Origin: a bacterium
GTDB lineage: Bacteria; Bdellovibrionota; Bdellovibrionia; Bdellovibrionales; Bdellovibrionaceae
NCBI GenBank assembly: GCA_019752925.1
Contig: JAIELP010000001.1
Span: 186,001 to 250,000 of the forward strand
Direction: 5' to 3'
DNA: 64,000 bases
Part shown: positions 1-64,000 of the stretch, one piece after another
Position numbering within the stretch: position 1 is the stretch's first letter
How the letters are laid out: every line of letters begins with the position of its first letter
Notes under the pieces: model-generated
Told to the model about the DNA's origin: nothing
The model's input: only the letters and a program-made list of their open reading frames with translations
Databases searched by the model: none
Program-made: the position numbers and the translations under genes

Positions 1-703
1 ATAATTCATTTTCGGATTTAAATAATTTGTCGTCTCGCGAAGCGGCGCTTACCGCCAATTTAATGTGAGTAGAGCCATTTAGTAGTTCGTAGTCGCCTAT
101 GGTGTTGCCTGCGCATAAAAATGGTTTAACATTGGAGGTTTTTTTTAAAAGCGCCTCTAATTTCCCTTGGCGGTAGGTAATAGGTTCTATTTTTTTATCG
201 CTTATAATTCCATTTTCAATTTCAGTTTCAATTCCAATAACATTATCAGCGCTTAAACCAAGTGCACGTGCACCCGGTACTACGGATAGTTTAGGCGATG
301 CAGTAACAATAAAAACCTGAACTGAATTTTTAAGTAAAAGAGCAATTAATTTTTTTTGTTCAGCAAAAATAGGTTGGGGCTGAATTTCGTCGAAAGCCGC
401 TTGCGCCCACTTCTGTACTTCTTGCTCAGCTAAACCTTTATTGATTTGTGCAAACCATACATAGGCATCGCGGGGGTCGTTATTTACTTTTTTTAGATTG
501 AAGTAGTATTCCCAAGGGTCTGGAGGAAGTGGTACTTTTTTATGATCTATTTGATATTGAAAAAAGTTTTCACCCAGATCGATATCCCAAAGCGTTCCGT
601 CTGCATCAAATGCGGCAACCATTGGCAGATTTTTGCTTTTTAGCTCTGCAATTGTCTTTTCAATTTCAACCCAATATTCATTGGGAAAATTTTTATAATT
701 CAT
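1..703 (-). CDS. HAD-superfamily phosphatase (partial, runs off left edge)
   Basis: The minus-strand frame from ATG at 703 stays open to base 2, giving at least 234 residues; the C-terminus lies outside the window. All four HAD motifs are visible: the nucleophile motif FDADGTLWD with DxD at residues 33-35, the Ser/Thr motif VTAS near 133-136, a Lys near 181, and the acidic motif GNTIGD near 199-204. This pattern fits phosphoserine-phosphatase-like HAD enzymes (subfamily IB) acting on a small phosphate monoester, probably in the cytoplasm since no signal peptide is seen. The substrate cannot be told. It is divergent from the acetyltransferase-like/glpD genes. Confidence 0.85.
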   Translation of the reverse strand, partial: MNYKNFPNEYWVEIEKTIAELKSKNLPMVAAFDADGTLWDIDLGENFFQYQIDHKKVPLPPDPWEYYFNLKKVNNDPRDAYVWFAQINKGLAEQEVQKWAQAAFDEIQPQPIFAEQKKLIALLLKNSVQVFIVTASPKLSVVPGARALGLSADNVIGIETEIENGIISDKKIEPITYRQGKLEALLKKTSNVKPFLCAGNTIGDYELLNGSTHIKLAVSAASRDDKLFKSENEL

Positions 704-796
704 TACTATAGCCTCTATCAGAATAGGTTAAACTGCTACTGGATAATAGTCGAGAAGTAGCTTGGCTTAAGCGGCTATTTCGTGTGTTATAAATAT

Positions 797-1249
797 ATGA
801 GTGAAATCACCTATAGAATTGCACAGCTCGATGATGTTGAAAAAGTGTTCAATTATGAATCTAAAAAGCACTATAAAGAAGAATTAGACGAAATTGAAAA
901 TCAGATCATTGTCTGGAGCTCTTTTTTCCGCAAAGAATCTTTAGAGCATTATTTTAAAACCGGATGGAGTTTTGTAGCTGTTGATAAAGATCAAAACATA
1001 GCAGGATTTTTTATGGGGCAGGCTTTGTTGTTTCTAGATAAGCAGACTCAGTCGCTTTGGGTAGAGTACATCAGCGCCTCTGACCCAGCTATTTACACGG
1101 AACTTCTTGATATTGCTTATCGCCTATCACGTGAAAAGCACTTTCAAAAGGTTCTGTATTCAGATGTTGTACAAAAGAGTAGTTTAACAAAAGAGTTTCC
1201 TTTTCAAAAATGGGAGCGCGACGTGACCTATTTAAAAACCACCAAGTAG
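797..1249 (+). CDS. GNAT-like hypothetical protein
   Basis: This encodes about 150 residues. I chose ATG 797 (MSEITY) over the ATG five codons upstream because the N-terminus then begins directly with a GNAT-like first strand; neither start has a clear Shine-Dalgarno. The order of a strand, helices, a central strand pair (near AGFFMGQ) and a following helix resembles the GCN5-related acetyltransferase fold. The usual R/Q-x-x-G-x-G acetyl-CoA loop is not obvious, so catalytic activity is uncertain. The stop lies 5 bases before the glpD start, so the two are probably co-transcribed. It could be a non-catalytic GNAT relative; substrate unknown. Confidence 0.72.
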   Translation: MSEITYRIAQLDDVEKVFNYESKKHYKEELDEIENQIIVWSSFFRKESLEHYFKTGWSFVAVDKDQNIAGFFMGQALLFLDKQTQSLWVEYISASDPAIYTELLDIAYRLSREKHFQKVLYSDVVQKSSLTKEFPFQKWERDVTYLKTTK

Positions 1250-1254
1250 GATCT

Positions 1255-2868
1255 ATGAAAGAATTTTCATTTAATACACGAGCTAATAATTTAGAAAAAC
1301 TTAAAAATCTGAAATTTGATTTGTTAATTATCGGCGGTGGTATTACCGGCGCAGGTGTGGCTCGGGATGCGGCTCTTCGTGGCTTGAAAGTGGCATTGGT
1401 TGAAGCTAGTGATTTTGCCGAAGGAACTTCATCACGCTCAAGTAAGCTCGTGCATGGAGGAATTCGATATTTAGAGAATTTTGAATTTCATTTAGTATTT
1501 GAGGCTTTGTCTGAAAGATCTAAATTATTTAAAATTGCTCCTCACTTGGTTCATCCGCTACGCTTTATGATTCCTTTATTTACAAACAGCCGTGTTGGGC
1601 CATTTTTAATGGGATTGGGTATGATGCTTTACGATGCATTAGCATTATTCCGCACACCTCAAATGCACGAAAAATTAAATAAACAAAAAACTCTAGAGCG
1701 TATGCCTATCGTTCGTGGCAGTGATCTCGTTGGCTCCTGTGTTTACTCAGATGCATACATGGATGACGACAGATTAGTACATGAAACCATGCGCTCAGCC
1801 AATGAAGCGAGTGCTTGTATTGTTAATTATACTAAAGTTTTATCTGCTAAATTCAAAGACAACAAAGTGCAAGCGGTGGAAGTGGTTGATTCTCTGAGTG
1901 GACAAAAATTTTATATTGAGTGCGAACACATCGTGAGCACTGTAGGCCCATGGACCGATATTGTGGGTGACAGTCTTTTAAACGACTGGAAGCAGATTTT
2001 AAGACCGACAAAAGGCATTCATTTAACTTTACCAAAAAGTAGATTAAATTTATCTTCAGCAGTAGTTATGGGAGCTCAGCAAGGCAATCGTATTGTTTTC
2101 GCTATTCCCCGACATGAAATGATAATCATAGGAACGACGGATACAGATTTTAGTGGCGACCCTTCTAAAGCGGAAGCCACTTTTGAAGATGTAGAATACT
2201 TATTGGAAATCACTAACGATTACTTTCCTGAAGCTAAAATTACCCACAAAGATATTATCAGCAGCTATGTGGGAGTACGACCTCTTGTAAAAGATGAATC
2301 GGGAAGCGAAGGAAAAACCAGTCGAGAACATACTATTTTATCAGATGACCGAGGTTTTACATTTGTTGCGGGTGGTAAATATACAACTTACAGATTAATG
2401 TCGGAACAAATTGTGGACCGCATTTTGAAAACAGGTTTACAGCACAAAAAATCATCTTTAAAAAAGTGTCAGACCACGGAGCCACTTAATAAGTACGTTA
2501 GTGCTGATGAAATTGATTTAGCTCAGGCTAAAGCACAAACCGACATCGAAAAAAAGCTTACGTTTAGATACGGTGCCGAGTCTTTTGAAATTATTCAAAA
2601 ATACGGAAATGCTCATTCTTACTGGCAAATAGAAGCCTATCAGGCCATACACAAGACTATGTGTCTGAATTTAGTCGATTTTTACACCCGTCGTGTGCCG
2701 TTAATGTTGGCTTATGCAGACCACGGCTTGTCGCACTTAAACGAAATCACACAGGTGTTTAAAAAAGAATTAAAGTGGAGCGACGAAGAAGCCAGAATTC
2801 AGTGTGAAAAGCTCAATTTATATATTCAATCAGAGCTGCGTTGGCTGGAAAAATTTATCAAATCGTAG
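1255..2868 (+). CDS. glpD: aerobic glycerol-3-phosphate dehydrogenase
   Basis: This 537-residue FAD enzyme oxidises sn-glycerol-3-phosphate to dihydroxyacetone phosphate and passes electrons to the quinone pool at the inner membrane. The N-terminus has the dinucleotide-binding loop IGGGITGAG (about residues 26-34), followed by the family motifs SSRSSKLVHGGIRYLE and, later, GVRPLV and GGKYTTYR. A C-terminal DAO_C-type helical domain follows. Length matches GlpD. I chose ATG 1255, which follows an AGGAT site; a longer frame from 1210 would overlap the preceding gene. It sits between a GNAT-like gene and an aspartoacylase-like gene on the same strand. In a predator or scavenger it would serve use of glycerol phosphate from phospholipids (inference). 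Confidence 0.94.
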   Translation: MKEFSFNTRANNLEKLKNLKFDLLIIGGGITGAGVARDAALRGLKVALVEASDFAEGTSSRSSKLVHGGIRYLENFEFHLVFEALSERSKLFKIAPHLVHPLRFMIPLFTNSRVGPFLMGLGMMLYDALALFRTPQMHEKLNKQKTLERMPIVRGSDLVGSCVYSDAYMDDDRLVHETMRSANEASACIVNYTKVLSAKFKDNKVQAVEVVDSLSGQKFYIECEHIVSTVGPWTDIVGDSLLNDWKQILRPTKGIHLTLPKSRLNLSSAVVMGAQQGNRIVFAIPRHEMIIIGTTDTDFSGDPSKAEATFEDVEYLLEITNDYFPEAKITHKDIISSYVGVRPLVKDESGSEGKTSREHTILSDDRGFTFVAGGKYTTYRLMSEQIVDRILKTGLQHKKSSLKKCQTTEPLNKYVSADEIDLAQAKAQTDIEKKLTFRYGAESFEIIQKYGNAHSYWQIEAYQAIHKTMCLNLVDFYTRRVPLMLAYADHGLSHLNEITQVFKKELKWSDEEARIQCEKLNLYIQSELRWLEKFIKS

Positions 2869-2921
2869 TAGGACTTTGCATTTTGCTTGATTCAACTTAG
2901 AGGCTTGAATACAAATAAGGC

Positions 2922-3956
2922 GTGAGCACTCTCCCTTTCAATCTAGATACCGAAATTTCAAAATTCCGCGCCTACGCTGGAAATATTTCAGCTTGCGGAC
3001 AAATTACATTTGCAGGCCCTGATATACTTAAATTTACACCCAATAGACCTCTTAAAAAATTGAAGGCCGGATTTTTGGCTCTTGTTCATGGCAACGAAGT
3101 TATAGGTCTTCCGATTTTAAATACGTTAATTGATAATTTATTAAATGGAGTGCTGGCTGTAGATTTTGAAATTTTATTTGGTCTTGGAAATTTACCGGCA
3201 GCCTATGCCGATAAAAGATTTTTGAGCACTGATTTGAATCGCTGTTTTGGTCCTACACCAATTGATTCCACTGAAGAAAAAAGAGCACGCGAAATCGAAC
3301 AGTACTTGCTTAACGAGGTCGATTATCTAATAGACCTACATCAAACGGTGCAAGCATCACAGAATCCATTTTTTATTTTTCAATATTCTTCACCAAACTG
3401 TTTTTCGCATTTAAATTTGATGAATACAAAATTTCCGGTGGTATTGCAGTTTGACAACATCGGCGACAGCCAGGGCTTATCTACAGATGAATATTTGCGT
3501 GGACGCGGGCGTTTTGGTGTAGCGCTGGAGCTCGGGCAAATCGGCGTTACAAAAGAAAAATTTAATGATGGGCTTTCGGTCTGCACTAATTTTATCAAAA
3601 ATTTAAATCAGTACGAAAATTATGAACAGCTCAACGTTCCGTATACGGGTAAAATGAACTTTCCTTTGTTTGAAATAAGTGAAAGACTACTGGCTCCGGA
3701 AGATAATTCTACACTGGATCCCATTTGGAGCAACTTCACGAAATTTGAAAAAGGCGATACACTCGGCATGAGCCCTGCCGGCCCAGTGCGGGCACCGCGC
3801 TCAGGTTGTGTGCTATTCCCGAAAATAAATCAGACTTTATCAAAAGGTCAGAATATGTTTTTTATTTGTTCGGAGCTAATACAGAGGGATATGTTTGCGC
3901 AGGATAGGGCCGATATATTCCGGATGCATAATAGTTCTATTCATTCCGTCAAATAA
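2922..3956 (+). CDS. succinylglutamate desuccinylase/aspartoacylase-family zinc hydrolase
   Basis: The 344-residue protein belongs to the AstE/AspA branch of zinc carboxypeptidases, which hydrolyse N-acyl amino acids. The zinc ligands are visible as His and Glu in LVHGNEVIG (near residue 58) and His in DLHQT (near 140); the catalytic Glu is likely in ALELGQIG. The start is GTG 2922, 5 bases after the AAGG of AATAAGG; no ATG fits. The substrate is not evident: no other arginine-succinyltransferase genes are nearby. Its last 81 bases overlap, tail to tail, the coding region of the next gene on the minus strand, which is long for a convergent overlap. Confidence 0.84.
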   Translation: MSTLPFNLDTEISKFRAYAGNISACGQITFAGPDILKFTPNRPLKKLKAGFLALVHGNEVIGLPILNTLIDNLLNGVLAVDFEILFGLGNLPAAYADKRFLSTDLNRCFGPTPIDSTEEKRAREIEQYLLNEVDYLIDLHQTVQASQNPFFIFQYSSPNCFSHLNLMNTKFPVVLQFDNIGDSQGLSTDEYLRGRGRFGVALELGQIGVTKEKFNDGLSVCTNFIKNLNQYENYEQLNVPYTGKMNFPLFEISERLLAPEDNSTLDPIWSNFTKFEKGDTLGMSPAGPVRAPRSGCVLFPKINQTLSKGQNMFFICSELIQRDMFAQDRADIFRMHNSSIHSVK

Positions 3957-4787
3957 GCTGTCCCATACCCAGTCGCCGCGATTTTCTTTTGTTGAGTAAT
4001 GCCAGAACTGCTCGCGGTTTGTCAGAGCGCCTTCAACATAATCCATTTGTAGCAAATGCACCTCTTGCCCATGACCTGAAAGTCTACCGAAAACGCGGTC
4101 AAAGAAAGGTCCTCTTGCTGGTACTTGATAAAAACGCGGGAAATTTTGCGTTTTAGTCGTATTTGTAAAGCCAACCTGAGGAATAACGGCAATGCGATCT
4201 CCGCGACTGCGGATGCGATTAACAAGAACTTTAGCTAAAGAGTGATGGTCGATTATGCCGTTCAACAAAAATTCTTCTTTAGTTGTTTTTTCCGTTAACG
4301 GAGCTGAAGCCGAATTTTTAAAATCAGCTATTTTAGAAGTAGGCTGATCTTTATTTTTCATCATGTACACAGCCGCTTCTTTATATAAAACCGTCAGGTA
4401 GGTGGCAAAAGCCTGTTTGTCGGTCAGTTGGTTATGAGCGTCGATAATCTGTTTTTTAAGATCAGCATCCATATTCTGAATCCAATCAGGCTTATTGGTA
4501 TCATTAACCGTGTATGATCTCAGAGTTCCTGACTGCTGAATTTCCTCTATGGTAGTTACCGGATTTTTAGCCATATTAATGCCGACGATATCATTATACA
4601 TCTTGGAGATATTATCTTTTATTTTAGGATAAGCTTTATACAGAGCTTTAATCTCAGCACGGCTGGCTTTGTATAAATAGGGCTGGGTTATGCTGAACAA
4701 GCTGTAGCAGCGAACCTGCGCAGAAGCGTGAGGAACGGTAGCAAACGACAGGGAAATAGCAATAAGTATACGACCTAGGTTTTTCAT
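3876..4787 (-). CDS. secreted protein of unknown family
   Basis: This 303-residue protein starts with a typical signal peptide (positively charged MKNLGR, hydrophobic core, cleavage near HASA-Q), so it is exported. The body is largely helical and mixed-charge, with a central region around IDHHSLAKVLVNRIRSRGDR and a C-terminal HGQEVHLLQMDYVEG segment. I recognise no domain and no obvious catalytic motif. The C-terminal 27 codons lie antisense to the end of the aspartoacylase-like gene. The region upstream (4788-4908) carries no other gene. Confidence 0.75.
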   Translation of the reverse strand: MKNLGRILIAISLSFATVPHASAQVRCYSLFSITQPYLYKASRAEIKALYKAYPKIKDNISKMYNDIVGINMAKNPVTTIEEIQQSGTLRSYTVNDTNKPDWIQNMDADLKKQIIDAHNQLTDKQAFATYLTVLYKEAAVYMMKNKDQPTSKIADFKNSASAPLTEKTTKEEFLLNGIIDHHSLAKVLVNRIRSRGDRIAVIPQVGFTNTTKTQNFPRFYQVPARGPFFDRVFGRLSGHGQEVHLLQMDYVEGALTNREQFWHYSTKENRGDWVWDSLFDGMNRTIMHPEYIGPILRKHIPLY

Positions 4788-4908
4788 TCAGCAGGTTACG
4801 TTGCACGCCTGATGCCGCCTCGGGAGCAATTAGCCTAGTGCCAATGTCTACTAGTTGTACAAAGAGACCAAATTGAGGACGCCGTATTATGGCAAAAGTC
4901 GCGTAAGT

Positions 4909-5427
4909 TTAGATCGATAAACTTAGCCTAGAAACTTTAAACCCAATATCAGTATTTATCCATTTTAAGATATGAATAGGATTTTGAATTAGTCCCAGTT
5001 GATCATGAATAGCTAAATCTGATTTTGACTTTCCGATCAAGTAAAATAAAGACGAGTACTTATAGTTTTCGGCTTTATTGCATATATTGGCTTCGACAGG
5101 GTTTCGATATATGTACTTGTAAGCATTAAGATATTGTGAGTAATTACTTATATATTCAATAGACTGTTCAACTTCTTCCCTTGAGTTGAGCTGTTTCTTT
5201 AATTCTGCTAAAAAAAAATTTTCATTTGTTTCAAAAGTGGCCACAAGCAAATGTATATGTGTGTCCATCATCACAAAGGCTTGAATTTCAATATGATACT
5301 TAAAACTTAATTTACTGATTTGATTTTGTAAAAATAGCCAGTCTAAATCTTTGAGAAATGGATTAACCTGAAAATCTGAGTATATATGAAAATGTCTTTT
5401 GTTTGATTTAAAAACGCTGTTTCTCAC
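4909..5427 (-). CDS. REP-associated tyrosine transposase-like protein (RAYT, Y1 family)
   Basis: The 172-residue protein resembles Y1/IS200-like single-strand transposases of the REP-associated type. It shows the metal-binding HxH pair in MMDTHIHLLV and a downstream helix with the candidate catalytic Tyr in YKYIYRNPVEA, followed by YKYSSLFYL, which matches the family's usual ending. Known RAYTs are single-copy domesticated transposases linked to REP palindromes. Here I see no obvious REP pair flanking the gene and no terminal inverted repeats. It lies just downstream of sodB and its terminator, on the same strand. Whether it is active cannot be judged; the core motifs are intact. Confidence 0.8.
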   Translation of the reverse strand: MRNSVFKSNKRHFHIYSDFQVNPFLKDLDWLFLQNQISKLSFKYHIEIQAFVMMDTHIHLLVATFETNENFFLAELKKQLNSREEVEQSIEYISNYSQYLNAYKYIYRNPVEANICNKAENYKYSSLFYLIGKSKSDLAIHDQLGLIQNPIHILKWINTDIGFKVSRLSLSI

Positions 5428-5461
5428 AAAGAAGACTGATGCAATTAAAAGGTGAGCTTGA

Positions 5462-5497
5462 AATTAAAATAGAGCTCCAATGAGCCCTATTTTAATT
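5462..5497 (-). terminator. probable Rho-independent terminator of sodB
   Basis: A 36-base hairpin begins 18 bases beyond the sodB stop. The outer arms are 11 perfect pairs (5462-5472 with 5487-5497, AATTAAAATAG / CTATTTTAATT). One A/C mismatch follows, then an inner GCTC/GAGC stem around a CAAT loop. Read on the minus strand the 3' side ends in a U-rich CTATTTTAATTTC. It separates sodB from the RAYT-like gene, so the latter likely depends on read-through or its own promoter. Confidence 0.65.
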
Positions 5498-5515
5498 CGG
5501 AATTCGTATTTTTGA

Positions 5516-6136
5516 CTAAACCATTGATTTAGTTAAATCCGCTACTTTTTTAGAAGCGAATGTATCAGAAACAAATTTCCAGTTAACATGTGACCAGAAA
5601 GTTTCTAAGTATTTTGCGCGTAAGTTGCGGTAATCAACGTAGTAAGCGTGCTCCCAAACGTCGGCAACTAAAATAGGTGCTGGCCCGTTGTTAGTGAAAG
5701 GCACAGCTGCATTTGAAGTTGATACTAACGAAAGCTTTCCGCCACCATCAACACATAACCAGATCCAGCCTGAACCGAAAGTTTTAACACCGCCGTCAAT
5801 GAATTTAACTTTTAATTCGTCAAGACTACCGAAATCACGAGTGATCGCTGCCGATAACTCAGCTGAAGGTTGAGCACCTTGGCCAGCAGGAGCCATATTA
5901 AACCAGTAGAATGTATGGTTCCAGATTTGAGCTGCATTATTGAAAATACCGCCGGTTGATGAAAGCACGATTTCCTCTAAAGATTTACCTTTTAAAGACG
6001 CATCAGTTTCGATGAACTTGTTTAAGTTGTCGATGTAAGCTTTGTGATGTTTGTCGTAGTGAAAAGTCATTTGCTCTTCATTTAAAAATGGAGCAAGGCC
6101 TGTTTTAGCGTAAGGAAGTTGTGGTAATTTAAACAT
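5516..6136 (-). CDS. sodB: superoxide dismutase, Fe type
   Basis: This 206-residue protein disproportionates superoxide to H2O2 and O2. The four metal ligands are in place: His26 (TFHYDKHH), His74 (WNHTFYW), Asp159 and His163 (DVWEHAYY). Gln70 in AAQIWNHTFYW is at the position that favours iron over manganese in this family. There is no signal peptide, so it is cytoplasmic. A good AGGAG-type site precedes ATG 6136. The gene is followed by a strong hairpin terminator and preceded, 22 bases away, by the polyamine fusion gene on the same strand. Confidence 0.95.
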   Translation of the reverse strand: MFKLPQLPYAKTGLAPFLNEEQMTFHYDKHHKAYIDNLNKFIETDASLKGKSLEEIVLSSTGGIFNNAAQIWNHTFYWFNMAPAGQGAQPSAELSAAITRDFGSLDELKVKFIDGGVKTFGSGWIWLCVDGGGKLSLVSTSNAAVPFTNNGPAPILVADVWEHAYYVDYRNLRAKYLETFWSHVNWKFVSDTFASKKVADLTKSMV

Positions 6137-6158
6137 AAAATCTCCTCTGTTTTACTTG

Positions 6159-7460
6159 TTAGCTATTTAACATCTTTTGCACGAAAGTAGGTAGTGCAAA
6201 TGCAGCACTGTGCAGCTCTTCGTTGTAGTACTTCAGGTCTTTTGTCTTAGCAAATTGTCCTGCTGCATCTTTTTTGAAGTCTTTTACGGGGTGGTACTGG
6301 CCTTTAATAGCCATTTGTAAACTCCACATTCCCGACGGGTAAGTTGTGGCATGAAATAGCATGGTGTGAACTTGCGAAGCTGAGAAAACATTTTTTAGGC
6401 ATTTGTTTAATTCAACAAATGTTTCTGAATGGAACATTGGCGACTCACCCTGAGTTACTAGTACGCCATTAGTTTTTAACGCACGTTTACAGTTGTTGTA
6501 GAAGTCTTTAGTAAATAAGCCTTCTGCTGGGCCTGCAGGATCAGAACCATCTACGATAATTAAGTCGTAAGCATCGGCAGGAGCTTCTTTAACAAACTTA
6601 ATACCGTCACCGATAATCAAATTAACTTTAGGGTTATTGAACTGGCTCGCAATGGCCGGTAAGTGTTGTTTACAGGCACGAACGACGGCCTCATCAATTT
6701 CAACCATAGTTACTTTTTCAAGTCCGGCATATTTGCAAACTTCACGTATAGTTCCGCCGTCGCCGCCACCGATAACTAAAACATTTTTAGCTGTAACTCC
6801 GCTAGCAGATTCGTAAGCCTGCATGGCCGGATGAGTGATCATTTCGTGATAGTGGTATTCATCGCGTTCTGTACACATAACCATGTCGTCAATAGCTAAC
6901 ATTTTACCATAAGAGATTGAATCTAAAATACGTACGCGTTGAAATTCATTTCTTTCGTCAAACAGTACATCACCAGTGTAACGTAAAGAAAGAGCTTGGT
7001 TTTCGTCTTTATCAGTAAACCAAACATTGCGATTAATTTTGTAACCTTGTTTTGGATCATAGTTTTCGGCGTTATTAGGTTTAACCTGAACGTTGTTGCC
7101 TTTTTTCAGAATGTGAGTTGATCCACGATTCATTTCTAAAGCAGAGTAACGAGAAGATTGGAAAGCTTTTTTCAGATGTTCAAATGAAACCCATGGATCA
7201 ACTGAATCGCCGCAAGTGAATAAGTCTACCGCTGCATATCCGTATTCGGGCCAAGTATGAATTGCTAAATGGCTTTCCTGAATTACAACTACACCTGATA
7301 CGCCGTAAGGCGAGAAGTGGTGAAATGTAGAATTAATAACTGTTGCTCCGGCAATTTGTGCAGCCTCAACCATTGAGCTTTCAATAACTGTAACATCATT
7401 CATGATGTCATGGTTGCAGTTTAAGAATTCCACCAAAATATGACGACCAAGTGCTTTCAT
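6159..7460 (-). CDS. S-adenosylmethionine decarboxylase-spermidine synthase fusion
   Basis: A single 433-residue protein joins two polyamine enzymes. Residues 1 to about 125 are a bacterial SpeH-type AdoMet decarboxylase: the self-cleavage site is Glu62-Ser63 in [11 protein letters not shown], which creates the pyruvoyl cofactor, with Cys83 in FTCG. From about residue 140 onward is spermidine synthase (SpeE), with the AdoMet-like loop GGGDGG and the catalytic-region motif [13 protein letters not shown]. It would make decarboxylated AdoMet and transfer its aminopropyl group to putrescine. I chose ATG 7460, which has an AAAAGG site; the frame is open back to 7529 but that start lacks one. Such fusions are known in bacteria. 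A putative agmatinase lies at 61.7 kb. Confidence 0.93.
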
Positions 7461-7503
7461 TTCACGACCTTTTTTTAAGTTGTTTTTTGCAGCGGTCAAA
7501 ATA

Positions 7504-7524
7504 GGGCCTTGAGCCCCCGGGGGC
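7504..7524 (-). promoter_or_regulatory. GC-rich palindrome in the leader of the polyamine fusion gene
   Basis: Forty-odd bases upstream of the chosen start is the perfect palindrome GCCCCCGGGGGC (7513-7524), striking in this A+T-rich sequence. On the minus strand it can fold as GCCC-CCGG-GGGC, or its GGGC can instead pair with GCCC at 7504-7507 around a TCAAG loop. The two folds exclude each other. A regulatory role is inference; the alternative is that this is part of a longer N-terminus starting at 7529. Confidence 0.35.
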
Positions 7525-7598
7525 AACATTTTTCTGTAAAAAAGTCGTTAAATTTTATGATTTTTCTGGTGCTGATAAAATAAACATTTTAGAGGATA

Positions 7599-8525
7599 TT
7601 AACGAATGTATTTGATTTCAAAACAGTGATGAATTTTTTGATCATGAAAATCTACGGGAATGGTGTCTTTGGTGATATTTTTTACCCTGAAATTTTTAGA
7701 AATCTCCTCTGAAAGTTTAAAATCCCGCTTATTATTGGAAAAATAGAGTATCCCATCTGGTTTTAAAAACTTCATAACCTGGCTGATTAAGTGATTTTGG
7801 TCAGTTTCCACCTCAAAATCTTCTTTCATGCTTTTTGAATTTGAAAATGTCGGAGGGTCTAAAAAGATGGTATCAAAACTGGCCGCAAAGTCAGGCCAGT
7901 TAACGGCTTCGTCAATCAGCTGCAAAACATCTTCTTCAATAAAATGGTGATCTTTGATCGGAATTTGATTCAGTTTAAAGTTTTCTTGAGCCCATTCGAG
8001 ATAATTTTTCGACATATCAATACTATATGTAGTGGCTCCACATTTTGCGGCCATGACTGATGCGGTTGCTGTGTAACAAAATAAATTTAAAAATCTCTGA
8101 CCTTTGGTTTTTTTTAAAAATTGATAGCGCATCGGGCGGTGATCGAGAAATAGTCCGGTATCCAGATAGTCCCAAAGGTTAACATAAAGATCGACACCAT
8201 TTTCTTTAATGATGATTTTTTCATTTTTGGTATCGAGCTTTTGATATTGTTCGGTACCTTTTTGTCTTTGGCGCCTTTTAACAATAATTTTTGTATCATC
8301 ACAATTAAATATATTTTTAATAGCCGTCAGCAAATGCGGTAAATGATTTTTTTCTTCATCAATTTTTTGGGATTTGTCGTATACCACAAAATGATCTTTG
8401 TAGCGGTCTAAAATAAAAGGAAATTCCGGAATATCACGGTCGTAAATGCGGTAGGCTTCAATTTGGTTTTTTTCAGCCCAAGGTTGAAGCTTCTTTAAAT
8501 TTTTCTCGAGACGGTTCTGAATCAT
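7599..8525 (-). CDS. RlmK-like 23S rRNA (guanine-N7) methyltransferase
   Basis: This 308-residue protein resembles the C-terminal (RlmK) half of the bifunctional RlmKL enzyme, which makes m7G2069 in 23S rRNA. It has the diagnostic start NRLEKNLKKLQPWA, the RQRQKG and LDTGLFLDHRP segments, an AdoMet-binding motif in FLNLFCYTATASV, and the catalytic-region LDPPTFSNS. The N-terminal THUMP plus RlmL half is absent, so it acts alone or with a separate RlmL. No signal peptide; cytoplasmic. Start ATG 8525 is the first residue of the conserved block plus three, so little can be missing. It is divergent from the secreted-protein gene at 8791. Confidence 0.86.
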   Translation of the reverse strand: MIQNRLEKNLKKLQPWAEKNQIEAYRIYDRDIPEFPFILDRYKDHFVVYDKSQKIDEEKNHLPHLLTAIKNIFNCDDTKIIVKRRQRQKGTEQYQKLDTKNEKIIIKENGVDLYVNLWDYLDTGLFLDHRPMRYQFLKKTKGQRFLNLFCYTATASVMAAKCGATTYSIDMSKNYLEWAQENFKLNQIPIKDHHFIEEDVLQLIDEAVNWPDFAASFDTIFLDPPTFSNSKSMKEDFEVETDQNHLISQVMKFLKPDGILYFSNNKRDFKLSEEISKNFRVKNITKDTIPVDFHDQKIHHCFEIKYIR

Positions 8526-8583
8526 AAACTTACTATATCAACAAAAAAAAAGTAATTCTAAGATTTTCTTAATAATTTCAAGT

Positions 8584-8745
8584 ATTAATAGAACTAGACT
8601 CAAAATTATTTTAGAAAACTTTAATAAACGTCGAAAAGCTCTATGGTTGGTAGAGAAATTCGTCATTCCGAACCTCGATTCAAAGCGAGGCCAAGATGTC
8701 GTCTAAACGAAGCTGGGTAAGCCCACTTCGCTTTATGCATTTTTA
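8584..8745 (+). ncRNA. conserved structured element, copy A (putative small RNA)
   Basis: This non-coding stretch between divergent genes is homologous to 11287-11454. The first 53 bases align without gaps with about 43 identities, including CTAGACT and CGTCGAAA. Three hairpins follow: P1 CTCTA/TAGAG (8639-8655), P2 CCTCG/CGAGG (8673-8690) and P3 CGAAG..TGGG/CCCA..CTTCG (8708-8730). It ends in a 17-base block identical in both copies (8727-8743, starting TTCGCTTTATGC). P2 and P3 show paired changes against copy B. Orientation is set by the terminator-like P3 followed by T-rich sequence. Function unknown; it could also be a leader of the gene at 8791. Confidence 0.55.
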
Positions 8746-8790
8746 GGGCTTAAATTAAAGTTAATATCAAAATGAGCCGATAGGTCCAGT

Positions 8791-9588
8791 ATGAAAAATA
8801 TAGTATTCTCCTTTATTCTAGTTGTTTCATTCAGTACTCTTGCGGCCGAAAATTCTCTACTGATAGGTGGAGAAGAAAATTCAGGCTACGAAAACCTCAC
8901 ATGTTCGCAGATGATTACGGCTAACCTCAGGTATCAAGCAAGTTCAAAACTCAATGAAAACGCAATTGCAGCAGAGTTTGTGAAATGTCGTGACCATTTT
9001 TGGAAATCAGACCGTGAACAATGTGTAAAAGAAATCGAAGTGCGCGAAAAAAAATATAAAGACATGATGAACGCTTTTGTTAATGCACTTGGCATTCGAG
9101 TTCAAATCTACGATTCGCTTAGTATTGCCGATAAATCTAAATTGAGTCCGGAATGTAAAAATATAAGTGCAAAATCATACAAGCGTGATTCAAAGATGAA
9201 TGATATAGATTTTTTCCGAAAGCTCTATCTGCAATGTAAAATTAAAACAGATGTTGAGATGGATGCCAGAACTCGCGTCGGTGATTTATACGGTAAAAAC
9301 AAAGAGGCTTATAAAGACCGTGAAGTTTGTAAGACCTATATGTATGAATATTCTAAAAAAATGTACGGCGATCCAATTAAGCCTATGCCAGCTGAAAGTA
9401 AAATTAAAGTTGCTGAGGATATACGTGAAGCCCGAGTGGCCTGTCAGAAGTTGAGTTGCGATACTTTACTTAAAAATCCAACCAATAATCCGAGCCCATG
9501 TTATAGAAACCAATTGCTGGATTGTATGGTGAGCGGATCTGCCGGTGGTGGGTCGGGTGGTAGTGGTACTTCGGGTACTGGTCGCTAA
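8791..9588 (+). CDS. secreted Cys-containing protein of unknown family with Gly/Ser-rich tail
   Basis: The 265-residue protein has a clear signal peptide (MKNIVFSFILVVSFSTLAA-E). The mature part is charged, helical, and carries about a dozen cysteines (for example CSQM, KCRD, EQCVKE, SCDTLL, PSCYR-like spacing), suggesting disulfides in the periplasm or outside. It ends in a low-complexity Gly/Ser/Thr tail of about 17 residues. I recognise no family. A site (AGG) lies 6 bases before ATG 8791. It sits directly after structured element A and tail-to-tail with a LysR regulator, with a single base between the stops. Role unknown. Confidence 0.8.
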   Translation: MKNIVFSFILVVSFSTLAAENSLLIGGEENSGYENLTCSQMITANLRYQASSKLNENAIAAEFVKCRDHFWKSDREQCVKEIEVREKKYKDMMNAFVNALGIRVQIYDSLSIADKSKLSPECKNISAKSYKRDSKMNDIDFFRKLYLQCKIKTDVEMDARTRVGDLYGKNKEAYKDREVCKTYMYEYSKKMYGDPIKPMPAESKIKVAEDIREARVACQKLSCDTLLKNPTNNPSPCYRNQLLDCMVSGSAGGGSGGSGTSGTGR

Positions 9589-9589
9589 C

Positions 9590-10453
9590 CTAAGACAATT
9601 TTTTTATGATAGCCTGAAAGTATTCAGGCTTTTCAGATCTCGGGTACCAAGCCAAAGCTATTTTAAAATCATAAAAATAATCCGCGCCTAGCTTTACTAA
9701 GTGGCCACTTTTAATTAATGGAGTGGCGCACTCTTCGGTTAATACCGAGTATCCCAAACCTGCCTGTATCATTGAAATTAAAGCGTCTGTGTTGTTAGCG
9801 TAGTGGCGTTCTTTGCTGACTGTTGATTTCAATTTGTATTTGTCCAGAAAATTAAAGGTCATTATATCGCTTTGATTAAAATCGATGATGGTTTCAGTTT
9901 TAAGGATTTCTGGAAGTAAGCGCCTCTTCCATGAGGCTGGGCCATAGAGGCAGTATCTCTCGGCTTTAAGAATTTTAGAGTCCATTTCGCGCGTTACATG
10001 GTGGTGTTCGAGAATCGCGAAATCGCAGTAGCCGGTTTTGAGTTTGTCGACATTACTTTCGGTATCCGACAAATCAAAACGAAAACGTAAAAGCGGAAAC
10101 TGGTTTTTTAAACTGATTAAATTAGGAATGACCCTAGAACGCAATATGCTGGATGGACCTGAGATGCTAACTTCGGTGATGCTGTCTTTTGCTGCCCTTT
10201 GTATCCTTGAAAGGGCCATTCCCTCAATTTCTAAAGAACCTTTAACAAACTGAAGCAAAGCTTCGCCTTCAGTGGTGAGCTTCATACCTTTCCTTGATCT
10301 GATGAAAAGCGTTGTTTTCAACTGCTTCTCCAAAGATCTGATTCTTTGGGTCACTCCGGTTTGAGTGATTCCTAAAACATACGAGGCATCTTGGACTGTT
10401 CCCTTACGAACAACAGCCCAAAATGCTTCAAGGGGGGGGCTGAGTAAACTCAT
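9590..10453 (-). CDS. LysR-family transcriptional regulator
   Basis: The 287-residue protein has the LysR winged helix-turn-helix at residues 5-65 (LEAFWAVVRKGTVQDASYVLGITQTGVTQ.. reads as the recognition region), then the effector-binding domain with two Rossmann-like halves (about 90-285). LysR proteins usually control an adjacent divergent gene, here the secreted protein at 10573. Codons 5-8 contain a run of eight C bases on the coding strand, so a one-base slip would truncate the protein right after its start. The effector is unknown. Confidence 0.92.
   Translation of the reverse strand: MSLLSPPLEAFWAVVRKGTVQDASYVLGITQTGVTQRIRSLEKQLKTTLFIRSRKGMKLTTEGEALLQFVKGSLEIEGMALSRIQRAAKDSITEVSISGPSSILRSRVIPNLISLKNQFPLLRFRFDLSDTESNVDKLKTGYCDFAILEHHHVTREMDSKILKAERYCLYGPASWKRRLLPEILKTETIIDFNQSDIMTFNFLDKYKLKSTVSKERHYANNTDALISMIQAGLGYSVLTEECATPLIKSGHLVKLGADYFYDFKIALAWYPRSEKPEYFQAIIKKLS
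10432..10439 (-). repeat. homopolymer tract C8 in the 5' end of the LysR gene
   Basis: Eight consecutive G on the plus strand (C on the coding strand) fall in codons 5 to 8 of the LysR regulator, 14 bases from its start codon. In A+T-rich DNA such a tract is unusual, and tracts of this length can vary by slipped-strand mispairing. In the given sequence the reading frame is intact (Ser-Pro-Pro-Leu). Confidence 0.7.
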
Positions 10454-10527
10454 TTAAATTCATAGATAAATGAAAACTATGAATTATACAAATACTATTT
10501 TTAATCATAACTTGCACAGCATCAGAG

Positions 10528-10667
10528 TTATCAACAAGATCTCTGTGGAAAACAAAAAGAAAGAGAAAGAAAATGAAAACAAAAATAATTTTTTTAACAA
10601 CTACACTAGTGTGTATAAGCTTGAAAGCACAAATGTCTGTGGATAATCATGGGTTGTCTGTGGATAA
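10528..10667. promoter_or_regulatory. cluster of DnaA-box sequences
   Basis: Two exact DnaA boxes (TGTGGATAA, reverse of TTATCCACA) lie at 10638-10646 and 10659-10667, in the same orientation and exactly 21 bases apart. A third sequence fitting the TTWTNCACA consensus (TGTGGAAAA) is at 10544-10552, and a one-mismatch box TTATCAACA is at 10528-10536. The two perfect boxes lie inside the coding region of the secreted protein, within a 13-base direct repeat; the others lie in its promoter region next to A+T-rich DNA. No dnaA, dnaN or other origin-linked gene is in the window, so a regulatory DnaA site is more likely than oriC. Confidence 0.5.
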
Positions 10668-11154
10668 AGGGTATCATCAGCAGCTAACTTGTTTAGCCAG
10701 TACAGAAACTGAAAAGTTTTCAGTTTTGGTTCAGTGGAAAAGTTTGCACGAACATCATTCTGATGGGCGCGCTCCATATTTGAAACAAAGTTTCGCTTAT
10801 GAAATTAAAAATCTTAATACTCAAGAAACTTGGAAAGACAGCTACGCACATTTTTTTTCTGAAAATGCAAAAATAACTAATGGCGATTCAATCTTGAAAT
10901 TTAGCGGCAATTTTTTTATGTATAAACGTTTCGGTGTAATTTCAAGATCAGCTAATATTGATTTTGAAAAACAAAACGCTCAGTTTTCAATAAAAAATAT
11001 TAAATTAACGGCTGCTGATACATACGGAATTCCTAAAAATTACTGTAATCCGCCGACGCGCCTTTGTGGATCAGAACCAATTTACATTGCACCGACAATA
11101 CTAGATATAGTGTTTGAAAACTCGAGCTGTGAATACTCTGAAGCAACAAAGTGA
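10573..11154 (+). CDS. secreted protein of unknown family
   Basis: The 193-residue protein has a signal peptide (MKTKIIFLTTTLVCISLKAQ). The mature part looks beta-rich, with a C-terminal pair of Cys-containing loops (NYCNPPTRLCG and SSCEY) that could form disulfides. A short internal repeat SVDNHGL/SVDKG near residues 22-33 is encoded by a 13-base direct repeat containing DnaA boxes. Start ATG 10573 follows a purine-rich AAGAGAAAGAAA. It is divergent from the LysR regulator and may be its target (inference). I recognise no homologous family. Confidence 0.76.
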   Translation: MKTKIIFLTTTLVCISLKAQMSVDNHGLSVDKGYHQQLTCLASTETEKFSVLVQWKSLHEHHSDGRAPYLKQSFAYEIKNLNTQETWKDSYAHFFSENAKITNGDSILKFSGNFFMYKRFGVISRSANIDFEKQNAQFSIKNIKLTAADTYGIPKNYCNPPTRLCGSEPIYIAPTILDIVFENSSCEYSEATK

Positions 11155-11186
11155 ACAATCTCAACTCGGCTTCCGTGAGTTAAAAA

Positions 11187-11246
11187 TCTCTGGATTTTAA
11201 GTCCATCCTAAACTTGTACACGTTGATGGGAACTAAAGTTCAGAGA
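11187..11246 (+). other. long imperfect RNA hairpin
   Basis: Starting 33 bases after the stop of the secreted-protein gene, 11187-11207 pairs with 11225-11246 in 19 base pairs (TCTCTG/CAGAGA at the base, CCATC/GATGG at the top). It has two G-U pairs, one two-base mismatch and one bulge around a 17-base loop. There is no U-tract after it, so it is not a classical terminator. It may be a 3' stabilising structure or part of a transcript with element B just downstream. A small AACTC/GAGTT hairpin (11163-11181) precedes it. Confidence 0.5.
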
Positions 11247-11286
11247 CTACTTAATCAGATCTAAAAATGATTTTATCAGTTTTAAA

Positions 11287-11454
11287 ATTAATAAAACTAG
11301 ACTTAAAACCACTTTAGAATAGTTCAAAAAGCGTCGAAAGTGTCTATACTTGCGAAGTATATTTAAATCCGGCATTCGGAACCTCCTTTTAAATCGGAGA
11401 TTTTGAAGCTCTAAAGCGAAGTTGAGATGTTCAATTTCGCTTTATGCATTTTAA
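11287..11454 (+). ncRNA. conserved structured element, copy B (putative small RNA)
   Basis: This is the second copy of the element at 8584-8745, here between convergent genes, so it cannot be a leader of a plus-strand gene. It has the same 53-base leading block. P1 is replaced by an unrelated stem at the same place (TATACTT/AAGTATA, 11345-11361). P2 is CTCC/GGAG (11383-11399), a paired change against copy A. P3 is a 13-pair stem AAAGCGAAGTTGA / TCAATTTCGCTTT (11413-11443), followed by the shared TTTATGCATTTT end. Structure kept while sequence changes suggests a functional RNA. Confidence 0.58.
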
Positions 11455-11461
11455 CGGCCTG

Positions 11462-12427
11462 TTAATAATTTTTAATGAGGTCTAATCCCTTATAAAGTGA
11501 AGCCACTTCTTTTTCATACCCATTAAACATTAAGCTCGGAATGCGCTTAGGAAAAATGCTTCCATTAATCACTCGCTCAGTTTCTTGAGTCCAGCGCGGA
11601 TGCGAACGCTTGGGATTTACGTTGGCATAAAAGCCGTACTCATCTGATGCTAGCGACTCCCAAAGAGTTGTTGGCTGTTTTTCTACAAATGAAATTTTTT
11701 GAATAGATTTAATGCTTTTGTATCCGTATTTCCACGGCACGATCAAGCGAATTGGCGCGCCATTTTGTTTAGGTAAATCTTTTCCGTACATGCCGGTAAC
11801 AAGCATTGCCAAAGGATGCATAGCTTCTTCCATAGTTAAAGCCTCTGTATAAGGCCATGGATACTGCGGTAAATTCCCCATATTGGTTCCGATTTTTTTA
11901 TCAGAAAAAGTCTGGAACTGAATATATTTAGCTTTTGGGTCCACATTAAATTTTTTAATCAGATTTGCCAGCGGAAATCCAACCCACGGAATCACCATGG
12001 ACCAAGCTTCAACACAGCGGAAGCGGTAGATGCGTTCTTCAAGGCCGCCACTCATTTTAATCAGCTCATCCACATCAAAAGTTTTTGTTTTATCTTTAAG
12101 TCCAGAAACTTCAATTTTCCATGGAGCAGTTAGGTTCCATTTTTCTACTTTGTCTTTTACGGCATCTTTATCTAAAGAAAATTCGTAAAAATTATTATAG
12201 CTTGTAGCTAATTTTTCTTTGGTTAGCTCACGGTCTTTGTCTTCAACTTTAAAAGAGGAATTAGTAGTGTATTGCAGTGACTTAGCCCAGCTCCAGTCGT
12301 TGAATAAAGTCGACATAATTACAGAGGTGCCACCTAGTTGCAGTAACTGCCTGCGGTTAAGATAAACCCATTCTTCAGTGACCTGTTGTTCAGACACTTC
12401 CCAGCTTTTTTTTGTTTTGATCAACAT
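11462..12427 (-). CDS. msrP: protein-methionine-sulfoxide reductase, molybdopterin subunit
   Basis: This 321-residue periplasmic molybdoenzyme repairs oxidised methionines in envelope proteins. A twin-arginine export signal is visible (NRRQLLQLGG, Arg25-Arg26). The molybdenum-ligating Cys is in YRFRCVEAW, near residue 138, followed by the family segments WVGFPL and the C-terminal RLIVPWKYGYKSIKSI. I chose ATG 12427, which has a GAGG site; the frame is open 13 codons further, but that would run almost into msrQ. It is divergent from msrQ with 42 bases between starts, instead of the usual msrPQ operon order. Confidence 0.93.
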   Translation of the reverse strand: MLIKTKKSWEVSEQQVTEEWVYLNRRQLLQLGGTSVIMSTLFNDWSWAKSLQYTTNSSFKVEDKDRELTKEKLATSYNNFYEFSLDKDAVKDKVEKWNLTAPWKIEVSGLKDKTKTFDVDELIKMSGGLEERIYRFRCVEAWSMVIPWVGFPLANLIKKFNVDPKAKYIQFQTFSDKKIGTNMGNLPQYPWPYTEALTMEEAMHPLAMLVTGMYGKDLPKQNGAPIRLIVPWKYGYKSIKSIQKISFVEKQPTTLWESLASDEYGFYANVNPKRSHPRWTQETERVINGSIFPKRIPSLMFNGYEKEVASLYKGLDLIKNY

Positions 12428-12469
12428 AAAAATTACCTCTAGAATTAATGTTACGGGGAGTGACATTAA

Positions 12470-13072
12470 ATGACACTAACAAAATCACTGAGCTGGACAT
12501 TGAGATTAGCCGCAACGCTACCTTTTTTTTACTGGTTGGTTGGTTTGTTTTTGGAATGGCATGGTGTAGAACCTCTGGTTAAAATAAATACTCAGTCGGG
12601 TTATGTGGTTTTAATACTCCTTTCAATAAATTTACTGATCGGCGCTGTTCACGCCTTAAAGTGGCTCGATATTAAGTACTACCGCTTTTTGTACCTTGAA
12701 AGAAGATGGCTTGGAATTACCTGCGGGTTTTATGCAATTTTACATTTTGTAACCTACTTGGCTAAAGAAAGTTTTTTACCCAAAGGTTGGGAGCAGATAC
12801 TTACAAAAAATTATTTAACAGCAGGATCTGTTGCAGCCTTTATTTTATTAATTTTGATGATAACTTCTAATGATTTTTCAATGCGCCTTTTAAAAAAGAA
12901 TTGGAAAAAATTGCATCGCTTGGTTTATTTGGCCGGTTTTGTGATGTTGTTTCATATTTTTCAGATAGAAAAAGCTAATCTGGTATTATTGCTGTTATTA
13001 ATCACGCCGGTTGCACTTATAGAATTAATCAGAATTGTTAAAAATCTTGTAGCTTTAAGAAATAAAAATTAA
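12470..13072 (+). CDS. msrQ: MsrQ heme-binding membrane subunit
   Basis: This 200-residue inner-membrane protein has about five to six hydrophobic helices. The conserved histidines, likely heme ligands, are at GAVHALKWL, ILHFVTYLAK, LHRLVYLAG and LFHIFQ. Family knowledge: MsrQ passes electrons from the respiratory chain to MsrP. A strong GGGGAG site lies 9 bases before ATG 12470. The gene points away from msrP, its partner. Its stop overlaps by 4 bases (TTAA) the stop of the convergent DUF4105 gene. Confidence 0.9.
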   Translation: MTLTKSLSWTLRLAATLPFFYWLVGLFLEWHGVEPLVKINTQSGYVVLILLSINLLIGAVHALKWLDIKYYRFLYLERRWLGITCGFYAILHFVTYLAKESFLPKGWEQILTKNYLTAGSVAAFILLILMITSNDFSMRLLKKNWKKLHRLVYLAGFVMLFHIFQIEKANLVLLLLLITPVALIELIRIVKNLVALRNKN

Positions 13073-14907
13073 AAAATAAAATTTTTAACAAAATTAAACT
13101 GGTAATCGCGTAAGTCATTAGCCTGCAATTGTAAATCTAAGTTGCGGTAAATCTGATAATTAAATTTAGAATTAAATCTTAAATAAGGAATTTGTTTGTC
13201 CTGTGCAAAATAAGTTAAATCCAGCGAAAAACCAAAATTATTAAAAGGTTTAGAAACAAATAAAATTTCAGGGCCAGCCTGGTACGTGTGATCTAGACCT
13301 TTAAAGTAGCGAGCTGTTAGGTAGTAAGCTATACGACTATTGCCAAGTGATATGTCAAAACTCATGCCTCCGCCAGCTTCAGTATCCGGACGCCATTGAT
13401 CCATCATATCTAAACGTATTTTCCACGAAATATTTTTTTCAAGAGGTGTAACAGGATTTGTATTGATTAGATTTAAAAACGTAAAACGCTCAATACTGGT
13501 TTTTTTTATTTCTGAATAATGACGAACTTCAAAAGCGGCTATTGTATTTTGACTGAAGGGCACCGCGCCGCCATCGGTTTGTTCTAAGTCGTGATAGGCT
13601 GAGCGGAATTTAAAGCTTGAGTAATCAGAAATCGAAGTCTGTCCAAAACCAAAATAGAGAGCCGATGAGTCGTGGCTTTCATCGGGCGAAACTAGTTGTT
13701 TAGCAGCTGCATCCTGCGTGATTTGCCCCAATGCGGATCTTTCTGTCGACAACTTGTATTTGTCTTCGTCTAAGTCTGTTTGGGTGCGGTAAGCTTTTAC
13801 GGCTAAATACTTGGTGGCGGTTTCGTATACTTCGGCTTTTTCTTTGTTTGTTAATTCATAGTCATCGGATATTTTTAATTTTACGATGGCTTCGTCGAGA
13901 GCTTTTTTTTGTAAAATCCCTAACTTAGCGTAACTTTCGATGTAATCCGTTTTTAATGATTTTTTATATTTTTTAGATTTAATTAAATTTGTGTGTCGAT
14001 CTACTATTTTTACCGTATCAATGGGGATAACCCAGTAAGTTAGTTTTTTTCTTAAGTCTAGATTGGGTCTTATGACATCAAAAGCAGATAAAATTTGATA
14101 GGAACAGTTATCCGAAAAAAAATAATAGGGCGAAACCGAGTTGTCCATTTCCAGTAAGTGATTGATCAACTCATCCACTTCTACTTCAGAAAGATCGAGT
14201 GGGTACTCCCAAATATCGCGGCCTTCTAGGTTGATGTATTCTCGTATTTTTTGATGATAGGGCAACATCGTAAAACGTCCGCCATACATACCAAATAATC
14301 CTTTGATGGCGTAGAAAAGCCCTTCGCTTTGGTCGGCATCCGCAGCATAGTTTACACCGTAGTCGATAAGGTCTTTATTTTTGGCATTGGCTGGGTTTAC
14401 TAATTTAATAAAGGTATGTCCAAAGCTCGAAGCCGGGTTACCAAAATCAGACGAGGCAAATATTAATGAAGCTGAAGTGGCGCTCAGTTGTTTTTTCCAA
14501 CGTACACGTTCTTCACAGGGTAAAATATCGTCTTGATGAATATCTAATTTTTGAATCAACCAGTTACGTCTTGCTAAAAACTGACACTGTGGATGGCGAG
14601 TCATGGTTTTAGTTAGTTCGGGTGAATCCGAAAACATGGCCTCAATGCTTGAAATCAATTCTTTTTCCGGTGAGGTGTAACCTTCAGGATTTATATATAA
14701 AGGGCCGCGAAATGTAGATGAGTAACCAAATAGAGTTTTTTCGTAGTGGCCGAGCCTGAGCCACTTAGGGTCGTGAGCTAGATTTTGCTTTTTGGCGTTT
14801 TCTAAATACGATGCAGTTCTAGAAATAGAAAAGCCCCAAGATGTTGGGGCTTTTGCTATTATTAGTAATAAAACTAAAAATAAATAATTAAGAACCTTGG
14901 CAAACAT
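13069..14907 (-). CDS. DUF4105 (Lnb N-terminal-type) exported protein
   Basis: The 612-residue protein has a signal peptide (MFAKVLNYLFLVLLLIIAKAPTSWG). A DUF4105 domain follows (about residues 130-330), with the conserved SSFGHTFIKL and FFSDNCSYQ motifs whose His and Cys suggest a papain-like hydrolase active site. The C-terminal third (about 400-612) is rich in alternating aromatic/polar strands, as in an outer-membrane barrel. Family members are thought to act on envelope lipoproteins or peptidoglycan, but the reaction here is unknown. Its start overlaps the DUF3015 gene by 20 bases, and codons of its signal peptide coincide with a strong terminator hairpin. Confidence 0.85.
   Translation of the reverse strand: MFAKVLNYLFLVLLLIIAKAPTSWGFSISRTASYLENAKKQNLAHDPKWLRLGHYEKTLFGYSSTFRGPLYINPEGYTSPEKELISSIEAMFSDSPELTKTMTRHPQCQFLARRNWLIQKLDIHQDDILPCEERVRWKKQLSATSASLIFASSDFGNPASSFGHTFIKLVNPANAKNKDLIDYGVNYAADADQSEGLFYAIKGLFGMYGGRFTMLPYHQKIREYINLEGRDIWEYPLDLSEVEVDELINHLLEMDNSVSPYYFFSDNCSYQILSAFDVIRPNLDLRKKLTYWVIPIDTVKIVDRHTNLIKSKKYKKSLKTDYIESYAKLGILQKKALDEAIVKLKISDDYELTNKEKAEVYETATKYLAVKAYRTQTDLDEDKYKLSTERSALGQITQDAAAKQLVSPDESHDSSALYFGFGQTSISDYSSFKFRSAYHDLEQTDGGAVPFSQNTIAAFEVRHYSEIKKTSIERFTFLNLINTNPVTPLEKNISWKIRLDMMDQWRPDTEAGGGMSFDISLGNSRIAYYLTARYFKGLDHTYQAGPEILFVSKPFNNFGFSLDLTYFAQDKQIPYLRFNSKFNYQIYRNLDLQLQANDLRDYQFNFVKNFIF
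14829..14854 (-). terminator. Rho-independent terminator of the DUF3015 gene, inside the next gene
   Basis: The 11-pair perfect stem AAAAGCCCCAA/TTGGGGCTTTT with a 4-base loop lies 34 bases past the DUF3015 stop. Read on the minus strand it ends in TTTTCTATTTCT. It falls within codons 18-27 of the DUF4105 gene, encoding the end of its signal peptide. Expression of that gene would then require read-through, or ribosomes disrupting the hairpin. Confidence 0.75.
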
Positions 14908-15346
14908 CAGCTACAGCAGAAGACTTCATGTTAGTAACGAAGTCAACAGCAGTTGTTTTAGCAGCTGGAACGATAGTTTTGAAAGCAGATTGAGCTTTTG
15001 CGTTGAAAGCAGTGATTTGCTCTTGAGTTGCGCAACCGTGTAAAGCAGCTAAAGTAGAGATTTTTTCGCCACGGCCAGCAGCCATTTCACGAGTTAATTC
15101 TTCTTGGTTAACTTCTACGAAATATTGAATTTGTTTTTCGTTTTGAACTAAACCGTTAGCAGAACAGTTAGAAGTACCGAAAGTGATACCGAAAGTTTGT
15201 GAACCGAAAGAACCATTTGTAGTAGCAGCTAATACCTGCATAACTTTAGTGTTTTGTTTGATGATTAAGCTACCAAGACCGCAACCTGCGTCGTTAGCCA
15301 TAGCTACTGTACCGAATAATAATGTGAATAATGCTGCTTTTAACAT
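14888..15346 (-). CDS. DUF3015 exported protein
   Basis: The 152-residue protein has a short signal peptide (MLKAALFTLLFGTVAMA-N) and the DUF3015 hallmarks: AGCGLGSLI near the mature N-terminus, TTNGSFGSQTFGITFGTSNC, and conserved cysteines (CG, SNC, HGC, VC). Family members are small periplasmic proteins of unknown function. ATG 15346 has an excellent AAGGAG site, so the 17-codon upstream extension is not used. Codon choice looks more uniform than in neighbours, and a terminator follows, suggesting high expression (inference). The last codons overlap the start of the DUF4105 gene. Confidence 0.88.
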   Translation of the reverse strand: MLKAALFTLLFGTVAMANDAGCGLGSLIIKQNTKVMQVLAATTNGSFGSQTFGITFGTSNCSANGLVQNEKQIQYFVEVNQEELTREMAAGRGEKISTLAALHGCATQEQITAFNAKAQSAFKTIVPAAKTTAVDFVTNMKSSAVADVCQGS

Positions 15347-15457
15347 GTTGAACTCCTTGTTCGTGGTTTTAGTCTGCGTTTGCAGATTTGTTTCCAACTA
15401 TTCTTAATTGTTTAAGAAAAGAGTTCAACGAGACTTATATCTGACTATGGTCTAGAT

Positions 15458-16108
15458 TTATTTGTAAATAACGACGTCGTTGATATCAAAGCGAACTTTT
15501 TTAGCATGTTGGTATTTGTCATCGGCTGATCTGTAACCGCAAGCGATAGCTGCTACTGTTTTGTACCCACTGCCTTCGAGCCCTAAAACCTTATCGTAAC
15601 CGGCAGGATCTAAACCTTCCATTGGAAGAGTGTCGATCTCCATCAGCGCTGCAGTTGTTAAGAATGAGCCCATCGCGATGTATGTTTGGCGTTGCGCCCA
15701 CCAGTTAATAACTTCCGCACGGGGACCTTTTACGAGATCACCGATCATCATATTTTTATAACCGTCTAGTGTGGTTGCATCCACGCCGCGTGTTTTTGCA
15801 TTTTGGTCAATAAATTTTGCGATGTGAGCTTCATCCATTTTTTCTTTGTAAGTTAAAACTACGAAGTGTGAAGCATCCGTAACCGGAGTTTGGCCCCAAG
15901 ATAACGGCAATAATTGTTTACGTAATTCAGTATCTTGTACAACGATGAATTTCCAAGGTTGTAAGCCGTAAGAAGAAGCCGATAAACGAAGCGTTTCGGC
16001 TAAGATATTCCAATCTTCAGTGCGAATTTTTTTTGTACTATCAAATTTTTTACAAGCATAACGCCAGTTCATTTGACTGAATAAAACTTCATTATCAACA
16101 CGAGGCAT
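15458..16108 (-). CDS. NAD(P)H nitroreductase family protein (NfsB-like)
   Basis: The 216-residue flavoprotein fits the NfsB/DHPR-type nitroreductase family: the N-terminal RYACKKFD segment, SASSYGLQPWKFIV for FMN contact, and C-terminal MEGLDPAGYDKVLGL and ACGYRS. Such enzymes reduce nitro groups or quinones using FMN and NAD(P)H in the cytoplasm; the true substrate is unknown. ATG 16108 has an AAGGGAG site. A perfect 14-base inverted repeat begins 20 bases upstream and could bind a regulator. Confidence 0.9.
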   Translation of the reverse strand: MPRVDNEVLFSQMNWRYACKKFDSTKKIRTEDWNILAETLRLSASSYGLQPWKFIVVQDTELRKQLLPLSWGQTPVTDASHFVVLTYKEKMDEAHIAKFIDQNAKTRGVDATTLDGYKNMMIGDLVKGPRAEVINWWAQRQTYIAMGSFLTTAALMEIDTLPMEGLDPAGYDKVLGLEGSGYKTVAAIACGYRSADDKYQHAKKVRFDINDVVIYK

Positions 16109-16127
16109 ATGGACTCCCTTTTTGGAT

Positions 16128-16164
16128 ATTGATTAATGTAACTCATACTATTACATTAATCAAT
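16128..16164 (-). promoter_or_regulatory. perfect 14-base inverted repeat upstream of the nitroreductase gene
   Basis: Arms ATTGATTAATGTAA (16128-16141) and TTACATTAATCAAT (16151-16164) flank a 9-base spacer. It lies 20 bases before the nitroreductase start and 16 bases after the stop of the gene upstream, both on the minus strand. The low G+C of the stem and the lack of a U-tract make a terminator less likely than an operator, but either is possible. Confidence 0.5.
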
Positions 16165-16179
16165 AACTTTGTTGGCGGC

Positions 16180-16698
16180 TTATTTAGAGATAAAAACAGA
16201 ACTAGTGAAGTTAGATTTAGTAAAGCTAGAATCGTTGTCTGTATTATATGCAGCAACTCTCCAGAAATATTTGCGGCCGGCTTCAGCTTTATCAAAGGCA
16301 AAAGAATTAGTTTTTACTAAATGATCTTCAGCTACGAGCCATTTGAAATTAGGATCTGTAGCAACTTGAACGTGATAAGTGTTCGCGCCACGGGCTTCTT
16401 TCCATTCTAATTTTGTAGGGCCGGTTACTTTAGATAAAAACTTAGGAGCTGTGATTTCAACTACGTTAGGGCGCACAGAAAGTTTCGGGTTTTGTTGTTT
16501 TTCGGGAAATAAAGAATTCATTTCGGCAGAGTGATCTTTGTGGCCTGTTTTAGCATGGGTGCCATGTGCGGCATTCGTATCGGCACATTTTTCAGTAGTT
16601 TCAGGGGTGCAAGTAGCGGCTTCAGGCTCGCTAGCGATAGTTTTAGTTGTTAAACCTAAAGTTAAAAAAAATACAAAAGCTGCTATTAAAAATTTCAT
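16180..16698 (-). CDS. secreted protein with fibronectin-III-like domain
   Basis: The 172-residue protein has a signal peptide (MKFLIAAFVFFLTLGLTTKTIAS). A Cys/His-rich linker (CTPETTEKC, then several His up to residue 60) follows. The C-terminal domain (about 85-172) reads as a single fibronectin-III-like beta sandwich: TGPTKLEWKEARGANTYHVQV, then GRKYFWRVAAYN. Such domains usually mediate binding. The His-rich linker might bind metal (inference). No catalytic motif is seen. It is upstream of the nitroreductase gene on the same strand and divergent from rnpB. Confidence 0.76.
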   Translation of the reverse strand: MKFLIAAFVFFLTLGLTTKTIASEPEAATCTPETTEKCADTNAAHGTHAKTGHKDHSAEMNSLFPEKQQNPKLSVRPNVVEITAPKFLSKVTGPTKLEWKEARGANTYHVQVATDPNFKWLVAEDHLVKTNSFAFDKAEAGRKYFWRVAAYNTDNDSSFTKSNFTSSVFISK

Positions 16699-16763
16699 TT
16701 ATCTCTCCTAAAGTGAGTATGCATTACTTTTAAATCTGTAAAAGTGTTTTAGCAAGTCTTCAG

Positions 16764-16792
16764 TTGTATTAGGCTGGGCGCTTTGCTACAAG
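16764..16792 (+). promoter_or_regulatory. probable sigma-70-type promoter of rnpB
   Basis: TTGTAT (16764-16769) and the extended -10 TGC-TACAAG (-10 hexamer 16787-16792) are separated by 17 bases. The inferred rnpB 5' end at 16797 would be 5 bases downstream of the -10. Confidence 0.5.
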
Positions 16793-16796
16793 ATTC

Positions 16797-17200
16797 GGCA
16801 GGGGTCCGACAGATAATCGCTGCTTATACGGTTAATTCCGTTTAGGGAGAGGAAAGTCCGAGCTTCATTGAGCAACACAGGGGGTAACGCCCCTCCGCCG
16901 CAAGGTGAGGAACAGTGGAACAGAAAGAATATCCGAGGCATTGATCTTAAAATCGGGAACGGGAGATTTTAAGGGAGCTGGCGGAGTGAAAACAGCCAAA
17001 CTCTGTGTGAAGCAAGATCAAATAGGGAAGCACAAGACCTAGCAATAGGGACTTGAAAGAGTGGCTCGCTCGAGGCTTCCGGGTAAGATCGCTTGAGCGT
17101 TTAAGCAATTAAACGCCTAGAGGAATGATTGTCGAAGGACAAAAAGAGATCGTGGTAATCTTTGTCCGGAACAGAACTCGGCTTAACGTTGGACCCCGCC
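16797..17200 (+). rRNA. rnpB: RNase P catalytic RNA (rnpB); ncRNA, not ribosomal RNA
   Basis: This is the bacterial type A RNase P RNA that cleaves the 5' leader of pre-tRNAs with the RnpA protein. The type field says rRNA in error of category; read it as a structural non-coding RNA. Visible are the P1 helix closing both ends (GGGGTCC near 16801 with GGACCCC near 17191), the conserved core GAGGAAAGTCCG at about 16850, and the 3' core ACAGAACTCGGCTTA at about 17171. The length, about 404 bases, is normal. Its end is 5 bases from the stop of the convergent DinB-like gene. Confidence 0.95.
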
Positions 17201-17229
17201 ACCTTTTACAAAAGTGGTAAGCCCTTTTT
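17199..17229 (+). terminator. probable rnpB terminator
   Basis: CCAC(C)TTT pairs with AAAGTGG around a short loop (17199-17217), followed by TAAGCCCTTTTT. The hairpin lies over the stop codon region of the convergent DinB-like gene. Confidence 0.45.
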
Positions 17230-17823
17230 AATTTCACGTATCTGTTTCAAGTGTAAAGCGTGATGCGTAGTCAGTAACCAAAACCATTGTTGAGCTTTAA
17301 ACATCCCGAACCAAGGATGATACAACTTAAGATTTGAATTTTTATTTTTCAGCGAAGGTAAAAGTCTCGGATAGTCTACTAAACAGAATTTTTTAAATTT
17401 TTCAACGGCCTCTTGGGTGCTCATACTGCCAATGGGTTTAACTGCGGCGGTATCCACTTTGTAATCGGGCACTCGCCCATCGGCTAACTCATAAGTAGCA
17501 ACTGCTACAGCGTTGCCAACAATAAGAATGTGCTCAAGAACCATTGCTACAGACCAATATCTTGAACTGTCTTCAAGCCCCGTCTGAGGTGGTACTAAAA
17601 TTCGAGTTGATAGCTGAGCCTCAGTAAGTCCTTCAATTTCTTTTAGAATTTTAGCGCTTACTTTATTAAAACGTTCAGCTGAAATGGGCCAATCCGTTTT
17701 GGCGGCAACAAATGGTGATATCACCAAGCGAAGCATAATTTTTTGGTACCAAGGTATACCGGCTCCGGGAGCTGCTAATTTTGGTTCTTTATTTTGTGGA
17801 AGTCTTGTTTTTGTTTCTAACAT
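17206..17823 (-). CDS. DinB-like four-helix protein
   Basis: The 205-residue protein resembles the DinB/YfiT-like family of four-helix-bundle metalloproteins. The three likely metal-binding histidines are in WSVAMVLEHI and in the C-terminal TTHHALHLKQI, where the H-x-x-x-H spacing is typical. These proteins are often thiol-dependent enzymes or stress-linked proteins, but the reaction here is unknown. No signal peptide. ATG 17823; it is divergent from the esterase gene with 58 bases between. Confidence 0.8.
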   Translation of the reverse strand: MLETKTRLPQNKEPKLAAPGAGIPWYQKIMLRLVISPFVAAKTDWPISAERFNKVSAKILKEIEGLTEAQLSTRILVPPQTGLEDSSRYWSVAMVLEHILIVGNAVAVATYELADGRVPDYKVDTAAVKPIGSMSTQEAVEKFKKFCLVDYPRLLPSLKNKNSNLKLYHPWFGMFKAQQWFWLLTTHHALHLKQIREIKKGLPLL

Positions 17824-17881
17824 ATATTACGATCGCAATATATTATCTTAAAAACTTCAAGGAAGGCTTGGTTAAAACTGG

Positions 17882-18538
17882 ATGGAAACTAAAAAAATTG
17901 ATATTTCTGTAGATATTCCAATGACTTATGAGCATACTAATTTGGGAGAAAGCAAGCCTGTTTTGATGTTTTTTCATGGGTTTGCTGATTCAGCGGAAGC
18001 TCTTTTAAGAAGGGCTTATCCTCAAGTTTCCGAAAAATACGAGATTTTGGCTATTAACGGGCCTTTCCCGGTTCCTCAGAAAAAGGCTAACGAGTGGCGA
18101 CCGGCTTTTGCGTGGTATTTTTTCGATTTTAAAAAAAACAAAGCCTTTATTCCTCCGCAACAGGCCGCTGAAGCGGTTCAGCTATTGGTTAAAAAATTAA
18201 ATCTGGAAAATCGTGAAAAATTCTTGGTGGGTTTTTCTCAAGGTGGATTTTTTATTCCCTTTTTGCTGCCTTATTTACAAAGCGTTAAGCACATTGTAAC
18301 AATTGGCGCCGCTTATCGGCCCGACGACTACCATGAAAAGTTAAACTTTGCTGTTGATGCCATTCACGGAAGTGAAGATGAAGTTATCGGCTTACAAAGA
18401 GCGAAAGAAACTTTTGCTTTATTAAAAGATAAAAACCCGTTCGGTGAGTTTGTAGAATTTAAAGGTTTGGGCCACACCATGAATGATGAATCACGTCAGT
18501 GGCTGGCCTCTAAAATAGATCAGGTGTTTAAGAAATAA
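17882..18538 (+). CDS. phospholipase/carboxylesterase-family alpha/beta hydrolase
   Basis: The 218-residue protein has the alpha/beta-hydrolase catalytic triad: Ser in GFSQGG (near residue 119), Asp in HGSEDE (near 165) and His in GLGHTMND (near 198), plus the oxyanion-hole motif FFHGFAD. It belongs to the acyl-protein thioesterase/carboxylesterase group that cleaves short-chain esters. No signal peptide, so cytoplasmic. The stop overlaps the ATG of the TetR gene (TAATG), so the regulator is translationally coupled to it. Confidence 0.88.
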   Translation: METKKIDISVDIPMTYEHTNLGESKPVLMFFHGFADSAEALLRRAYPQVSEKYEILAINGPFPVPQKKANEWRPAFAWYFFDFKKNKAFIPPQQAAEAVQLLVKKLNLENREKFLVGFSQGGFFIPFLLPYLQSVKHIVTIGAAYRPDDYHEKLNFAVDAIHGSEDEVIGLQRAKETFALLKDKNPFGEFVEFKGLGHTMNDESRQWLASKIDQVFKK

Positions 18539-19137
18539 TGAAAGAAAATCTTAAAAAACTTCAGAAGATTGAATCTAAAGAGCGCATTCTGAATGTGGCC
18601 TCAAGACTTTTTAAAAAAAATGGCTTTACGGCAACAGGCATTGATCAAATCATGGAAGAAGCGGGTTTAACCGCCGGTGCTTTTTATGCGCATTTTAAAT
18701 CTAAAACAGATTTGCTCGAGCAATCAATAGAGCACTCGTTTAAGTTTTCTCGCCATCTATTGTTGAAAGATACTGAGCATTTGCAGGGTGAAGAAAAAAT
18801 AAGAACAATCATGAGTCGTTACATTAGCACGACCCATAGAGACCTGCCTGAAAAAGGTTGTATGATACCGGCCCTCGCCTCTGAAATTTATAGAGGATCA
18901 AATAAATCCAGTGAATTGATTGGAAAGTATGTCAATAAATGGGCGGAATTAATGATTGAACATATTACCCGCGACGTAACTTATGAGGAAAAAAAAGAGA
19001 TTGCTCTGAATTTGATTTCACAGGCAGTGGGTACAATATTATTATCGCGCATGGTTAATAATTCGAAATTATCTGATGAAATTTTAGTGTCTTCAAAAAA
19101 CTATCATTTTTTTCAGGACTTAAATCCTAAAATATAA
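18538..19137 (+). CDS. TetR-family transcriptional regulator
   Basis: The 199-residue protein has the TetR DNA-binding domain at residues 12-60 (RILNVASRLFKKNGF, then TGIDQIMEEAGLTAGAFYAHFKSK) and an all-helical ligand-binding domain. The coupled start with the esterase gene suggests that it regulates that two-gene unit, possibly in response to the esterase substrate (inference). No operator could be pinned down. Confidence 0.92.
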   Translation: MKENLKKLQKIESKERILNVASRLFKKNGFTATGIDQIMEEAGLTAGAFYAHFKSKTDLLEQSIEHSFKFSRHLLLKDTEHLQGEEKIRTIMSRYISTTHRDLPEKGCMIPALASEIYRGSNKSSELIGKYVNKWAELMIEHITRDVTYEEKKEIALNLISQAVGTILLSRMVNNSKLSDEILVSSKNYHFFQDLNPKI

Positions 19138-19203
19138 AATCTATATTGTTATTAATTTATATAGAATAGATCATAAATCCTTAATCGTTTATGGGGGATT
19201 TTA

Positions 19204-20325
19204 ATGAAGAAAATAATTATATTTTTAGGATTTGCAGCGGCTATCGGTTTAGCATTTGCGAGCTGCGGTAAATCGAGTTCTACCGGCGGAGGCTCGGTTA
19301 GTGTTGTGAATGGTTCTGCAGGTGCCTATCAGGGTGCAGGTTCTCGCTGGGAAGCTACATTTACCACAACAGCGTTTGAAATTAAAAAATTTGCTGACGC
19401 CGTTACGAGCACAGCTTCTCTGACCGTGAGTGGTAATTACATTGAGTTTAGTTCGGGATTCAGAAAATTAACTGTTACTGCAGCTTCAGGCGTGGGAGCA
19501 CCAGCTTTAGGTTCTCAGGCTTACGGCTTTGATGTTCCAGGCTTTGCATTTTTCTTAAAACCAATTGGCTCAGACTCTGAACCAATTGTGATGTTAAGCA
19601 AGGGAAGTTGTCCTTCTTCTGGATTTAATGGAAACTGGATTATTGCAAAATTCGAAAATGGAAAAGTGTTAAATGATACTGTAGACAATTTCGGAACAGC
19701 TAGTTTTAATATGTCTACACCGGCTTCGAGTGTGGCGACCATCAACAAACTGAGCGCACTGACGGCTAGCAGTTTAGGATCTAATGTTGTTAATTTTAAC
19801 TACACGACTTGTGCAAATTCGGTTTTAACTTTTAATATTCCAGCCACAACTCCAACAGAAGTTGTAGATATGTTCTTCACTTCTAACGGCGGAGCACTGG
19901 TTCACTCTTACAATGGAACAACTCACGACAGTATTATATTTGCTGCGCCTAAGCACACTGCAGATGTCACACAAGCTGACTTAGCTGGCACCTATTCTGT
20001 TTTAGTGTTTGACCATTCGGCCACTTCAAATAAATTATTTCCTGCTAAGTTAGTTATTCCTACTACTGGTAATGGTACCGCAACACGTATTGCTGATGTG
20101 GAAACGGATACAGCCACAGCAGATCCAGTAATTCCAATCGGAAACTTTACAGCGAAGGCTGGTACAAACGGACTGTTTACTGCGTCTATAGACCCATTAG
20201 CGCAAAATGGCCGTATTAGTTGTGCTCACTTTACAATGTCGTCTAAAAAAGTTATTGCTTGTAACGGATATGGCAGCGCGGCCGGTGGTCACGAGCCTTT
20301 CTTTTTCCTAGCTCGTGAAAGATAA
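19204..20325 (+). CDS. lipoprotein of unknown family
   Basis: The 373-residue protein begins with a lipoprotein signal (AFASC, Cys21 as the lipid-modified residue), so it should be membrane-anchored. The mature part is Ser/Thr/Gly-rich and beta-strand-rich, without recognised domains; two similar halves may exist (residues 40-190 and 195-373, each with a Cys pair), but this is only an impression. GGGGGAT precedes ATG 19204. It ends one base from the stop of the convergent methyltransferase gene. Confidence 0.8.
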   Translation: MKKIIIFLGFAAAIGLAFASCGKSSSTGGGSVSVVNGSAGAYQGAGSRWEATFTTTAFEIKKFADAVTSTASLTVSGNYIEFSSGFRKLTVTAASGVGAPALGSQAYGFDVPGFAFFLKPIGSDSEPIVMLSKGSCPSSGFNGNWIIAKFENGKVLNDTVDNFGTASFNMSTPASSVATINKLSALTASSLGSNVVNFNYTTCANSVLTFNIPATTPTEVVDMFFTSNGGALVHSYNGTTHDSIIFAAPKHTADVTQADLAGTYSVLVFDHSATSNKLFPAKLVIPTTGNGTATRIADVETDTATADPVIPIGNFTAKAGTNGLFTASIDPLAQNGRISCAHFTMSSKKVIACNGYGSAAGGHEPFFFLARER

Positions 20326-20326
20326 T

Positions 20327-21364
20327 TTACTTCTTTTTAGCTAAAACAAACAATTCTCTGCCTTGTCTTTGGGGCAGAGAATTTCTGAGCCTTCCCCAGA
20401 ATAAATAATGAAAACCTTGTTCAGTGCGTTTGCGGATTTCCCACTCTGTGGCTCCGAACGGAGGGCCTGATCTTTTATCCATTGTGAAAAACACGGCGAG
20501 AAGTTGTCCTTCTTCGTGCAGCATGCGGCGATAAAGTCTTACAAGCTCATTGCGTTTATCGGGCTCAATGGCGCAGAAGCATGTGTGTTCAACCACAACA
20601 TCAAAACTGTGATTCCACTCTTGAGGTAAATGAAAAATATCGGACTCGTGAAAAATAAGTTTTTCGCTCAGATCGGCGTATTTTTTTTTGCCGCGTGCGA
20701 TGGCTTCTTTTGAAAAATCCACAGCTGTTACAACATGGCCAGCTTGAGCAAAGAGTGCAGCATCGTGACCTTCTCCGCAGCCTAAAACCAAAATTCTGGA
20801 TTTAGGTAATTTTAAACGAGGAAGCATGTCTTTAAAAGCTTCGGCAGGTTGATCTAAATTCCAGCCTGGATTAATTTCGTTGTTGTAAATATCAGTCCAG
20901 TACTGGGGAGTGTCGATTAACGGGGAGTCGATAAAGTAAGGTGGTGTGGGAATGTAAACTTTGTTGGCGACAAAACCTTCGTCATCAAAAGATTCCACCG
21001 TATTGAATAACTGTTCCTGAGCTTTTTTGGTTAATACAAAAGGAGCGCCGGAAGTGGTTAACCCGTTAAAGCGGTCCCATTCATCAACTGACCATTTTTC
21101 ATTGTTGGATTCAAATAATGTATTCTGTTTAGTCTGCAAAAATATTTTTTTGTCTTTAAATTCCAAGGCAATAATCTGCAATGGGTGATCAAACGATTCG
21201 ACTAAATAAGTTTCTTCCTGAAATTCGGTAATCAGAGCAAACTTTTCGGTTAAGCGTAAATTTCGGTGAATTTCTTCTATGTGGTTCGGATTGGTGACAG
21301 CTGCGCCTTCAGCATCGAAAAAAATATCACCATTTTCGTTAATCGAAATATAGAGCTCAGGCAT
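20327..21364 (-). CDS. class I SAM-dependent methyltransferase (TPMT-like) with N-terminal extension
   Basis: The 345-residue protein has a C-terminal AdoMet-binding domain (about 150-345): YWTDIYNNEINPGWNL, the glycine-rich LVLGCGEGHDAALFAQAGHVVTAVD loop split over motif I and II, then HTCFCAIEP. This is the pattern of thiopurine/thiol methyltransferases, which act on small thiols, halides or metalloids. The first ~130 residues form a separate beta-rich domain I do not recognise; it may resemble DUF1285. The start directly abuts the stop of the small membrane protein upstream, so the two are co-transcribed. The actual substrate is unknown. Confidence 0.84.
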   Translation of the reverse strand: MPELYISINENGDIFFDAEGAAVTNPNHIEEIHRNLRLTEKFALITEFQEETYLVESFDHPLQIIALEFKDKKIFLQTKQNTLFESNNEKWSVDEWDRFNGLTTSGAPFVLTKKAQEQLFNTVESFDDEGFVANKVYIPTPPYFIDSPLIDTPQYWTDIYNNEINPGWNLDQPAEAFKDMLPRLKLPKSRILVLGCGEGHDAALFAQAGHVVTAVDFSKEAIARGKKKYADLSEKLIFHESDIFHLPQEWNHSFDVVVEHTCFCAIEPDKRNELVRLYRRMLHEEGQLLAVFFTMDKRSGPPFGATEWEIRKRTEQGFHYLFWGRLRNSLPQRQGRELFVLAKKK

Positions 21365-21841
21365 CTAGTGGTTCGATTTCTCTTCTGTTTTGGCAGGTTC
21401 GGTTGCATCCCCAGAGGCGCCAGCAGCAGCGGTTTCGGAGTTTATGATCATTCCGTGCTGGAATTCGATGATAGACTTGTCGGTTTTAATGGATTTAACG
21501 ATCCAGTTATCAACTTTAGGGTCTTCTGATAGGCCGCGGTATAATACTGCATCGCCAGACAGGGTCTGTTCAGCGCTTTCTTTATCGGTCATTTCGTCAG
21601 TGTATTTGTACGAAAAGTGAGCGCTGATCTGGTTATCATCGATTTTTTCGGTGGAAATATTCAAAATTTCGAAATTAGTTGAATTTGGCTTTGCTTTTTT
21701 AACGGTTTCTTCGATGAGGATAATGAATTTGCTTTGAATGCCAGCATGTGTGGCTAAGCTGATTTTGCTTTGGGAATTAAACAAAAACCATGTCCATACA
21801 AACGCTGCGATAAATACGACAAAACTGATTAATTTAGTCAT
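21365..21841 (-). CDS. membrane-anchored hypothetical protein
   Basis: The 158-residue protein has one N-terminal hydrophobic helix (about residues 4-22), likely a membrane anchor, then a periplasmic-side domain of mixed strands. It ends in an Ala/Glu/Lys-rich tail (AAAGASGDATEPAKTEEK). No family recognised. An AGGAGG site precedes ATG 21841 closely. It is followed without a gap by the methyltransferase gene, with which it forms a small operon. Confidence 0.78.
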   Translation of the reverse strand: MTKLISFVVFIAAFVWTWFLFNSQSKISLATHAGIQSKFIILIEETVKKAKPNSTNFEILNISTEKIDDNQISAHFSYKYTDEMTDKESAEQTLSGDAVLYRGLSEDPKVDNWIVKSIKTDKSIIEFQHGMIINSETAAAGASGDATEPAKTEEKSNH

Positions 21842-21922
21842 TGTTGCCTCCTGACATTACTCATGAAATGTGACAAGCCTAGTTCATCATGTTAGCGTCT
21901 TCTGAGGCAAGGATTATAGAGT

Positions 21923-22447
21923 ATGAACTTCTACAAAATGACCACTGAAAAGTTAAAAGAGCTAAAAACTTGGGCGCAGGTAAAAAGTCCTAAACCCTTA
22001 CAGCCGGCCTTAAGCTACGCGTTAGATTGGTTAGCTCCTGAGTTATTGGGTACTGGCTTCCGCATGATGGAAGTATCTGACTTTTCTTTGAAGGCCACAG
22101 TACCTGCTAGAGCCACTAATTTTGATTTTCAACAGGAAATTCATCAGGGTTTAGTTTTAAATGCCAGCTTAGAACTTTGCAGAGCCTTTTTGCAAAAACA
22201 AATGTCTGAAAGTTTTTTCCAGATTACAACAAGCGAAGTTTCTATTTCAAAAAAACAAAAATGGTCTCAGGATATGGAACTACTGTTAGAAACTGAACAA
22301 TCTGCTATTGATGATTTCTTTATGGATTTTCAGCGTCACAAAAAAAACAGTATTGATTTTGATATTAAAATTAAATTTGAAAAATCTAAAAAAACAGATG
22401 TTGTAAAACTAAAACTGAATATCGAAAAAACCGAACTTATCGCTTAA
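21923..22447 (+). CDS. hotdog-fold thioesterase-like protein (DUF4442-like)
   Basis: The 174-residue protein has the rhythm of a hotdog-fold acyl-CoA thioesterase of the DUF4442/PaaI type: GTGFRMMEVSDFSLKATVP, then HQGLVLNASLELC in the place of the central helix. The usual catalytic Asn/Asp/Glu is not clear. It is 12 bases upstream of the carboxyltransferase start, so it probably belongs to the leucine-degradation operon and might hydrolyse stalled acyl-CoA intermediates (inference). Assignment is by pattern only. Confidence 0.65.
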   Translation: MNFYKMTTEKLKELKTWAQVKSPKPLQPALSYALDWLAPELLGTGFRMMEVSDFSLKATVPARATNFDFQQEIHQGLVLNASLELCRAFLQKQMSESFFQITTSEVSISKKQKWSQDMELLLETEQSAIDDFFMDFQRHKKNSIDFDIKIKFEKSKKTDVVKLKLNIEKTELIA

Positions 22448-22459
22448 GGGATTTTGAAT

Positions 22460-24064
22460 ATGATACTTGAGAGCCAAATTGATATTAACTCATCTGACTT
22501 TGCCAAAAACAAATCAGCTTTGCTTGAGCATGTAAATAACTGGCGTAAGCAGGTTGAAATTGCAAAACTCGGTGGCGGTGAAGAAGCCATGAAAAAACAT
22601 AAATCACGCGGTAAGCTGACAGCGCGTGAACGCATCGACGCTCTAGTTGATGGCGGAACAGCCTTTTTAGAATTTTCGACTTTAGCTGCCTTCGATATGT
22701 ATGAAGGCCAAGCTCCTGGCGGCGGCGTTGTTACCGGTATCGGAGTTATTGAAGGTACTGAATGTATTATTGTAGCTAATGATGCCACTGTAAAAGGTGG
22801 AACTTATTTTCCCATGACAGCCAAAAAACATTTACGAGCTCAAGAAGTCGCGATGGAAAATGGTCTGCCATGTATTTACTTAGTGGATAGCGGCGGTGCT
22901 TATTTGCCGATGCAATCTGAAGTTTTCCCGGATCGCGATCACTTCGGAAGAATTTTTTATAATCAAGCGCGTATGAGTGCGCAGGGTATTTCGCAAATTG
23001 CAGTGGTAATGGGCTCATGCACTGCGGGCGGAGCTTATGTGCCTTCTATGAGTGATGAGAATGTTATTGTAAAAGATAACGGAACTATTTTCTTAGGTGG
23101 TCCTCCGTTAGTTCGCGCTGCTACAGGTGAAATTGTAGATGCGCAAGAGCTTGGTGGAGCCAGTACGCACTGTGAAATTTCAGGAGTAACTGATCACTTT
23201 GCTGAAAACGATCAGCATGCAATTGAAATTACACGCTCTATTGTTAAACATTTAAATAAACGCCGCGCAATTCAATTAAAAACTCAACCATCTGAGGAGC
23301 CACTGTATTCTCCTGAAGAAATTTACGGCGTACTTCCGTCAGATTCTAGAATTCCATTTGATATCCGCGAAGTGATTGCTCGCATTGTAGATGGTTCTAA
23401 GTTTCATGAGTTCAAGCCGTTATTTGGTAAAACTTTGGTAACTGGTTTTGCTCATATCTGGGGAATGCCAGTAGGTATTATTGCCAACAATGGTGTATTA
23501 TTTAGCGAGAGCGCACAAAAAGCCGCGCACTTTATCGAGCTTTGCGAACAGCGTGAAGTTCCTTTAATCTTCTTGCAAAATATCACTGGCTTTATGGTCG
23601 GAAAAAAATATGAACAGGAAGGCATCGCTAAGCACGGCGCCAAAATGGTAATGGCGGTTTCAAATGCGCGTGTTCCGAAATTTACTGTGGTTATAGGCGG
23701 ATCTTATGGAGCTGGTAATTACGGAATGTGCGGTAGAGCTTATTCTCCGCGCCAATTGTGGATGTGGCCTAATGCACGTATCAGCGTAATGGGCGGCGAA
23801 CAAGCGGCTAATGTTTTATTAACAGTAAAAATGGATCAGTTGGCCGCAAAAGGCCAAAGCATGTCGCAGGAAGAACAGGCTGCATTTAAAAAGCCAACTC
23901 TCGAAAAATATGAACACGAAAGTTCAGCTTATTTTTCCACGGCTCGCATTTGGGATGATGGGATAATTGATCCCAAAGACACACGCCGTGTACTGGCTCT
24001 AGGAATTTCCGCCAGCCTAAATAAAGATTGGGGCCCTAAACAACAGGGCGTGTTTAGGATGTAA
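22460..24064 (+). CDS. liuB: methylcrotonyl-CoA carboxylase, carboxyltransferase (beta) subunit
   Basis: The 534-residue protein is an acyl-CoA carboxylase beta subunit with both crotonase-like halves: [36 protein letters not shown] and [11 protein letters not shown] in the first, [11 protein letters not shown] and [11 protein letters not shown] in the second. The [10 protein letters not shown] and ITGFMVG signatures, plus the neighbours, point to 3-methylcrotonyl-CoA in leucine catabolism rather than acetyl- or propionyl-CoA. ATG 22460 has AAGGGA 8 bases upstream; a TTG two codons earlier is less likely. The stop overlaps the next start. Confidence 0.92.
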
Positions 24065-24822
24065 TGATGAAATTTATCAAAGTTGAAAACTTTAATTCTA
24101 ATAAGTCGGTTCAGATTTTAAATCTGAACCGACCCGAAGTAAAAAATGCATTTCATCCTGAAATGATTTTGGAAATAACTGAGTTTTTTAAAAATCTGGA
24201 TTCGTCAGTAGTAACGCTGGTTATCTTGCGCGGAGAAGGAACGGCTTTCTGTTCTGGTGCTGATCTCAACTGGATGAAATCTATGGTTAATTATAATCTA
24301 GAAGAAAACATGGCCGATTCAGAAAAGCTCTGGGACATGTTTGAAGCTATATACCGCTGTCGGGTACCAGTTGTATGCATAGCTCATGGTGGAGTTTTTG
24401 GCGGGGCTTTAGGTTTACTGGCCTGCGCAGATTACGTTATTGTGGAAAATGCGACACAATTTTGTTTCAGTGAAGTGAAGCTGGGATTAGCTCCAGCCGT
24501 TATTTCCGGATTTATATCGCGCAAAATACAGGACAGCTTTTACCGTCCGTTGATGATTAGTGGCGAGGTGTTTACGGCTGAAGAAGCAAAACGTATTGGC
24601 CTAGCTCATCAGATCTACAGCGGAAATATTGAAATGGATGAAGTTGTAAAAAAATTCAGAAGTAATGGATTAGAGGCCATGAAGGAAACTAAAAAACTTT
24701 TAAACGCATTAATAGAATCGGAAAAGTTTGAAAAACAAAAAGCACTATGCACACGTTCTATATCGGAGCGCAGAACCAGCGCTGAAGGACAGGAACGTCT
24801 CAAGAAATTTTTAAGTAAATAG
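24064..24822 (+). CDS. liuC: methylglutaconyl-CoA hydratase (crotonase family)
   Basis: The 252-residue enoyl-CoA hydratase-family protein has the oxyanion-hole motifs GTAFCSGADLNWM and HGGVFGGALGL, and the CADYVI segment. In this operon it would hydrate 3-methylglutaconyl-CoA to HMG-CoA. The usual first catalytic Glu region reads as FSEVKLGLAPA, which keeps Glu. Two ATG codons in a row (24064, 24067) follow the TAA of the carboxyltransferase gene by overlap, so it is translationally coupled. Confidence 0.88.
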   Translation: MMKFIKVENFNSNKSVQILNLNRPEVKNAFHPEMILEITEFFKNLDSSVVTLVILRGEGTAFCSGADLNWMKSMVNYNLEENMADSEKLWDMFEAIYRCRVPVVCIAHGGVFGGALGLLACADYVIVENATQFCFSEVKLGLAPAVISGFISRKIQDSFYRPLMISGEVFTAEEAKRIGLAHQIYSGNIEMDEVVKKFRSNGLEAMKETKKLLNALIESEKFEKQKALCTRSISERRTSAEGQERLKKFLSK

Positions 24823-24831
24823 GTTTAAATT

Positions 24832-26331
24832 ATGAAAAGAATCAATCGTGTAGCCATTGCAAATCGCGGAGAAGTCGCAGTACGCATTATCCGTGCATGT
24901 GAAGAGCTCGGAATAGAAACTGTACTATTGCATTCAGATGTAGACGTGCAGTCACGCGCTTACCGCTTAGCCACCAAAAAAATCTGTATAGGTCCCGCAC
25001 CTACATCACAAAGTTATTTAAATATCGAAGCTAATATTAATGCTGCTTTGGCTGCCGGTGCTGATGCGGTTCACCCAGGTTTTGGCTTTTTATCTGAAAA
25101 TGCAGATTTTGCAGAACAATGTGAAAAAAACGGATTAATTTTTATAGGTCCTTCATCGGGCTCTATTCGTACTTTGGGCGATAAAGTTTCTTTTAAAAAT
25201 TTAGCTAAACAGGCGGGGCTTCCTCTTATTCCGGGTTACGAAGGCGAAGATCAGTCCACTATTAAATTATTAGCGGAAGTAGAAAAAATCGGATTACCGG
25301 TTATAGTTAAAGCAGCAGCCGGTGGTGGCGGACGTGGGATGAAGCTCATCCAGAATATAGCGGACGCAAAGGACCTTATTGAATCTGCTCAGCGTGAAGC
25401 ACTTTCAGCATTCGGTTCTTCAAAAGTATTTCTCGAAAAATATTTAGGCAAAGCCAAACATATTGAATTTCAAGTGTTCGGTGATTGCACTGGTAAAGTG
25501 GTGCATCTGTTTGACCGCGAATGTTCAGTTCAACGCCGTCATCAAAAAATTATCGAAGAAGCCACGTCTCCATCTTTAACAGATGAATTGAGAAAAAAAA
25601 TGGGCGAGGTGGCCTGTTCTATTGCAACTCTTGGTAAATATAAAAATGCCGGAACTGTTGAGTTTTTGTTACAGGACAATCAGTTTTATCTTTTAGAAGT
25701 AAATACCCGTTTACAGGTAGAGCATCCGGTTACTGAAGAAGTTCTGGGTGTTGATTTAGTTAAAATGCAAATTTTAACGGCTCAGGATAATTTTATTTTT
25801 AATACTCAGGACATACGCATTCCAAAAGGTCACTCCATTGAGTGCCGCGTGTACGCTGAAAATTCTTATCAGGGCGGTATGCCCTCTACCGGAAAATTAG
25901 GAAGTGTTCATTGGCCTGAAGGCCCGCGCAGACGTTATGAATTTGGATTTGAATCAGGCGACACGATTACTTCGCACTATGATCCTATGATTGCTAAGGT
26001 CATTGTTTGGGATGAAACCCGCCCAAGAGCTATTGATAAAATGATACGCACACTTAAAGATTCTACGGTATTCGGGGTGCATACCAACATTCCTTACTTA
26101 ATTGAAATTTTAAACCATGAAGAGTTCCGCTCGGGAAAAATGACCACTCGGTTTATCGAAACCTATTTTGCTGAGGGCATTAAATCACCCACATCGGATG
26201 ATCAGGTTAAAAAATGGGCCATAGACATTAATAAAAAATTAAAAACTCTGGGTAATGGTGGCTCTACTAATACTCACTCCGGAACTGCTACAATGGTTTC
26301 GCCTTGGTCTTCTTACTGGAGGGGTGTGTAA
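24832..26331 (+). CDS. biotin carboxylase subunit of acyl-CoA (methylcrotonyl-CoA) carboxylase
   Basis: The 499-residue ATP-grasp enzyme carboxylates biotin. It shows the N-terminal ANRGEVAVRIIRA, VHPGFGFLSEN, the glycine-rich ATP loop KAAAGGGGRGM, EKYL for the lid, and EVNTRLQVEHPVTE. A usual LiuD/MCC alpha is about 650 residues and also carries a BT linker and the biotin carrier; here the protein stops shortly after the BC domain. The carrier is a separate gene starting at its stop (TAATG). So the subunit is split in two genes. Confidence 0.92.
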   Translation: MKRINRVAIANRGEVAVRIIRACEELGIETVLLHSDVDVQSRAYRLATKKICIGPAPTSQSYLNIEANINAALAAGADAVHPGFGFLSENADFAEQCEKNGLIFIGPSSGSIRTLGDKVSFKNLAKQAGLPLIPGYEGEDQSTIKLLAEVEKIGLPVIVKAAAGGGGRGMKLIQNIADAKDLIESAQREALSAFGSSKVFLEKYLGKAKHIEFQVFGDCTGKVVHLFDRECSVQRRHQKIIEEATSPSLTDELRKKMGEVACSIATLGKYKNAGTVEFLLQDNQFYLLEVNTRLQVEHPVTEEVLGVDLVKMQILTAQDNFIFNTQDIRIPKGHSIECRVYAENSYQGGMPSTGKLGSVHWPEGPRRRYEFGFESGDTITSHYDPMIAKVIVWDETRPRAIDKMIRTLKDSTVFGVHTNIPYLIEILNHEEFRSGKMTTRFIETYFAEGIKSPTSDDQVKKWAIDINKKLKTLGNGGSTNTHSGTATMVSPWSSYWRGV

Positions 26332-26714
26332 TGAAAAACAACTTCACGGTACTGATCAATGGTCAGGAAAAAACTGTAAGTGCAGAAATTATTGATAAAA
26401 AAATCTGGTTTAAGCTGGATGAGCAAACTTACAGCTATGATTTAATCGATTTAGTTGAAGGTTCGCGTAAATCAAAAGCGGCTACTAAATCACCGGATAA
26501 AATTTTAGCTCCTATGCCGGGTAAGGTAACAAAAGTATTTGTTAGTGAAAAGCAAATAGTGAATAAAGGCGATGCGCTCTTGGTAATGGAAGCCATGAAA
26601 ATGGAATACACGCTTAAAGCCGATATCAGTGCTAGTGTAGAAAAACTTTTTGCCAAAGTGGGAGATCAAGTCACTTTAGGGTATTTATTAATTCAACTTA
26701 AAGAAAATAAATAA
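26331..26714 (+). CDS. biotin carboxyl carrier protein
   Basis: The 127-residue protein has a C-terminal biotinyl domain with the canonical EAMKM site (Lys90) between PMPGKV and the GDQVTLG turn. The first ~50 residues form a strand-rich segment, perhaps a remnant of the BT domain that docks the carboxylase to the transferase. ATG 26331 overlaps the stop of the biotin carboxylase gene; an upstream ATG at 26304 inside that gene is not needed. It is the mobile carrier between BC and LiuB. Confidence 0.92.
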   Translation: MKNNFTVLINGQEKTVSAEIIDKKIWFKLDEQTYSYDLIDLVEGSRKSKAATKSPDKILAPMPGKVTKVFVSEKQIVNKGDALLVMEAMKMEYTLKADISASVEKLFAKVGDQVTLGYLLIQLKENK

Positions 26715-26726
26715 GGAACATCAGCA

Positions 26727-27650
26727 GTGAAAAACGTAAAAATTGTTGAAGTGGGACTCAGAGACGGTTTACAGAATGAAACAACACAATTAAGTGTTGA
26801 ACAAAGATATGATCTTTACGATAAATTAGTGCGCGCTGGTGTTAAAAATATTGAAATTGGTGCATTTGTATCACCTAAGTGGGTTCCGCAAATGGCATTA
26901 ACTGCGGAATTATGTGCTATGGTTTTGCCTGAAGGTGAAAAAGTAAAATCTAAAGTACAAGCTACAGTGCTGGTGCCCAACGAGCAGGGTATGCTTCAGG
27001 CCATAGAGGCCGGAGTTAAAGAAGTGGCTATATTTGCCGCTTGTTCCGAGAGCTTTTCACAAAAGAATATTAATTGCAGTATCGATGAGAGCTTTGAGAG
27101 ATTTGTTCCGGTCATGAAGCTGGCTAAAGAATTTAAAATTAAAGTTCGTGGATATTTATCGACATGTTTTGGCTGTCCATTTGAAGGAAAAGTTTCTGAA
27201 GCCAAAGTTGTAAGTCTTGTTAAAAAGATGCACAAGTTAGGCTGCTATGAAATTTCTGTTGGCGACACAATCGGAGTTGCGAATGCGGCTCAAGTTGAAT
27301 CTCTATTTAAAAAATTGAAAAAAGTTGTTCCCGTAAATAAACTGGCAGGCCATTTTCATGATACTCGCGGGCAGGCTTTGGCAAATATTTTGGCGGCTTA
27401 TAATGTAGGTATCAGAACTTTTGACTCTAGTATCGGTGGCTTAGGTGGATGTCCTTACGCACCCGGTGCGGCTGGAAACGTGGCAACTGAAGATGTTATT
27501 TATATGTTTGATGGAATGAAAGTTAAAACCGGTTTAAAACTGGATCAGTTGATTGATACACACCGCTGGCTACAGCCTTTAATGGACCATCAACTTTCGT
27601 CAAAAGTTGGACGAGTAGGTCGTTTAAAGCCTATAGGTAAAGTTCAGTAA
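26727..27650 (+). CDS. liuE: hydroxymethylglutaryl-CoA lyase
   Basis: The 307-residue enzyme splits HMG-CoA into acetoacetate and acetyl-CoA, the last step of leucine breakdown. It has the TIM-barrel signature VEVGLRDGLQNE at the N-terminus, EIGAFVSPKWVPQM, and the metal-binding HFHDTRGQALAN. The catalytic Cys loop reads GGLGGCPYAPGAAGN. The start is GTG 26727 with AAGGA upstream. It is the last gene of the operon; its end overlaps the convergent next gene by 7 bases. Isovaleryl-CoA dehydrogenase is not in the window. Confidence 0.93.
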   Translation: MKNVKIVEVGLRDGLQNETTQLSVEQRYDLYDKLVRAGVKNIEIGAFVSPKWVPQMALTAELCAMVLPEGEKVKSKVQATVLVPNEQGMLQAIEAGVKEVAIFAACSESFSQKNINCSIDESFERFVPVMKLAKEFKIKVRGYLSTCFGCPFEGKVSEAKVVSLVKKMHKLGCYEISVGDTIGVANAAQVESLFKKLKKVVPVNKLAGHFHDTRGQALANILAAYNVGIRTFDSSIGGLGGCPYAPGAAGNVATEDVIYMFDGMKVKTGLKLDQLIDTHRWLQPLMDHQLSSKVGRVGRLKPIGKVQ

Positions 27651-28777
27651 TTAGCTTTAAGAAATTTTACAACTTCGGCCGATTCATTAATAACTCGCTG
27701 AGCGGCAATTGGCTGATCTTCAAAATAGCCAAAAACACGCATGACATTTGTTTGTTGAAGTGGGCTAGTGTTGGTTATGTTTTTATCTGATTGATAAATA
27801 AATTCACGGCTTACTTCCATTAATTTTAACTCAGGAAATTTGTAAAGTGCCCAGTCTTTTACAGATTGGGCTGCGTGGCAGCTTACACAATCCAATGTGC
27901 CTGGGTTATGTAAGTGGGGGTTTTCAAATTTAAAAGCTGATTTTGTAGCATTGATAATTTCCTGTTCATTCGCTTCGGCTGTTAGTATTTCAGAATCAGT
28001 GATAACTAAATTAAAATTATCACTTTGTCGTGGTTGTGGTGCAATTCCGCCTTTAAAGAAAACTATCTGAGTGTTAGCAAACTGTTGAATAGTATGATTG
28101 ATTCTAGGAATGGTAATGCGTGTAACTTCGTTGTTTTTAATATCGATGCCGCCGAAAAACCAGACAGTTTCGCCACCGAACAGTTGCATAAACGTAATGC
28201 GGCTCAAGTTTTCTTCGCCGATATATTTATAAATAATCGACATGAGTTGGGTGTAGTAAGGTCCGCGTAAACCTTCTTTTTTTAAAACCGGATTGATTGA
28301 AAGCGCAGTGCCATCTGTTGTAACTGAAGCGTGAAGTTTTAGTTGCTTTACTTCATTGATCAATTTTTTGAAATCTAATTCAGTCAGTTCATAAAATGTA
28401 TGGAGGGTTACATCCGTAGTAAATGTCTGTTCGCCGCGCTTAATTAAAGGCTGCCAGATCATGCGAATCTGAGTTTTGCATTTTACCGGCGTCAAACCTT
28501 CATGAAAACAAGGGTCAATTCTAAAACCTACAGAATAGATAAGTGGGTAAAGGCTTTCGTTATGAACCATCTGTAAAAGTGTCGGAATTTTTTCGACCAC
28601 CAAATTTTTAGGTAGAAGAACTCCGCGAGCGGCTTGGGTGTCGGCCTTGGGAAGTAAGCCCCATTCATTTGCAGGTGGAAGTGGCAAAAGTACCGAAATA
28701 TCATTTAAATCAAGATCAATAGTTTGGGCATTTAAACTCGAATATATAAGCGATAACAGAATAATTTTTTTTAGCAT
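27644..28777 (-). CDS. exported protein with a CxxCH heme motif
   Basis: The 377-residue protein has a signal peptide (MLKKIILLSLIYSSLNA-Q). Near residue 306 is a single CVSCH motif, which could bind one c-type heme; no distal Met could be assigned with confidence. The rest is beta-rich and unlike known cytochromes. The Cys pair FRIDPCFHEG and PVKCKTQ may form a disulfide. A GAGGGG site precedes ATG 28777. I recognise no family; heme attachment is inference from the motif. Confidence 0.75.
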   Translation of the reverse strand: MLKKIILLSLIYSSLNAQTIDLDLNDISVLLPLPPANEWGLLPKADTQAARGVLLPKNLVVEKIPTLLQMVHNESLYPLIYSVGFRIDPCFHEGLTPVKCKTQIRMIWQPLIKRGEQTFTTDVTLHTFYELTELDFKKLINEVKQLKLHASVTTDGTALSINPVLKKEGLRGPYYTQLMSIIYKYIGEENLSRITFMQLFGGETVWFFGGIDIKNNEVTRITIPRINHTIQQFANTQIVFFKGGIAPQPRQSDNFNLVITDSEILTAEANEQEIINATKSAFKFENPHLHNPGTLDCVSCHAAQSVKDWALYKFPELKLMEVSREFIYQSDKNITNTSPLQQTNVMRVFGYFEDQPIAAQRVINESAEVVKFLKANY

Positions 28778-28867
28778 TTTCCCCTCGAGAACAAATCTGA
28801 TTTAACCAAGCTGCATTCGCGGGTCAAATATAAAGCATCAGGCCTCGTAATTGCTGTAGAGTGCTAT

Positions 28868-30136
28868 ATGGGTTATGCTCACAGGCCATTTGGTCTTATT
28901 TTTCTTATTTTAATGCTTATATTGGGTATACAAGCCGGGATGAAAAAACCTCTTTGTATTGATTCCAATATTGTCTACAAAATCGACAGAATATCATTAG
29001 AAAAAAGTGAATCCATTTATAGTTGCAGTCAGTTTAAGAAGGTTTCATTTTCAGCATTTTTTTATGAAAAGCTTAACGATTTCGAGTTGCGCCTGGGTCG
29101 TATTGAATTGGCTTTGGCAGGTCTAGTGAGCAGTAAATCAGTTGTAATTAAAATAGATGAAAAAAATATCGACCAGATACATTTAACTCAGAACGAGATC
29201 AGTATAGGTAGTCAGTTGCTGGAAACAGATAAGCTTGAAAAAGCGGTAATACAACTAGTGCTAAAGAGTAAGCTTAATATTCACGACTCAGTTTATCTGG
29301 AAAGTCTAGCTGATTACTTTACGGCTACGACTACCTATCAAAACTTAATTTCTGAAGCATTTAATAAAAGTATTAAAAGTGCTGGTTTTGTTGAGCAAAG
29401 AAAAATCCGTAAAAATATACTTTCCAAGTTGAAATTAAGTGGAGAGCTTAGCGCCGTTAACGCCGAAATGCTTGCTATAGAAAAATTGAAATTAACTTTG
29501 AGTGAACCTGGCCAGATAACAGATTTTGATAAAAATTTGCTACAATTGGGCTATGTGCAAGATTCACTAATAGAAAAATTGAAGATGGATATTATTATCG
29601 ACAATAAAAACCTCTCAACGAATGAGTCGGATTTTGCTGATCTTGCCAGAAATAACCCGCAACTTAAGGTGGCTGTGCAAACTTCGAAAGGTTTATTTAT
29701 TCTTCCTTCGTATCAGAAAGTTCCTAATCAATCTGAGAAAAAAATTTTCACAAGATACCGCCTTATTTTCGGTTTGCATGAAGTAGCTGAGGGCCATATT
29801 GCGCAGTATTTAGATAACTCAGAGAGTCTTATTCAGATTAAACAATCTTTAAAGTCTGAAGTTTTAGATTTTAAAGTTTTATTTCAATATGGCGTTAAAG
29901 CTTTTCTGGCAAAAAACAAACAGCTTGATTTTGTTCAAATTCATTTGCCATCATATAAACTGAAGTCCAAATCTCTAGGACATGTTTTGGATTATTTTAA
30001 ATTTGTAGGCAGTAAGAACCGCATGCAGGCGGAATATATAGCTCTCGGATGGAGTCAGACAAAGTGGTCAGCAGATTTGAACGCATTCAAGCCAGTAGCC
30101 AATTACGATGTAATTCAGTATTTCCGTATCAATTAA
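28868..30136 (+). CDS. membrane-anchored protein of unknown family
   Basis: The 422-residue protein has an N-terminal hydrophobic helix (about residues 8-23), either an uncleaved signal or an anchor. The rest is charged and largely helical, with leucine-rich stretches near 180-260. I recognise no domain. There is no clear Shine-Dalgarno at ATG 28868. It is the first of four adjacent plus-strand genes for envelope proteins of unknown family (to 32725). Its 3' end overlaps the ORF of the barrel protein downstream by up to 88 bases. Confidence 0.72.
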   Translation: MGYAHRPFGLIFLILMLILGIQAGMKKPLCIDSNIVYKIDRISLEKSESIYSCSQFKKVSFSAFFYEKLNDFELRLGRIELALAGLVSSKSVVIKIDEKNIDQIHLTQNEISIGSQLLETDKLEKAVIQLVLKSKLNIHDSVYLESLADYFTATTTYQNLISEAFNKSIKSAGFVEQRKIRKNILSKLKLSGELSAVNAEMLAIEKLKLTLSEPGQITDFDKNLLQLGYVQDSLIEKLKMDIIIDNKNLSTNESDFADLARNNPQLKVAVQTSKGLFILPSYQKVPNQSEKKIFTRYRLIFGLHEVAEGHIAQYLDNSESLIQIKQSLKSEVLDFKVLFQYGVKAFLAKNKQLDFVQIHLPSYKLKSKSLGHVLDYFKFVGSKNRMQAEYIALGWSQTKWSADLNAFKPVANYDVIQYFRIN

Positions 30137-31218
30137 TTTTATTATTTTTTGTTACTTTGGTAACTGCTCAGTTAAAAGCCCAAACTCCTATCGGGCTTTA
30201 CGAAGGTTTACTCGGAAACTCCGGAGCAGCCCTAACGGATTCATCGGCACCTTCATACTACAACCCCAGCCTGTTGAAGTTAAAAAAAAGCGAGTCCTAC
30301 TCCATAGGTGGAAACACCTTTGGTAGTTTAAACAGCAAAAGAGACGGGCAAAGCACTACATCTGTGAACATTTACCCATCTTATTTGAGTTCAATTTTTA
30401 TAGGTGAATCTCTTGTTCATGAAATATTTCTGATCAATTTGGCGCCGACGAAGTTACAGACCATTACTAATCTAAGTAATTCAACAACGACTTCGATTGA
30501 TGAAATGAACGTTGATATTAACCGAATTATTTTAGGCTATTCTATGGCATTTCGAAATATTCCTTTTGCGCTCAGTTATTTTGTCCAATATTCGCAGGTT
30601 CAGGAATTCGGATATACACAGTTTGCTGATTTGACATCTTCTTTGCGTTCGAATTCTGTTACAAAAGGAAAGTACAATAGTCTATCGTCGGGCATTTCTA
30701 TTTCAGGTCATAACCGATTTGATGGTTACACGCTCGGTTATAATTTAAAACTGAGACCCGTGATGGTTTATAAAAAAAATGAGGCTGAAATCAAAAGCTT
30801 TATAAGAGGGGCCACGGCGCCTACGGATTATTCAGAGCAAACAAACTCTTCGCAGGTTAGAACTTCTGAGGCGCTCAATACCGTATTTAGCATAGGTCAT
30901 GCTTTTCAGAGTGGAGAGCACGAGTTTATTACAGACTCACAATTTGTTGAGAAAACTAACGAAAGTTATGTCTTTAATTTATTTCAGAGCTTTGGTTACA
31001 GATTTAGTTCTGGGTCGGGTCACCAGTATTTGGTTGGAGTTAGCCATAGTATAGACTCGGCTACAAAATATTTGGGTCAGAATTTATATATTTCCACGGG
31101 ATACTCGTGGATTAATAAGATCAATAGGTCGACATTTGGTCTATATTATTATCAATCTAAAATTGCCAGTGAAGTTATTGCGGCGGGTCTCACATTTGGT
31201 AGTGAATTTTCATATTAA
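30049..31218 (+). CDS. outer-membrane beta-barrel protein (FadL-like)
   Basis: The frame is open from ATG 30049, but the signal peptide (QLILLFFVTLVTAQLKA-Q) begins only at about residue 27. The true start is therefore probably GTG 30064 or later, or the gene starts inside its neighbour. The mature part (about 340 residues) opens with GLYEGLLGNSGAALTDSSAPSYYNPS, in the style of FadL/OmpP1 proteins (the D-A/S-x..NPA motif), and continues with alternating aromatic strands to a C-terminal ...GSEFSY, as barrels do. FadL-type proteins take up hydrophobic molecules; the cargo here is unknown. A desaturase gene follows further on. Confidence 0.68.
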   Translation: MESDKVVSRFERIQASSQLRCNSVFPYQLILLFFVTLVTAQLKAQTPIGLYEGLLGNSGAALTDSSAPSYYNPSLLKLKKSESYSIGGNTFGSLNSKRDGQSTTSVNIYPSYLSSIFIGESLVHEIFLINLAPTKLQTITNLSNSTTTSIDEMNVDINRIILGYSMAFRNIPFALSYFVQYSQVQEFGYTQFADLTSSLRSNSVTKGKYNSLSSGISISGHNRFDGYTLGYNLKLRPVMVYKKNEAEIKSFIRGATAPTDYSEQTNSSQVRTSEALNTVFSIGHAFQSGEHEFITDSQFVEKTNESYVFNLFQSFGYRFSSGSGHQYLVGVSHSIDSATKYLGQNLYISTGYSWINKINRSTFGLYYYQSKIASEVIAAGLTFGSEFSY

Positions 31219-31238
31219 TTGTGTATCCTTAAAGCAAT

Positions 31239-32093
31239 ATGATTAATACTATTTTTGTAAAAACAATATTGCCTGTTTTGTTCACATTAACGTTCTTTTT
31301 AACTGCGCAGGCTCACGCCGCTGGAAATTCTGGTGATGCAACTCTCGGAAACCCCGCATCGGCTGATGCACAACCTGCAGTTATTAAATCAATGGATTCA
31401 ACAACTGTAACCAACGCGGGAGTAAATCGAGCGGTACTCAAACCGACTTCACAAGATATAACTATTGCGCCAGGTTCGCGTGATTTAACTCCTGCCGGAG
31501 TCACAGCGCCGCCTCAGTTTACTCCTTCGCCAGAAGGACGGTCTCAGGCAGCAGCCATAGCCCGTATGAGTAGCATAGACATACGTAAGACTAAAATTAT
31601 TAACTGGCCACCTGTAGATCTGTTAAAAGATCAAGCGAATAAGTATAAAGACCTTCCTAACCTTAAAGATGTTAAGAAGCTTAGAGAGCGACTGTATGAG
31701 AAGTGTAAAGACTATGTAAAGGCTTATTCAGATCATATTCGTAAAGAACTTAACGATGTCAGTATCGGTCTGCAGTTTGAGTTTCAATGCGATCTTTATT
31801 CTCTTTCAATTGAAGATGTGCCGGATCCTTTATCTGACCAAATTTATGCAATTCCGAGTGATTTTCTATTAAAAAGATTGGACGCTATCACTGTTAGTTT
31901 GTATTTGACCAACTCCAGCCGAGCGGCTACTACAGCTGCAGCGAATAATCTCAGCGCAAAAGTGCTTTATGATAGTACTTTATTTGCTTTAATGGGAATG
32001 CCACAGACTGTTGCTTTATGGCTTATGCAAGTACTGCTGATTATAACAACTTTAATTTCAATTTATTTACTATACTCAAAGTTTCGCGACTGA
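31239..32093 (+). CDS. exported protein with C-terminal membrane helix, unknown family
   Basis: The 284-residue protein has a signal peptide (ending AQAHAA-G), an Ala/Thr/Pro-rich low-complexity stretch (about 30-110), a folded middle domain with two Cys (YEKCKDYV, FQCDLY), and a C-terminal hydrophobic helix (about 255-278) followed by KFRD. It would be anchored in the inner membrane with its body in the periplasm. No family recognised. There is no strong Shine-Dalgarno; the gene begins 20 bases after the barrel gene. Confidence 0.75.
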   Translation: MINTIFVKTILPVLFTLTFFLTAQAHAAGNSGDATLGNPASADAQPAVIKSMDSTTVTNAGVNRAVLKPTSQDITIAPGSRDLTPAGVTAPPQFTPSPEGRSQAAAIARMSSIDIRKTKIINWPPVDLLKDQANKYKDLPNLKDVKKLRERLYEKCKDYVKAYSDHIRKELNDVSIGLQFEFQCDLYSLSIEDVPDPLSDQIYAIPSDFLLKRLDAITVSLYLTNSSRAATTAAANNLSAKVLYDSTLFALMGMPQTVALWLMQVLLIITTLISIYLLYSKFRD

Positions 32094-32113
32094 TTCTGAG
32101 TAGGGAGTTTATC

Positions 32114-32725
32114 ATGAAACTTATTAGTATTTTTACATTTCTATCTTTAATATGTTTTTCTGCTTATTCCGCAAATCTGCCGGAGTTTTCGGGCACTTAT
32201 AATTTTTCAGAGCAAAATCTGTCTCTACAACAGATTCAGCATGTCATTAAATTTGCTGCAGCTTCTCAGTCGGGTCGAGATCTACTCCAAAGCTACCGTT
32301 CACAGAATTATGAATGTGTATATGAAGGCAGCAACATCTACAAGTGTAAATCATTTCTGAAAAATCTTCTGGAAAACCCTGAAGTCCGTGCAGAAATTAC
32401 GGCTCGATTCAGTAGCTCAGATTTTGTTTTTGCACTTTCTCAAGATGATTATTCATTAGTCAACGAAGGTGATATGATTCAGGAATTTGAAAAAAACCAG
32501 AAGTCTTCTTTTTTAGGTCAAGATTTTGATAAGATTCATATGTATATAACTTCTAATTTAAAAAAGTTTAAAGTGTTTAGTTATGCAGGACGTACAGAAT
32601 ATTTTTATTTGAACTCAGATGGAGATATTGCTAAACAGGTCCAGTTATCAAAACTAAATAAAAAATCTTCACCTGTAGTGGTAGAAGACAAATATACTTA
32701 CTTATACGAAGGTGTTTGGAAGTAA
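32114..32725 (+). CDS. small secreted protein of unknown family
   Basis: The 203-residue protein has a signal peptide (MKLISIFTFLSLICFSAYSA-N) and two Cys in its N-terminal third (NYECVYEG, IYKCKS). The rest is helical then strand-rich, without recognised motifs. I chose ATG 32114 because GGGAG lies 6 bases upstream and the signal peptide begins there; a longer frame from 32018 would overlap the previous gene. It ends the run of envelope genes. Confidence 0.77.
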   Translation: MKLISIFTFLSLICFSAYSANLPEFSGTYNFSEQNLSLQQIQHVIKFAAASQSGRDLLQSYRSQNYECVYEGSNIYKCKSFLKNLLENPEVRAEITARFSSSDFVFALSQDDYSLVNEGDMIQEFEKNQKSSFLGQDFDKIHMYITSNLKKFKVFSYAGRTEYFYLNSDGDIAKQVQLSKLNKKSSPVVVEDKYTYLYEGVWK

Positions 32726-32747
32726 AAATTTATAAATTAAGGTATTT

Positions 32748-33860
32748 ATGGCACTACAATTTAAAAAAATCTGTTGGTCTGTTACTCTGTTTTTAATTTT
32801 AAATCCCATTATTTCAGTTTTGATGTTGGTATTGTATTTAGTGTTTTCCGACTCTTATACGTTAACTCAAATAATAAGCGTAAGTGCATTTGGATTATTC
32901 TTTGCTGTGCTCACTAATCTGAGCATCACGATGGGCTATCATAGATTGTTTGCTCATAAATCTTTTGAAGCGCATCCTGTATTAGAGTGGATTTTGTTAT
33001 TCATTAGCTCTGGTGCATTTCAGGGCTCAGCTTTAAAATGGTCTAGTGACCATCGGATTCATCACAAGTATGAAGATACTGAAAAAGATCCATACTCTAT
33101 TAAAAAAGGCTTTTGGTATGCTCATATCGGTTGGATGATGACTCATAAAGCTGTCAGCTTACCGATTTCAGCTCCTGATCTTGAAAAAAATAAATTAATT
33201 AAATTCCAGCACGATTATTACCTCTATTGCGCAATTGCGGTGGGCTACGCAATGCCATTACTGATAGGTTGGATCTTAGGCAATGCTTTTCTCGGTATTG
33301 TTATTGCTGGCGGTTTAAGAATTTTCTTAACTCAGCAATCTACTTTTTTTGTTAATTCTTTAAGTCATACACTTGGTAAAACACCTTACTGTCTTGATAA
33401 AACAGCCAAAGACAGCCTTATAGTAGCCTTTCTTACTCATGGTGAGGGTTATCATAATTTTCATCACAAATTCCAATTCGACTATCGTAACGGAATTAGA
33501 TGGTACCACTGGGATCCAACCAAATGGACTATTCAATTAGCGGCCTTAGCGGGTTTAGCAAAAAAACTTAAAACAGTTCAGTTCTCAGAAATTTTAAAAG
33601 CTCGCCTTGAAGTAGAAGCGATTAAATTGAAAAAATCAAATTTACGCACGTCTGCTATGTACAATGAGAAGCTAGAAGTTCTTTCTGCTAAAATTGTTGA
33701 GGCACAGGCTAAGTTTGAAAAACTTAAGAAAGAATACTCTGCAGCTAAAGATCAAAAAGTTATTGAGCTGAGAGCTGAAATTGAGCTGATGAACGTTGAA
33801 ATTGATTCCATGATGAGAAAATGGAAAATTTTAATCAGATCAGCCCAGGCAATGGGTTAG
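32748..33860 (+). CDS. membrane fatty-acid (acyl-CoA) delta-9-type desaturase with C-terminal coiled coil
   Basis: The 370-residue protein has the three histidine boxes of integral-membrane desaturases: HRLFAH (about 66-71), HRIHH (about 103-107) and HNFHH (about 242-246), with four hydrophobic helices around them. It would introduce a cis double bond into acyl chains, modifying membrane fluidity. Beyond the usual end (about 290) is an extra 75-residue Glu/Lys/Ala-rich segment that reads as a coiled coil. The stop (TAG) overlaps the panD stop (TAA on the other strand) within TTAG. Confidence 0.88.
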
Positions 33861-34222
33861 TGCTTTTTTTCTTTACGAATTTCTTTAAATTTATTGTTAT
33901 CGTCAACAAATACAACCGTAGGCTCATGATCTGCGGCTTTGTTCAGTTCAATTGAAGCATAAGCAATAATAATTACTTTATCACCTCTATGAACCAGTCT
34001 AGCTGCCGCGCCATTTAGGCAAATTTCTCCTTTTTTACCTTCGATAATATAAGTTGAAAACCTGGCCCCATTGTTACAGTTCACGATATCTACTTTTTGA
34101 TTAATAAACATTTTTGCTTTTTTAATAAGAGCAGGATCAATTGATACTGAGCCCTCATAATTAAGATCTGCATCGGTTACAGTGGCTCTGTGTATTTTTG
34201 AGTAAAGCATATCAATTTTCAT
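33857..34222 (-). CDS. panD: aspartate 1-decarboxylase (proenzyme)
   Basis: The 121-residue pyruvoyl enzyme makes beta-alanine from aspartate for pantothenate synthesis. The self-cleavage pair Gly24-Ser25 is in NYEGSVSID. Conserved are Lys9 ([10 protein letters not shown]) and [11 protein letters not shown], and [13 protein letters not shown]. Length is normal. It is the last gene of the pantothenate/CoA operon; its ATG overlaps the coaX stop (ATGA). Confidence 0.96.
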
Positions 34223-35037
34223 TTTTCCACTCCTGTAAAATTAGATTTAACATTTTGCGTATTCATTTGTAGTGCTATTAAATTTCCCTTAAGTACTAGA
34301 TCCGGAATAATAGCATCAAATATTTTTTCTTTTTCAAATAAACTCGAAAACCCACCGGTACCTATAACAAAAGGTTTTTCGCCTTTAAATGACTCCTGCG
34401 TTATTCTATTTATGATCTCTCTCATGGCACCTAAATGTCCATAATAAAGCCCAGATTGTAGACTTTCTACCGTAGAAAGGCCGAGTACTTCATTTTTAGA
34501 AATGATTTCAACTGAGGGCAATTTAGCAGTTTTAGCCTCTAGGGATTCCATATTGAGTTTTAATCCGGCAATGATTGAGCCACCTAAGTAGTCGCGTTCT
34601 TTAGATACTGCGCAGAAGGTTGTGGCTGTGCCTAAATCAACGAGTATCAGATGCTGATTTGGATAAAGGTTAGTTGCTGCAATTGAGTTGGCAATACGAT
34701 CGGCACCCACTTCAAGAGGGTTGCGGTATTTAATTCTTAAACCGGTTTTTACACCGGCTTGTAAAATAAATGGCGTTGTATTGAAGTATTTTTGGCAAGC
34801 ACCCTTTAAAGAATAAATAACTTCAGGCACCACAGAGCACAAAACGATTTGTTTAATTTGTTTAGGATCAATTCCATTTTCTCGGATGACCATTCTCAAA
34901 AACACACCCACTTCATCCGAAGAAGATCCTTGTTTAGAATTTCTTCTGAACGAAATCAGCATTTTTTCCTGTCCGGCCAGACCATCAAAAACACCACCGT
35001 AAATTTGTGTGTTACCTACATCTAAAGATAAAATCAT
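34219..35037 (-). CDS. coaX: type III pantothenate kinase
   Basis: The 272-residue ASKHA-fold kinase phosphorylates pantothenate, the first committed step to CoA. It has [11 protein letters not shown] at the N-terminus, ADRIAN, and [13 protein letters not shown], the type III signature; type III enzymes are not feedback-inhibited by CoA. Four-base overlaps join it to coaBC upstream and panD downstream. Confidence 0.94.
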
Positions 35038-36263
35038 ACAAGCCCCTTAGTTTTCATAATATGTTTAAAAATAGTTCCGCATAAAGCCTGCAGCCCTTCG
35101 ATTTCACTAAAATCCGAAGCATTTCCGTAAATACGGTACGTATAGTTATTATTTTTAATATTTTGCCAGTCATTTTGTATAACTAGATCGCAGTTAGCCA
35201 CCTCAAATAAACTACGCACTTTTTTAGCAATTAAGCTTTCGTCCTGAGTAGATGTTAACTTAAAACCTATTAGTTTGGATTGAGGACTTAATTTTTTAAT
35301 TTCATTTATAAGTTTAGGATTGCGTTTCAGAGTCAGTTGCAGCTCAGGTAAGTCACTGTTGATTTTTCCGGTTTGTGTTTCAACTGTATAATCGCTCACG
35401 GCTGCAGCATGCACAACATAATCATAAGAATTATTTTTAAGTTCACCTTGTAGCGCTGTTTGTAAATCTTTAAAAGTTTCAAAAGATAAATCCGCGGCCG
35501 CATTATTTGATTTCACAGCAGTTTTGCTGTGAAGGTAAGTTACCGTCATACCTGATTCGGCCAACGAGTCTGCAATGAGGGCTGCTGTTTTTCCGGAACT
35601 TTTGTTTGTAATAGAGCGTATATCGTCAATAGGTTCTGAGGTGCCCCCAGACGTAACTAAAACTTTAATACTATTGGACTTAACCGATTCTGGAGATTTA
35701 CCGCTCGAATAGGTTAAAGAGCCTAATTGCTTTTCAACTTCCTCAATAATAAGTTCGGGCTCTAATAGTCGCCCCGAACCGATTTCGCCACAGGCTAAAA
35801 CACCTGATGCAGTTTCAAGTATTTCAACTTTCATTTGTTTGAGTTTGGCTATAGAGGCTTGAGTAGTTGGATGCATATACATTTTAGTATTCATGGCAGG
35901 AGCAATTAAAAATGGTTTCTCAAAATCATGCGCTAAGAATAAAGTTGTAAGCAAATCGTCACCCAAACCATAAGCAATTTTATTAATATAATTAGCTGTG
36001 GCCGGAGCCACTAAAATTAAATGAGCCCAGCGCGCCAAGTTAATGTGATCCATAACATTACCACTGGCATACATATCTGTAATGGGAGCTTCGCCAGTTA
36101 ATCCCTCAATCGTAGACTTTCCGATAAATTCTAAGCTGCTTGGAGACATCACAACTTTTACATGGTGACCTTGCTGTTTCAATTTTGAAATAACTGAGCA
36201 GGCTTTGTAGCAAGCAATGGAGCCGGTTAAAATTATTAGTATATTTTTATTAGCATTCGACAT
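35034..36263 (-). CDS. coaBC: phosphopantothenoylcysteine decarboxylase/phosphopantothenate-cysteine ligase
   Basis: The 409-residue bifunctional enzyme makes 4'-phosphopantetheine from phosphopantothenate. The N-terminal flavoprotein (CoaC, about 1-180) has [29 protein letters not shown] and PAMNTKMY; the C-terminal ligase (CoaB, about 198-409) has [12 protein letters not shown], the nucleotide-binding SSGKTA and KRNPKLI. Length is normal. Overlaps panC by 14 bases. Confidence 0.95.
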
Positions 36264-37017
36264 TGTCTATTAACCTTAATCCGTCAATATAGACGGCTAT
36301 GAAACGGCGGTTAAAGTGCTCTTCCAAATACTCTACCTCGATGCCGTTGGATGTTAAAAACTCCCTGGCTTTACTTAAATCTGTAAAATCAGTAAGTGCT
36401 TTATATATGAGAGCCGCCTTTTTGCGGCCCGCTTCGTTTAATCTCATATTGCGTGAGCTCATTGCTAAACCATCTATTTCGCGGATTGTTTCACAACCAA
36501 CAATTGAAGTTCTTAGAAAAAAGGCGCTGGCCATATCTTCAATAAGCTTAAACTGTTGAAAATCTTTTTTCCCAAAGTAAGCTTTCTGTGCATTTACAAT
36601 TTGCAAGAGCTTCATAACGATAGTGAGTACTCCGTTAAAATGGCCATCGCGGTAGGCTCCACAGAGTTTTTTTGAAAAATTATTTTCACTCAATTGATAA
36701 CGGTATCCATCATTATAAATTTCAGCGTAATCTGGGGAAATAACAACTTGCGCGCCGGATTCTTCTGCAATTTTTAAGTCAGTATCCCAAGTGCGTGGAT
36801 ATTTTTGTAAATCATCTGTGTTATTAAATTGAGTAGGATTAACAAAAATACTTAATACAGTAATTGTGTTTTCAGCTGCAGATTTTTTTAACAGCGACGC
36901 ATGGCCTGTATGCAATGCTCCCATCGTAGGAACAAAGCCAATGCTGACGGCCGAAGGCAAAGCATCTCGGTATTTAATGAAATCTTTTAAAGAATTAAAT
37001 ACTTTTAATTTACTCAT
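36250..37017 (-). CDS. panC: pantothenate synthetase
   Basis: The 255-residue ATP-dependent ligase joins pantoate and beta-alanine. It has the nucleotidyltransferase motif HTGHASL in FVPTMGALHTGH, FVNPTQF, the KMSKS-like MSSRN, and GKKDFQQ. I chose ATG 37017 (MSKLKVF), which overlaps the panB end by 8 bases; the longer frame to 37065 lies inside panB. It is slightly shorter than the usual 280 residues, at the C-terminus. Confidence 0.95.
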   Translation of the reverse strand: MSKLKVFNSLKDFIKYRDALPSAVSIGFVPTMGALHTGHASLLKKSAAENTITVLSIFVNPTQFNNTDDLQKYPRTWDTDLKIAEESGAQVVISPDYAEIYNDGYRYQLSENNFSKKLCGAYRDGHFNGVLTIVMKLLQIVNAQKAYFGKKDFQQFKLIEDMASAFFLRTSIVGCETIREIDGLAMSSRNMRLNEAGRKKAALIYKALTDFTDLSKAREFLTSNGIEVEYLEEHFNRRFIAVYIDGLRLIDNVEC

Positions 37018-37801
37018 AACTCTGTTCTTTACTCGGAAACTCAGCATTTTTAACTTCTGTAACATAAGAGTTTAAAGCTTCAGATATTAAGTCGAAGCCA
37101 TTTAAATATTTTTTTAGAAACTTAGGTTTAAAGTCTTTATTCATTCCCAACATGTCCTGTAATACCAAAACCTGTCCATCAGTTGAAGAACCGGCACCAA
37201 TTCCGATGGTAGGAATTTTCAAAGCGGCTGTAATTTTTTTTGCCAGATCATTGGGGACGCATTCTAAAACCAAACTGAAGCATCCGGCTTTTTCAAGCGC
37301 AACTGAATCGGCTAAAATTTTGTCGGCAGCTTCTTGCGCTTTGCCTTGAACTTTGGGGCCCCCTATTTGGTGTATAGATTGCGGTGTTAATCCTAAGTGG
37401 CCCATAACCGGTACGCCGGATTCTACTATATGTTTGATGAGTTCAAGATGTCCTTCAGCGCCTTCAATTTTTACGGCTTGCGCGCCGGCTTTCATCAGCT
37501 TTTCAACCTGGTCCATTGAATTTTTTAAACCTTTACGTGTACTTAAGAAGGGCATATCTGCAATTAAAAATTTATTGGGAGAGCCTTTGGCTACAGCGGC
37601 AGTATGTAATGCAATAACAGCAGTCGAAGAATTTAAAGTTGTGTTGTGTCCATGCATTACTTGCGCAGAGGAGTCTCCAACCAAGATGCAATCGATTTTA
37701 GTTTCAGCTATAATTCTGGCAAAGCTGTAGTCGTAGCAGGTTATCATCGAAATTTTTTCTTTGATTAGTTTTTTTTTCTGAAAATCTAAAATTGATTTCA
37801 T
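37010..37801 (-). CDS. panB: 3-methyl-2-oxobutanoate hydroxymethyltransferase
   Basis: The 263-residue TIM-barrel enzyme transfers a hydroxymethyl group from methylene-THF to ketoisovalerate, giving ketopantoate. It has TCYDYSFARI, VGDSSAQVMHGHNTT (metal-binding), VKIEGAEGH, MGHLGLTPQ and IGIGAGS. Overlaps the panG-like gene by 4 bases. The product needs a ketopantoate reductase, for which the gene just upstream is the candidate. Confidence 0.96.
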   Translation of the reverse strand: MKSILDFQKKKLIKEKISMITCYDYSFARIIAETKIDCILVGDSSAQVMHGHNTTLNSSTAVIALHTAAVAKGSPNKFLIADMPFLSTRKGLKNSMDQVEKLMKAGAQAVKIEGAEGHLELIKHIVESGVPVMGHLGLTPQSIHQIGGPKVQGKAQEAADKILADSVALEKAGCFSLVLECVPNDLAKKITAALKIPTIGIGAGSSTDGQVLVLQDMLGMNKDFKPKFLKKYLNGFDLISEALNSYVTEVKNAEFPSKEQSYE

Positions 37802-38499
37802 TTATTAAATTCCTTATTAAAAGCACTGTAGATATTCCTTAATTTAGAATTCTCAGTAAGTGATTGTAAGTTATCGGATATAGTTTTTTGGTCATTTCTA
37901 ATAATCGGACCAGTGAGGGCATTTTTTTTGTATTTAAGGTAACTCTGTGCGATTTGTTCGATATAAAGATCGAATGCTTTTTCGGGAATATCCAGTTTAT
38001 GCATTTGCTCTGAAACATCATTCCATAGTAGCTGTGGAAAGTTTCCTGATAAAACACAAAGGGCATGATACAGAGCTTTATTATTTGAACTTACGCTACT
38101 AAAAGCATTATTAAACTGAGGTAAAGCCCTATGGAGCAGATCAAAGCCACTAATAACAAAATGAATCTGCGAATAAACCTCACTTGGTAAAAAATCTTTA
38201 GGAAAACTCATTAGAGGATGTGCTGATAAAATTCTTGCATCGTTTAAAGCGCCACTGAAGTGAACAACTGTTTTGCCACTATTTAAAAGATAGCTTTCAT
38301 AAAACTCAACTATGGCTGAATCTGAAATCGCTAACCAAACGATATTACATTTGTTTAATGCTGCATTTAATTTTTCAGTAGATTGAGAACGATCCCAAGT
38401 TAAAATACTATTGGGTTTTTCCAGCAAACTGTTCCAGTGCTGAAGATGGCGCGCAAGACGACCAGAGCCGATAAGCAAAACAGATGAATTTATGTGCAT
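37798..38499 (-). CDS. Rossmann/DUF2520-like protein, probable ketopantoate reductase of the PanG type
   Basis: The 233-residue protein has an N-terminal NAD(P)-binding fold with GSGRLARHL (residues 12-20) and a second strand IVWLAISDSAI, then SAHPLMSFP and a C-terminal helical region with YHALCVLSGNFPQLLW. This is the layout of Rossmann-like/DUF2520 proteins. PanG of Francisella, a ketopantoate reductase unlike PanE, has as I recall the same domain type. As first gene of a panB-panC-coaBC-coaX-panD operon with no panE, it is the natural candidate for the missing step. The function is inference from context and architecture. GGAGG precedes ATG 38499. Confidence 0.8.
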   Translation of the reverse strand: MHINSSVLLIGSGRLARHLQHWNSLLEKPNSILTWDRSQSTEKLNAALNKCNIVWLAISDSAIVEFYESYLLNSGKTVVHFSGALNDARILSAHPLMSFPKDFLPSEVYSQIHFVISGFDLLHRALPQFNNAFSSVSSNNKALYHALCVLSGNFPQLLWNDVSEQMHKLDIPEKAFDLYIEQIAQSYLKYKKNALTGPIIRNDQKTISDNLQSLTENSKLRNIYSAFNKEFNK

Positions 38500-38508
38500 A
38501 TTTCCTCC

Positions 38509-38544
38509 GGTACCTGTCTCAAATCAAACTTGATGATCAGGTCC
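38509..38544 (-). promoter_or_regulatory. leader hairpin of the pantothenate/CoA operon
   Basis: GGTACCTG (38509-38516) pairs with CAGGTCC (38538-38544), with one bulge, and a small ATCA/TGAT stem-loop inside. It ends immediately before the GGAGG ribosome-binding site of the first operon gene, so folding could affect translation. No known riboswitch was recognised. Confidence 0.35.
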
Positions 38545-38624
38545 TAAAACACATTAGAGCATAGGCTCTAGCCACAGAAATTATCACTTTTTAAATAAAA
38601 AGCAAGGTGGTAATAGGTATATCT

Positions 38625-39380
38625 ATGACTTCAAATAGTTCCAAAACGTCTTATGCGGCAATATTATGGGTTTTACTAGTGGCGGCAGCGGCAATAGGCG
38701 TTTTTGTTTACCTTGTTATAGGTGATGCTCCCAGAACTCTACCTAAAATCAAGCTCAGCTATTTTGTCGACGAACAAGAAGTGGCCGAGTCGGTTGGAAA
38801 AAGACTTTTTCAGGAAATTAATCAAAATAAATTTTATTGGTTTGGCACAGAACCAGGCAAACCTGAATACTTAGATATTATTACAGAAATTAAAAAAGAA
38901 CTTTCAAAAAAATATCAGTTTACAAGAGTGATTCTGGATTCAGAGCTAGGCCTTACTAAAGCAGATTCAGTTAAATTAGGCGTAACAGATGAAGTTAACT
39001 TTAAAGAAAATATTTCTATAGTTGGCCAAAAATTTTCTGAATTAGAACAAAAAGGTACTCCGTACATATTTATTACGGCTTCAATTTATACAACATCGCT
39101 GTTGATTAACAATCCACTTCATACTTTGAGACAAAAGTTTTCAATTAAGCCGATGACATTTTCATTAGCGTATTTTCCGACAGATATTGACGATGAAAAA
39201 AATATGTTATTTGGATGTAGAACTGAAGATCATTCCGGCACATCTGAATGGGGCTGTGTGGTTGTTAGCAAAGCCCGCGTAAACCGTCGAAAAATCGAAC
39301 CGGAAAATCAAAAGCCTTGGCTTGGTATTATGGATTTATCAGGCGAGCAGGATTATATTTTGGTACTCAAGAAAAAATGA
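38625..39380 (+). CDS. single-pass membrane protein of unknown family
   Basis: The 251-residue protein has one hydrophobic helix near its N-terminus (AAILWVLLVAAAAIGVFVYL, residues 11-30), then a soluble alpha/beta domain with no recognised motif. A Cys pair lies in FGCRTED and WGCVVV. ATG 38625 has AGG 8 bases upstream; GTG 38607 is less likely. Its stop overlaps the next start (ATGA), so the two membrane proteins are coupled and may work together. Confidence 0.76.
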   Translation: MTSNSSKTSYAAILWVLLVAAAAIGVFVYLVIGDAPRTLPKIKLSYFVDEQEVAESVGKRLFQEINQNKFYWFGTEPGKPEYLDIITEIKKELSKKYQFTRVILDSELGLTKADSVKLGVTDEVNFKENISIVGQKFSELEQKGTPYIFITASIYTTSLLINNPLHTLRQKFSIKPMTFSLAYFPTDIDDEKNMLFGCRTEDHSGTSEWGCVVVSKARVNRRKIEPENQKPWLGIMDLSGEQDYILVLKKK

Positions 39381-40309
39381 GTCCAATAGATACCGAGAAA
39401 CAATCTGAAATTGAAATTAAAAAAGCAGCCCAGCTTTCAATAACTGAAATCACTCTAGGTTCTCTCGGTCATGGTCTCAAAATTCCTTTAACGGGCCAGC
39501 TACTTTCGTTAAATCAATTGGCTTTTATGCTAAACGTGGTTAACAAAGAAAAACTTCCAAAATCCTCTGCATTTGAAATTTCTGGAATTGCTGCCATATT
39601 AAAATCTTTTTCACCAGCAGGGCAAAAGTTAGGACCTATGCTTTCAATTGCCATGCAGGGTTTTTTGTTTTGGCTAGGTACGGCTATTTTCGGATTAAAT
39701 ATTGTCGGACAAATTATCGGTGCCGTGGCTCTTTCGTTGTGGGCCTTTATTCAGCCGTTTGTAACTTTATTTATGATTTACGGATTTGATTTGGCAAAAT
39801 TGATCGAGTTTTATTCTAAACGTATTAGCGATGATTATTCATTTTTTGCACTATCACTTGTGTATGCTGTTGTAGCTTTTATGATACTTAAAATCTCTGT
39901 TGCAGTAGGCTTTGTTATTTTCAGTGTGAGTTCTAAAAAAGAAATTAACGTAATTAATCAGGATAAAATAGGCTCGGCTTTGCTGAGGCAAATGCCATCA
40001 GGCAAAAGCTCTAATGCACTTAAATCTGCAGTCAAAGATTTATTTAAGCCTTTATTTCTTTTGAGTTTTATACTGATGCTTGTATTTATCTGGCAATTAA
40101 ACGGCACATTGGGGGAAAAAATCTGGTTGTCGTTAAGACCATTAGCCATTGCGTTTGTTATTTTTTATTTATTAAGAAGTCCGTGGGTCGCAAAAAAATT
40201 ATTGGAATGGTCGAACAAATCACCCAAATTCGAAAAAATTTATTCAAAATCAAAATCAGCGTGGAAACTCGTGACCGAAAAGATCACGAGCTCTGATCAA
40301 AATAATTAG
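39377..40309 (+). CDS. multi-pass membrane protein of unknown family
   Basis: The 310-residue protein has about six hydrophobic helices (near residues 75-160, 165-195, 225-275) and polar N- and C-terminal tails. The conserved-looking GHGLKIPLTGQLLSLNQLAFML segment, split by a loop, reminds me loosely of ECF-type or lipid-export membrane components, but I cannot name a family. ATG 39377 overlaps the stop of its partner gene. The end overlaps the S41 lipoprotein gene by 4 bases within TTAG. Confidence 0.76.
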   Translation: MSPIDTEKQSEIEIKKAAQLSITEITLGSLGHGLKIPLTGQLLSLNQLAFMLNVVNKEKLPKSSAFEISGIAAILKSFSPAGQKLGPMLSIAMQGFLFWLGTAIFGLNIVGQIIGAVALSLWAFIQPFVTLFMIYGFDLAKLIEFYSKRISDDYSFFALSLVYAVVAFMILKISVAVGFVIFSVSSKKEINVINQDKIGSALLRQMPSGKSSNALKSAVKDLFKPLFLLSFILMLVFIWQLNGTLGEKIWLSLRPLAIAFVIFYLLRSPWVAKKLLEWSNKSPKFEKIYSKSKSAWKLVTEKITSSDQNN

Positions 40310-41904
40310 TCGCCAGACTTACGGATTTCTTTGTCTTTTTCAACTTCGATAAATTTGTATTTAATTTTCGAGTCAGTTGTTAATAAAAGTTCATTAGGAA
40401 GTTTAACATTGGTTGCGAACATTGATATTTTTTCATTGGGATTTGATAATTTTGCCACTATCAATTGAAGTGCTTTTTCTAATTGTAAATCTTTTGCTTG
40501 CACACGTTCGTCAACCGTGGGTTCAATTATTACATCGGGTTGAGTGCCTGCGCCTTCAATAAGTGTATTAGATACAGCTGTAAATCCTTGTACTACTGAG
40601 TATCTAAAAGCATGCTCAGATACTGGCAATTCAAATGCAAGAGGATTTCCCGAGCCCCCACCAGTGGCTTCGCCCACTATTAATGCGAGCTTATTCTCTT
40701 TCATTGCAGAAACAAAAGTGTCACAAGCACTGAAACAATATGACGAAGTAAGTACAATGACTGGTTTAGAATATCTTTTTGATTCTGCTGCCGGAGCAAT
40801 ATTACGATCTAATATTTCCGAAAAGCGATCACCTTGATTAAAGTTATATTCAAAAACTACACTCGGTCTGGCTGCAGTTAAATAATCTGCAGCTACTGCC
40901 TTTTGTTTGAAGCGAAGCATAGGCTGATTTGCTAATCTTGATAGAATAGCATTTCCTGAAAGATCGCCGCCACCATTTTTTCGTAAATCGAGTATGAGTC
41001 CATCAGTAGTAGAAAGTCTATCCATAGCTTGATTCAGTAACTGAGTCATTTTAGTTCCTTGGAACCCATCAATTTTTAAATAGCCTATATTGCTAGGTAA
41101 AATTACTGTTTTAAGGAGATTAAGTCCTGTTTCAGGCGCGCCTCTAGCTTCAATTGCACCATCGTATAATTCGATGTTGCGCGGAATATTTTCACTAATT
41201 TTTTTACCGTTATAAATGCCTTCAATTAATATTGGCTTTGGGCCTTCTATTTCTGCTAACACCTGGAAGATATTGTTGCCAACGCTTCTTCTGCGCATAG
41301 CTTTTGTAGAGCCTGATGATAACTTTTCAGCTTCATCTGCATATTCTTTCCAATTTTTTCCCTGAATTTTATTTACCACAGTGCCAGGCTTTAACGATTG
41401 AACCGAGGAGCCTGTTCTAGAAACTATAAGTGTTTCATGGTCTGTGCCCGGAGCTAATACTTCAAAGCGAACAGGCACTTCATAAAATTCAAGTTTTGAT
41501 AAGTCATCTCTCAGCATGGCGTTTACATGTCCGTCTCTGAATGATGCAGCCCATTTTGTTAAAAGTTGGAAGTATTGAGTTTCAGTTGTGCTATTTGTAA
41601 TTTGATTTTCAAGACCTGCGGCAATTTCTTTAAAATTAATGGAGTACTCTTTTTGTTTTTCATCCCAGTAACAATAAATTTTTTCTGAAACATAGACGAG
41701 ATATTTAAATTCTCTTTTTAAGTCAGTGCAGTCTTCATTGCAATTTTCAGTTTGTTCCAGTTTAAGGTTTTGACTGAAAGATTCGAAACTATCTATACCT
41801 TGAGATTTGGGGGCACAGCTCGAAAAACTAAGCAAAACAGAAGTTAGGCTGATTAATAGACTGAACTTCGTTAAACTATTACGTACTGATATCGAATACT
41901 TCAT
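40306..41904 (-). CDS. S41-family serine peptidase-like lipoprotein
   Basis: The 532-residue protein has a lipoprotein signal (SFSSC, Cys near residue 30). The S41 (tail-specific protease) core is at about 260-470: LDLRKNGGGDLSG, then LTSSYCFSACDTFVSAM with the likely catalytic Ser in FSACD, and GEATGGGSG. The catalytic Lys is not obvious in the usual place (FGKG in classical Ctp), so activity is uncertain. A PDZ-like domain may lie around 150-230. GGAGG stands 5 bases before ATG 41904. It should sit in the outer or inner membrane facing the periplasm. Confidence 0.84.
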   Translation of the reverse strand: MKYSISVRNSLTKFSLLISLTSVLLSFSSCAPKSQGIDSFESFSQNLKLEQTENCNEDCTDLKREFKYLVYVSEKIYCYWDEKQKEYSINFKEIAAGLENQITNSTTETQYFQLLTKWAASFRDGHVNAMLRDDLSKLEFYEVPVRFEVLAPGTDHETLIVSRTGSSVQSLKPGTVVNKIQGKNWKEYADEAEKLSSGSTKAMRRRSVGNNIFQVLAEIEGPKPILIEGIYNGKKISENIPRNIELYDGAIEARGAPETGLNLLKTVILPSNIGYLKIDGFQGTKMTQLLNQAMDRLSTTDGLILDLRKNGGGDLSGNAILSRLANQPMLRFKQKAVAADYLTAARPSVVFEYNFNQGDRFSEILDRNIAPAAESKRYSKPVIVLTSSYCFSACDTFVSAMKENKLALIVGEATGGGSGNPLAFELPVSEHAFRYSVVQGFTAVSNTLIEGAGTQPDVIIEPTVDERVQAKDLQLEKALQLIVAKLSNPNEKISMFATNVKLPNELLLTTDSKIKYKFIEVEKDKEIRKSGD

Positions 41905-41968
41905 GAGAGCCTCCAAAAAGGTGTTGAGGCCTGAATTGCATAAATAAGTCCAACTTTAAATGCGATCG

Positions 41969-42014
41969 GAGCCAATTGGGCGTCTAACTAGTAGACACTC
42001 AACAAATTTGGCTC
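41969..42014 (-). terminator. stem-loop after the 5'-nucleotidase gene
   Basis: The outer stem GAGCCAA/TTGGCTC is extended by TT/AA past a bulge, and an inner GTCTA/TAGAC hairpin lies at 41982-41996. It begins 24 bases beyond the 5'-nucleotidase stop. No U-tract follows, so Rho-independent termination is not certain. Confidence 0.4.
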
Positions 42015-42037
42015 ATCATGTTTTCATAAGTAGTTGA

Positions 42038-43414
42038 TTAAACTTCGTGGCTTAAAGGGCGTCTCGGCGCACGGAAATACGTACGAGGCGAAAGATCAAA
42101 TAAGTCACTGATTTTACTCATGTAAACGCAGGCATATCTTTCCATTTGGTAGGCAAAGTAGCTTTCCTCGTTACCGGCTCTCATGAGCTGACCCCAGTTT
42201 GGATTATAGAGTGCTTGCTGTTTTTTAATAAGCTGGCTGATTGAGGTGTCGATTTCAGTAATTGAATCCTGTAATTCAGAAATTCTTTTTTCATCAACCT
42301 GAGTCGCTTTTTCAATTTTCTTAGTCATGAGATCAGTTAACTCATCTTCAAATGGCTCTTTACGCCGCATAAGCGAGTCGATTTCTGTCATGATGGGTTC
42401 AGCTTTGCGGTTGTTGCTGATTTCGTCTTCGAGCTCTTCAGTGATCATAGCTGTTCTCCAGTTACAATCTTTTTTGAGTCTTAGGATATCACCGTAAATA
42501 TGATCACCGATGTAAAGGATATCGTCTCCGTCTAAGCCGAAATCTTCTGTAAATTTACGTGCGCCGCCGCCTTGGTAAACTCCTGGCTCTAATTTATCAT
42601 CTAAGTTGGTCATAGTTCCGTCTTCAGGATTTACTTTTAAGTATTTGCCGTCGTCATAGAAAAATTTAGGTTTTGAAGCCAGAGTAATAACCACTTCAAA
42701 TAAATCCACCCAGGATTTATGTTCTTTTAAAAACGGATTGATGGCGTAATCTAAAAGTAATTTTGAGTATGAAAAATCAGAATTAGTTAAAACAAATATC
42801 TTTTTACCGTGCTTTTTAAATTTTTCGAGGCCACGTACAACTTCTTCATCTTTAATAATGTAGTGAGAAAGGTTTTTTCTAACTTCATTTTTTAAAGAGC
42901 CATCGCGATGAGCTTCATCTAACGCATCTAAAACGTCATCAGCTAATTGAGCATAGTCAGGAAGTTTTAAATCGGGTTGAGTGTCTTTAAGTTCTACTAA
43001 CTGTGAATAAGCATGCGCTAAAGAGTAAGAAAAACTGGTATCGATTGCTAAGTAGTCATTTTTACTTAAATCAATGTAAGTCGATTTATAAACTTTTTGG
43101 TGGGTTTTAAAATCAAGAGGTTTTAAACCATGGAAACTGTTACGGATGGCTGTGTAACGGTTCAGTTTCAGCAAATTTCCTTTTTTACGATCTACAACCA
43201 AACCTCTTAAGGCAAAGTGAAAATCAAATGTGAGTTTTTTTACAGCATCAGGATAATTTTTTCGACTAACTAATTTGTTAATTATTGTAGTGTGTGAAAG
43301 ACGCTCAAAGTTTTCGGTGTTGTAACGGATCAATGTGTGATCCATATCTAGCCCGATGTATTTGATTCTTTTTAAATTAAGGGTGCGGTTTACATATACT
43401 TTATTTTGAGGCAT
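42038..43414 (-). CDS. HAD-IG family 5'-nucleotidase
   Basis: The 458-residue protein has the HAD nucleophile motif GLDMDHTLIRY (Asp near residues 22-24), the TNSDFSYSK motif II, and the acidic motif GDHIYGDI. This is the IMP/GMP-type purine 5'-nucleotidase family (HAD-IG, cytosolic 5'-nucleotidase II-like). A long helical segment near residues 340-400 is typical of the family. It would hydrolyse nucleoside monophosphates in the cytoplasm. GGAGGGCAC precedes ATG 43414; 27 bases separate it from the rhodanese gene upstream. Confidence 0.92.
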   Translation of the reverse strand: MPQNKVYVNRTLNLKRIKYIGLDMDHTLIRYNTENFERLSHTTIINKLVSRKNYPDAVKKLTFDFHFALRGLVVDRKKGNLLKLNRYTAIRNSFHGLKPLDFKTHQKVYKSTYIDLSKNDYLAIDTSFSYSLAHAYSQLVELKDTQPDLKLPDYAQLADDVLDALDEAHRDGSLKNEVRKNLSHYIIKDEEVVRGLEKFKKHGKKIFVLTNSDFSYSKLLLDYAINPFLKEHKSWVDLFEVVITLASKPKFFYDDGKYLKVNPEDGTMTNLDDKLEPGVYQGGGARKFTEDFGLDGDDILYIGDHIYGDILRLKKDCNWRTAMITEELEDEISNNRKAEPIMTEIDSLMRRKEPFEDELTDLMTKKIEKATQVDEKRISELQDSITEIDTSISQLIKKQQALYNPNWGQLMRAGNEESYFAYQMERYACVYMSKISDLFDLSPRTYFRAPRRPLSHEV

Positions 43415-43441
43415 TGTGCCCTCCGGTCCTGTGATTGAGAA

Positions 43442-43798
43442 TTAATTTTCTGTAGGCAGTTGAAGTTGGTTCCACAAAAGCATTCCGCCTATCATGTTGT
43501 GGACCTGTGTATAGCCTTGCGACTTAGCATAGGCAGCAGCTTGAGCGGAGCGGCCACCGGATCTGCAGATAAACACAATAGTTTTATCTTTAGGCAGAGT
43601 GTTCAGTTTTTCAGGCAATGTGGATAAAACCATTAATTCTGTTTGTGGAGCATGCCCTAATTCGCCCGTGTATTCAGACACTTCACGAACATCAACAAGT
43701 TTCAGATGGCTGGAATTGTCTAAAACTTCCTGAGGAGTCACATCTTCGATATCAGGAAAATAAGGGTTCAGAGATTTGGTTTTAAATTCATACGACAT
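43442..43798 (-). CDS. rhodanese-domain protein
   Basis: The 118-residue protein is a single rhodanese domain. The active-site loop CRSGGRS with the sulfur-carrying Cys (near residue 83) follows KTIVFI, and VDVREVSEYTGELGHAP marks the N-terminal part. It may carry persulfide sulfur or act as a thiosulfate sulfurtransferase in the cytoplasm. It probably shares a transcript with the 5'-nucleotidase gene. Confidence 0.92.
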   Translation of the reverse strand: MSYEFKTKSLNPYFPDIEDVTPQEVLDNSSHLKLVDVREVSEYTGELGHAPQTELMVLSTLPEKLNTLPKDKTIVFICRSGGRSAQAAAYAKSQGYTQVHNMIGGMLLWNQLQLPTEN

Positions 43799-43893
43799 AG
43801 ATTTACCAGTGTAATGGGATGCTCAGTGTCACAGCAAGCAATAAACCAGTCCAGCTATGCTTTTGTCCTCGCTCAGGCTAAACTGATTAGCTC

Positions 43894-45141
43894 ATGAGCG
43901 AAGTAGAACATCAGAGTATAACTCATTTATCAAAAGAACAAGCCTATGCTTTAGATATGTGCGAGTCGGGAGAAAATATTTTCTTAACCGGCGGCGCAGG
44001 CTCGGGCAAAAGCTATGTAATCCGCGAGTTCATGAAAGATAAAGACGATAAGCAAATGCCTATATTAGCCAGTACAGGAGCCGCAGCAGTTTTGTTGGGC
44101 GGCCGCACTTTTCACAGCTTTTTCGGTCTGGGTATTCTAGAGGGCGGCGTTCACGCCACTTTTAAAAGGATGCAGGAAAATAAAAATCTTTTAAAGCGCC
44201 TTAAAAAAGTTGAGGGCGTCGTAATTGATGAAATTTCAATGATTCCCGGCGATGCATTAATGTTAGCTGAGGCTATTTCGCAACACGCAAGAGAGTCGAC
44301 TTTGCCATGGGGTGGGTTGAGAGTTATAGCCGTGGGCGACTTCGGACAACTTCCGCCTGTAACAAAAAACGGGCAAAAACGTGACTGGTGCTTTTTAAAT
44401 GAAGTTTGGCAAAAATCAGGATTTCAAATGTGCGAGCTTCATCTTAATCAGCGCATTAAAAACAACGAATTCTTAAATGTTCTCGACGATATTCGCAATG
44501 GTCAGATGACTGCAAGAGTGCATGATTTTTTAAATGATCGCACGAAGCAACACGACGAAGATCATCCCGGAACAAGACTTTTTCCTCGACGTGAGCAATC
44601 AGAAGGCTATAACCAAAAAAAATTAGCTGAAATAAATGAAACCGAGTTAATTGTTGATTCTATTTATTTAGGTGAACAAAAATATATCGATATTTTGGGT
44701 AAATCAGCTCCAGTACCTGCACAATTAAAATTAAAAGTTGGATGTCGTGTTTTATTTTTAAAAAACGATTTACAAAAGCGCTGGGTTAACGGAACCCGCG
44801 GCACTTTAGTGCATTTCGAAGCCGATCATCTGGTCGTTCGCAAAGACGGCGGACGCGAAGTGAAAGTAGAAAAAATTTCTTTTTCACTATTGGATGCAGA
44901 TGCCAACGTTAAAGCCAGTGTTATTCAATTTCCGGTGAATTTGGCCTATGCGACCACCATTCATAAATCCCAAGGTGCCACACTCGATGAATTATGGTGT
45001 GATTTAGGTTCTTTATGGGAGCCTGGGCATGCTTATGTTGCGCTTTCCAGATTGCGTGATCCTTCTGGCTTGCACATTGTACGCTGGCACCCGCGCTCCT
45101 TTATTATCGATCCAGCCGTTCAAAAATTTTATAAACGCTAA
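43894..45141 (+). CDS. Pif1-like AAA+ ATPase/helicase
   Basis: The 415-residue protein has the Walker A loop TGGAGSGKSYVI (residues 33-44), motif Ia STGAAAVLLGGRTFHSFFGLG, Walker B VVIDEISMI, the sensor GDFGQLPPV, and the C-terminal superfamily 1 motifs YATTIHKSQGATLD and YVALSRLRD. This is the Pif1/RecD-like 5'-3' DNA helicase group. It lacks the additional N- and C-terminal domains of eukaryotic Pif1. No clear Shine-Dalgarno at ATG 43894. The palindrome TGTACGCCGTAC follows its stop. Confidence 0.9.
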   Translation: MSEVEHQSITHLSKEQAYALDMCESGENIFLTGGAGSGKSYVIREFMKDKDDKQMPILASTGAAAVLLGGRTFHSFFGLGILEGGVHATFKRMQENKNLLKRLKKVEGVVIDEISMIPGDALMLAEAISQHARESTLPWGGLRVIAVGDFGQLPPVTKNGQKRDWCFLNEVWQKSGFQMCELHLNQRIKNNEFLNVLDDIRNGQMTARVHDFLNDRTKQHDEDHPGTRLFPRREQSEGYNQKKLAEINETELIVDSIYLGEQKYIDILGKSAPVPAQLKLKVGCRVLFLKNDLQKRWVNGTRGTLVHFEADHLVVRKDGGREVKVEKISFSLLDADANVKASVIQFPVNLAYATTIHKSQGATLDELWCDLGSLWEPGHAYVALSRLRDPSGLHIVRWHPRSFIIDPAVQKFYKR

Positions 45142-45143
45142 GT

Positions 45144-45160
45144 TGTACGCCGTACCTTTT
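45144..45160 (+). repeat. palindromic repeat TGTACGCCGTAC, copy 1
   Basis: TGTACGCCGTAC at 45144-45155 is followed by C and a T-run. The same 12 bases and T-run occur at 57931-57949, also directly after the stop of a plus-strand gene. The single-base centre leaves no proper loop, so it is more likely a protein site or small dispersed repeat than a terminator. Confidence 0.5.
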
Positions 45161-45285
45161 CCCCCTGCTGGCCCAAAACTCTTCAGGAGGGCTAAATAGT
45201 TTGGCTACAAGCACAATTTACCCATTTTTTTGACCCCAAGACTCTCGATTGGTAGATTCTAAGCCTATTCTACAGGAGTGCAGTT

Positions 45286-46365
45286 ATGTCGTTAGCTATT
45301 GATTGGTCAAAAGCCAAAATTTCTGAACAAAACCCGATCGGTTTATACGGAGTAGATTTTCTCGAATATTCGGGGACTGACGCTTTATATTTTGAAAATT
45401 TATTTAAAAAATTAGGCTTTACTGAAATTGCAAAAATTCCAAATCGTGATATTAAATTATTCCGCCAAGGCGATATTAATTTTATTTTAAATACTGAGCC
45501 GGATACTTTTGCGGGAGCTTTTGCCAAATCTCATGGGCCCAGCGTATGTGCAACAGGTTTCCGCGTAGCCAATGCAACACGGGCTTTTGATGCGGCTGTT
45601 AAAAGAGGTGCACGTCCCTATGATGGAAGCCGTGAGTCTCGCGGAGCCAGCCCATATTTAGCTATTTACGGAATAGGTGATTCATTAATTTATTTCATCG
45701 ATAAAGCTAATCACGACGATCTTTATGAAAATCAGTTTGGACTTAAAGATAATAAAACTTATCCGACAGGATTGGGTCTTACAATTGTAGATCACTTTAC
45801 GAATAACGTACCTAAAGGCGAAATGCAAAAATGGTGCGACTTCTACACGAATGTATTAAATTTCCGCGAAGCCCGCTACTTTGATATCAAAGGTAAATCA
45901 ACAGGTTTAATTTCTAAAGTGATGCGCTCTCCGTGCTCTTTATTTTCAGTACCTATTAATGAGCCTAGCGATGGTAAATCGCAAATTCAGGAATATTTAG
46001 ATGAATATAAAGGTTCGGGTATTCAACATATTGCCATGATTACAGATGAAATTATTCCGACTTTGGAAAAATTAAAAAATAACAAAGTTGAATTTTTAAA
46101 TCCTCCGCCTGAAACTTATTACAATATGTTAAAAGAGCGCTTACCTCAGGTAAGTGAAGATATTGATCGTCTTCAGCGCAATGCAATTTTAGTAGATGGC
46201 GATGCTCATGGGTATCTGTTGCAGATTTTTTCTAAAAACGTAATCGGTCCGGTTTTTTACGAAGTTATTCAGCGCAAAGGTCATGATGGTTTCGGCGAAG
46301 GTAACTTTCAAGCGTTATTTGATGCTATTGAAGCCGATCAAAGAGAACGTGGTTATATTTCTTAA
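45286..46365 (+). CDS. hppD: 4-hydroxyphenylpyruvate dioxygenase
   Basis: The 359-residue iron enzyme converts 4-hydroxyphenylpyruvate to homogentisate in tyrosine breakdown. The three iron ligands are visible: His in VDHFTNNV (near residue 162), His in GIQHIAM (near 246) and Glu in YEVIQRKGHDGFGEGNF (near 325). Length is normal. CAGGAG precedes ATG 45286. hmgA, the next enzyme of the pathway, follows 14 bases later. Confidence 0.95.
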   Translation: MSLAIDWSKAKISEQNPIGLYGVDFLEYSGTDALYFENLFKKLGFTEIAKIPNRDIKLFRQGDINFILNTEPDTFAGAFAKSHGPSVCATGFRVANATRAFDAAVKRGARPYDGSRESRGASPYLAIYGIGDSLIYFIDKANHDDLYENQFGLKDNKTYPTGLGLTIVDHFTNNVPKGEMQKWCDFYTNVLNFREARYFDIKGKSTGLISKVMRSPCSLFSVPINEPSDGKSQIQEYLDEYKGSGIQHIAMITDEIIPTLEKLKNNKVEFLNPPPETYYNMLKERLPQVSEDIDRLQRNAILVDGDAHGYLLQIFSKNVIGPVFYEVIQRKGHDGFGEGNFQALFDAIEADQRERGYIS

Positions 46366-46379
46366 GGAAGGTTTTTTAA

Positions 46380-47504
46380 ATGTATCAATACTCGCAAGGT
46401 AAAAATCATACGCAAGGCCATAAGGCCATTCCTGATGGATGTTATGAAGAAGAACAGGGTCGCAAAGGTTTTTTTGGTCCCGTTTCTCATTTAATTAAAC
46501 CTGAGGCATCAACCAAGTGGACCAATATTCAAGGTCCGCTACGCCCGCATCTTTTTGATTTGGTGCCAATGAAGTTTGAAGCCGGTAAATGGCATCGTCT
46601 GTTTTACAATTCAGATGTATGTATTTATTCATCTTGGAATGAAGCCACTAAGCTTGATATCAATGGAAACAATCATTTAAATTCTTTCCGCAACGCTGAT
46701 GGTGATACTTTGTTATTCTGTCACACGGGTTCGGGTTCAGTGTTAACTGAGTACGGTATTCTGAAATTTAAATCAGGTTCTTATATTAATATTCCAAAAG
46801 CTTTGCATCACACATTTATATTTAATGATAAAACCCAATTTATTATAATTGAATCTATGACGGGTTTGTATCGCGAACCTGAGCGAGGGATGGTAGGACG
46901 CAATGCATTTTACGATCCGGCGAGTTTTGGAAAACCTAACTTAGAAGAAATGCATCACTTTATTAAAACCAAAAAAATTAATTCAAAAGAAATTTTTGTT
47001 AAACGTGATGCCCAGATGACGCAATTTTCTTACGACAGCTGCGTATATGATACGGTTTCATGGAAAGGCGATTACTTTCCGTTTACTCTTCATATTGATG
47101 ACTTAATGCCAATGATTTCGCATAGAGTTCATTTGCCGCCTTCAGCTCATACGACATTTGCTGCCAATGGTTTTGTTGTTTGCACATTCTTGCCAAGACC
47201 AATTGAAAGTGATGAAGATGCTTTAAAGGTTCCGTTTTTTCATCAGAATATCGATTATGATGAAGTTTTATTTTATCACGCCGGTAACTTTTTCAGCCGC
47301 GACAATTTGCATGCGAATATGATGACTTTGCATCCCGCAGGTTTCCCTCACGGCCCTCACCCAAAAGCTTTTGCTAATCAGCATAAGAAAACTTTTACTG
47401 ACGAAGTGGCTGTAATGATTGACACACAAAAGACACTGTTAATTGACCCTGAGTTTGAAAAGGTCGAGCTTCATAATTATTGGCAATCTTGGATGAAAAA
47501 ATAG
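46380..47504 (+). CDS. hmgA: homogentisate 1,2-dioxygenase, short bacterial type
   Basis: The 374-residue cupin-fold protein matches the shorter homogentisate dioxygenase lineage: YSQGKNHTQGHK at the N-terminus, NEATKLDINGNNHLN, HHTFIFN, and the C-terminal metal-site region LHPAGFPHGPHP. It would open the homogentisate ring to maleylacetoacetate. It is shorter than the classical enzyme of about 430 residues. AAGGAAGG precedes ATG 46380. The fumarylacetoacetase and isomerase steps are not in the window. Confidence 0.88.
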   Translation: MYQYSQGKNHTQGHKAIPDGCYEEEQGRKGFFGPVSHLIKPEASTKWTNIQGPLRPHLFDLVPMKFEAGKWHRLFYNSDVCIYSSWNEATKLDINGNNHLNSFRNADGDTLLFCHTGSGSVLTEYGILKFKSGSYINIPKALHHTFIFNDKTQFIIIESMTGLYREPERGMVGRNAFYDPASFGKPNLEEMHHFIKTKKINSKEIFVKRDAQMTQFSYDSCVYDTVSWKGDYFPFTLHIDDLMPMISHRVHLPPSAHTTFAANGFVVCTFLPRPIESDEDALKVPFFHQNIDYDEVLFYHAGNFFSRDNLHANMMTLHPAGFPHGPHPKAFANQHKKTFTDEVAVMIDTQKTLLIDPEFEKVELHNYWQSWMKK

Positions 47505-47636
47505 GCTTTTAAGGCAGGTATAAGACACACAAGTTTCACAGACTTATGTACTGTCAAGCTGGTCAATGGTCTAGCGGTGTAAAAAACAGCAATTTTAGAT
47601 CAATAAATTCATAGGCTTGCGGCGTTGCGAAAAAAC

Positions 47637-47680
47637 AACTGGGTCCAGTTAGGAAGACTTTTTTAAACCCATGATATACT
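47637..47680 (+). promoter_or_regulatory. dyad and probable promoter of the coiled-coil gene
   Basis: AACTGG-GT-CCAGTT (47637-47650) is a perfect dyad 24 bases upstream of an extended -10 box TGA-TATACT (-10 hexamer 47675-47680). The ATG follows 10 bases after the -10, so the transcript would have almost no leader. No good -35 is seen, which would suit an activator bound at the dyad (inference). Confidence 0.35.
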
Positions 47681-47690
47681 GAGTTCACGT

Positions 47691-48077
47691 ATGAATGATG
47701 GTATTAGTAGCCCGAAAGGGCTCCGCGATGAATGGTCTTTATTATTACATAGTTTCTTAGAAGAAAGTTCCGAACAACAGGAGCTGCTCAATAAGATGAA
47801 GTCTTCAGAGTTAACTCACGACCAAATCAAAGTAATCAAGAAAGAGTTGAGTTCGAAGCGCAAGAAGATGAATCAATCTATTGAGAAGATCAAAATCAAA
47901 ATTGAGCAGGTTTCTAACGTCATTGAAAATCTTGAACTTGTGGGTTCGGATACTTCGGGTCTTATTAAAGAAATTGATTTTTTGAATAATGAAGGCGAGA
48001 AGATTTCTGAAGAAGTTTTTGGATTAGATAAAAAAATCAAAAAACTTCATGAGTTGCAGGATCTTATTACTGTGTAG
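47691..48077 (+). CDS. small coiled-coil protein
   Basis: The 128-residue protein is almost all Glu/Lys/Leu/Ile with heptad spacing from about residue 20 to the end (LLNKMKSSEL to KIKKLHELQDL), so it should form a helical coiled coil. No signal peptide and no recognised family. It lies 38 bases before the SGNH-like gene, with which it may be co-transcribed. Confidence 0.76.
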   Translation: MNDGISSPKGLRDEWSLLLHSFLEESSEQQELLNKMKSSELTHDQIKVIKKELSSKRKKMNQSIEKIKIKIEQVSNVIENLELVGSDTSGLIKEIDFLNNEGEKISEEVFGLDKKIKKLHELQDLITV

Positions 48078-48115
48078 CCGCATTTGAGAAATTTTTTTTA
48101 AAAACAATATTAAGT

Positions 48116-49261
48116 TTGTTAGCTTTTTTGCTGCCACTTTTTCTGGTTGAGCTTGTTTTTCAAATAAATTCTAAAACACATTTTATAGGCACTGGTAAAA
48201 AACAAAATCCTTTTGCTGTTATTAACCCAGAAGGCGCGCTTGAACCGCCCAAAGAAGTAATTGAGCTGATCAGGGAAAAATATCAAAAACCACAACCTAA
48301 TCTTGATATAGCTAGAGAGCTCGATACATTCAGGGAATTTAATGATCGCAGTGGCGCTCCAATTCCAGCTTATAAATATATTTCTGAAAATAGTATTAAA
48401 GGTGAAAATAATTTTACAATTCGCGATACGATCTTCAATAAAAAATTCAATCGGAGTATTTTTGATGAAAAATATGTTTTTGATGAAAATAAATTTAGAA
48501 AAATTCCTGATCAGAAAATAAATAGCAGCAAGAAAAATTTATTGCTGCTGGGGTGCTCGGTTGCATTCGGGATAGGTGTGGCTCAGGGGCAAGATATGGG
48601 AAGTAAACTTAAAGCAGAATTTCCTGATTATAATGTATATAACATGGGAAGACCGGCTGGTGGTATGGGAGATTTTCTCGGTGAAATTACAAGTGCAGAC
48701 CGAGTTAAAAGCATTAGCAATAACGGTGGTTTCGTTGTTTACGTTATGATTTATCCGCATATAGCACGTACATTTTGCGATATGGATTGCCACGTCGAAC
48801 CAACCAGTTGGATGCGGTATGGAAACGTTTATGATTTTGATGATCAAGGCAGTTTAGTTAGCCTAGGTTCTTATCAAAAGGCTCATCCTTTTTTATTCAG
48901 CATTCGTGAAGTCCTGGGAAAAAGTGAATTCTTAAAATATGTGGGCTATGGCTTAAGTGGGTATAGAGATACAGATCAGACCGACAAATACATTGAATAC
49001 ATGAAGTATCTTAAAAAATTTTATTCTGCTAAAAATTTAAATTTTTATGTTTATTTGCCAACAATAGATAGAAATTTTAATCAAGAATTTTTTAAAAAGT
49101 TGCACGAGGAAAACTTTGAAGTCTTTTATTACAAGCGTCCTGTCGAGCTGTTAGACAAAAATATATTAGAAATTATCGGTGACGGTCATTACACAGAGGC
49201 TGGCAACGAATATCATGCTAAGCTGATGGCAGATCATCTTAAAAGTCTGAGTGTTAAGTAG
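48116..49261 (+). CDS. SGNH/GDSL hydrolase-like membrane-anchored protein
   Basis: The roughly 381-residue protein begins with a hydrophobic anchor (LAFLLPLFLVELVF). The hydrolase core shows GCSVAFGIG (near residue 144, block I with the Ser nucleophile), NMGRPAGGMGDF (block II/III) and the C-terminal GDGHYTEAGNEYHA (block V, Asp-x-x-His). SGNH enzymes in the envelope often deacetylate glycans. No ATG precedes the anchor: the first usable codon is TTG 48116 without a Shine-Dalgarno. The frame is open further upstream, so the start is uncertain. Confidence 0.75.
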   Translation: MLAFLLPLFLVELVFQINSKTHFIGTGKKQNPFAVINPEGALEPPKEVIELIREKYQKPQPNLDIARELDTFREFNDRSGAPIPAYKYISENSIKGENNFTIRDTIFNKKFNRSIFDEKYVFDENKFRKIPDQKINSSKKNLLLLGCSVAFGIGVAQGQDMGSKLKAEFPDYNVYNMGRPAGGMGDFLGEITSADRVKSISNNGGFVVYVMIYPHIARTFCDMDCHVEPTSWMRYGNVYDFDDQGSLVSLGSYQKAHPFLFSIREVLGKSEFLKYVGYGLSGYRDTDQTDKYIEYMKYLKKFYSAKNLNFYVYLPTIDRNFNQEFFKKLHEENFEVFYYKRPVELLDKNILEIIGDGHYTEAGNEYHAKLMADHLKSLSVK

Positions 49262-49330
49262 ACTTAATACATTAGGCCAGATTATTTTTAAACAACTCCA
49301 ACTTTTATAAAACTTAGTTAAACTAAGTTC

Positions 49331-49705
49331 ATGAAAAAAATCACAATATTATTTATTTGTTTGATCACAATAACATTTAACTTTGTACATGCTTTTGAAA
49401 GTAATGTATTCGGCAAAGGTCTTGATGGCCAGAACATCACAATTGAAGGCTATATTCATGATGAACCGAGACTGCATAACTTGAGCGGTGGTAGTTATCA
49501 GAGTTACAGTTTCAGAGTTAATGCTGCTGCGACTGCTAAAAAAGATGATGAGTTTATATCGGTAAGCTTTCAGACAGTAAAATTGGGTAAAGTTGTTGGC
49601 ACGTTTAATTATAAAAAAGGTGATAAAGTTACATTAACCGGTAAGTATAATGAATTTAAGGGGCAAAGAAAAACCGGCATAGTGGGATCTCTTAAAGTTA
49701 ACTGA
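49331..49705 (+). CDS. small exported OB-fold-like protein
   Basis: The 124-residue protein has a signal peptide (MKKITILFICLITITFNFVHA-F). Its body reads as a five-stranded barrel: GQNITIEGYI, SYSFRVNAAA, FISVSF, KGDKVTLTGKYNEFKG, TGIVGSLKVN. This resembles OB-fold modules such as the YdeI/BOF or nucleic-acid-binding folds, but the ligand is unknown. It ends 5 bases from the convergent HTH gene. Confidence 0.74.
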   Translation: MKKITILFICLITITFNFVHAFESNVFGKGLDGQNITIEGYIHDEPRLHNLSGGSYQSYSFRVNAAATAKKDDEFISVSFQTVKLGKVVGTFNYKKGDKVTLTGKYNEFKGQRKTGIVGSLKVN

Positions 49706-49710
49706 GTATT

Positions 49711-50526
49711 TCAATTCGCCAGCTCTTTTACCTGTCCGAACATATTAATAATTCCTTCAAGTGAAGGATCTTTTTCTTCAACTACGCCGTGGCAATGCAT
49801 AATAACCACGGCTTTTTTATTTTTAAGTCCCGGCATTTTTTCTTCGATTGTTGAAGTATTCGAAAGCTCTTGGTGTAGTGTTTTATACTTTTCAAACCAA
49901 GCCAGGTAGCTTTCACGTTTTAATGTGTAAACACCTAAATTGGTGTGATTGCCTTTATCGTGCTCAGGGTTTTTTCGTGAATCCATATTCTCTTGAAGCC
50001 GTTTAAAAAAGTATATTCCGGATTCTAGAACATTTTTATATTGATAGCGGATGAGATTTCCATAAGGTATAGGAGAAGGTACATCACGAGAAACTGGGCG
50101 ATACTGGCCTGAAACTTTTTTTATAAGTTCGTGCTTTTCTAGCCTTAGTAAATACAAATTCATACTTTTTTCACTGATGTTGAATTTCTTGCGGACTTTT
50201 TCGGGATCGTCTTCAACATACATATTAAAAAGGAAAGAGAGATATTCTGGGTTCTTAACCAGAAACTGTTCTTGCTTTTCAGTAAAGCGCACTTTTTGAT
50301 TGGTTTGTCCGTAGTTAGCAAGCTTTTCAATTTCAGATAACGAAACTTCCAGCCAATTGCAGATTTCCATAAAGCGCGAAAAACTCAAATCTTCTTTGGA
50401 CATGATTCTTTTTACTGAAACCTCCGAAAGATTTAAGTGTTCGGCGAGATCTTTGTAGGTTTTACTCTTCTGTTTCATGAGAAGTTTTAAAACTTGTTTG
50501 CATTGTTCCGAGCTTAAATTGGCCAT
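49711..50526 (-). CDS. HTH transcriptional regulator (Cro/CI-type N-terminus)
   Basis: The 271-residue protein has a helix-turn-helix at about 20-65 (KTYKDLAEHLNLSEVSVKRIM). A second winged-helix-like segment is at about 110-140 (VRKKFNISEKSMNLYLLRLEKHELIKK), then an all-helical C-terminal domain. The length and C-terminal part remind me of the TIGR02147-type regulators seen in Bdellovibrio and Fibrobacter, but the N-terminal HTH differs. It faces a small ORF at 50635, and a 10-base perfect inverted repeat lies between them, directly upstream of its own start, suggesting autoregulation. Confidence 0.82.
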   Translation of the reverse strand: MANLSSEQCKQVLKLLMKQKSKTYKDLAEHLNLSEVSVKRIMSKEDLSFSRFMEICNWLEVSLSEIEKLANYGQTNQKVRFTEKQEQFLVKNPEYLSFLFNMYVEDDPEKVRKKFNISEKSMNLYLLRLEKHELIKKVSGQYRPVSRDVPSPIPYGNLIRYQYKNVLESGIYFFKRLQENMDSRKNPEHDKGNHTNLGVYTLKRESYLAWFEKYKTLHQELSNTSTIEEKMPGLKNKKAVVIMHCHGVVEEKDPSLEGIINMFGQVKELAN

Positions 50527-50546
50527 ATTTAGACACCTTTAGGCTT

Positions 50547-50605
50547 AAATAGTATCATTATTCGATACTATTTCAATTGATATTTAAATTAGTATCGGAT
50601 CGATA
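50547..50605. promoter_or_regulatory. inverted-repeat operator candidates between HTH gene and small ORF
   Basis: AAATAGTATC (50547-50556) and GATACTATTT (50564-50573) form a perfect 10-base inverted repeat with a 7-base spacer, 21 bases upstream of the HTH gene. A third half-site TAGTATCG (50590-50597) lies nearer the small ORF, overlapping the short dyad TATCG-GAT-CGATA (50593-50605). Shared half-sites on both sides suit one regulator controlling both divergent genes. Confidence 0.6.
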
Positions 50606-50634
50606 TAAAACTGTATTCAACAAGGAGATACAAA

Positions 50635-50766
50635 ATGAAATCAAACATAGAACTTAACTTATTAGACTCGGAACTAAATGTATTAAGAAACTCTTCACAA
50701 ATGAGAAATGCTTTATTACCAAATCTTAAAGGAATAAAATACTGGCTTTACTTATTAGGTTTATGA
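50635..50766 (+). CDS. 43-residue small protein
   Basis: ATG 50635 has a textbook AAGGAG 7 bases upstream. The frame runs 43 codons to TGA at 50764-50766, overlapping the convergent trmJ-like end by 19 bases. The peptide starts MKSNIELNLLDSELNVLRN and ends in an aromatic/hydrophobic KYWLYLLGL. It is divergent from the HTH regulator across the inverted repeats. No family is recognised; candidates are a signalling peptide, a small membrane-associated protein or a toxin-like partner (speculation). Confidence 0.6.
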   Translation: MKSNIELNLLDSELNVLRNSSQMRNALLPNLKGIKYWLYLLGL

Positions 50767-51542
50767 TTTTTGGCTTCACGCATACGACGTGTGCTTTGCT
50801 GAAGCACAATTTCTAATATACGGAACTCTTTATTGGAAGGTGAGTTCTGAAGTAACATTCTTCTTAATACCGTAAACGCATTCATTTTTTTATTACTGAT
50901 ATTAATATTCATTTCTTCAAGCCATTGTTTCAGAGAATTTTCCGGAAAAATATTAGCTTCTTTTTTTTGCGCCGCACGAGCTTTCTGCTGTCCATCAAGT
51001 TTAGTTCTTTCGCCACCGAACACAGATCTAAAAATATACAGAGCCAGTAATGTAGCCTGAGCCAGATTTAAGCTGGAATTATCGCCGTATGTGGGAATAC
51101 AGCAGCAATGATTAGCATATTGAATATCATCACTGCTTAAACCCCAGTCTTCAGGCCCAAACACTAAATGAAATACAAAAGGTTCAGCATCTGTTTTTGT
51201 AAACGCAGGATGAGTTGTTTTAATTCCGTTTAGAGTTGTGGCTAAATCTTCAGTTAAACGACCGCGGCCGTCTCGCGCAGTTGTGGCGATTTGAATGCCA
51301 CGAGGTTCATTTTTGTAAAACTCTTCCCAGCTTGAGTACACGGTTCTGTTTTGTAGAGCCTCCTGGCCTGTTGCTGCAGCTTTTTGCGCTTCAATGGTAA
51401 GTTCACATTTAGGATCAATTAAAATGAGCTTAGAAATACCCATATTAGCCATGGCACGCGATGTGGCTCCAACATTGCGCTCGTAAATAGAGCGCACTAA
51501 TACAACTCTTAAATCAATGGTACGCACATTAGCATTTGTCAT
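50748..51542 (-). CDS. TrmJ/SpoU-family RNA 2'-O-methyltransferase
   Basis: The 264-residue protein has the SPOUT knot motifs: VLVRSIYERNVGATSRAMANMG (split as motif 1), FGPEDWGLSSDDI (motif 2) and IPTYGDNSSLNLAQA (motif 3). This pattern is TrmJ-like, methylating position 32 of tRNAs. The C-terminal ~100 residues are helical. Its start overlaps the end of the aromatic amino acid hydroxylase gene by 14 bases. Confidence 0.9.
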   Translation of the reverse strand: MTNANVRTIDLRVVLVRSIYERNVGATSRAMANMGISKLILIDPKCELTIEAQKAAATGQEALQNRTVYSSWEEFYKNEPRGIQIATTARDGRGRLTEDLATTLNGIKTTHPAFTKTDAEPFVFHLVFGPEDWGLSSDDIQYANHCCCIPTYGDNSSLNLAQATLLALYIFRSVFGGERTKLDGQQKARAAQKKEANIFPENSLKQWLEEMNINISNKKMNAFTVLRRMLLQNSPSNKEFRILEIVLQQSTRRMREAKNHKPNK

Positions 51543-53220
51543 AGGCTAAGCGCAGTCCTTCACTAATGAGAGAGCGGTAATCTTTATTTTTTTGTGAGAT
51601 GTGAGCCAGGTGGTTTTCAATTTTAAAAATCAGGCTTTTACTATGACTTGATTTAATAGCTATTTCGATGAGTTCAATAAATAAAAGCCATTGTTCCGGT
51701 GCATTTTCTACGAACTGTTCAAAAAGTTTTGCAATATCTTCTTCTGTTAGTTTACCTGAATTACGTAAATTTCGGATTTCCTGATAGTACACAAAAATAT
51801 TTTTTTGTTCGTCGGTATAATGAGGCTGCGAAACGCGTTGAGCGACAAAATCTTCCATTTCGCCGTAAGCCATACGATCTGCAGGTCCGCCAAATACAGA
51901 AGTTACTTGTTGTGCCAAGATAATATCGTAGGTGCCCCAATCAGGTAAAAAGAATTTGTCATTTTTGTATTCGCAAGTTGCATTATCAAACGATAAAACA
52001 ATTGCGTCAGAAGATAATTTAAGAACTTTTGAAAGAGTTCCTGTAACTTTAACGCCAGATTCGTAATTTAATGAGGTTTGCTCACCAACATTTAATTGAT
52101 CTAGTTTAAAATTTAATATTTTTCCTATCGGAGTGCCGTAGCCCTGAGCATGATATTTGTTACTGTGACCGGAAATTTCTTTATCATCAAAACAAAGTTG
52201 AGTGGGTCCACTAAACTGAAGGTATGAAATTTTTCCGTCAGGAGTTGTGTGATATTTTTTTAAAACTCCAGATATCTGGAGTTTGTTTTCGAATTCAATA
52301 GTATTAACGCTTTCGGCCTTTTGGGCTTGTTCAAGTCCGTGCAGCCCGCCTATTTTGTACGACATCGTGTTAGAGAGCTCTTCTAATACCTCTAACAAAT
52401 GTTTAAAGTCATGCGCTACAAATAACTGAGGTTGAGGTTCTGTAATATCATAAGCCTGTTTAACGCACTCAATGCTCAAAGGTATTTTTTTAACTTTATC
52501 TGAAAGACACCACTTGGATTCACCAACGGATGACAATAATCCGGCGCCGAAAATTTTAGGGGATTTAATATTTCCTATAAGTCCATACTCTGCGGTCCAC
52601 CAATTCATACGCGATAATTGTGAGGCCTCTGAAACAAAAGAGATAGAATTAGATACTCGGTTAAGCTGAGCTTCAGCTTCTTTAATTTCCTGCTCAGTAG
52701 AATTGGGATTTTCTTTAATGTCGGAAAGCTCTCTTATGGCTTTATACATTTCGAGATCCTCTTTGCTGATAATGGCTTTTTTGGCTACCTGAGCATACTG
52801 CTTCAAGTAATCAGAATACTCCATATTGGCAATAATAGGCGCGTGCCCAGCAGCTTCATGAACAATATCAGGAGCTGGTGTATAAAGTAAGTGATCGATA
52901 GAGCGCATATCGGATGCGATTGGTAAAATACTTAACGACTGGAGCTCCATAAATGCTGCTGGTGGGATAAAGCCACTTACAGGAATTGCTCTCCAGCCGA
53001 AATTTGCCAAAGCCGTACTAACGCTTTCTATTTTAGGTATGTACTCGATCTCAATTCCAGTTTTGATTAACCCATCTAAATAACTTTCGTGAGCATTCTG
53101 AGTCAAAAAATTTTTAAGCTGGCGTAGGATGTATCTCCATACAGCGTGATCTAAGGCTGTATACTTTTGGTAATCTTGCTCAACAATATATTTCTGAAGA
53201 TGATTTGGAATAGACTGCAT
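51529..53220 (-). CDS. aromatic amino acid hydroxylase (probable phenylalanine 4-monooxygenase), long form
   Basis: The 563-residue protein contains the pterin-dependent hydroxylase core in its first ~300 residues. Iron ligands are His121 and His126 in HEAAGH and Glu211 in WWTAEYG. It would hydroxylate phenylalanine to tyrosine, feeding hppD and hmgA located 4 kb away. Classical bacterial enzymes are about 270 residues; here a further ~250-residue C-terminal part follows, strand-rich at about 310-440 and helical after. I do not recognise it, although long forms are known in several phyla. Exact amino acid specificity cannot be told. Confidence 0.88.
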   Translation of the reverse strand: MQSIPNHLQKYIVEQDYQKYTALDHAVWRYILRQLKNFLTQNAHESYLDGLIKTGIEIEYIPKIESVSTALANFGWRAIPVSGFIPPAAFMELQSLSILPIASDMRSIDHLLYTPAPDIVHEAAGHAPIIANMEYSDYLKQYAQVAKKAIISKEDLEMYKAIRELSDIKENPNSTEQEIKEAEAQLNRVSNSISFVSEASQLSRMNWWTAEYGLIGNIKSPKIFGAGLLSSVGESKWCLSDKVKKIPLSIECVKQAYDITEPQPQLFVAHDFKHLLEVLEELSNTMSYKIGGLHGLEQAQKAESVNTIEFENKLQISGVLKKYHTTPDGKISYLQFSGPTQLCFDDKEISGHSNKYHAQGYGTPIGKILNFKLDQLNVGEQTSLNYESGVKVTGTLSKVLKLSSDAIVLSFDNATCEYKNDKFFLPDWGTYDIILAQQVTSVFGGPADRMAYGEMEDFVAQRVSQPHYTDEQKNIFVYYQEIRNLRNSGKLTEEDIAKLFEQFVENAPEQWLLFIELIEIAIKSSHSKSLIFKIENHLAHISQKNKDYRSLISEGLRLAYDKC

Positions 53221-53225
53221 TTAAA

Positions 53226-54212
53226 CTACAACCAAGGGTCTTTCTGACTCAGGTGATTGCTTACATAATCGTGGATAGCTTTTTCCAGAGACCACTCAGG
53301 CTGCGACATTCCTGCTTGAGACCACTTGTTCATATCTGCTTCTGTAAAATATTGGTATTGATTACGGATGTTTTCCGGCATTTCGAGCCACTTGATTTTA
53401 GTTTCTTTATTCATGGCTTTAAAGAGTGGAAGTGCCATGTCAAGCCAAGTGCGTGCTTTGCCGAAGCCCATATTGTAAATGCCGCTTTCAGGTTTTTTAT
53501 CCATCAACTCCTGCATCCAGCGAACGACATCTTTTACATAAACAAAATCACGCAGTTGTTTACCGTCTTCGTAGTGGGAATTGTAAGATTTAAATAAGCC
53601 GAGTTCTGAAGTGTTTAAAATTTGGTGGTAGGCCTTAAAGGCCACACTGGCCATAGACTCTTTTTCATATTCATTGGGTCCGAAAACATTAAAGAATTTT
53701 AAAGCATACCAATTTGGAGGGGTTGCTTTTTGTTTAACAGCCCAACGGTCCATAATAACTTTAGATTCACCGTAAAGATTGAGAGGTTTTAATTTTTCTG
53801 AGTCAAAAGTATCGGTGAATCCGTTTTCACCGGCACCATAAGTAGCGGCACTGCTGGCATAAATTAAATTCTTTTGGTTTTGTGCACACCACTCAAATAA
53901 ACGCTGGGAATACTGAAAATTATTTGCATAAAGAAAATCCCAGTTTGTTTCGGTAGTAGAAGAGCAAGCTCCCATATGGATGATCCACGAAACATTTTTT
54001 TTAGCTTCGTCGGTCATTAAATAGCTCCAGAGTTCGCTGGCTTCAAAGAACTGCTGATAGCTGCGTTTTTTCAAAAGATTTCGTGTATTTAAATTAACGC
54101 TATCAACAGCGATAATGTCAGTAATGCCTGCTTGGTTCAGTTGCCAAACCATAGCGCTTCCTATAAATCCGTTAGCTCCGGTTACAATAATCATGCGGTC
54201 AGTATCTTGCAT
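53226..54212 (-). CDS. hldD: ADP-L-glycero-D-manno-heptose 6-epimerase
   Basis: The 328-residue short-chain dehydrogenase makes the heptose precursor of the lipopolysaccharide core, so the cell has an LPS-bearing outer membrane. It has the NAD(P) loop TGANGFIGSAM (about residues 11-21), HMGACSSTTE, the catalytic Tyr/Lys pair in YGESKVIMD, and FNVFGPNEY. Either ATG 54212 or ATG 54194 (MIIVTG) could be the start; the family usually begins at the latter. It ends 5 bases before the hydroxylase gene start. Confidence 0.94.
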   Translation of the reverse strand: MQDTDRMIIVTGANGFIGSAMVWQLNQAGITDIIAVDSVNLNTRNLLKKRSYQQFFEASELWSYLMTDEAKKNVSWIIHMGACSSTTETNWDFLYANNFQYSQRLFEWCAQNQKNLIYASSAATYGAGENGFTDTFDSEKLKPLNLYGESKVIMDRWAVKQKATPPNWYALKFFNVFGPNEYEKESMASVAFKAYHQILNTSELGLFKSYNSHYEDGKQLRDFVYVKDVVRWMQELMDKKPESGIYNMGFGKARTWLDMALPLFKAMNKETKIKWLEMPENIRNQYQYFTEADMNKWSQAGMSQPEWSLEKAIHDYVSNHLSQKDPWL

Positions 54213-54352
54213 GACTCACAATGTCCGCAAGAATATTCGATGTGATCTATTAGTCAGTTTTGAAAATAATACTTACTGGCTTTAAAATAAGCGCTCTAGA
54301 GCTTCTAAATTACAGATAATTCAAAAAAATTAGGCATATCAGTTGCTTTAAA

Positions 54353-56005
54353 ATGTCACTGTTGAACTCGGTCAATCACGGGGATGGCCGAGAGTGGAAC
54401 GTAGGAGCGCAGTTGAAAGCATTGTTGGCCATTATAGTTACTGCCATGGGGTTTGTTCTAGGGGCGGTTTTAGCGGGAGTCGGGGGACTCTCCGCTAAAA
54501 CTTTGCTTTCGCTTCAGTCCAAAGTAGAAAGTACCAAAAAAATAGAAAATTATTGGCAAGATACTGGTTTAAGTATGCAAGATATTAAGCCTCTTATTTC
54601 AAATGATAAATGCTATAGTTCTGAAAAATATTTTGAATCCTGCCTTAATGTAGTTGTAGAAAATGCTTTAAATTTTAAATTAAAACTCTCGATTGAAACT
54701 GGTCAGTTGCTAGCGATCGGTAAGCATGATCATTTAGATGAAAAAACCGAAAAACAATTGATGGAATTTTACAACGGCAAAGTCAGTTTAATTGATTTTG
54801 AGGGACTCTTGCAGCAACTGGCTGAGCTTGAGCAGCCGGCTAAAAAATCTATGTTGGCCGCAAAACTGATTAATTCATTTTTGTCGATATACTTTGACCC
54901 TCACACTTATGTTCTGCCCGCTAATTATTACGATGAAGTAAGTGGTAAAATAGCCCGATCAAAATTTTTTGTAGGTTTGTCTTATGAAAAAATAAATGGC
55001 GAATTCTATATTAAAAAAATAGCTAAAAACTCGGATGCTGAGCTGGCAGGCCTTAAGTTGAACGACAAAATCATTTCGATTAACTCTGAAAAGTTGAGCG
55101 ATAAAGGTTATGCAGAAGTTAGCAACATTTTAAAAAATGAACAAACTTCAAAGTTAGCTTTTGAAGTTGAGCGAAAGCAGCAGATTGTTAATATTGAGCT
55201 TAATAGAACTTACCGTGAGTTGAGCCACGTCCAGTATAATACTACCGGAACAGATAAAAAATATGCAGTGATTACTTTAACAAAATTCAACTCTGGTGCT
55301 TGCGGTGAGATATCTACAAGGCTTAAGCAAGCGAATAAGGAAAATGTTAAGGGTTTAATTCTGGATTTACGTGATAATCCCGGCGGTCAGTTAAATGAAG
55401 CTGCTTGTATAGCAGGTTTATTTTTAGGTAAAGACAAAAAAGCCTATTACGTAGAATACTTTGACGAAGATAAATCCAATGAAGTGGTGTTAACTTCTGA
55501 CGAAAAAATTTATCATGGCCCGATGGTTGTATTGGTGAATTCGTTCTCGGCCAGTGCTTCTGAACTATTAGCTGGCGGTCTTCAGGATTACAAGCGAGCG
55601 TTAGTTGTTGGTGAAAGAACCTTCGGTAAAGGCACTTTCCAGGAGCCAGAACAGTGGACTGTTAAGTCGACAGTAAGCCTATTTAAAACTCAGGGAGTTT
55701 ATTTATTGCCTAGCCGCACCTCAACTCAGTTGCGCGGGGTGATACCTGATGTGGTTTTAAATGCTGAAGCAGATACCCGTCGTGAAGATGTAGTGTATTT
55801 TCGTCCGGTAAAATTAAAAAATAATAAAACGAACAAGCTCAGAAACTCTGAAATAGAAAAAGATTTTTCTTTCAGCTCGTGCAAAGTACAAAAAAATAGA
55901 TCCGCGGAAGATATTTACCTGAGCCAGGGCATCGACTATCTAGGTTGTGTGCAAAAAACTGATATTAATCTGGCGCAAACAGAATTTAAATCAATTATTC
56001 AATAA
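54353..56005 (+). CDS. S41-family C-terminal processing protease with PDZ domain
   Basis: The 550-residue protein has an N-terminal membrane helix (about 23-50). A PDZ domain follows at about 205-285 (IKKIAKNSDAELAGLKLNDKI), then the S41 protease core: LDLRDNPGGQLNEA, Ser in NSFSASASELLAGG and Lys in GERTFGKGTF. These are the intact Ser-Lys dyad motifs of CtpA/Prc. It would process periplasmic or envelope substrates. A C-terminal extension of about 80 residues has two Cys. There is no obvious Shine-Dalgarno. Ends overlap the next gene by 11 bases. Confidence 0.9.
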   Translation: MSLLNSVNHGDGREWNVGAQLKALLAIIVTAMGFVLGAVLAGVGGLSAKTLLSLQSKVESTKKIENYWQDTGLSMQDIKPLISNDKCYSSEKYFESCLNVVVENALNFKLKLSIETGQLLAIGKHDHLDEKTEKQLMEFYNGKVSLIDFEGLLQQLAELEQPAKKSMLAAKLINSFLSIYFDPHTYVLPANYYDEVSGKIARSKFFVGLSYEKINGEFYIKKIAKNSDAELAGLKLNDKIISINSEKLSDKGYAEVSNILKNEQTSKLAFEVERKQQIVNIELNRTYRELSHVQYNTTGTDKKYAVITLTKFNSGACGEISTRLKQANKENVKGLILDLRDNPGGQLNEAACIAGLFLGKDKKAYYVEYFDEDKSNEVVLTSDEKIYHGPMVVLVNSFSASASELLAGGLQDYKRALVVGERTFGKGTFQEPEQWTVKSTVSLFKTQGVYLLPSRTSTQLRGVIPDVVLNAEADTRREDVVYFRPVKLKNNKTNKLRNSEIEKDFSFSSCKVQKNRSAEDIYLSQGIDYLGCVQKTDINLAQTEFKSIIQ

Positions 56006-57113
56006 CAACACAGGCAAAGCCACCACCAGTAGTTTTTAAATTGGTGGTTTGCCCTTGGTACAGGCGTGCCACAATCAGCTGGGGTTTGTTTTGATAAGCA
56101 TAACAGCGTAGATCATATTTAAATTGCAATGTTTCGCTGTTTAACTCGACGCTGACCTCGTCAGGTACTGATAATTGCTGCGCAATAAAGTTTTCATTTG
56201 ATACTTCGTCAAATACTTTGCGGCTTATTGAAGAGCCTTTGTAGGCCTGTTTGCCGCCATAGGATGTTTTAGGTTTAAAGAAAAGATTTTTTCTATCGGC
56301 CCAAATTTGATTGCGGTCGGATTTACCTAAATCATGTATTTTAAGTAAGCTTGTTGGCTTAGCACATTCGCTTTGCGCATTCCAGTCAAGTAGGCGTTCT
56401 TTATCAGCTAGTAAATAATAATCATAGGGCTGAGGTGACAGTTGCAGTTGATTATTATTGTATAAATCACGAATAGCCCGGGATTTATTTTCTTCAAGAT
56501 AAAAATCTGTATAACGATTGTATATGAGTGAGAATTTTTTAAATTCATCAATTTGCGAAATATCAAATATTTCAGCTTCAAAATTGTTATTTAATAACAT
56601 TTGTTTAAAAACTAAAAACTCCACATACAAACGCTGCTGAGTCGGGGCCTCATCAACAATGGCCACAGAGTTGTGCGATTGGCCACTGAGTTTAATTTCG
56701 TCCACGAACATTTGTACGAGATCTTGAGTTGAAAAATCAGAAATAGGATTTTTAAGTTTAAGAAATTCGTAAAGCTCAACACCCATACCAAGAAAAGCGG
56801 CATTGGTATTGATTTCGATAAGTTCGGGTTGGCCTTGGGGATTAATATGAAAATCGTAGCTCATGCAAACCGAATAGTTTGTAGGCCTGCGAAGCGACTT
56901 AGATTCAAAACCTGAGCTCAGGTTTTTTTGTCCCCATTCGCGCAAAGCCCAGTAAGACTGAACCTCTTGTTTTATTTTAGAGATCTGGCCCTGTGACAAT
57001 TTAATCTGAAAAGGCGATAAAAGCTGATCTGAAACAAGAGGCGACAATTGCTCGGTGCTGAGAGCGGGATATTTTTGATTTAAATAAGAAACGAAACTTG
57101 CTTTCAAACTCAT
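55995..57113 (-). CDS. ATP-grasp-like protein of unknown function
   Basis: The 372-residue protein shows late ATP-grasp-like features: PQGQPELIEINTNA near residue 95, FFKPKTSYGGKQAYKG near 285 as nucleotide loop, and FKYDLRCYAYQN with a final TGGGFACVV. ATP-grasp enzymes ligate a carboxylate to an amine or thiol. The nearest relatives may be glutathionylspermidine-synthetase- or circularly arranged ATP-grasp proteins, but I cannot assign a substrate. I chose ATG 57113; a TTG two codons upstream is the alternative. Confidence 0.72.
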   Translation of the reverse strand: MSLKASFVSYLNQKYPALSTEQLSPLVSDQLLSPFQIKLSQGQISKIKQEVQSYWALREWGQKNLSSGFESKSLRRPTNYSVCMSYDFHINPQGQPELIEINTNAAFLGMGVELYEFLKLKNPISDFSTQDLVQMFVDEIKLSGQSHNSVAIVDEAPTQQRLYVEFLVFKQMLLNNNFEAEIFDISQIDEFKKFSLIYNRYTDFYLEENKSRAIRDLYNNNQLQLSPQPYDYYLLADKERLLDWNAQSECAKPTSLLKIHDLGKSDRNQIWADRKNLFFKPKTSYGGKQAYKGSSISRKVFDEVSNENFIAQQLSVPDEVSVELNSETLQFKYDLRCYAYQNKPQLIVARLYQGQTTNLKTTGGGFACVVIE

Positions 57114-57150
57114 GCTCAATTATTGTTGCCACATTCGGGGATTATAAACA

Positions 57151-57927
57151 ATGAAAACTCTTAAATTAGTAACTTGGAATGTAAACGGAATACGCGCCAG
57201 CTATGATAAAGGGCTGAATCAATTTGTGCAGGAATATTCACCTGATATTTTGTGTATTCAGGAAACAAAAGCTCACAAAGATCAAGTAGAACCGCATAAA
57301 CAGAGTTTGGGCTATGAGCACAATTACTGGTCGTCTGCAGAACGTAAAGGCTATTCAGGTGTTGCAACGTTCTTAAAGAAAAAACCGAAAAAAGTTTTAA
57401 CTGGAATTGATAATCCCGATTATGAAAAAGAAGGCCGCATAGTTTGGACTCAGCATGAAGAGTTTGATTTATACAATATTTATTTTCCTAACGGCGGCTC
57501 TGGCGAAGAACGGCATAATTTCAAACAAAAATTTTTAAAAGAGTTAACCGATCATCTTAAATTTGAAATGAAAAAAGGTAAGCAGATAATTGTGGTGGGT
57601 GATTACAATGTAGCTTACTTGGAGTTTGACGTGCACGATCCTAAACGTCTTTCAAAAGAATCAGGTTTTTTACCTGAGGAGCGCGAATGGTTTAATGGAT
57701 TTTTAAAAGCCGGCTTTACGGATGTATTTCGTCAACTTCATCCTGATAAGAAAGAAATGTACTCTTGGTGGTCCTATCGAGAACTGGCCCGTTCAAGAAA
57801 CAAAGGCTGGAGAATTGACCATATCTGTGTAACTGAGGGTTTACTTAAGCACATCAAGAGCTGCGACATACTGATGCAGCAGGTAGGTTCGGATCACTGC
57901 CCGGTTATTGCTGAATTTGAGTTTTAA
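57151..57927 (+). CDS. xth: exodeoxyribonuclease III
   Basis: The 258-residue AP endonuclease/3'-5' exonuclease repairs abasic sites. It has the family motifs LVTWNVNGIRA, CIQETKAH, VGDYNVAY, RIDHICV and the catalytic GSDHCPV. Length is normal. It is divergent from the ATP-grasp-like gene by 37 bases. The palindrome TGTACGCCGTAC follows its stop directly. Confidence 0.95.
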   Translation: MKTLKLVTWNVNGIRASYDKGLNQFVQEYSPDILCIQETKAHKDQVEPHKQSLGYEHNYWSSAERKGYSGVATFLKKKPKKVLTGIDNPDYEKEGRIVWTQHEEFDLYNIYFPNGGSGEERHNFKQKFLKELTDHLKFEMKKGKQIIVVGDYNVAYLEFDVHDPKRLSKESGFLPEEREWFNGFLKAGFTDVFRQLHPDKKEMYSWWSYRELARSRNKGWRIDHICVTEGLLKHIKSCDILMQQVGSDHCPVIAEFEF

Positions 57928-57930
57928 AAA

Positions 57931-57949
57931 TGTACGCCGTACTTTTTTC
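57931..57949 (+). repeat. palindromic repeat TGTACGCCGTAC, copy 2
   Basis: Identical 12-base palindrome (57931-57942) followed by C and six T, directly after the xth stop. It matches the copy at 45144-45160 in position relative to the upstream gene and in the T-run that follows. Confidence 0.5.
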
Positions 57950-59335
57950 CTAAGTGCGGATAGATCTACGTTTTTTTGATTTGGTCGATTTACGTGTAGG
58001 TCTTTCAACTTTTTCGACTTCGGTTTTTTCTGAGTCTGCATCATTGATGGAGTCATCACTCAGAGCCGTTTCGCGCTCTTCGATTTTATCTTTAAAGTAT
58101 TTTCTGAACATCATTTCCCCTAAAGCTGAGGATTTAACGGTCCACTGTTTGACGTTAACCGTAATGGCTGCGATGGCAATTTTGCTTTCGCCATCAGATG
58201 CATAACCCACAAACCAGTCGTTGCGTCCTTTAGGGCTGGTACCGCTAAAGTGGCCTGTTTTTCCACCCATTTCAACTTCGCGGAATTTGCGGTCGCGCAC
58301 AATATGTTTAAAGGTTTTACGTGATGTTCCGGCTAATACGGTTTGTTCCATCATCTGCTGAACTTTAGCAGCTGATTTAGCACTGATCACTTGGCTTTGA
58401 ATCAGAGTTGAGCCTGTGTAGATATTTTCATTTTTTTCGTTTTCGATATTTTTAACGATGTAGGGAGAAGGCATTTGGCCATCGTTGATAATAGCTGAAG
58501 CAATCATGGCTCCGTGAACGGGACTTAATGTATTAAAGCGGTTATAGCCTGATGCTACTTGAGTTAATGCATAACCTTTTTCCGTAGGTACAGTTGCCGA
58601 GCTTATTTCCACATTGAAATCTGCCGGAATTTCCTGATTAAAATTAAAGCGATTTGCGTATTCAGACAAATCATGTGGTTCGATAGATTCTAAACTTAAA
58701 CGGCCAAAGGCTGTATTGATCGAACGCGCAAAAGCGTCTTTTAATGTAATAAAACGTGTCCAGCGGTTGATTCGATCAGATAACACATTCTTTTTGTAAA
58801 GAGTGTAGTTGCCGCCGTTAAAAGCGATGCGGTGCTCAGGGCTCACTCCGGCTTTATCAACAGCTGTTGCAGCGGTAATTACTTTAAAAATACTGGCAGC
58901 AGGGTAAGTGGCTCTCAGGGCTAAGTTAGCGCCGTCAGGATTGGCTTTTTCAAAGCTCGACATAGCAAGGATTTCGCCGGTTTTTGCATCCATCATAACA
59001 ATTGCGCCATAATCAGGTTTGTATCTTTTTAATAGTGAGTCTGCATGTTCTTGTAGGTCAGATAAAAGAGTGTAGTTAACTTTGTACTTAGATGTTTTTT
59101 CACTGTCTGCGCCATTAAATACGATTTCAGAAGGATATGTGCTGTTGGTGATATTTTCAGAAATAGCTTTAGCAATGGTTTTGCGTGATTCGATTGGATT
59201 TTGACTTGATAAACCACTTTCCAATTTTACAGAATTTTGGTGATTGAACACGAAAAATGCGCTGGCTAACAGCCCGAAAGGAATTAACATCCATGTTGCT
59301 AACTTGTAGCGTCTTTGCTGTGGTATTTGAAACAT
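57950..59335 (-). CDS. penicillin-binding protein, transpeptidase domain only
   Basis: The 461-residue protein has one membrane helix (about 13-31) and a class B-type transpeptidase domain with Ser148 in SIFK, Ser205 in SIN and Lys359 in KTG. It would crosslink peptidoglycan in the periplasm. The N-terminal pedestal of classical PBP2/PBP3 (about 200 residues) is replaced by a ~80-residue linker, so it is unusually short. A highly basic, Lys/Arg-rich C-terminal tail (about 430-461) follows an acidic segment. GGAAG precedes ATG 59335. Confidence 0.88.
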   Translation of the reverse strand: MFQIPQQRRYKLATWMLIPFGLLASAFFVFNHQNSVKLESGLSSQNPIESRKTIAKAISENITNSTYPSEIVFNGADSEKTSKYKVNYTLLSDLQEHADSLLKRYKPDYGAIVMMDAKTGEILAMSSFEKANPDGANLALRATYPAASIFKVITAATAVDKAGVSPEHRIAFNGGNYTLYKKNVLSDRINRWTRFITLKDAFARSINTAFGRLSLESIEPHDLSEYANRFNFNQEIPADFNVEISSATVPTEKGYALTQVASGYNRFNTLSPVHGAMIASAIINDGQMPSPYIVKNIENEKNENIYTGSTLIQSQVISAKSAAKVQQMMEQTVLAGTSRKTFKHIVRDRKFREVEMGGKTGHFSGTSPKGRNDWFVGYASDGESKIAIAAITVNVKQWTVKSSALGEMMFRKYFKDKIEERETALSDDSINDADSEKTEVEKVERPTRKSTKSKKRRSIRT

Positions 59336-59430
59336 TGTTACACTTCCTGTTTAACGTTGTTGCTGATACTCAGTATAGCACTAAAAAAAATATGTTCTCA
59401 AGCCCCCTCATATAGTTTTATTATAATCAC

Positions 59431-60051
59431 ATGAAAACTAAAGAGAGAATTTTACTAGGCGCCCTTGAACTGTTTAATGCTAATGCTGCGAGTGAAGTTA
59501 CCACTAACGACATCGCAAGAGCGCTGAATATGAGCCCCGGAAATCTGTATTTTCATTACAAAAATAAAGAGCAGATCATTCGAGAACTATTCAAAAGGCT
59601 AGCTTCTGAGACTAGTTTAATATGGAAACCTCAAACCAAGTTAGCGAAAAAAAATGAAAAAATTCAGCTTGTCGACTTTATCGACAAAAACTTACAACTT
59701 TACTGGAAATATCGCTTTTTTCACCGTGAACTTTACACACTCAGAAAAAAGGATCCGGAACTGTCGAAGTTATGGAGAGCTCATCTTAAAAAATTGAGTC
59801 GCTTGATGATCATTTTATACAAGCATTGGGTGAGATCAGGTTACATGCAGCCCATTCAATCCCGCGATGAGATGGAGTTTGTGGGCGAATTGTTGTTTGT
59901 AGCTTCAAATAGTTTTATGCAGTTTTTTGAAACTGTGGACCGTGCCCCTAATCAGCGAACAATCGAAAAAGCCAAACGCCACATTATGCGTATGCTGACT
60001 CCGTATTTAAGCGGCGAGGTAAAAGCTAGTTTTGAAAAAGGAATTCTATAG
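59431..60051 (+). CDS. TetR-family transcriptional regulator
   Basis: The 206-residue protein has the TetR DNA-binding domain at residues 4-50 (ILLGALELFNANAASEVTTNDIARALNMSPGNLYFHYKNK, split in two helices) and a helical ligand domain. No Shine-Dalgarno is seen. A TATAAT lies only 3 bases before ATG 59431, so the mRNA may be nearly leaderless or the motif is fortuitous. Its 3' end overlaps the next gene by 26 bases. Target unknown. Confidence 0.9.
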   Translation: MKTKERILLGALELFNANAASEVTTNDIARALNMSPGNLYFHYKNKEQIIRELFKRLASETSLIWKPQTKLAKKNEKIQLVDFIDKNLQLYWKYRFFHRELYTLRKKDPELSKLWRAHLKKLSRLMIILYKHWVRSGYMQPIQSRDEMEFVGELLFVASNSFMQFFETVDRAPNQRTIEKAKRHIMRMLTPYLSGEVKASFEKGIL

Positions 60052-60586
60052 ATCTACGGAACTCCACCGGTCTTCGTAAAGGTGTTGAACCGTCGTATTC
60101 GGAGCTTGGCTGTCCGTAATATAATTTATTTTCCTCAACGGAATAGATGCCATATTTTTTATCGCCACCTTTAGGAATCTGAGTTTCCTTTGTGTAATTG
60201 AATATGGCGCACTTGAGTCCTGTAATATTTTGAGCTTCTCCATTTTTCCAGTTAGTAAAACCACACACCTTACGAGTATTAAAGTCATCAATCACACGTT
60301 GCTTGAAAACCGTGAGGTTTATTTGCTCGTACATAAAATCTATAAATGTCGGATTTGCATCATTATAAAAGACGCTTCCGATAGTTTCAAAACGAAAGGA
60401 TTCATCACTGCAGTGGGCGTCTTGGTGAAAGAATTCAGTGGTGCTGACTCGGCCCGAGACTTCATAGATCTGCTCTTTTTTTAGACCTTGCTGGCATTTG
60501 AGGACCCATAAACCTGAATTTATGTAAGCAAAGAGAGGTATTGATAAAAAAAAGCTAAAAATGAATATATTGGCTTTAGAAAGCAT
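60026..60586 (-). CDS. exported protein of unknown family
   Basis: The 186-residue protein has a signal peptide (ANIFIFSFFLSIPLFAYINSG region, cleavage near residue 20), then a mixed domain with four Cys (LKCQQG, AHCSDE, KVCGF, LKCAIF) that may form two disulfides. No family recognised. It is convergent with the TetR gene, overlapping by 26 bases. Confidence 0.72.
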   Translation of the reverse strand: MLSKANIFIFSFFLSIPLFAYINSGLWVLKCQQGLKKEQIYEVSGRVSTTEFFHQDAHCSDESFRFETIGSVFYNDANPTFIDFMYEQINLTVFKQRVIDDFNTRKVCGFTNWKNGEAQNITGLKCAIFNYTKETQIPKGGDKKYGIYSVEENKLYYGQPSSEYDGSTPLRRPVEFRRSIEFLFQN

Positions 60587-60916
60587 CCAATTCTTATATA
60601 TGAATTCTAAAAAAAGTGCCAGCTACCTTATGAAAAGGGGTTTAGCTTAGTCTTATTAGCTAGATAAAAAGCTCAATTTATTTAAGTAAAAGTCATTTTT
60701 TAGACTTTTTCAGATTTTTAATGCACACAGACATGACTTTAGTTCTAAAAATATCTAAGTAAATTCAATAACTTAAAACATTTAATATTTTGTAAGATTT
60801 TTTATTGCAATAAATACAATAATACATTTAGATAAGGCGGTTCCAAAGTGGAACTTAAGTTTTGGGCAGTAAGTGCCGATATTTAAAAACTTAAAAAGAT
60901 CTCAATGGAGGGGTAT
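60587..60916 (+). promoter_or_regulatory. 330-base intergenic region with leader hairpins before the DksA-like gene
   Basis: This very A+T-rich gap between divergent genes holds no gene. Near its right end are GTTCCA-AAG-TGGAAC (60840-60854) and a nine-pair stem TTAAGTTTT/AAAACTTAA (60855-60863 with 60886-60894) enclosing GGCA/TGCC. They would form stacked hairpins in the leader of the DksA-like gene just before its GGAGG. The rest (60600-60835) shows only A+T-rich sequence, with no convincing -35/-10 pair. Confidence 0.4.
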
Positions 60917-61315
60917 ATGGCAAAAGGAATGCAAGCTAAACCGGTTAAAGAAAAATTAACTGATAAGCTCGTTAAGGATTGCAAAGAAAAGCTATTGAAA
61001 ACAAAGATGGATCTTTTAAATAGAGTTAAAGAAGCCCGTGAAAAACTCGATTTAGGCGAAAAAGGTGGCGATGAAGCCGATCAAACTATGCGCCTTTTAG
61101 CTGAACAAGAAATGTTAAATTTAAATGACCGCTTAAGATCTCAGTTATTTGAGATTGAAAGTGCTTTAGGTCGTATTGAAAGCGGTGCTTTCGGTTTTTG
61201 CGAAGAAACTGAAGAGCCGATCGAAGTTGAAAGACTTAAAGCCATTCCTTGGACGCGTTTAAGCATTGAAGGTGCTGAAATCCGTGAATCAATGGATCGT
61301 CGTTACGCTCGCTAA
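60917..61315 (+). CDS. DksA/TraR-family protein lacking the zinc cysteines
   Basis: The 132-residue protein has the DksA layout: a coiled coil (about 10-75) with an acidic tip (GGDEADQ) that enters the RNA polymerase secondary channel, then the C-terminal globular part GFCEETEEPIEVERLKAIPWTRLSIEGAE. Of the four zinc cysteines of E. coli DksA only one remains (FCEET; the second pair is replaced in LSIEG). Such Cys-poor forms occur in several proteobacterial groups and can still act with ppGpp. I chose ATG 60917, 5 bases after GGAGGGG. Confidence 0.87.
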   Translation: MAKGMQAKPVKEKLTDKLVKDCKEKLLKTKMDLLNRVKEAREKLDLGEKGGDEADQTMRLLAEQEMLNLNDRLRSQLFEIESALGRIESGAFGFCEETEEPIEVERLKAIPWTRLSIEGAEIRESMDRRYAR

Positions 61316-61330
61316 TTAGTATTTGAAATT

Positions 61331-61651
61331 TTAGTTACCTTTAATTGGTACAATCACAGGAGAAGAAACCGAAGCTGGTTTCTTCTTTTTTTTCTTCTTC
61401 TGCTTTTTCTTTAAAACTACTTTTAAACCATCGTTATCATCGGTATCTACTTGAGCTTGTGTGGAAGCGTTTTGTTTTTTTTGAACATTTAAATAGACAT
61501 CTTCTTGTTGCGAGTATTCTTCCAGATCAGCGGCGGCTTGAAGTTGTTGCGCAGAGCTTTGCTTGATCAGCTCATTAAATTGAATATCGGAGGCAAATAC
61601 GCTGATGCCGATTAAAAAAAATAAAATAGTGAGTAATGTATTGATACCCAA
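61331..61651 (-). CDS. small exported protein with poly-Lys segment
   Basis: The 106-residue protein has a signal peptide (LLTILFFLIGISVFA-S) and a hydrophilic Gln-rich body. A run of Lys (KKKQKKKKKKK at about 82-92) is encoded by an A-rich tract prone to slippage. It ends in a short Val/Ile/Pro segment. No family is recognised. It is convergent with the DksA-like gene. Confidence 0.65.
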   Translation of the reverse strand: MGINTLLTILFFLIGISVFASDIQFNELIKQSSAQQLQAAADLEEYSQQEDVYLNVQKKQNASTQAQVDTDDNDGLKVVLKKKQKKKKKKKPASVSSPVIVPIKGN

Positions 61652-61726
61652 AAAACCTCCGTGTTTTTTGTGTTAATACAGAATATCAGAACGTGTTTAG
61701 TTTTCGCTAGAGCGAATGCTGAGCCA

Positions 61727-62797
61727 TTATTTATTTGTGACGATAGTCCAGTTGCAGAGCTTATAAAGCATGCGGGCACCCACATTTCCGTCCCATTCAG
61801 ACTCTTCGGCGTCGCCGGAAGAGACTTCGTTTAAATCGAACCCTACGATCGTACGCCCAGATTGAGCCACCAGATTGAATAAGAAGAAAACTTCGTCTGC
61901 CGACAGGCCACCGATGACCGGCGTTCCCGTAGACGGGCAGTAGCGAGGATCAAGGCCATCGATGTCAAAAGAGATGTAAACCTTTTGTGGTAATTCGCTG
62001 ATGATGTCGGTTGCAATGGAAGCCCAAGATTCGCCTTTAAGCTGGCGTTGCTTAATGCCGATATCAAAAAAAGTTTTAATATCAGGGCGTGATTGAACAA
62101 AATTATATTCTTCTTCGCAGAAATCACGGATGCCGACTTGAACCAATTTTTTAGGCTTTAGAGCTAAATTCATTACGTTGTACATAATAGAGGCATGAGA
62201 CTGCTCAAAGCCTTGGTAAGCTTGGCGAGTGTCGGAGTGGGCATCGATATGAAGAATGCCGACTTCGCTTTGATCATTGGCTGAGTGCTGCTCGCAGATG
62301 GCTTTTATAGCGCCAAGTGGGGTGGAGTGGTCGCCGCCCACTAAGCCGAAGAGCTTTCCGGCTTTTAAAATGGATTTAGTTTGTTGATAAACCCATTCGG
62401 TCAGTTCTTTTGAGGCCGCATTTACAACTTCTGTGAGTTTTTGGATTTGAGCCGTATCGTCTGATTGTTCGGTTTTGAGTTCGATTACTTTTTGGGCAAG
62501 TTCTTTATACTTTTTACTCTTAGTCATGACATCTTCAGAGATTTCGCGCATGAAATAGCCTGCTTCATAAGCGTTTTTAGTTTCGAAGTCGAATAAGTCG
62601 ATTTGCTCCGAAGCTTCGCGGATGATGCGAGGGCCATTAGAGGCTCCTTTGCCGTAAGACGTTGTTACTTCCCAAGGAACCGGTAATAAAACCAGCTTGC
62701 ATTCTTCTTCGGTCAACGGAATGCCGAAAATACCAAATTCAGATGAAATAGTTGTAGTAGGATCAAATTTTTTAGGTTGAGAATTGCTATCAGACAT
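61727..62797 (-). CDS. ureohydrolase (agmatinase/arginase family)
   Basis: The 356-residue protein has the binuclear-manganese motifs: His in GGDHST, DAHSD (with LHIDAHSDTR), and SFDIDGLDPRYCPSTGTPV, which carry the Mn ligands. It would hydrolyse agmatine to putrescine and urea, or another guanidino compound. An insertion of about 60 residues, partly coiled coil (KSKKYKELAQKV), sits between the N-terminal region and GGDHS, making it longer than usual (about 300). It may supply putrescine to the spermidine synthase fusion at 6.2 kb (inference). Confidence 0.88.
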   Translation of the reverse strand: MSDSNSQPKKFDPTTTISSEFGIFGIPLTEEECKLVLLPVPWEVTTSYGKGASNGPRIIREASEQIDLFDFETKNAYEAGYFMREISEDVMTKSKKYKELAQKVIELKTEQSDDTAQIQKLTEVVNAASKELTEWVYQQTKSILKAGKLFGLVGGDHSTPLGAIKAICEQHSANDQSEVGILHIDAHSDTRQAYQGFEQSHASIMYNVMNLALKPKKLVQVGIRDFCEEEYNFVQSRPDIKTFFDIGIKQRQLKGESWASIATDIISELPQKVYISFDIDGLDPRYCPSTGTPVIGGLSADEVFFLFNLVAQSGRTIVGFDLNEVSSGDAEESEWDGNVGARMLYKLCNWTIVTNK

Positions 62798-62962
62798 ACA
62801 AAAAAGCCCTTCATGTTTTATTGAACAAAAATGATATCAATGAGTTAGTGCATAAATCAGAAAAAATAAATGATTTCAGTTTTTTAACCTATTGCGCCAT
62901 AGCGTCAAAAGTTGAATAAAAGGCCAACTGCCCTCATTGTCTCTCCAAGAGAAATTAATACG

Positions 62963-62988
62963 GAAATTCATTTATACGAAATGATTTC
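62963..62988 (+). promoter_or_regulatory. leader hairpin upstream of the ABC binding-protein gene
   Basis: GAAATTCATTT pairs with AAATGATTTC (one bulge) around a 5-base loop, 6 bases before the GGGGGAT ribosome-binding region of the next gene. It could stabilise the mRNA or modulate translation. Confidence 0.35.
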
Positions 62989-63005
62989 TGAATGGGGGAT
63001 ATATT

Positions 63006-64000
63006 ATGTTTTCAAAAGCTTTAATCGCGGTTTTCGTCGGTTTAAACTTAGTAGCTGCTGCAGCTTCTGCAACAACTCCTAATGTAAATGCACCTAAAGG
63101 TGGAGTTTTGATTTTCCACTTAGATAATGAGCCAGAAGGTCTTCACCCAATTATGGCTGGTGACACTTACTCAACAGAAGTAAATAACTACATTCACGAC
63201 TCTATGTGTGCTCGTGACATCAATACATGGGACTTAGTTCCAAGACTTGCTGAAAAGTGGGAAACTTCTGCCAATGGTTTAGAGTTTACATTTACGTTAA
63301 GAAAAGACGCTGTTTTCCAAAACGGTGATCCGGTAACGGCTGAAGACGTTAAGTTCTCATTAGAGCACGTACGCGAACCAAAGCTTCAGGCTTTGAACTT
63401 AGTTCCTTACTACGAAGGATTAGTTAAAGTTGAAGTTCTTGATAAGCATAAAATCAAATTTACGGCTAAAGAAAAGTACTTCAAAAATTTAAGCGTTATC
63501 TGCGGTATTACGGTACTTCCGAAATCAGTTTACGGAAATGTTGATAAATCAGTAAAAATGCAAAAAGAAGGTATCGGCGCGGGCCCTTACAAATTAGAAA
63601 AATACGATAAAGGCCAACAGATCGTTCTTAAAAAATTTGATAAATGGTTCGGCGATAAAATGCCAATCTACAAAGGTTATTATAACTTTGATCAAATCAC
63701 TTTCAAATTTACTAAAGAGATCAACGTAACAACTGAAAAATTGAAAAAAGGTGATTTAGATTATGTTGAATTATTAAGAGCTGACGATTACTTAGCCGTA
63801 ACAGGTAAGCCATTCAAACCTTTATACAATCAGCCTAAGTTCCAAGGTAAAGCTGTTAAAAACAAAATGCCTAAATCATACGGCTACATCGGATTTAACT
63901 TCTTAGATCCAATCCTTAAAGATAAAAATGTTCGTTTAGCTATCGCTCACCTAGTTAATCGCGAAGAAATGAACAAAAAATTCTTTGAAGGTTTAAATGA
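63006..64000 (+). CDS. peptide/nickel-type ABC transporter substrate-binding protein (partial, runs off right edge)
   Basis: At least 331 residues from ATG 63006 are present, with the frame open to the window end. A signal peptide (MFSKALIAVFVGLNLVAAAASA) precedes the SBP_bac_5 fold: GGVLIFHLDNEPEGLHP, the WETSANGLEFTFTLRKD motif and FQNGDPVTAEDVKFSLEHV, which are typical of DppA/OppA-like proteins. There is no lipobox Cys, so it should be free in the periplasm. It would deliver peptides to an inner-membrane ABC importer encoded downstream. Confidence 0.92.
   Translation, partial: MFSKALIAVFVGLNLVAAAASATTPNVNAPKGGVLIFHLDNEPEGLHPIMAGDTYSTEVNNYIHDSMCARDINTWDLVPRLAEKWETSANGLEFTFTLRKDAVFQNGDPVTAEDVKFSLEHVREPKLQALNLVPYYEGLVKVEVLDKHKIKFTAKEKYFKNLSVICGITVLPKSVYGNVDKSVKMQKEGIGAGPYKLEKYDKGQQIVLKKFDKWFGDKMPIYKGYYNFDQITFKFTKEINVTTEKLKKGDLDYVELLRADDYLAVTGKPFKPLYNQPKFQGKAVKNKMPKSYGYIGFNFLDPILKDKNVRLAIAHLVNREEMNKKFFEGLN

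Follow-up and report, generated by a model that had tools for sequence, protein, structure and literature searches.

The window, that is, the whole 64,000-nucleotide stretch of DNA analysed here, carries two copies (A and B) of an element that a preliminary description had taken for a non-coding structured RNA with three hairpins, P1, P2 and P3. The resemblance of the copies was confirmed by counting on the sequence, as 43 of the first 53 bases of the two stretches are identical and the final 17 bases are the same in both (8727–8743 and 11436–11452). Five element copies were found in this genome by BLASTN (E ≤ 1e-12), and therefore the resemblance is not random. Copy B lies between convergent genes (10573–11154, plus strand, and 11462–12466, minus strand), as was described earlier, and seems intact; copy A is probably decayed and is without the 3′ module, the ATG of its downstream gene (8525) being 12 bases past the ORF stop. 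The conserved block turned out not to be non-coding, but is the reverse complement of a gene of about 40 codons with a Shine-Dalgarno (SD) site on the minus strand, and the three hairpins are the N-terminal codons of this gene (P1), its SD hairpin (P2) and the promoter/terminator region (P3). The features are as follows.

11446–11459, minus strand: copy B sigma54-type promoter (GG 11459–11458, N10, GC 11447–11446; predicted start about 11434)
11412–11454, plus strand: copy B opposite-strand terminator (P3; stem 11412–11444 with T-tail), at which an antisense RNA is proposed to end
11421–11434, minus strand: copy B predicted transcript 5′ end, strand 1 of the 5′–3′ pairing
11398–11411, minus strand: copy B second 5′ strand in the long-range pairing
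11382–11399, minus strand: copy B SD and masking hairpin (P2; GGAGG 11386–11382, CTCC 11399–11396)
11247–11375, minus strand: copy B peptide ORF, 42 aa (ATG 11375–11373, stop 11249–11247)
11217–11226, minus strand: copy B YCAACRTGTW motif past the stop codon, found in the data
11192–11204, minus strand: copy B GGACTTAAAATCC hairpin of the 3′ UTR, conserved across nine aligned copies
11177–11191, minus strand: copy B 3′ strand, partner of 11398–11411
11152–11165, minus strand: copy B 3′ strand, partner of 11421–11434
8737–8750, minus strand: copy A promoter remnant (GC 8738–8737 kept, AG in place of GG at 8750–8749)
8704–8745, plus strand: copy A hairpin with T-tail, similar to a terminator of the opposite strand
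8673–8690, minus strand: copy A SD (GAGG) and masking hairpin, from the sequence and the family test
8538–8666, minus strand: copy A peptide ORF, 42 aa

The strand, the peptide ORF and about 135 further element bases at the lower-coordinate end of copy B had been missed in the preliminary description. A 60-aa minimum was used in the ORF scan of the window, and the peptide ORF is shorter than that limit.

A profile of the peptide, run against 368 genomes of the phylum, found homologues well beyond the two copies: 45 of the genomes have the family, and every one of these belongs to a single order. Four of the 116 ORF matches were dropped for scoring below 18 bits, and copies close to contig ends and duplicates were also dropped, leaving 101–111 copies depending on the test; the 10 of 112 matches without an SD pattern were excluded from the coding and SD tests, and tests that called for GG-N10-GC in the expected slot were limited to 63–68 copies. 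An ATG start was present in 111 and an SD pattern in 102 of the 112 ORF matches of at least 18 bits, and both were retained in diverged copies. In the peptide frame pN/pS was 0.50 (27 disjoint pairs, Fisher p 1e-14), a substitution pattern indicating purifying selection on the protein in the minus-strand frame; by region, the N-terminal codons are drifting (0.86) and the helix part gave 0.39. The peptides have a median length of 40 aa (range 25–85, n = 102). At about 40 codons the ORF is easily overlooked in annotation, and the gene is apparently previously undescribed.

All three hairpins were backed across the copies of the family. For P1 (codons 1–15), the fold ranked within the best 5% of mononucleotide shuffles in 37/101 copies as antisense and 31/101 as sense, while the control codons 16–30 did so in 10/101 and 22/101, respectively. 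P2 is the SD-masking hairpin, and the SD complement was enriched across copies: 44/101 had a Watson-Crick match of 5 nt or longer, compared with a mean of 12.6 and a maximum of 20 in 100 shuffles.

The sigma54 consensus is GG-N10-GC at −24/−12. This pattern was found in 77/111 copies vs. a mean of 13.2 and a maximum of 22 in 500 mononucleotide shuffles, and other spacings occurred in 8–29 copies, indicating a promoter-like sequence at the family level; in the window's genome the GG is kept in two of five copies. Conservation of the element starts at this promoter element. RpoN is present in 35 of 38 relatives, and none was found in the draft of the window's genome. The RpoN-flanking genes, present in 7/7 and 6/7 same-genus controls, are likewise absent from this draft, suggesting that the absence of RpoN reflects an assembly gap; eight strong matches to the sigma54 activator domain were found in the same genome.

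Comparison of the copies further supported pairing between the two ends of the predicted mRNA. The native 5′–3′ duplex was stronger than those with all 25 swapped 3′ regions in 45/108 copies, where about four were expected (z was −2.5 for copy B and +1.5 for copy A). In the remaining 63/108 copies at least one of the 25 swaps did as well as the native duplex or better, and z was above 0 in 12 copies; some copies are truncated and the swaps include close relatives, and some of the misses remain unexplained. Pairing frequency reached 0.90–0.94 at 15–17 nt past the G of the GC (63 copies), corresponding to positions +3 to +5 with this G placed at −13. The pairing begins some 2 nt into the predicted transcript, and the DNA upstream of this rise had no comparable pairing excess over swaps. 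Fourteen hand-picked full-length folds had a mean z of −5.6. In these folds the mean unpaired SD values were 0.04–0.50 for full-length vs. 0.12–0.53 for 3′-truncated RNA, and because the SD is no less open in the full-length form, the folding gives no proof that masking is due to the 3′ end. As the loop is thrown out of alignment by indels, a consensus fold of nine aligned copies recovered the long-range helix only in part, with a double change in 13 of 35 pairs, and the swap tests took the place of this fold. Past the stop codon, YCAACRTGTW was counted in 35/110 copies vs. a mean of 1.4 and a maximum of 6 in 100 shuffles, an excess inflated because the motif was derived from the same data.

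The arms of P3 co-vary, the native arms exceeding all 30 swaps in 28/68 copies with about two expected, and a T-tail (five or more T in 8 nt) followed in 41/68 copies in the plus orientation vs. 4/68 on the sense strand. These comparisons indicate that P3 is a terminator for the plus strand, which makes an antisense RNA from that strand likely, and such an RNA would be what had been glimpsed before. The T-tail overlaps the A-run inside the promoter, and a different cause for it is possible. A role of P3 as a sense-strand insulator terminator was rejected, the sense-side T count (2.12 of 8) being background. No antisense sigma70 promoter stood out within the ORF, where the best score was 7.00 observed vs. 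7.22 shuffled (64/101 anchored copies), nor behind the 3′ motif (0.97 observed vs. 1.51); in the anchored copies, scores of at least 9 numbered 13 on the plus strand and 7 on the sense strand.

The peptide is predicted by AF2 to be a single helix (residues 3–38, pLDDT 84.6). Each of the 66 non-redundant peptides has a net charge of at least +2, with a median of +5, and the hydrophobic moment exceeded that of shuffles (p < 0.05) in only 45% of them. The peptide is probably a cationic helix that inserts in the membrane; its size, helix and membrane type agree with those of type I toxin peptides (under 60 aa, hydrophobic, helical), with membrane insertion itself being predicted. Pfam and NCBIfam, in which some toxins have no model, gave no convincing family and only weak single-member matches, among them one of the 66 members to PSM-delta models (E 0.0015 in NCBIfam, 0.0038 in Pfam). 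No AapA-named family was among these library matches. PADLOC and PHROGs returned nothing for four peptides. A PDB sequence search gave three matches, to DHT03 chains only (best E 0.0021, 15 residues), and a PDB fold search gave none.

Genomes carry up to 13 copies of the element, which occurs multi-copy and in tandem with some copies truncated, the tandem units of one genome measuring 455–504 nt. A genome that we take to be that of B. bacteriovorus HD100 was without a match to the peptide family. A search of viral contigs with one DNA pattern yielded no convincing match, and tblastn of one peptide for phage and plasmid relatives yielded only matches at E 4 to 10. A Spirochaetales record matching the DNA pattern was dismissed as chance, its reading frame being unrelated.

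Taken together, the element appears to be a self-poisoning (toxin-antitoxin) system of a new type in Bdellovibrio-like bacteria, with a candidate toxin and a candidate antitoxin. We consider it likely that it is a minus-strand, sigma54-type gene for a toxic cationic-helix peptide, whose mRNA is self-silenced and controlled by a cis-antisense RNA. The gene for the helix of about 40 aa would be transcribed from the sigma54-type promoter, and the upstream anti-SD hairpin would mask the SD during RNA synthesis; once the 3′ end is completed, its last part would pair with the 5′ end and shut the message. A plus-strand cis-antisense RNA, whose terminator overlaps the sigma54 promoter, would bind to the 5′ region, leading to removal of the message. 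Translation would be set free by sigma54 activator input or by trimming of the 3′ end, and the peptide would then depolarise or stall the cell. A more specific form is only tentatively proposed, in which a sigma54-driven type I family, the first of the Bdellovibrio lineage, has its antisense terminator inside the toxin promoter and the N-terminal hairpin acts as an RNA barcode of paralogues; the drifting N-terminal codons would then preserve the hairpin, not the protein sequence, and each of up to 13 paralogues would obey its own antisense RNA only.

The protein-level evidence fits equally well a non-toxin membrane protein with a structured mRNA and no antisense antitoxin, similar to YohP, a stress-induced small membrane protein. 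The failure to find an antisense promoter and the prediction that the SD does not open further on removal of the 3′ end also suit this reading, but the co-varying opposite-strand terminator, the multi-copy and tandem arrangement with truncated copies, and the 5′–3′ pairing, all as in type I toxin loci, make it rather unlikely. The conserved, co-varying structure behind the functional-RNA reading stood, as did the existence of homologues, while its stand-alone small RNA on the plus strand, with an incidental ORF, is very improbable: although P1 folds slightly better as antisense and P3 resembles a plus-strand terminator, the selection in the minus-strand frame, the retention of SD and ATG by diverged copies, the promoter orientation and the extension of the element past the plus-strand block argue against it. 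In line with the preliminary description, no Rfam family was found at gathering score within the element; at a lax threshold the sole overlap was a sub-threshold bantam miRNA match (11246–11326, E 0.39). Still less probable is a dispersed MITE-like mobile repeat with ends that are inverted repeats by coincidence, which would account for the copy number and tandem units, but not for conservation starting at the promoter element or for the coding constraint, and three narrow searches (phage, plasmid and viral contigs) gave it no convincing match. The lineage is mostly predatory, and a PSM-like cytolytic peptide made against prey could be imagined from the single weak PSM-delta match; however, one such match is at chance level for 66 queries and the message seems silenced, making this the least probable explanation.

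If the preferred toxin-antitoxin reading is true, Bdellovibrionota would join the carriers of type I systems, which by the account given in a 2025 paper (PMC12390103) were limited to Proteobacteria, Firmicutes and Tenericutes before a cyanobacterial case. In predators, it would also connect sigma54 with a membrane-peptide switch. The about 100 natural end-paired mRNA variants are material for studies of folding, metastable hairpins and antisense specificity.

By analogy, the element may work like the type I toxins AapA, Hok and TisB. Similar to AapA/IsoA of Helicobacter pylori as portrayed in PMC6733600, it has a small toxin-like ORF in several chromosomal copies and an upstream anti-SD hairpin predicted to form first, followed by a 5′–3′ long-distance interaction in the full-length mRNA; that source describes a cis-antisense RNA, whose counterpart here is proposed, and also cites Hok/Sok for toxin mRNA ends interacting over long distance. 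Unlike AapA/IsoA, the element has a sigma54-type promoter overlapped by the opposite-strand terminator, and its antisense RNA and silencing are predicted. With TisB/IstR-1 of E. coli it shares a short cationic helix of amphipathic character, a structured 5′ UTR and an inducible promoter, whereas TisB is under SOS control with the RNA antitoxin IstR-1 (both as outlined in PMC8309996). The element differs in its sigma54-type promoter and 5′–3′ pairing, and sequence kinship is not evident. In Hok/Sok the two mRNA ends likewise pair, closing the mRNA. That system has an overlapping reader ORF, mok, and the element encodes another peptide. Structured transcripts are also present in the same wider lineage, namely merRNA and other attack-phase sRNAs of B. 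bacteriovorus HD100, although merRNA, in the description of PMC3627812, is a c-di-GMP riboswitch RNA.

Copy A (8584-8745) and copy B (11287-11454) were as alike by count as the preliminary description had stated, with 43 identities over the 53 bases at their start and 17 identical bases at their end. Its structured + strand element kept its hairpins, namely the P1 fold and a co-varying, promoter-overlapping hairpin, while its non-coding character did not hold, as the minus strand of the copies has GGAGG, or a sequence close to it, shortly 5′ of an ATG that opens a frame of about 40 codons (frames are given only where a GGAGG-like site is present). The copy B peptide is MPDLNILRKYRHFRRFLNYSKVVLSLVLLILKLIKSFLDLIK; that of copy A differs at its C-terminus, and its ORF ends 12 bases short of the next gene. 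In 27 disjoint pairs, pN was 0.124 and pS 0.248 (ratio 0.50, Fisher p 1e-14), with 200 changes at third codon positions vs. 160 and 113 at the others, and in 72 overlapping pairs the lowest ratio, 0.49, was obtained in the true frame, compared with 0.56-1.39 in the other five. The ratio was 0.86 in the codons 5′ of the conserved arginines and 0.39 in the rest, at equal synonymous rates; judged from these substitutions, the constraint on the peptide is located in its predicted helix part. AlphaFold2 returned a single helix over residues 3-38 (pLDDT 84.6, pTM 0.42), and net charge was at least +2 in 66/66 non-redundant peptides (median +5). Searches of these 66 members against Pfam and NCBIfam gave nothing beyond weak single-member matches, the best being PSM-delta.

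BLASTN detected homologues beyond copies A and B: at E <= 1e-12 the window's genome has five copies in all, and 9 of 58 other genomes searched also gave matches (10/59 with the own genome counted). The peptide profile at E <= 0.01 detected the family in 36/99 genomes, own included, and a 66-sequence profile at E <= 1e-4, scanned over 368 genomes of one phylum, in 45, of which 36 belong to the same family and 9 lie elsewhere in the order, with a maximum of 13 matches per genome. Of the six stretches matched by a DNA pattern in a species-level collection, five came from Pseudobdellovibrionaceae and from uncultured Bdellovibrio MAGs; the sixth, a Spirochaetales record, was rejected as a chance match. 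The fetched loci yielded 116 ORF hits, 112 with at least 18 bits; of the latter, all but one begin with ATG (111), and an SD pattern is present in 102. No account of the peptide family was found in the titles and abstract openings of open-licence literature. Consistent with the preliminary description, which recognised no known RNA family, the only Rfam gathering-score match in the window was bacterial class A RNase P RNA at 16801-17201; at a lax threshold, 8400-11600 gave only three matches, all sub-threshold, the nearest being bantam (11246-11326, E 0.39).

A sigma54-type GG-N10-GC lies 5′ of the ORF in 77/111 copies, compared with a mean of 13.2 and a maximum of 22 in 500 mononucleotide shuffles and with 8-29 copies for each control spacing (6-9 and 11-15), and it is placed 77-95 nt 5′ of the ATG in 68/110. 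Strong upstream conservation starts at this GG; the rows were chosen by GG and GC, so both are fixed, and the flanking AAAATGCA, free of that selection, is conserved too. Copy B has the GG, copy A has AG, and GG is retained in 2/5 copies of the window's genome. RpoN was found in 35/38 relatives; it was not found in the window's genome (a draft, 94% complete), and the other misses are drafts of 64, 79 and 86% completeness. Two rpoN-flanking genes of a relative, which look like lptC and hpf, also have no match in the window's genome, yet the same queries match 7/7 and 6/7 other genomes of the genus, and therefore its rpoN locus is probably unassembled. Despite these absences, this genome has eight strong sigma54-activator-domain matches; only these were counted, because the family also matches 14/14 controls.

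The 3′ region paired with its own 5′ region better than all 25 swaps in 45/108 copies (about 4 expected), with a median z of -2.0 (< -2 in 54, > 0 in 12). In the window's genome, copy B and L002 passed this test, and copy A, L003 and L004 failed it. Where the promoter occupies its slot (63 copies), the native 3′ region beat 10 swaps in 34. In these 63, the per-base helix frequency of native pairs rose to 0.90-0.94 from 15 nt past the G of GC, which is about +3 of the predicted sigma54 start, exceeded 0.8 over 11 bases and rose again at 43-52 (up to 0.75), with swaps at about 0.5. The 3′ end therefore complements the RNA from its predicted start, whereas its match to the promoter DNA immediately preceding that start does not exceed chance. 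Thus, two independent predictions of the RNA start, promoter and pairing, agree.

In 14 hand-picked full-length folds (mean z -5.6, range -3.2 to -9.2), the first bases paired with the 3′ region in 14/14. SD openness was about equal in full-length (0.04-0.50) and 3′-truncated (0.12-0.53) RNAs, which in these models would count against a simple lock by the 3′ end. Upstream of the SD, 44/101 copies have a stretch of 5 nt or more that is Watson-Crick complementary to it (12.6 in shuffles, maximum 20 of 100).

On the opposite strand, native arms of the promoter-overlapping hairpin exceeded 30 swaps in 28/68 copies (about 2 expected). Its + strand tail has a mean of 4.43 T per 8 nt, with at least 5 T in 41/68, compared with 2.12 and 4/68 on the sense side (background 2.2-2.4). 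In copy B the terminator scan gave, on the strand that the preliminary description had read:

11412-11444, + strand, terminator of 15 pairs

At the 5% level, the P1 hairpin in the N-terminal codons was supported in 37/101 copies antisense and 31/101 sense, vs. 10/101 and 22/101 for control codons 16-30. A YCAACRTGTW motif occurs soon 3′ of the stop codon in 35/110 copies (11217-11226 in copy B). A promoter for an antisense RNA was sought twice, once on the + strand behind this motif, and not found.

By analogy, the element would work like a type I toxin-antitoxin locus, with a putative toxin and a putative antitoxin. With AapA/IsoA (PMC6733600) it shares an upstream SD hairpin, a 5′-3′ interaction, a small helical peptide and several chromosomal copies, and its probable cis-antisense RNA also fits that layout. 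The peptide would be of the TisB type (PMC8309996).

In the window's genome, copy B and L002 look intact. The 3′ module is missing from copy A and L003, and the best account of copy A is a remnant whose reading frame has stayed open. In L004 (contig 7; 1440-1760 of the locus), the ORF is shortened by a stop after 29 codons and is directly followed by 3′-module-like sequence, as if an internal stretch had been lost. Another locus, L064 (130500-134000, contig G029:C129), holds four head-to-tail units spaced 455-504 nt apart, each with one peptide ORF and a 7-bp SD hairpin; the peptide ORF is flanked on both sides by inverted sequences that nearly match each other (GACTGAGTCATTTG / CAAATGACTCAGTC and variants). 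Elsewhere in the window, a minus-strand ORF of 172 aa (4909-5427), without a Pfam match at 0.001, has an HIHLLV stretch that we take to be reminiscent of REP-associated transposases, and a minus-strand gene for a LysR-type regulator (9590-10453) carries an eight-G run among its initial codons (10430-10440).
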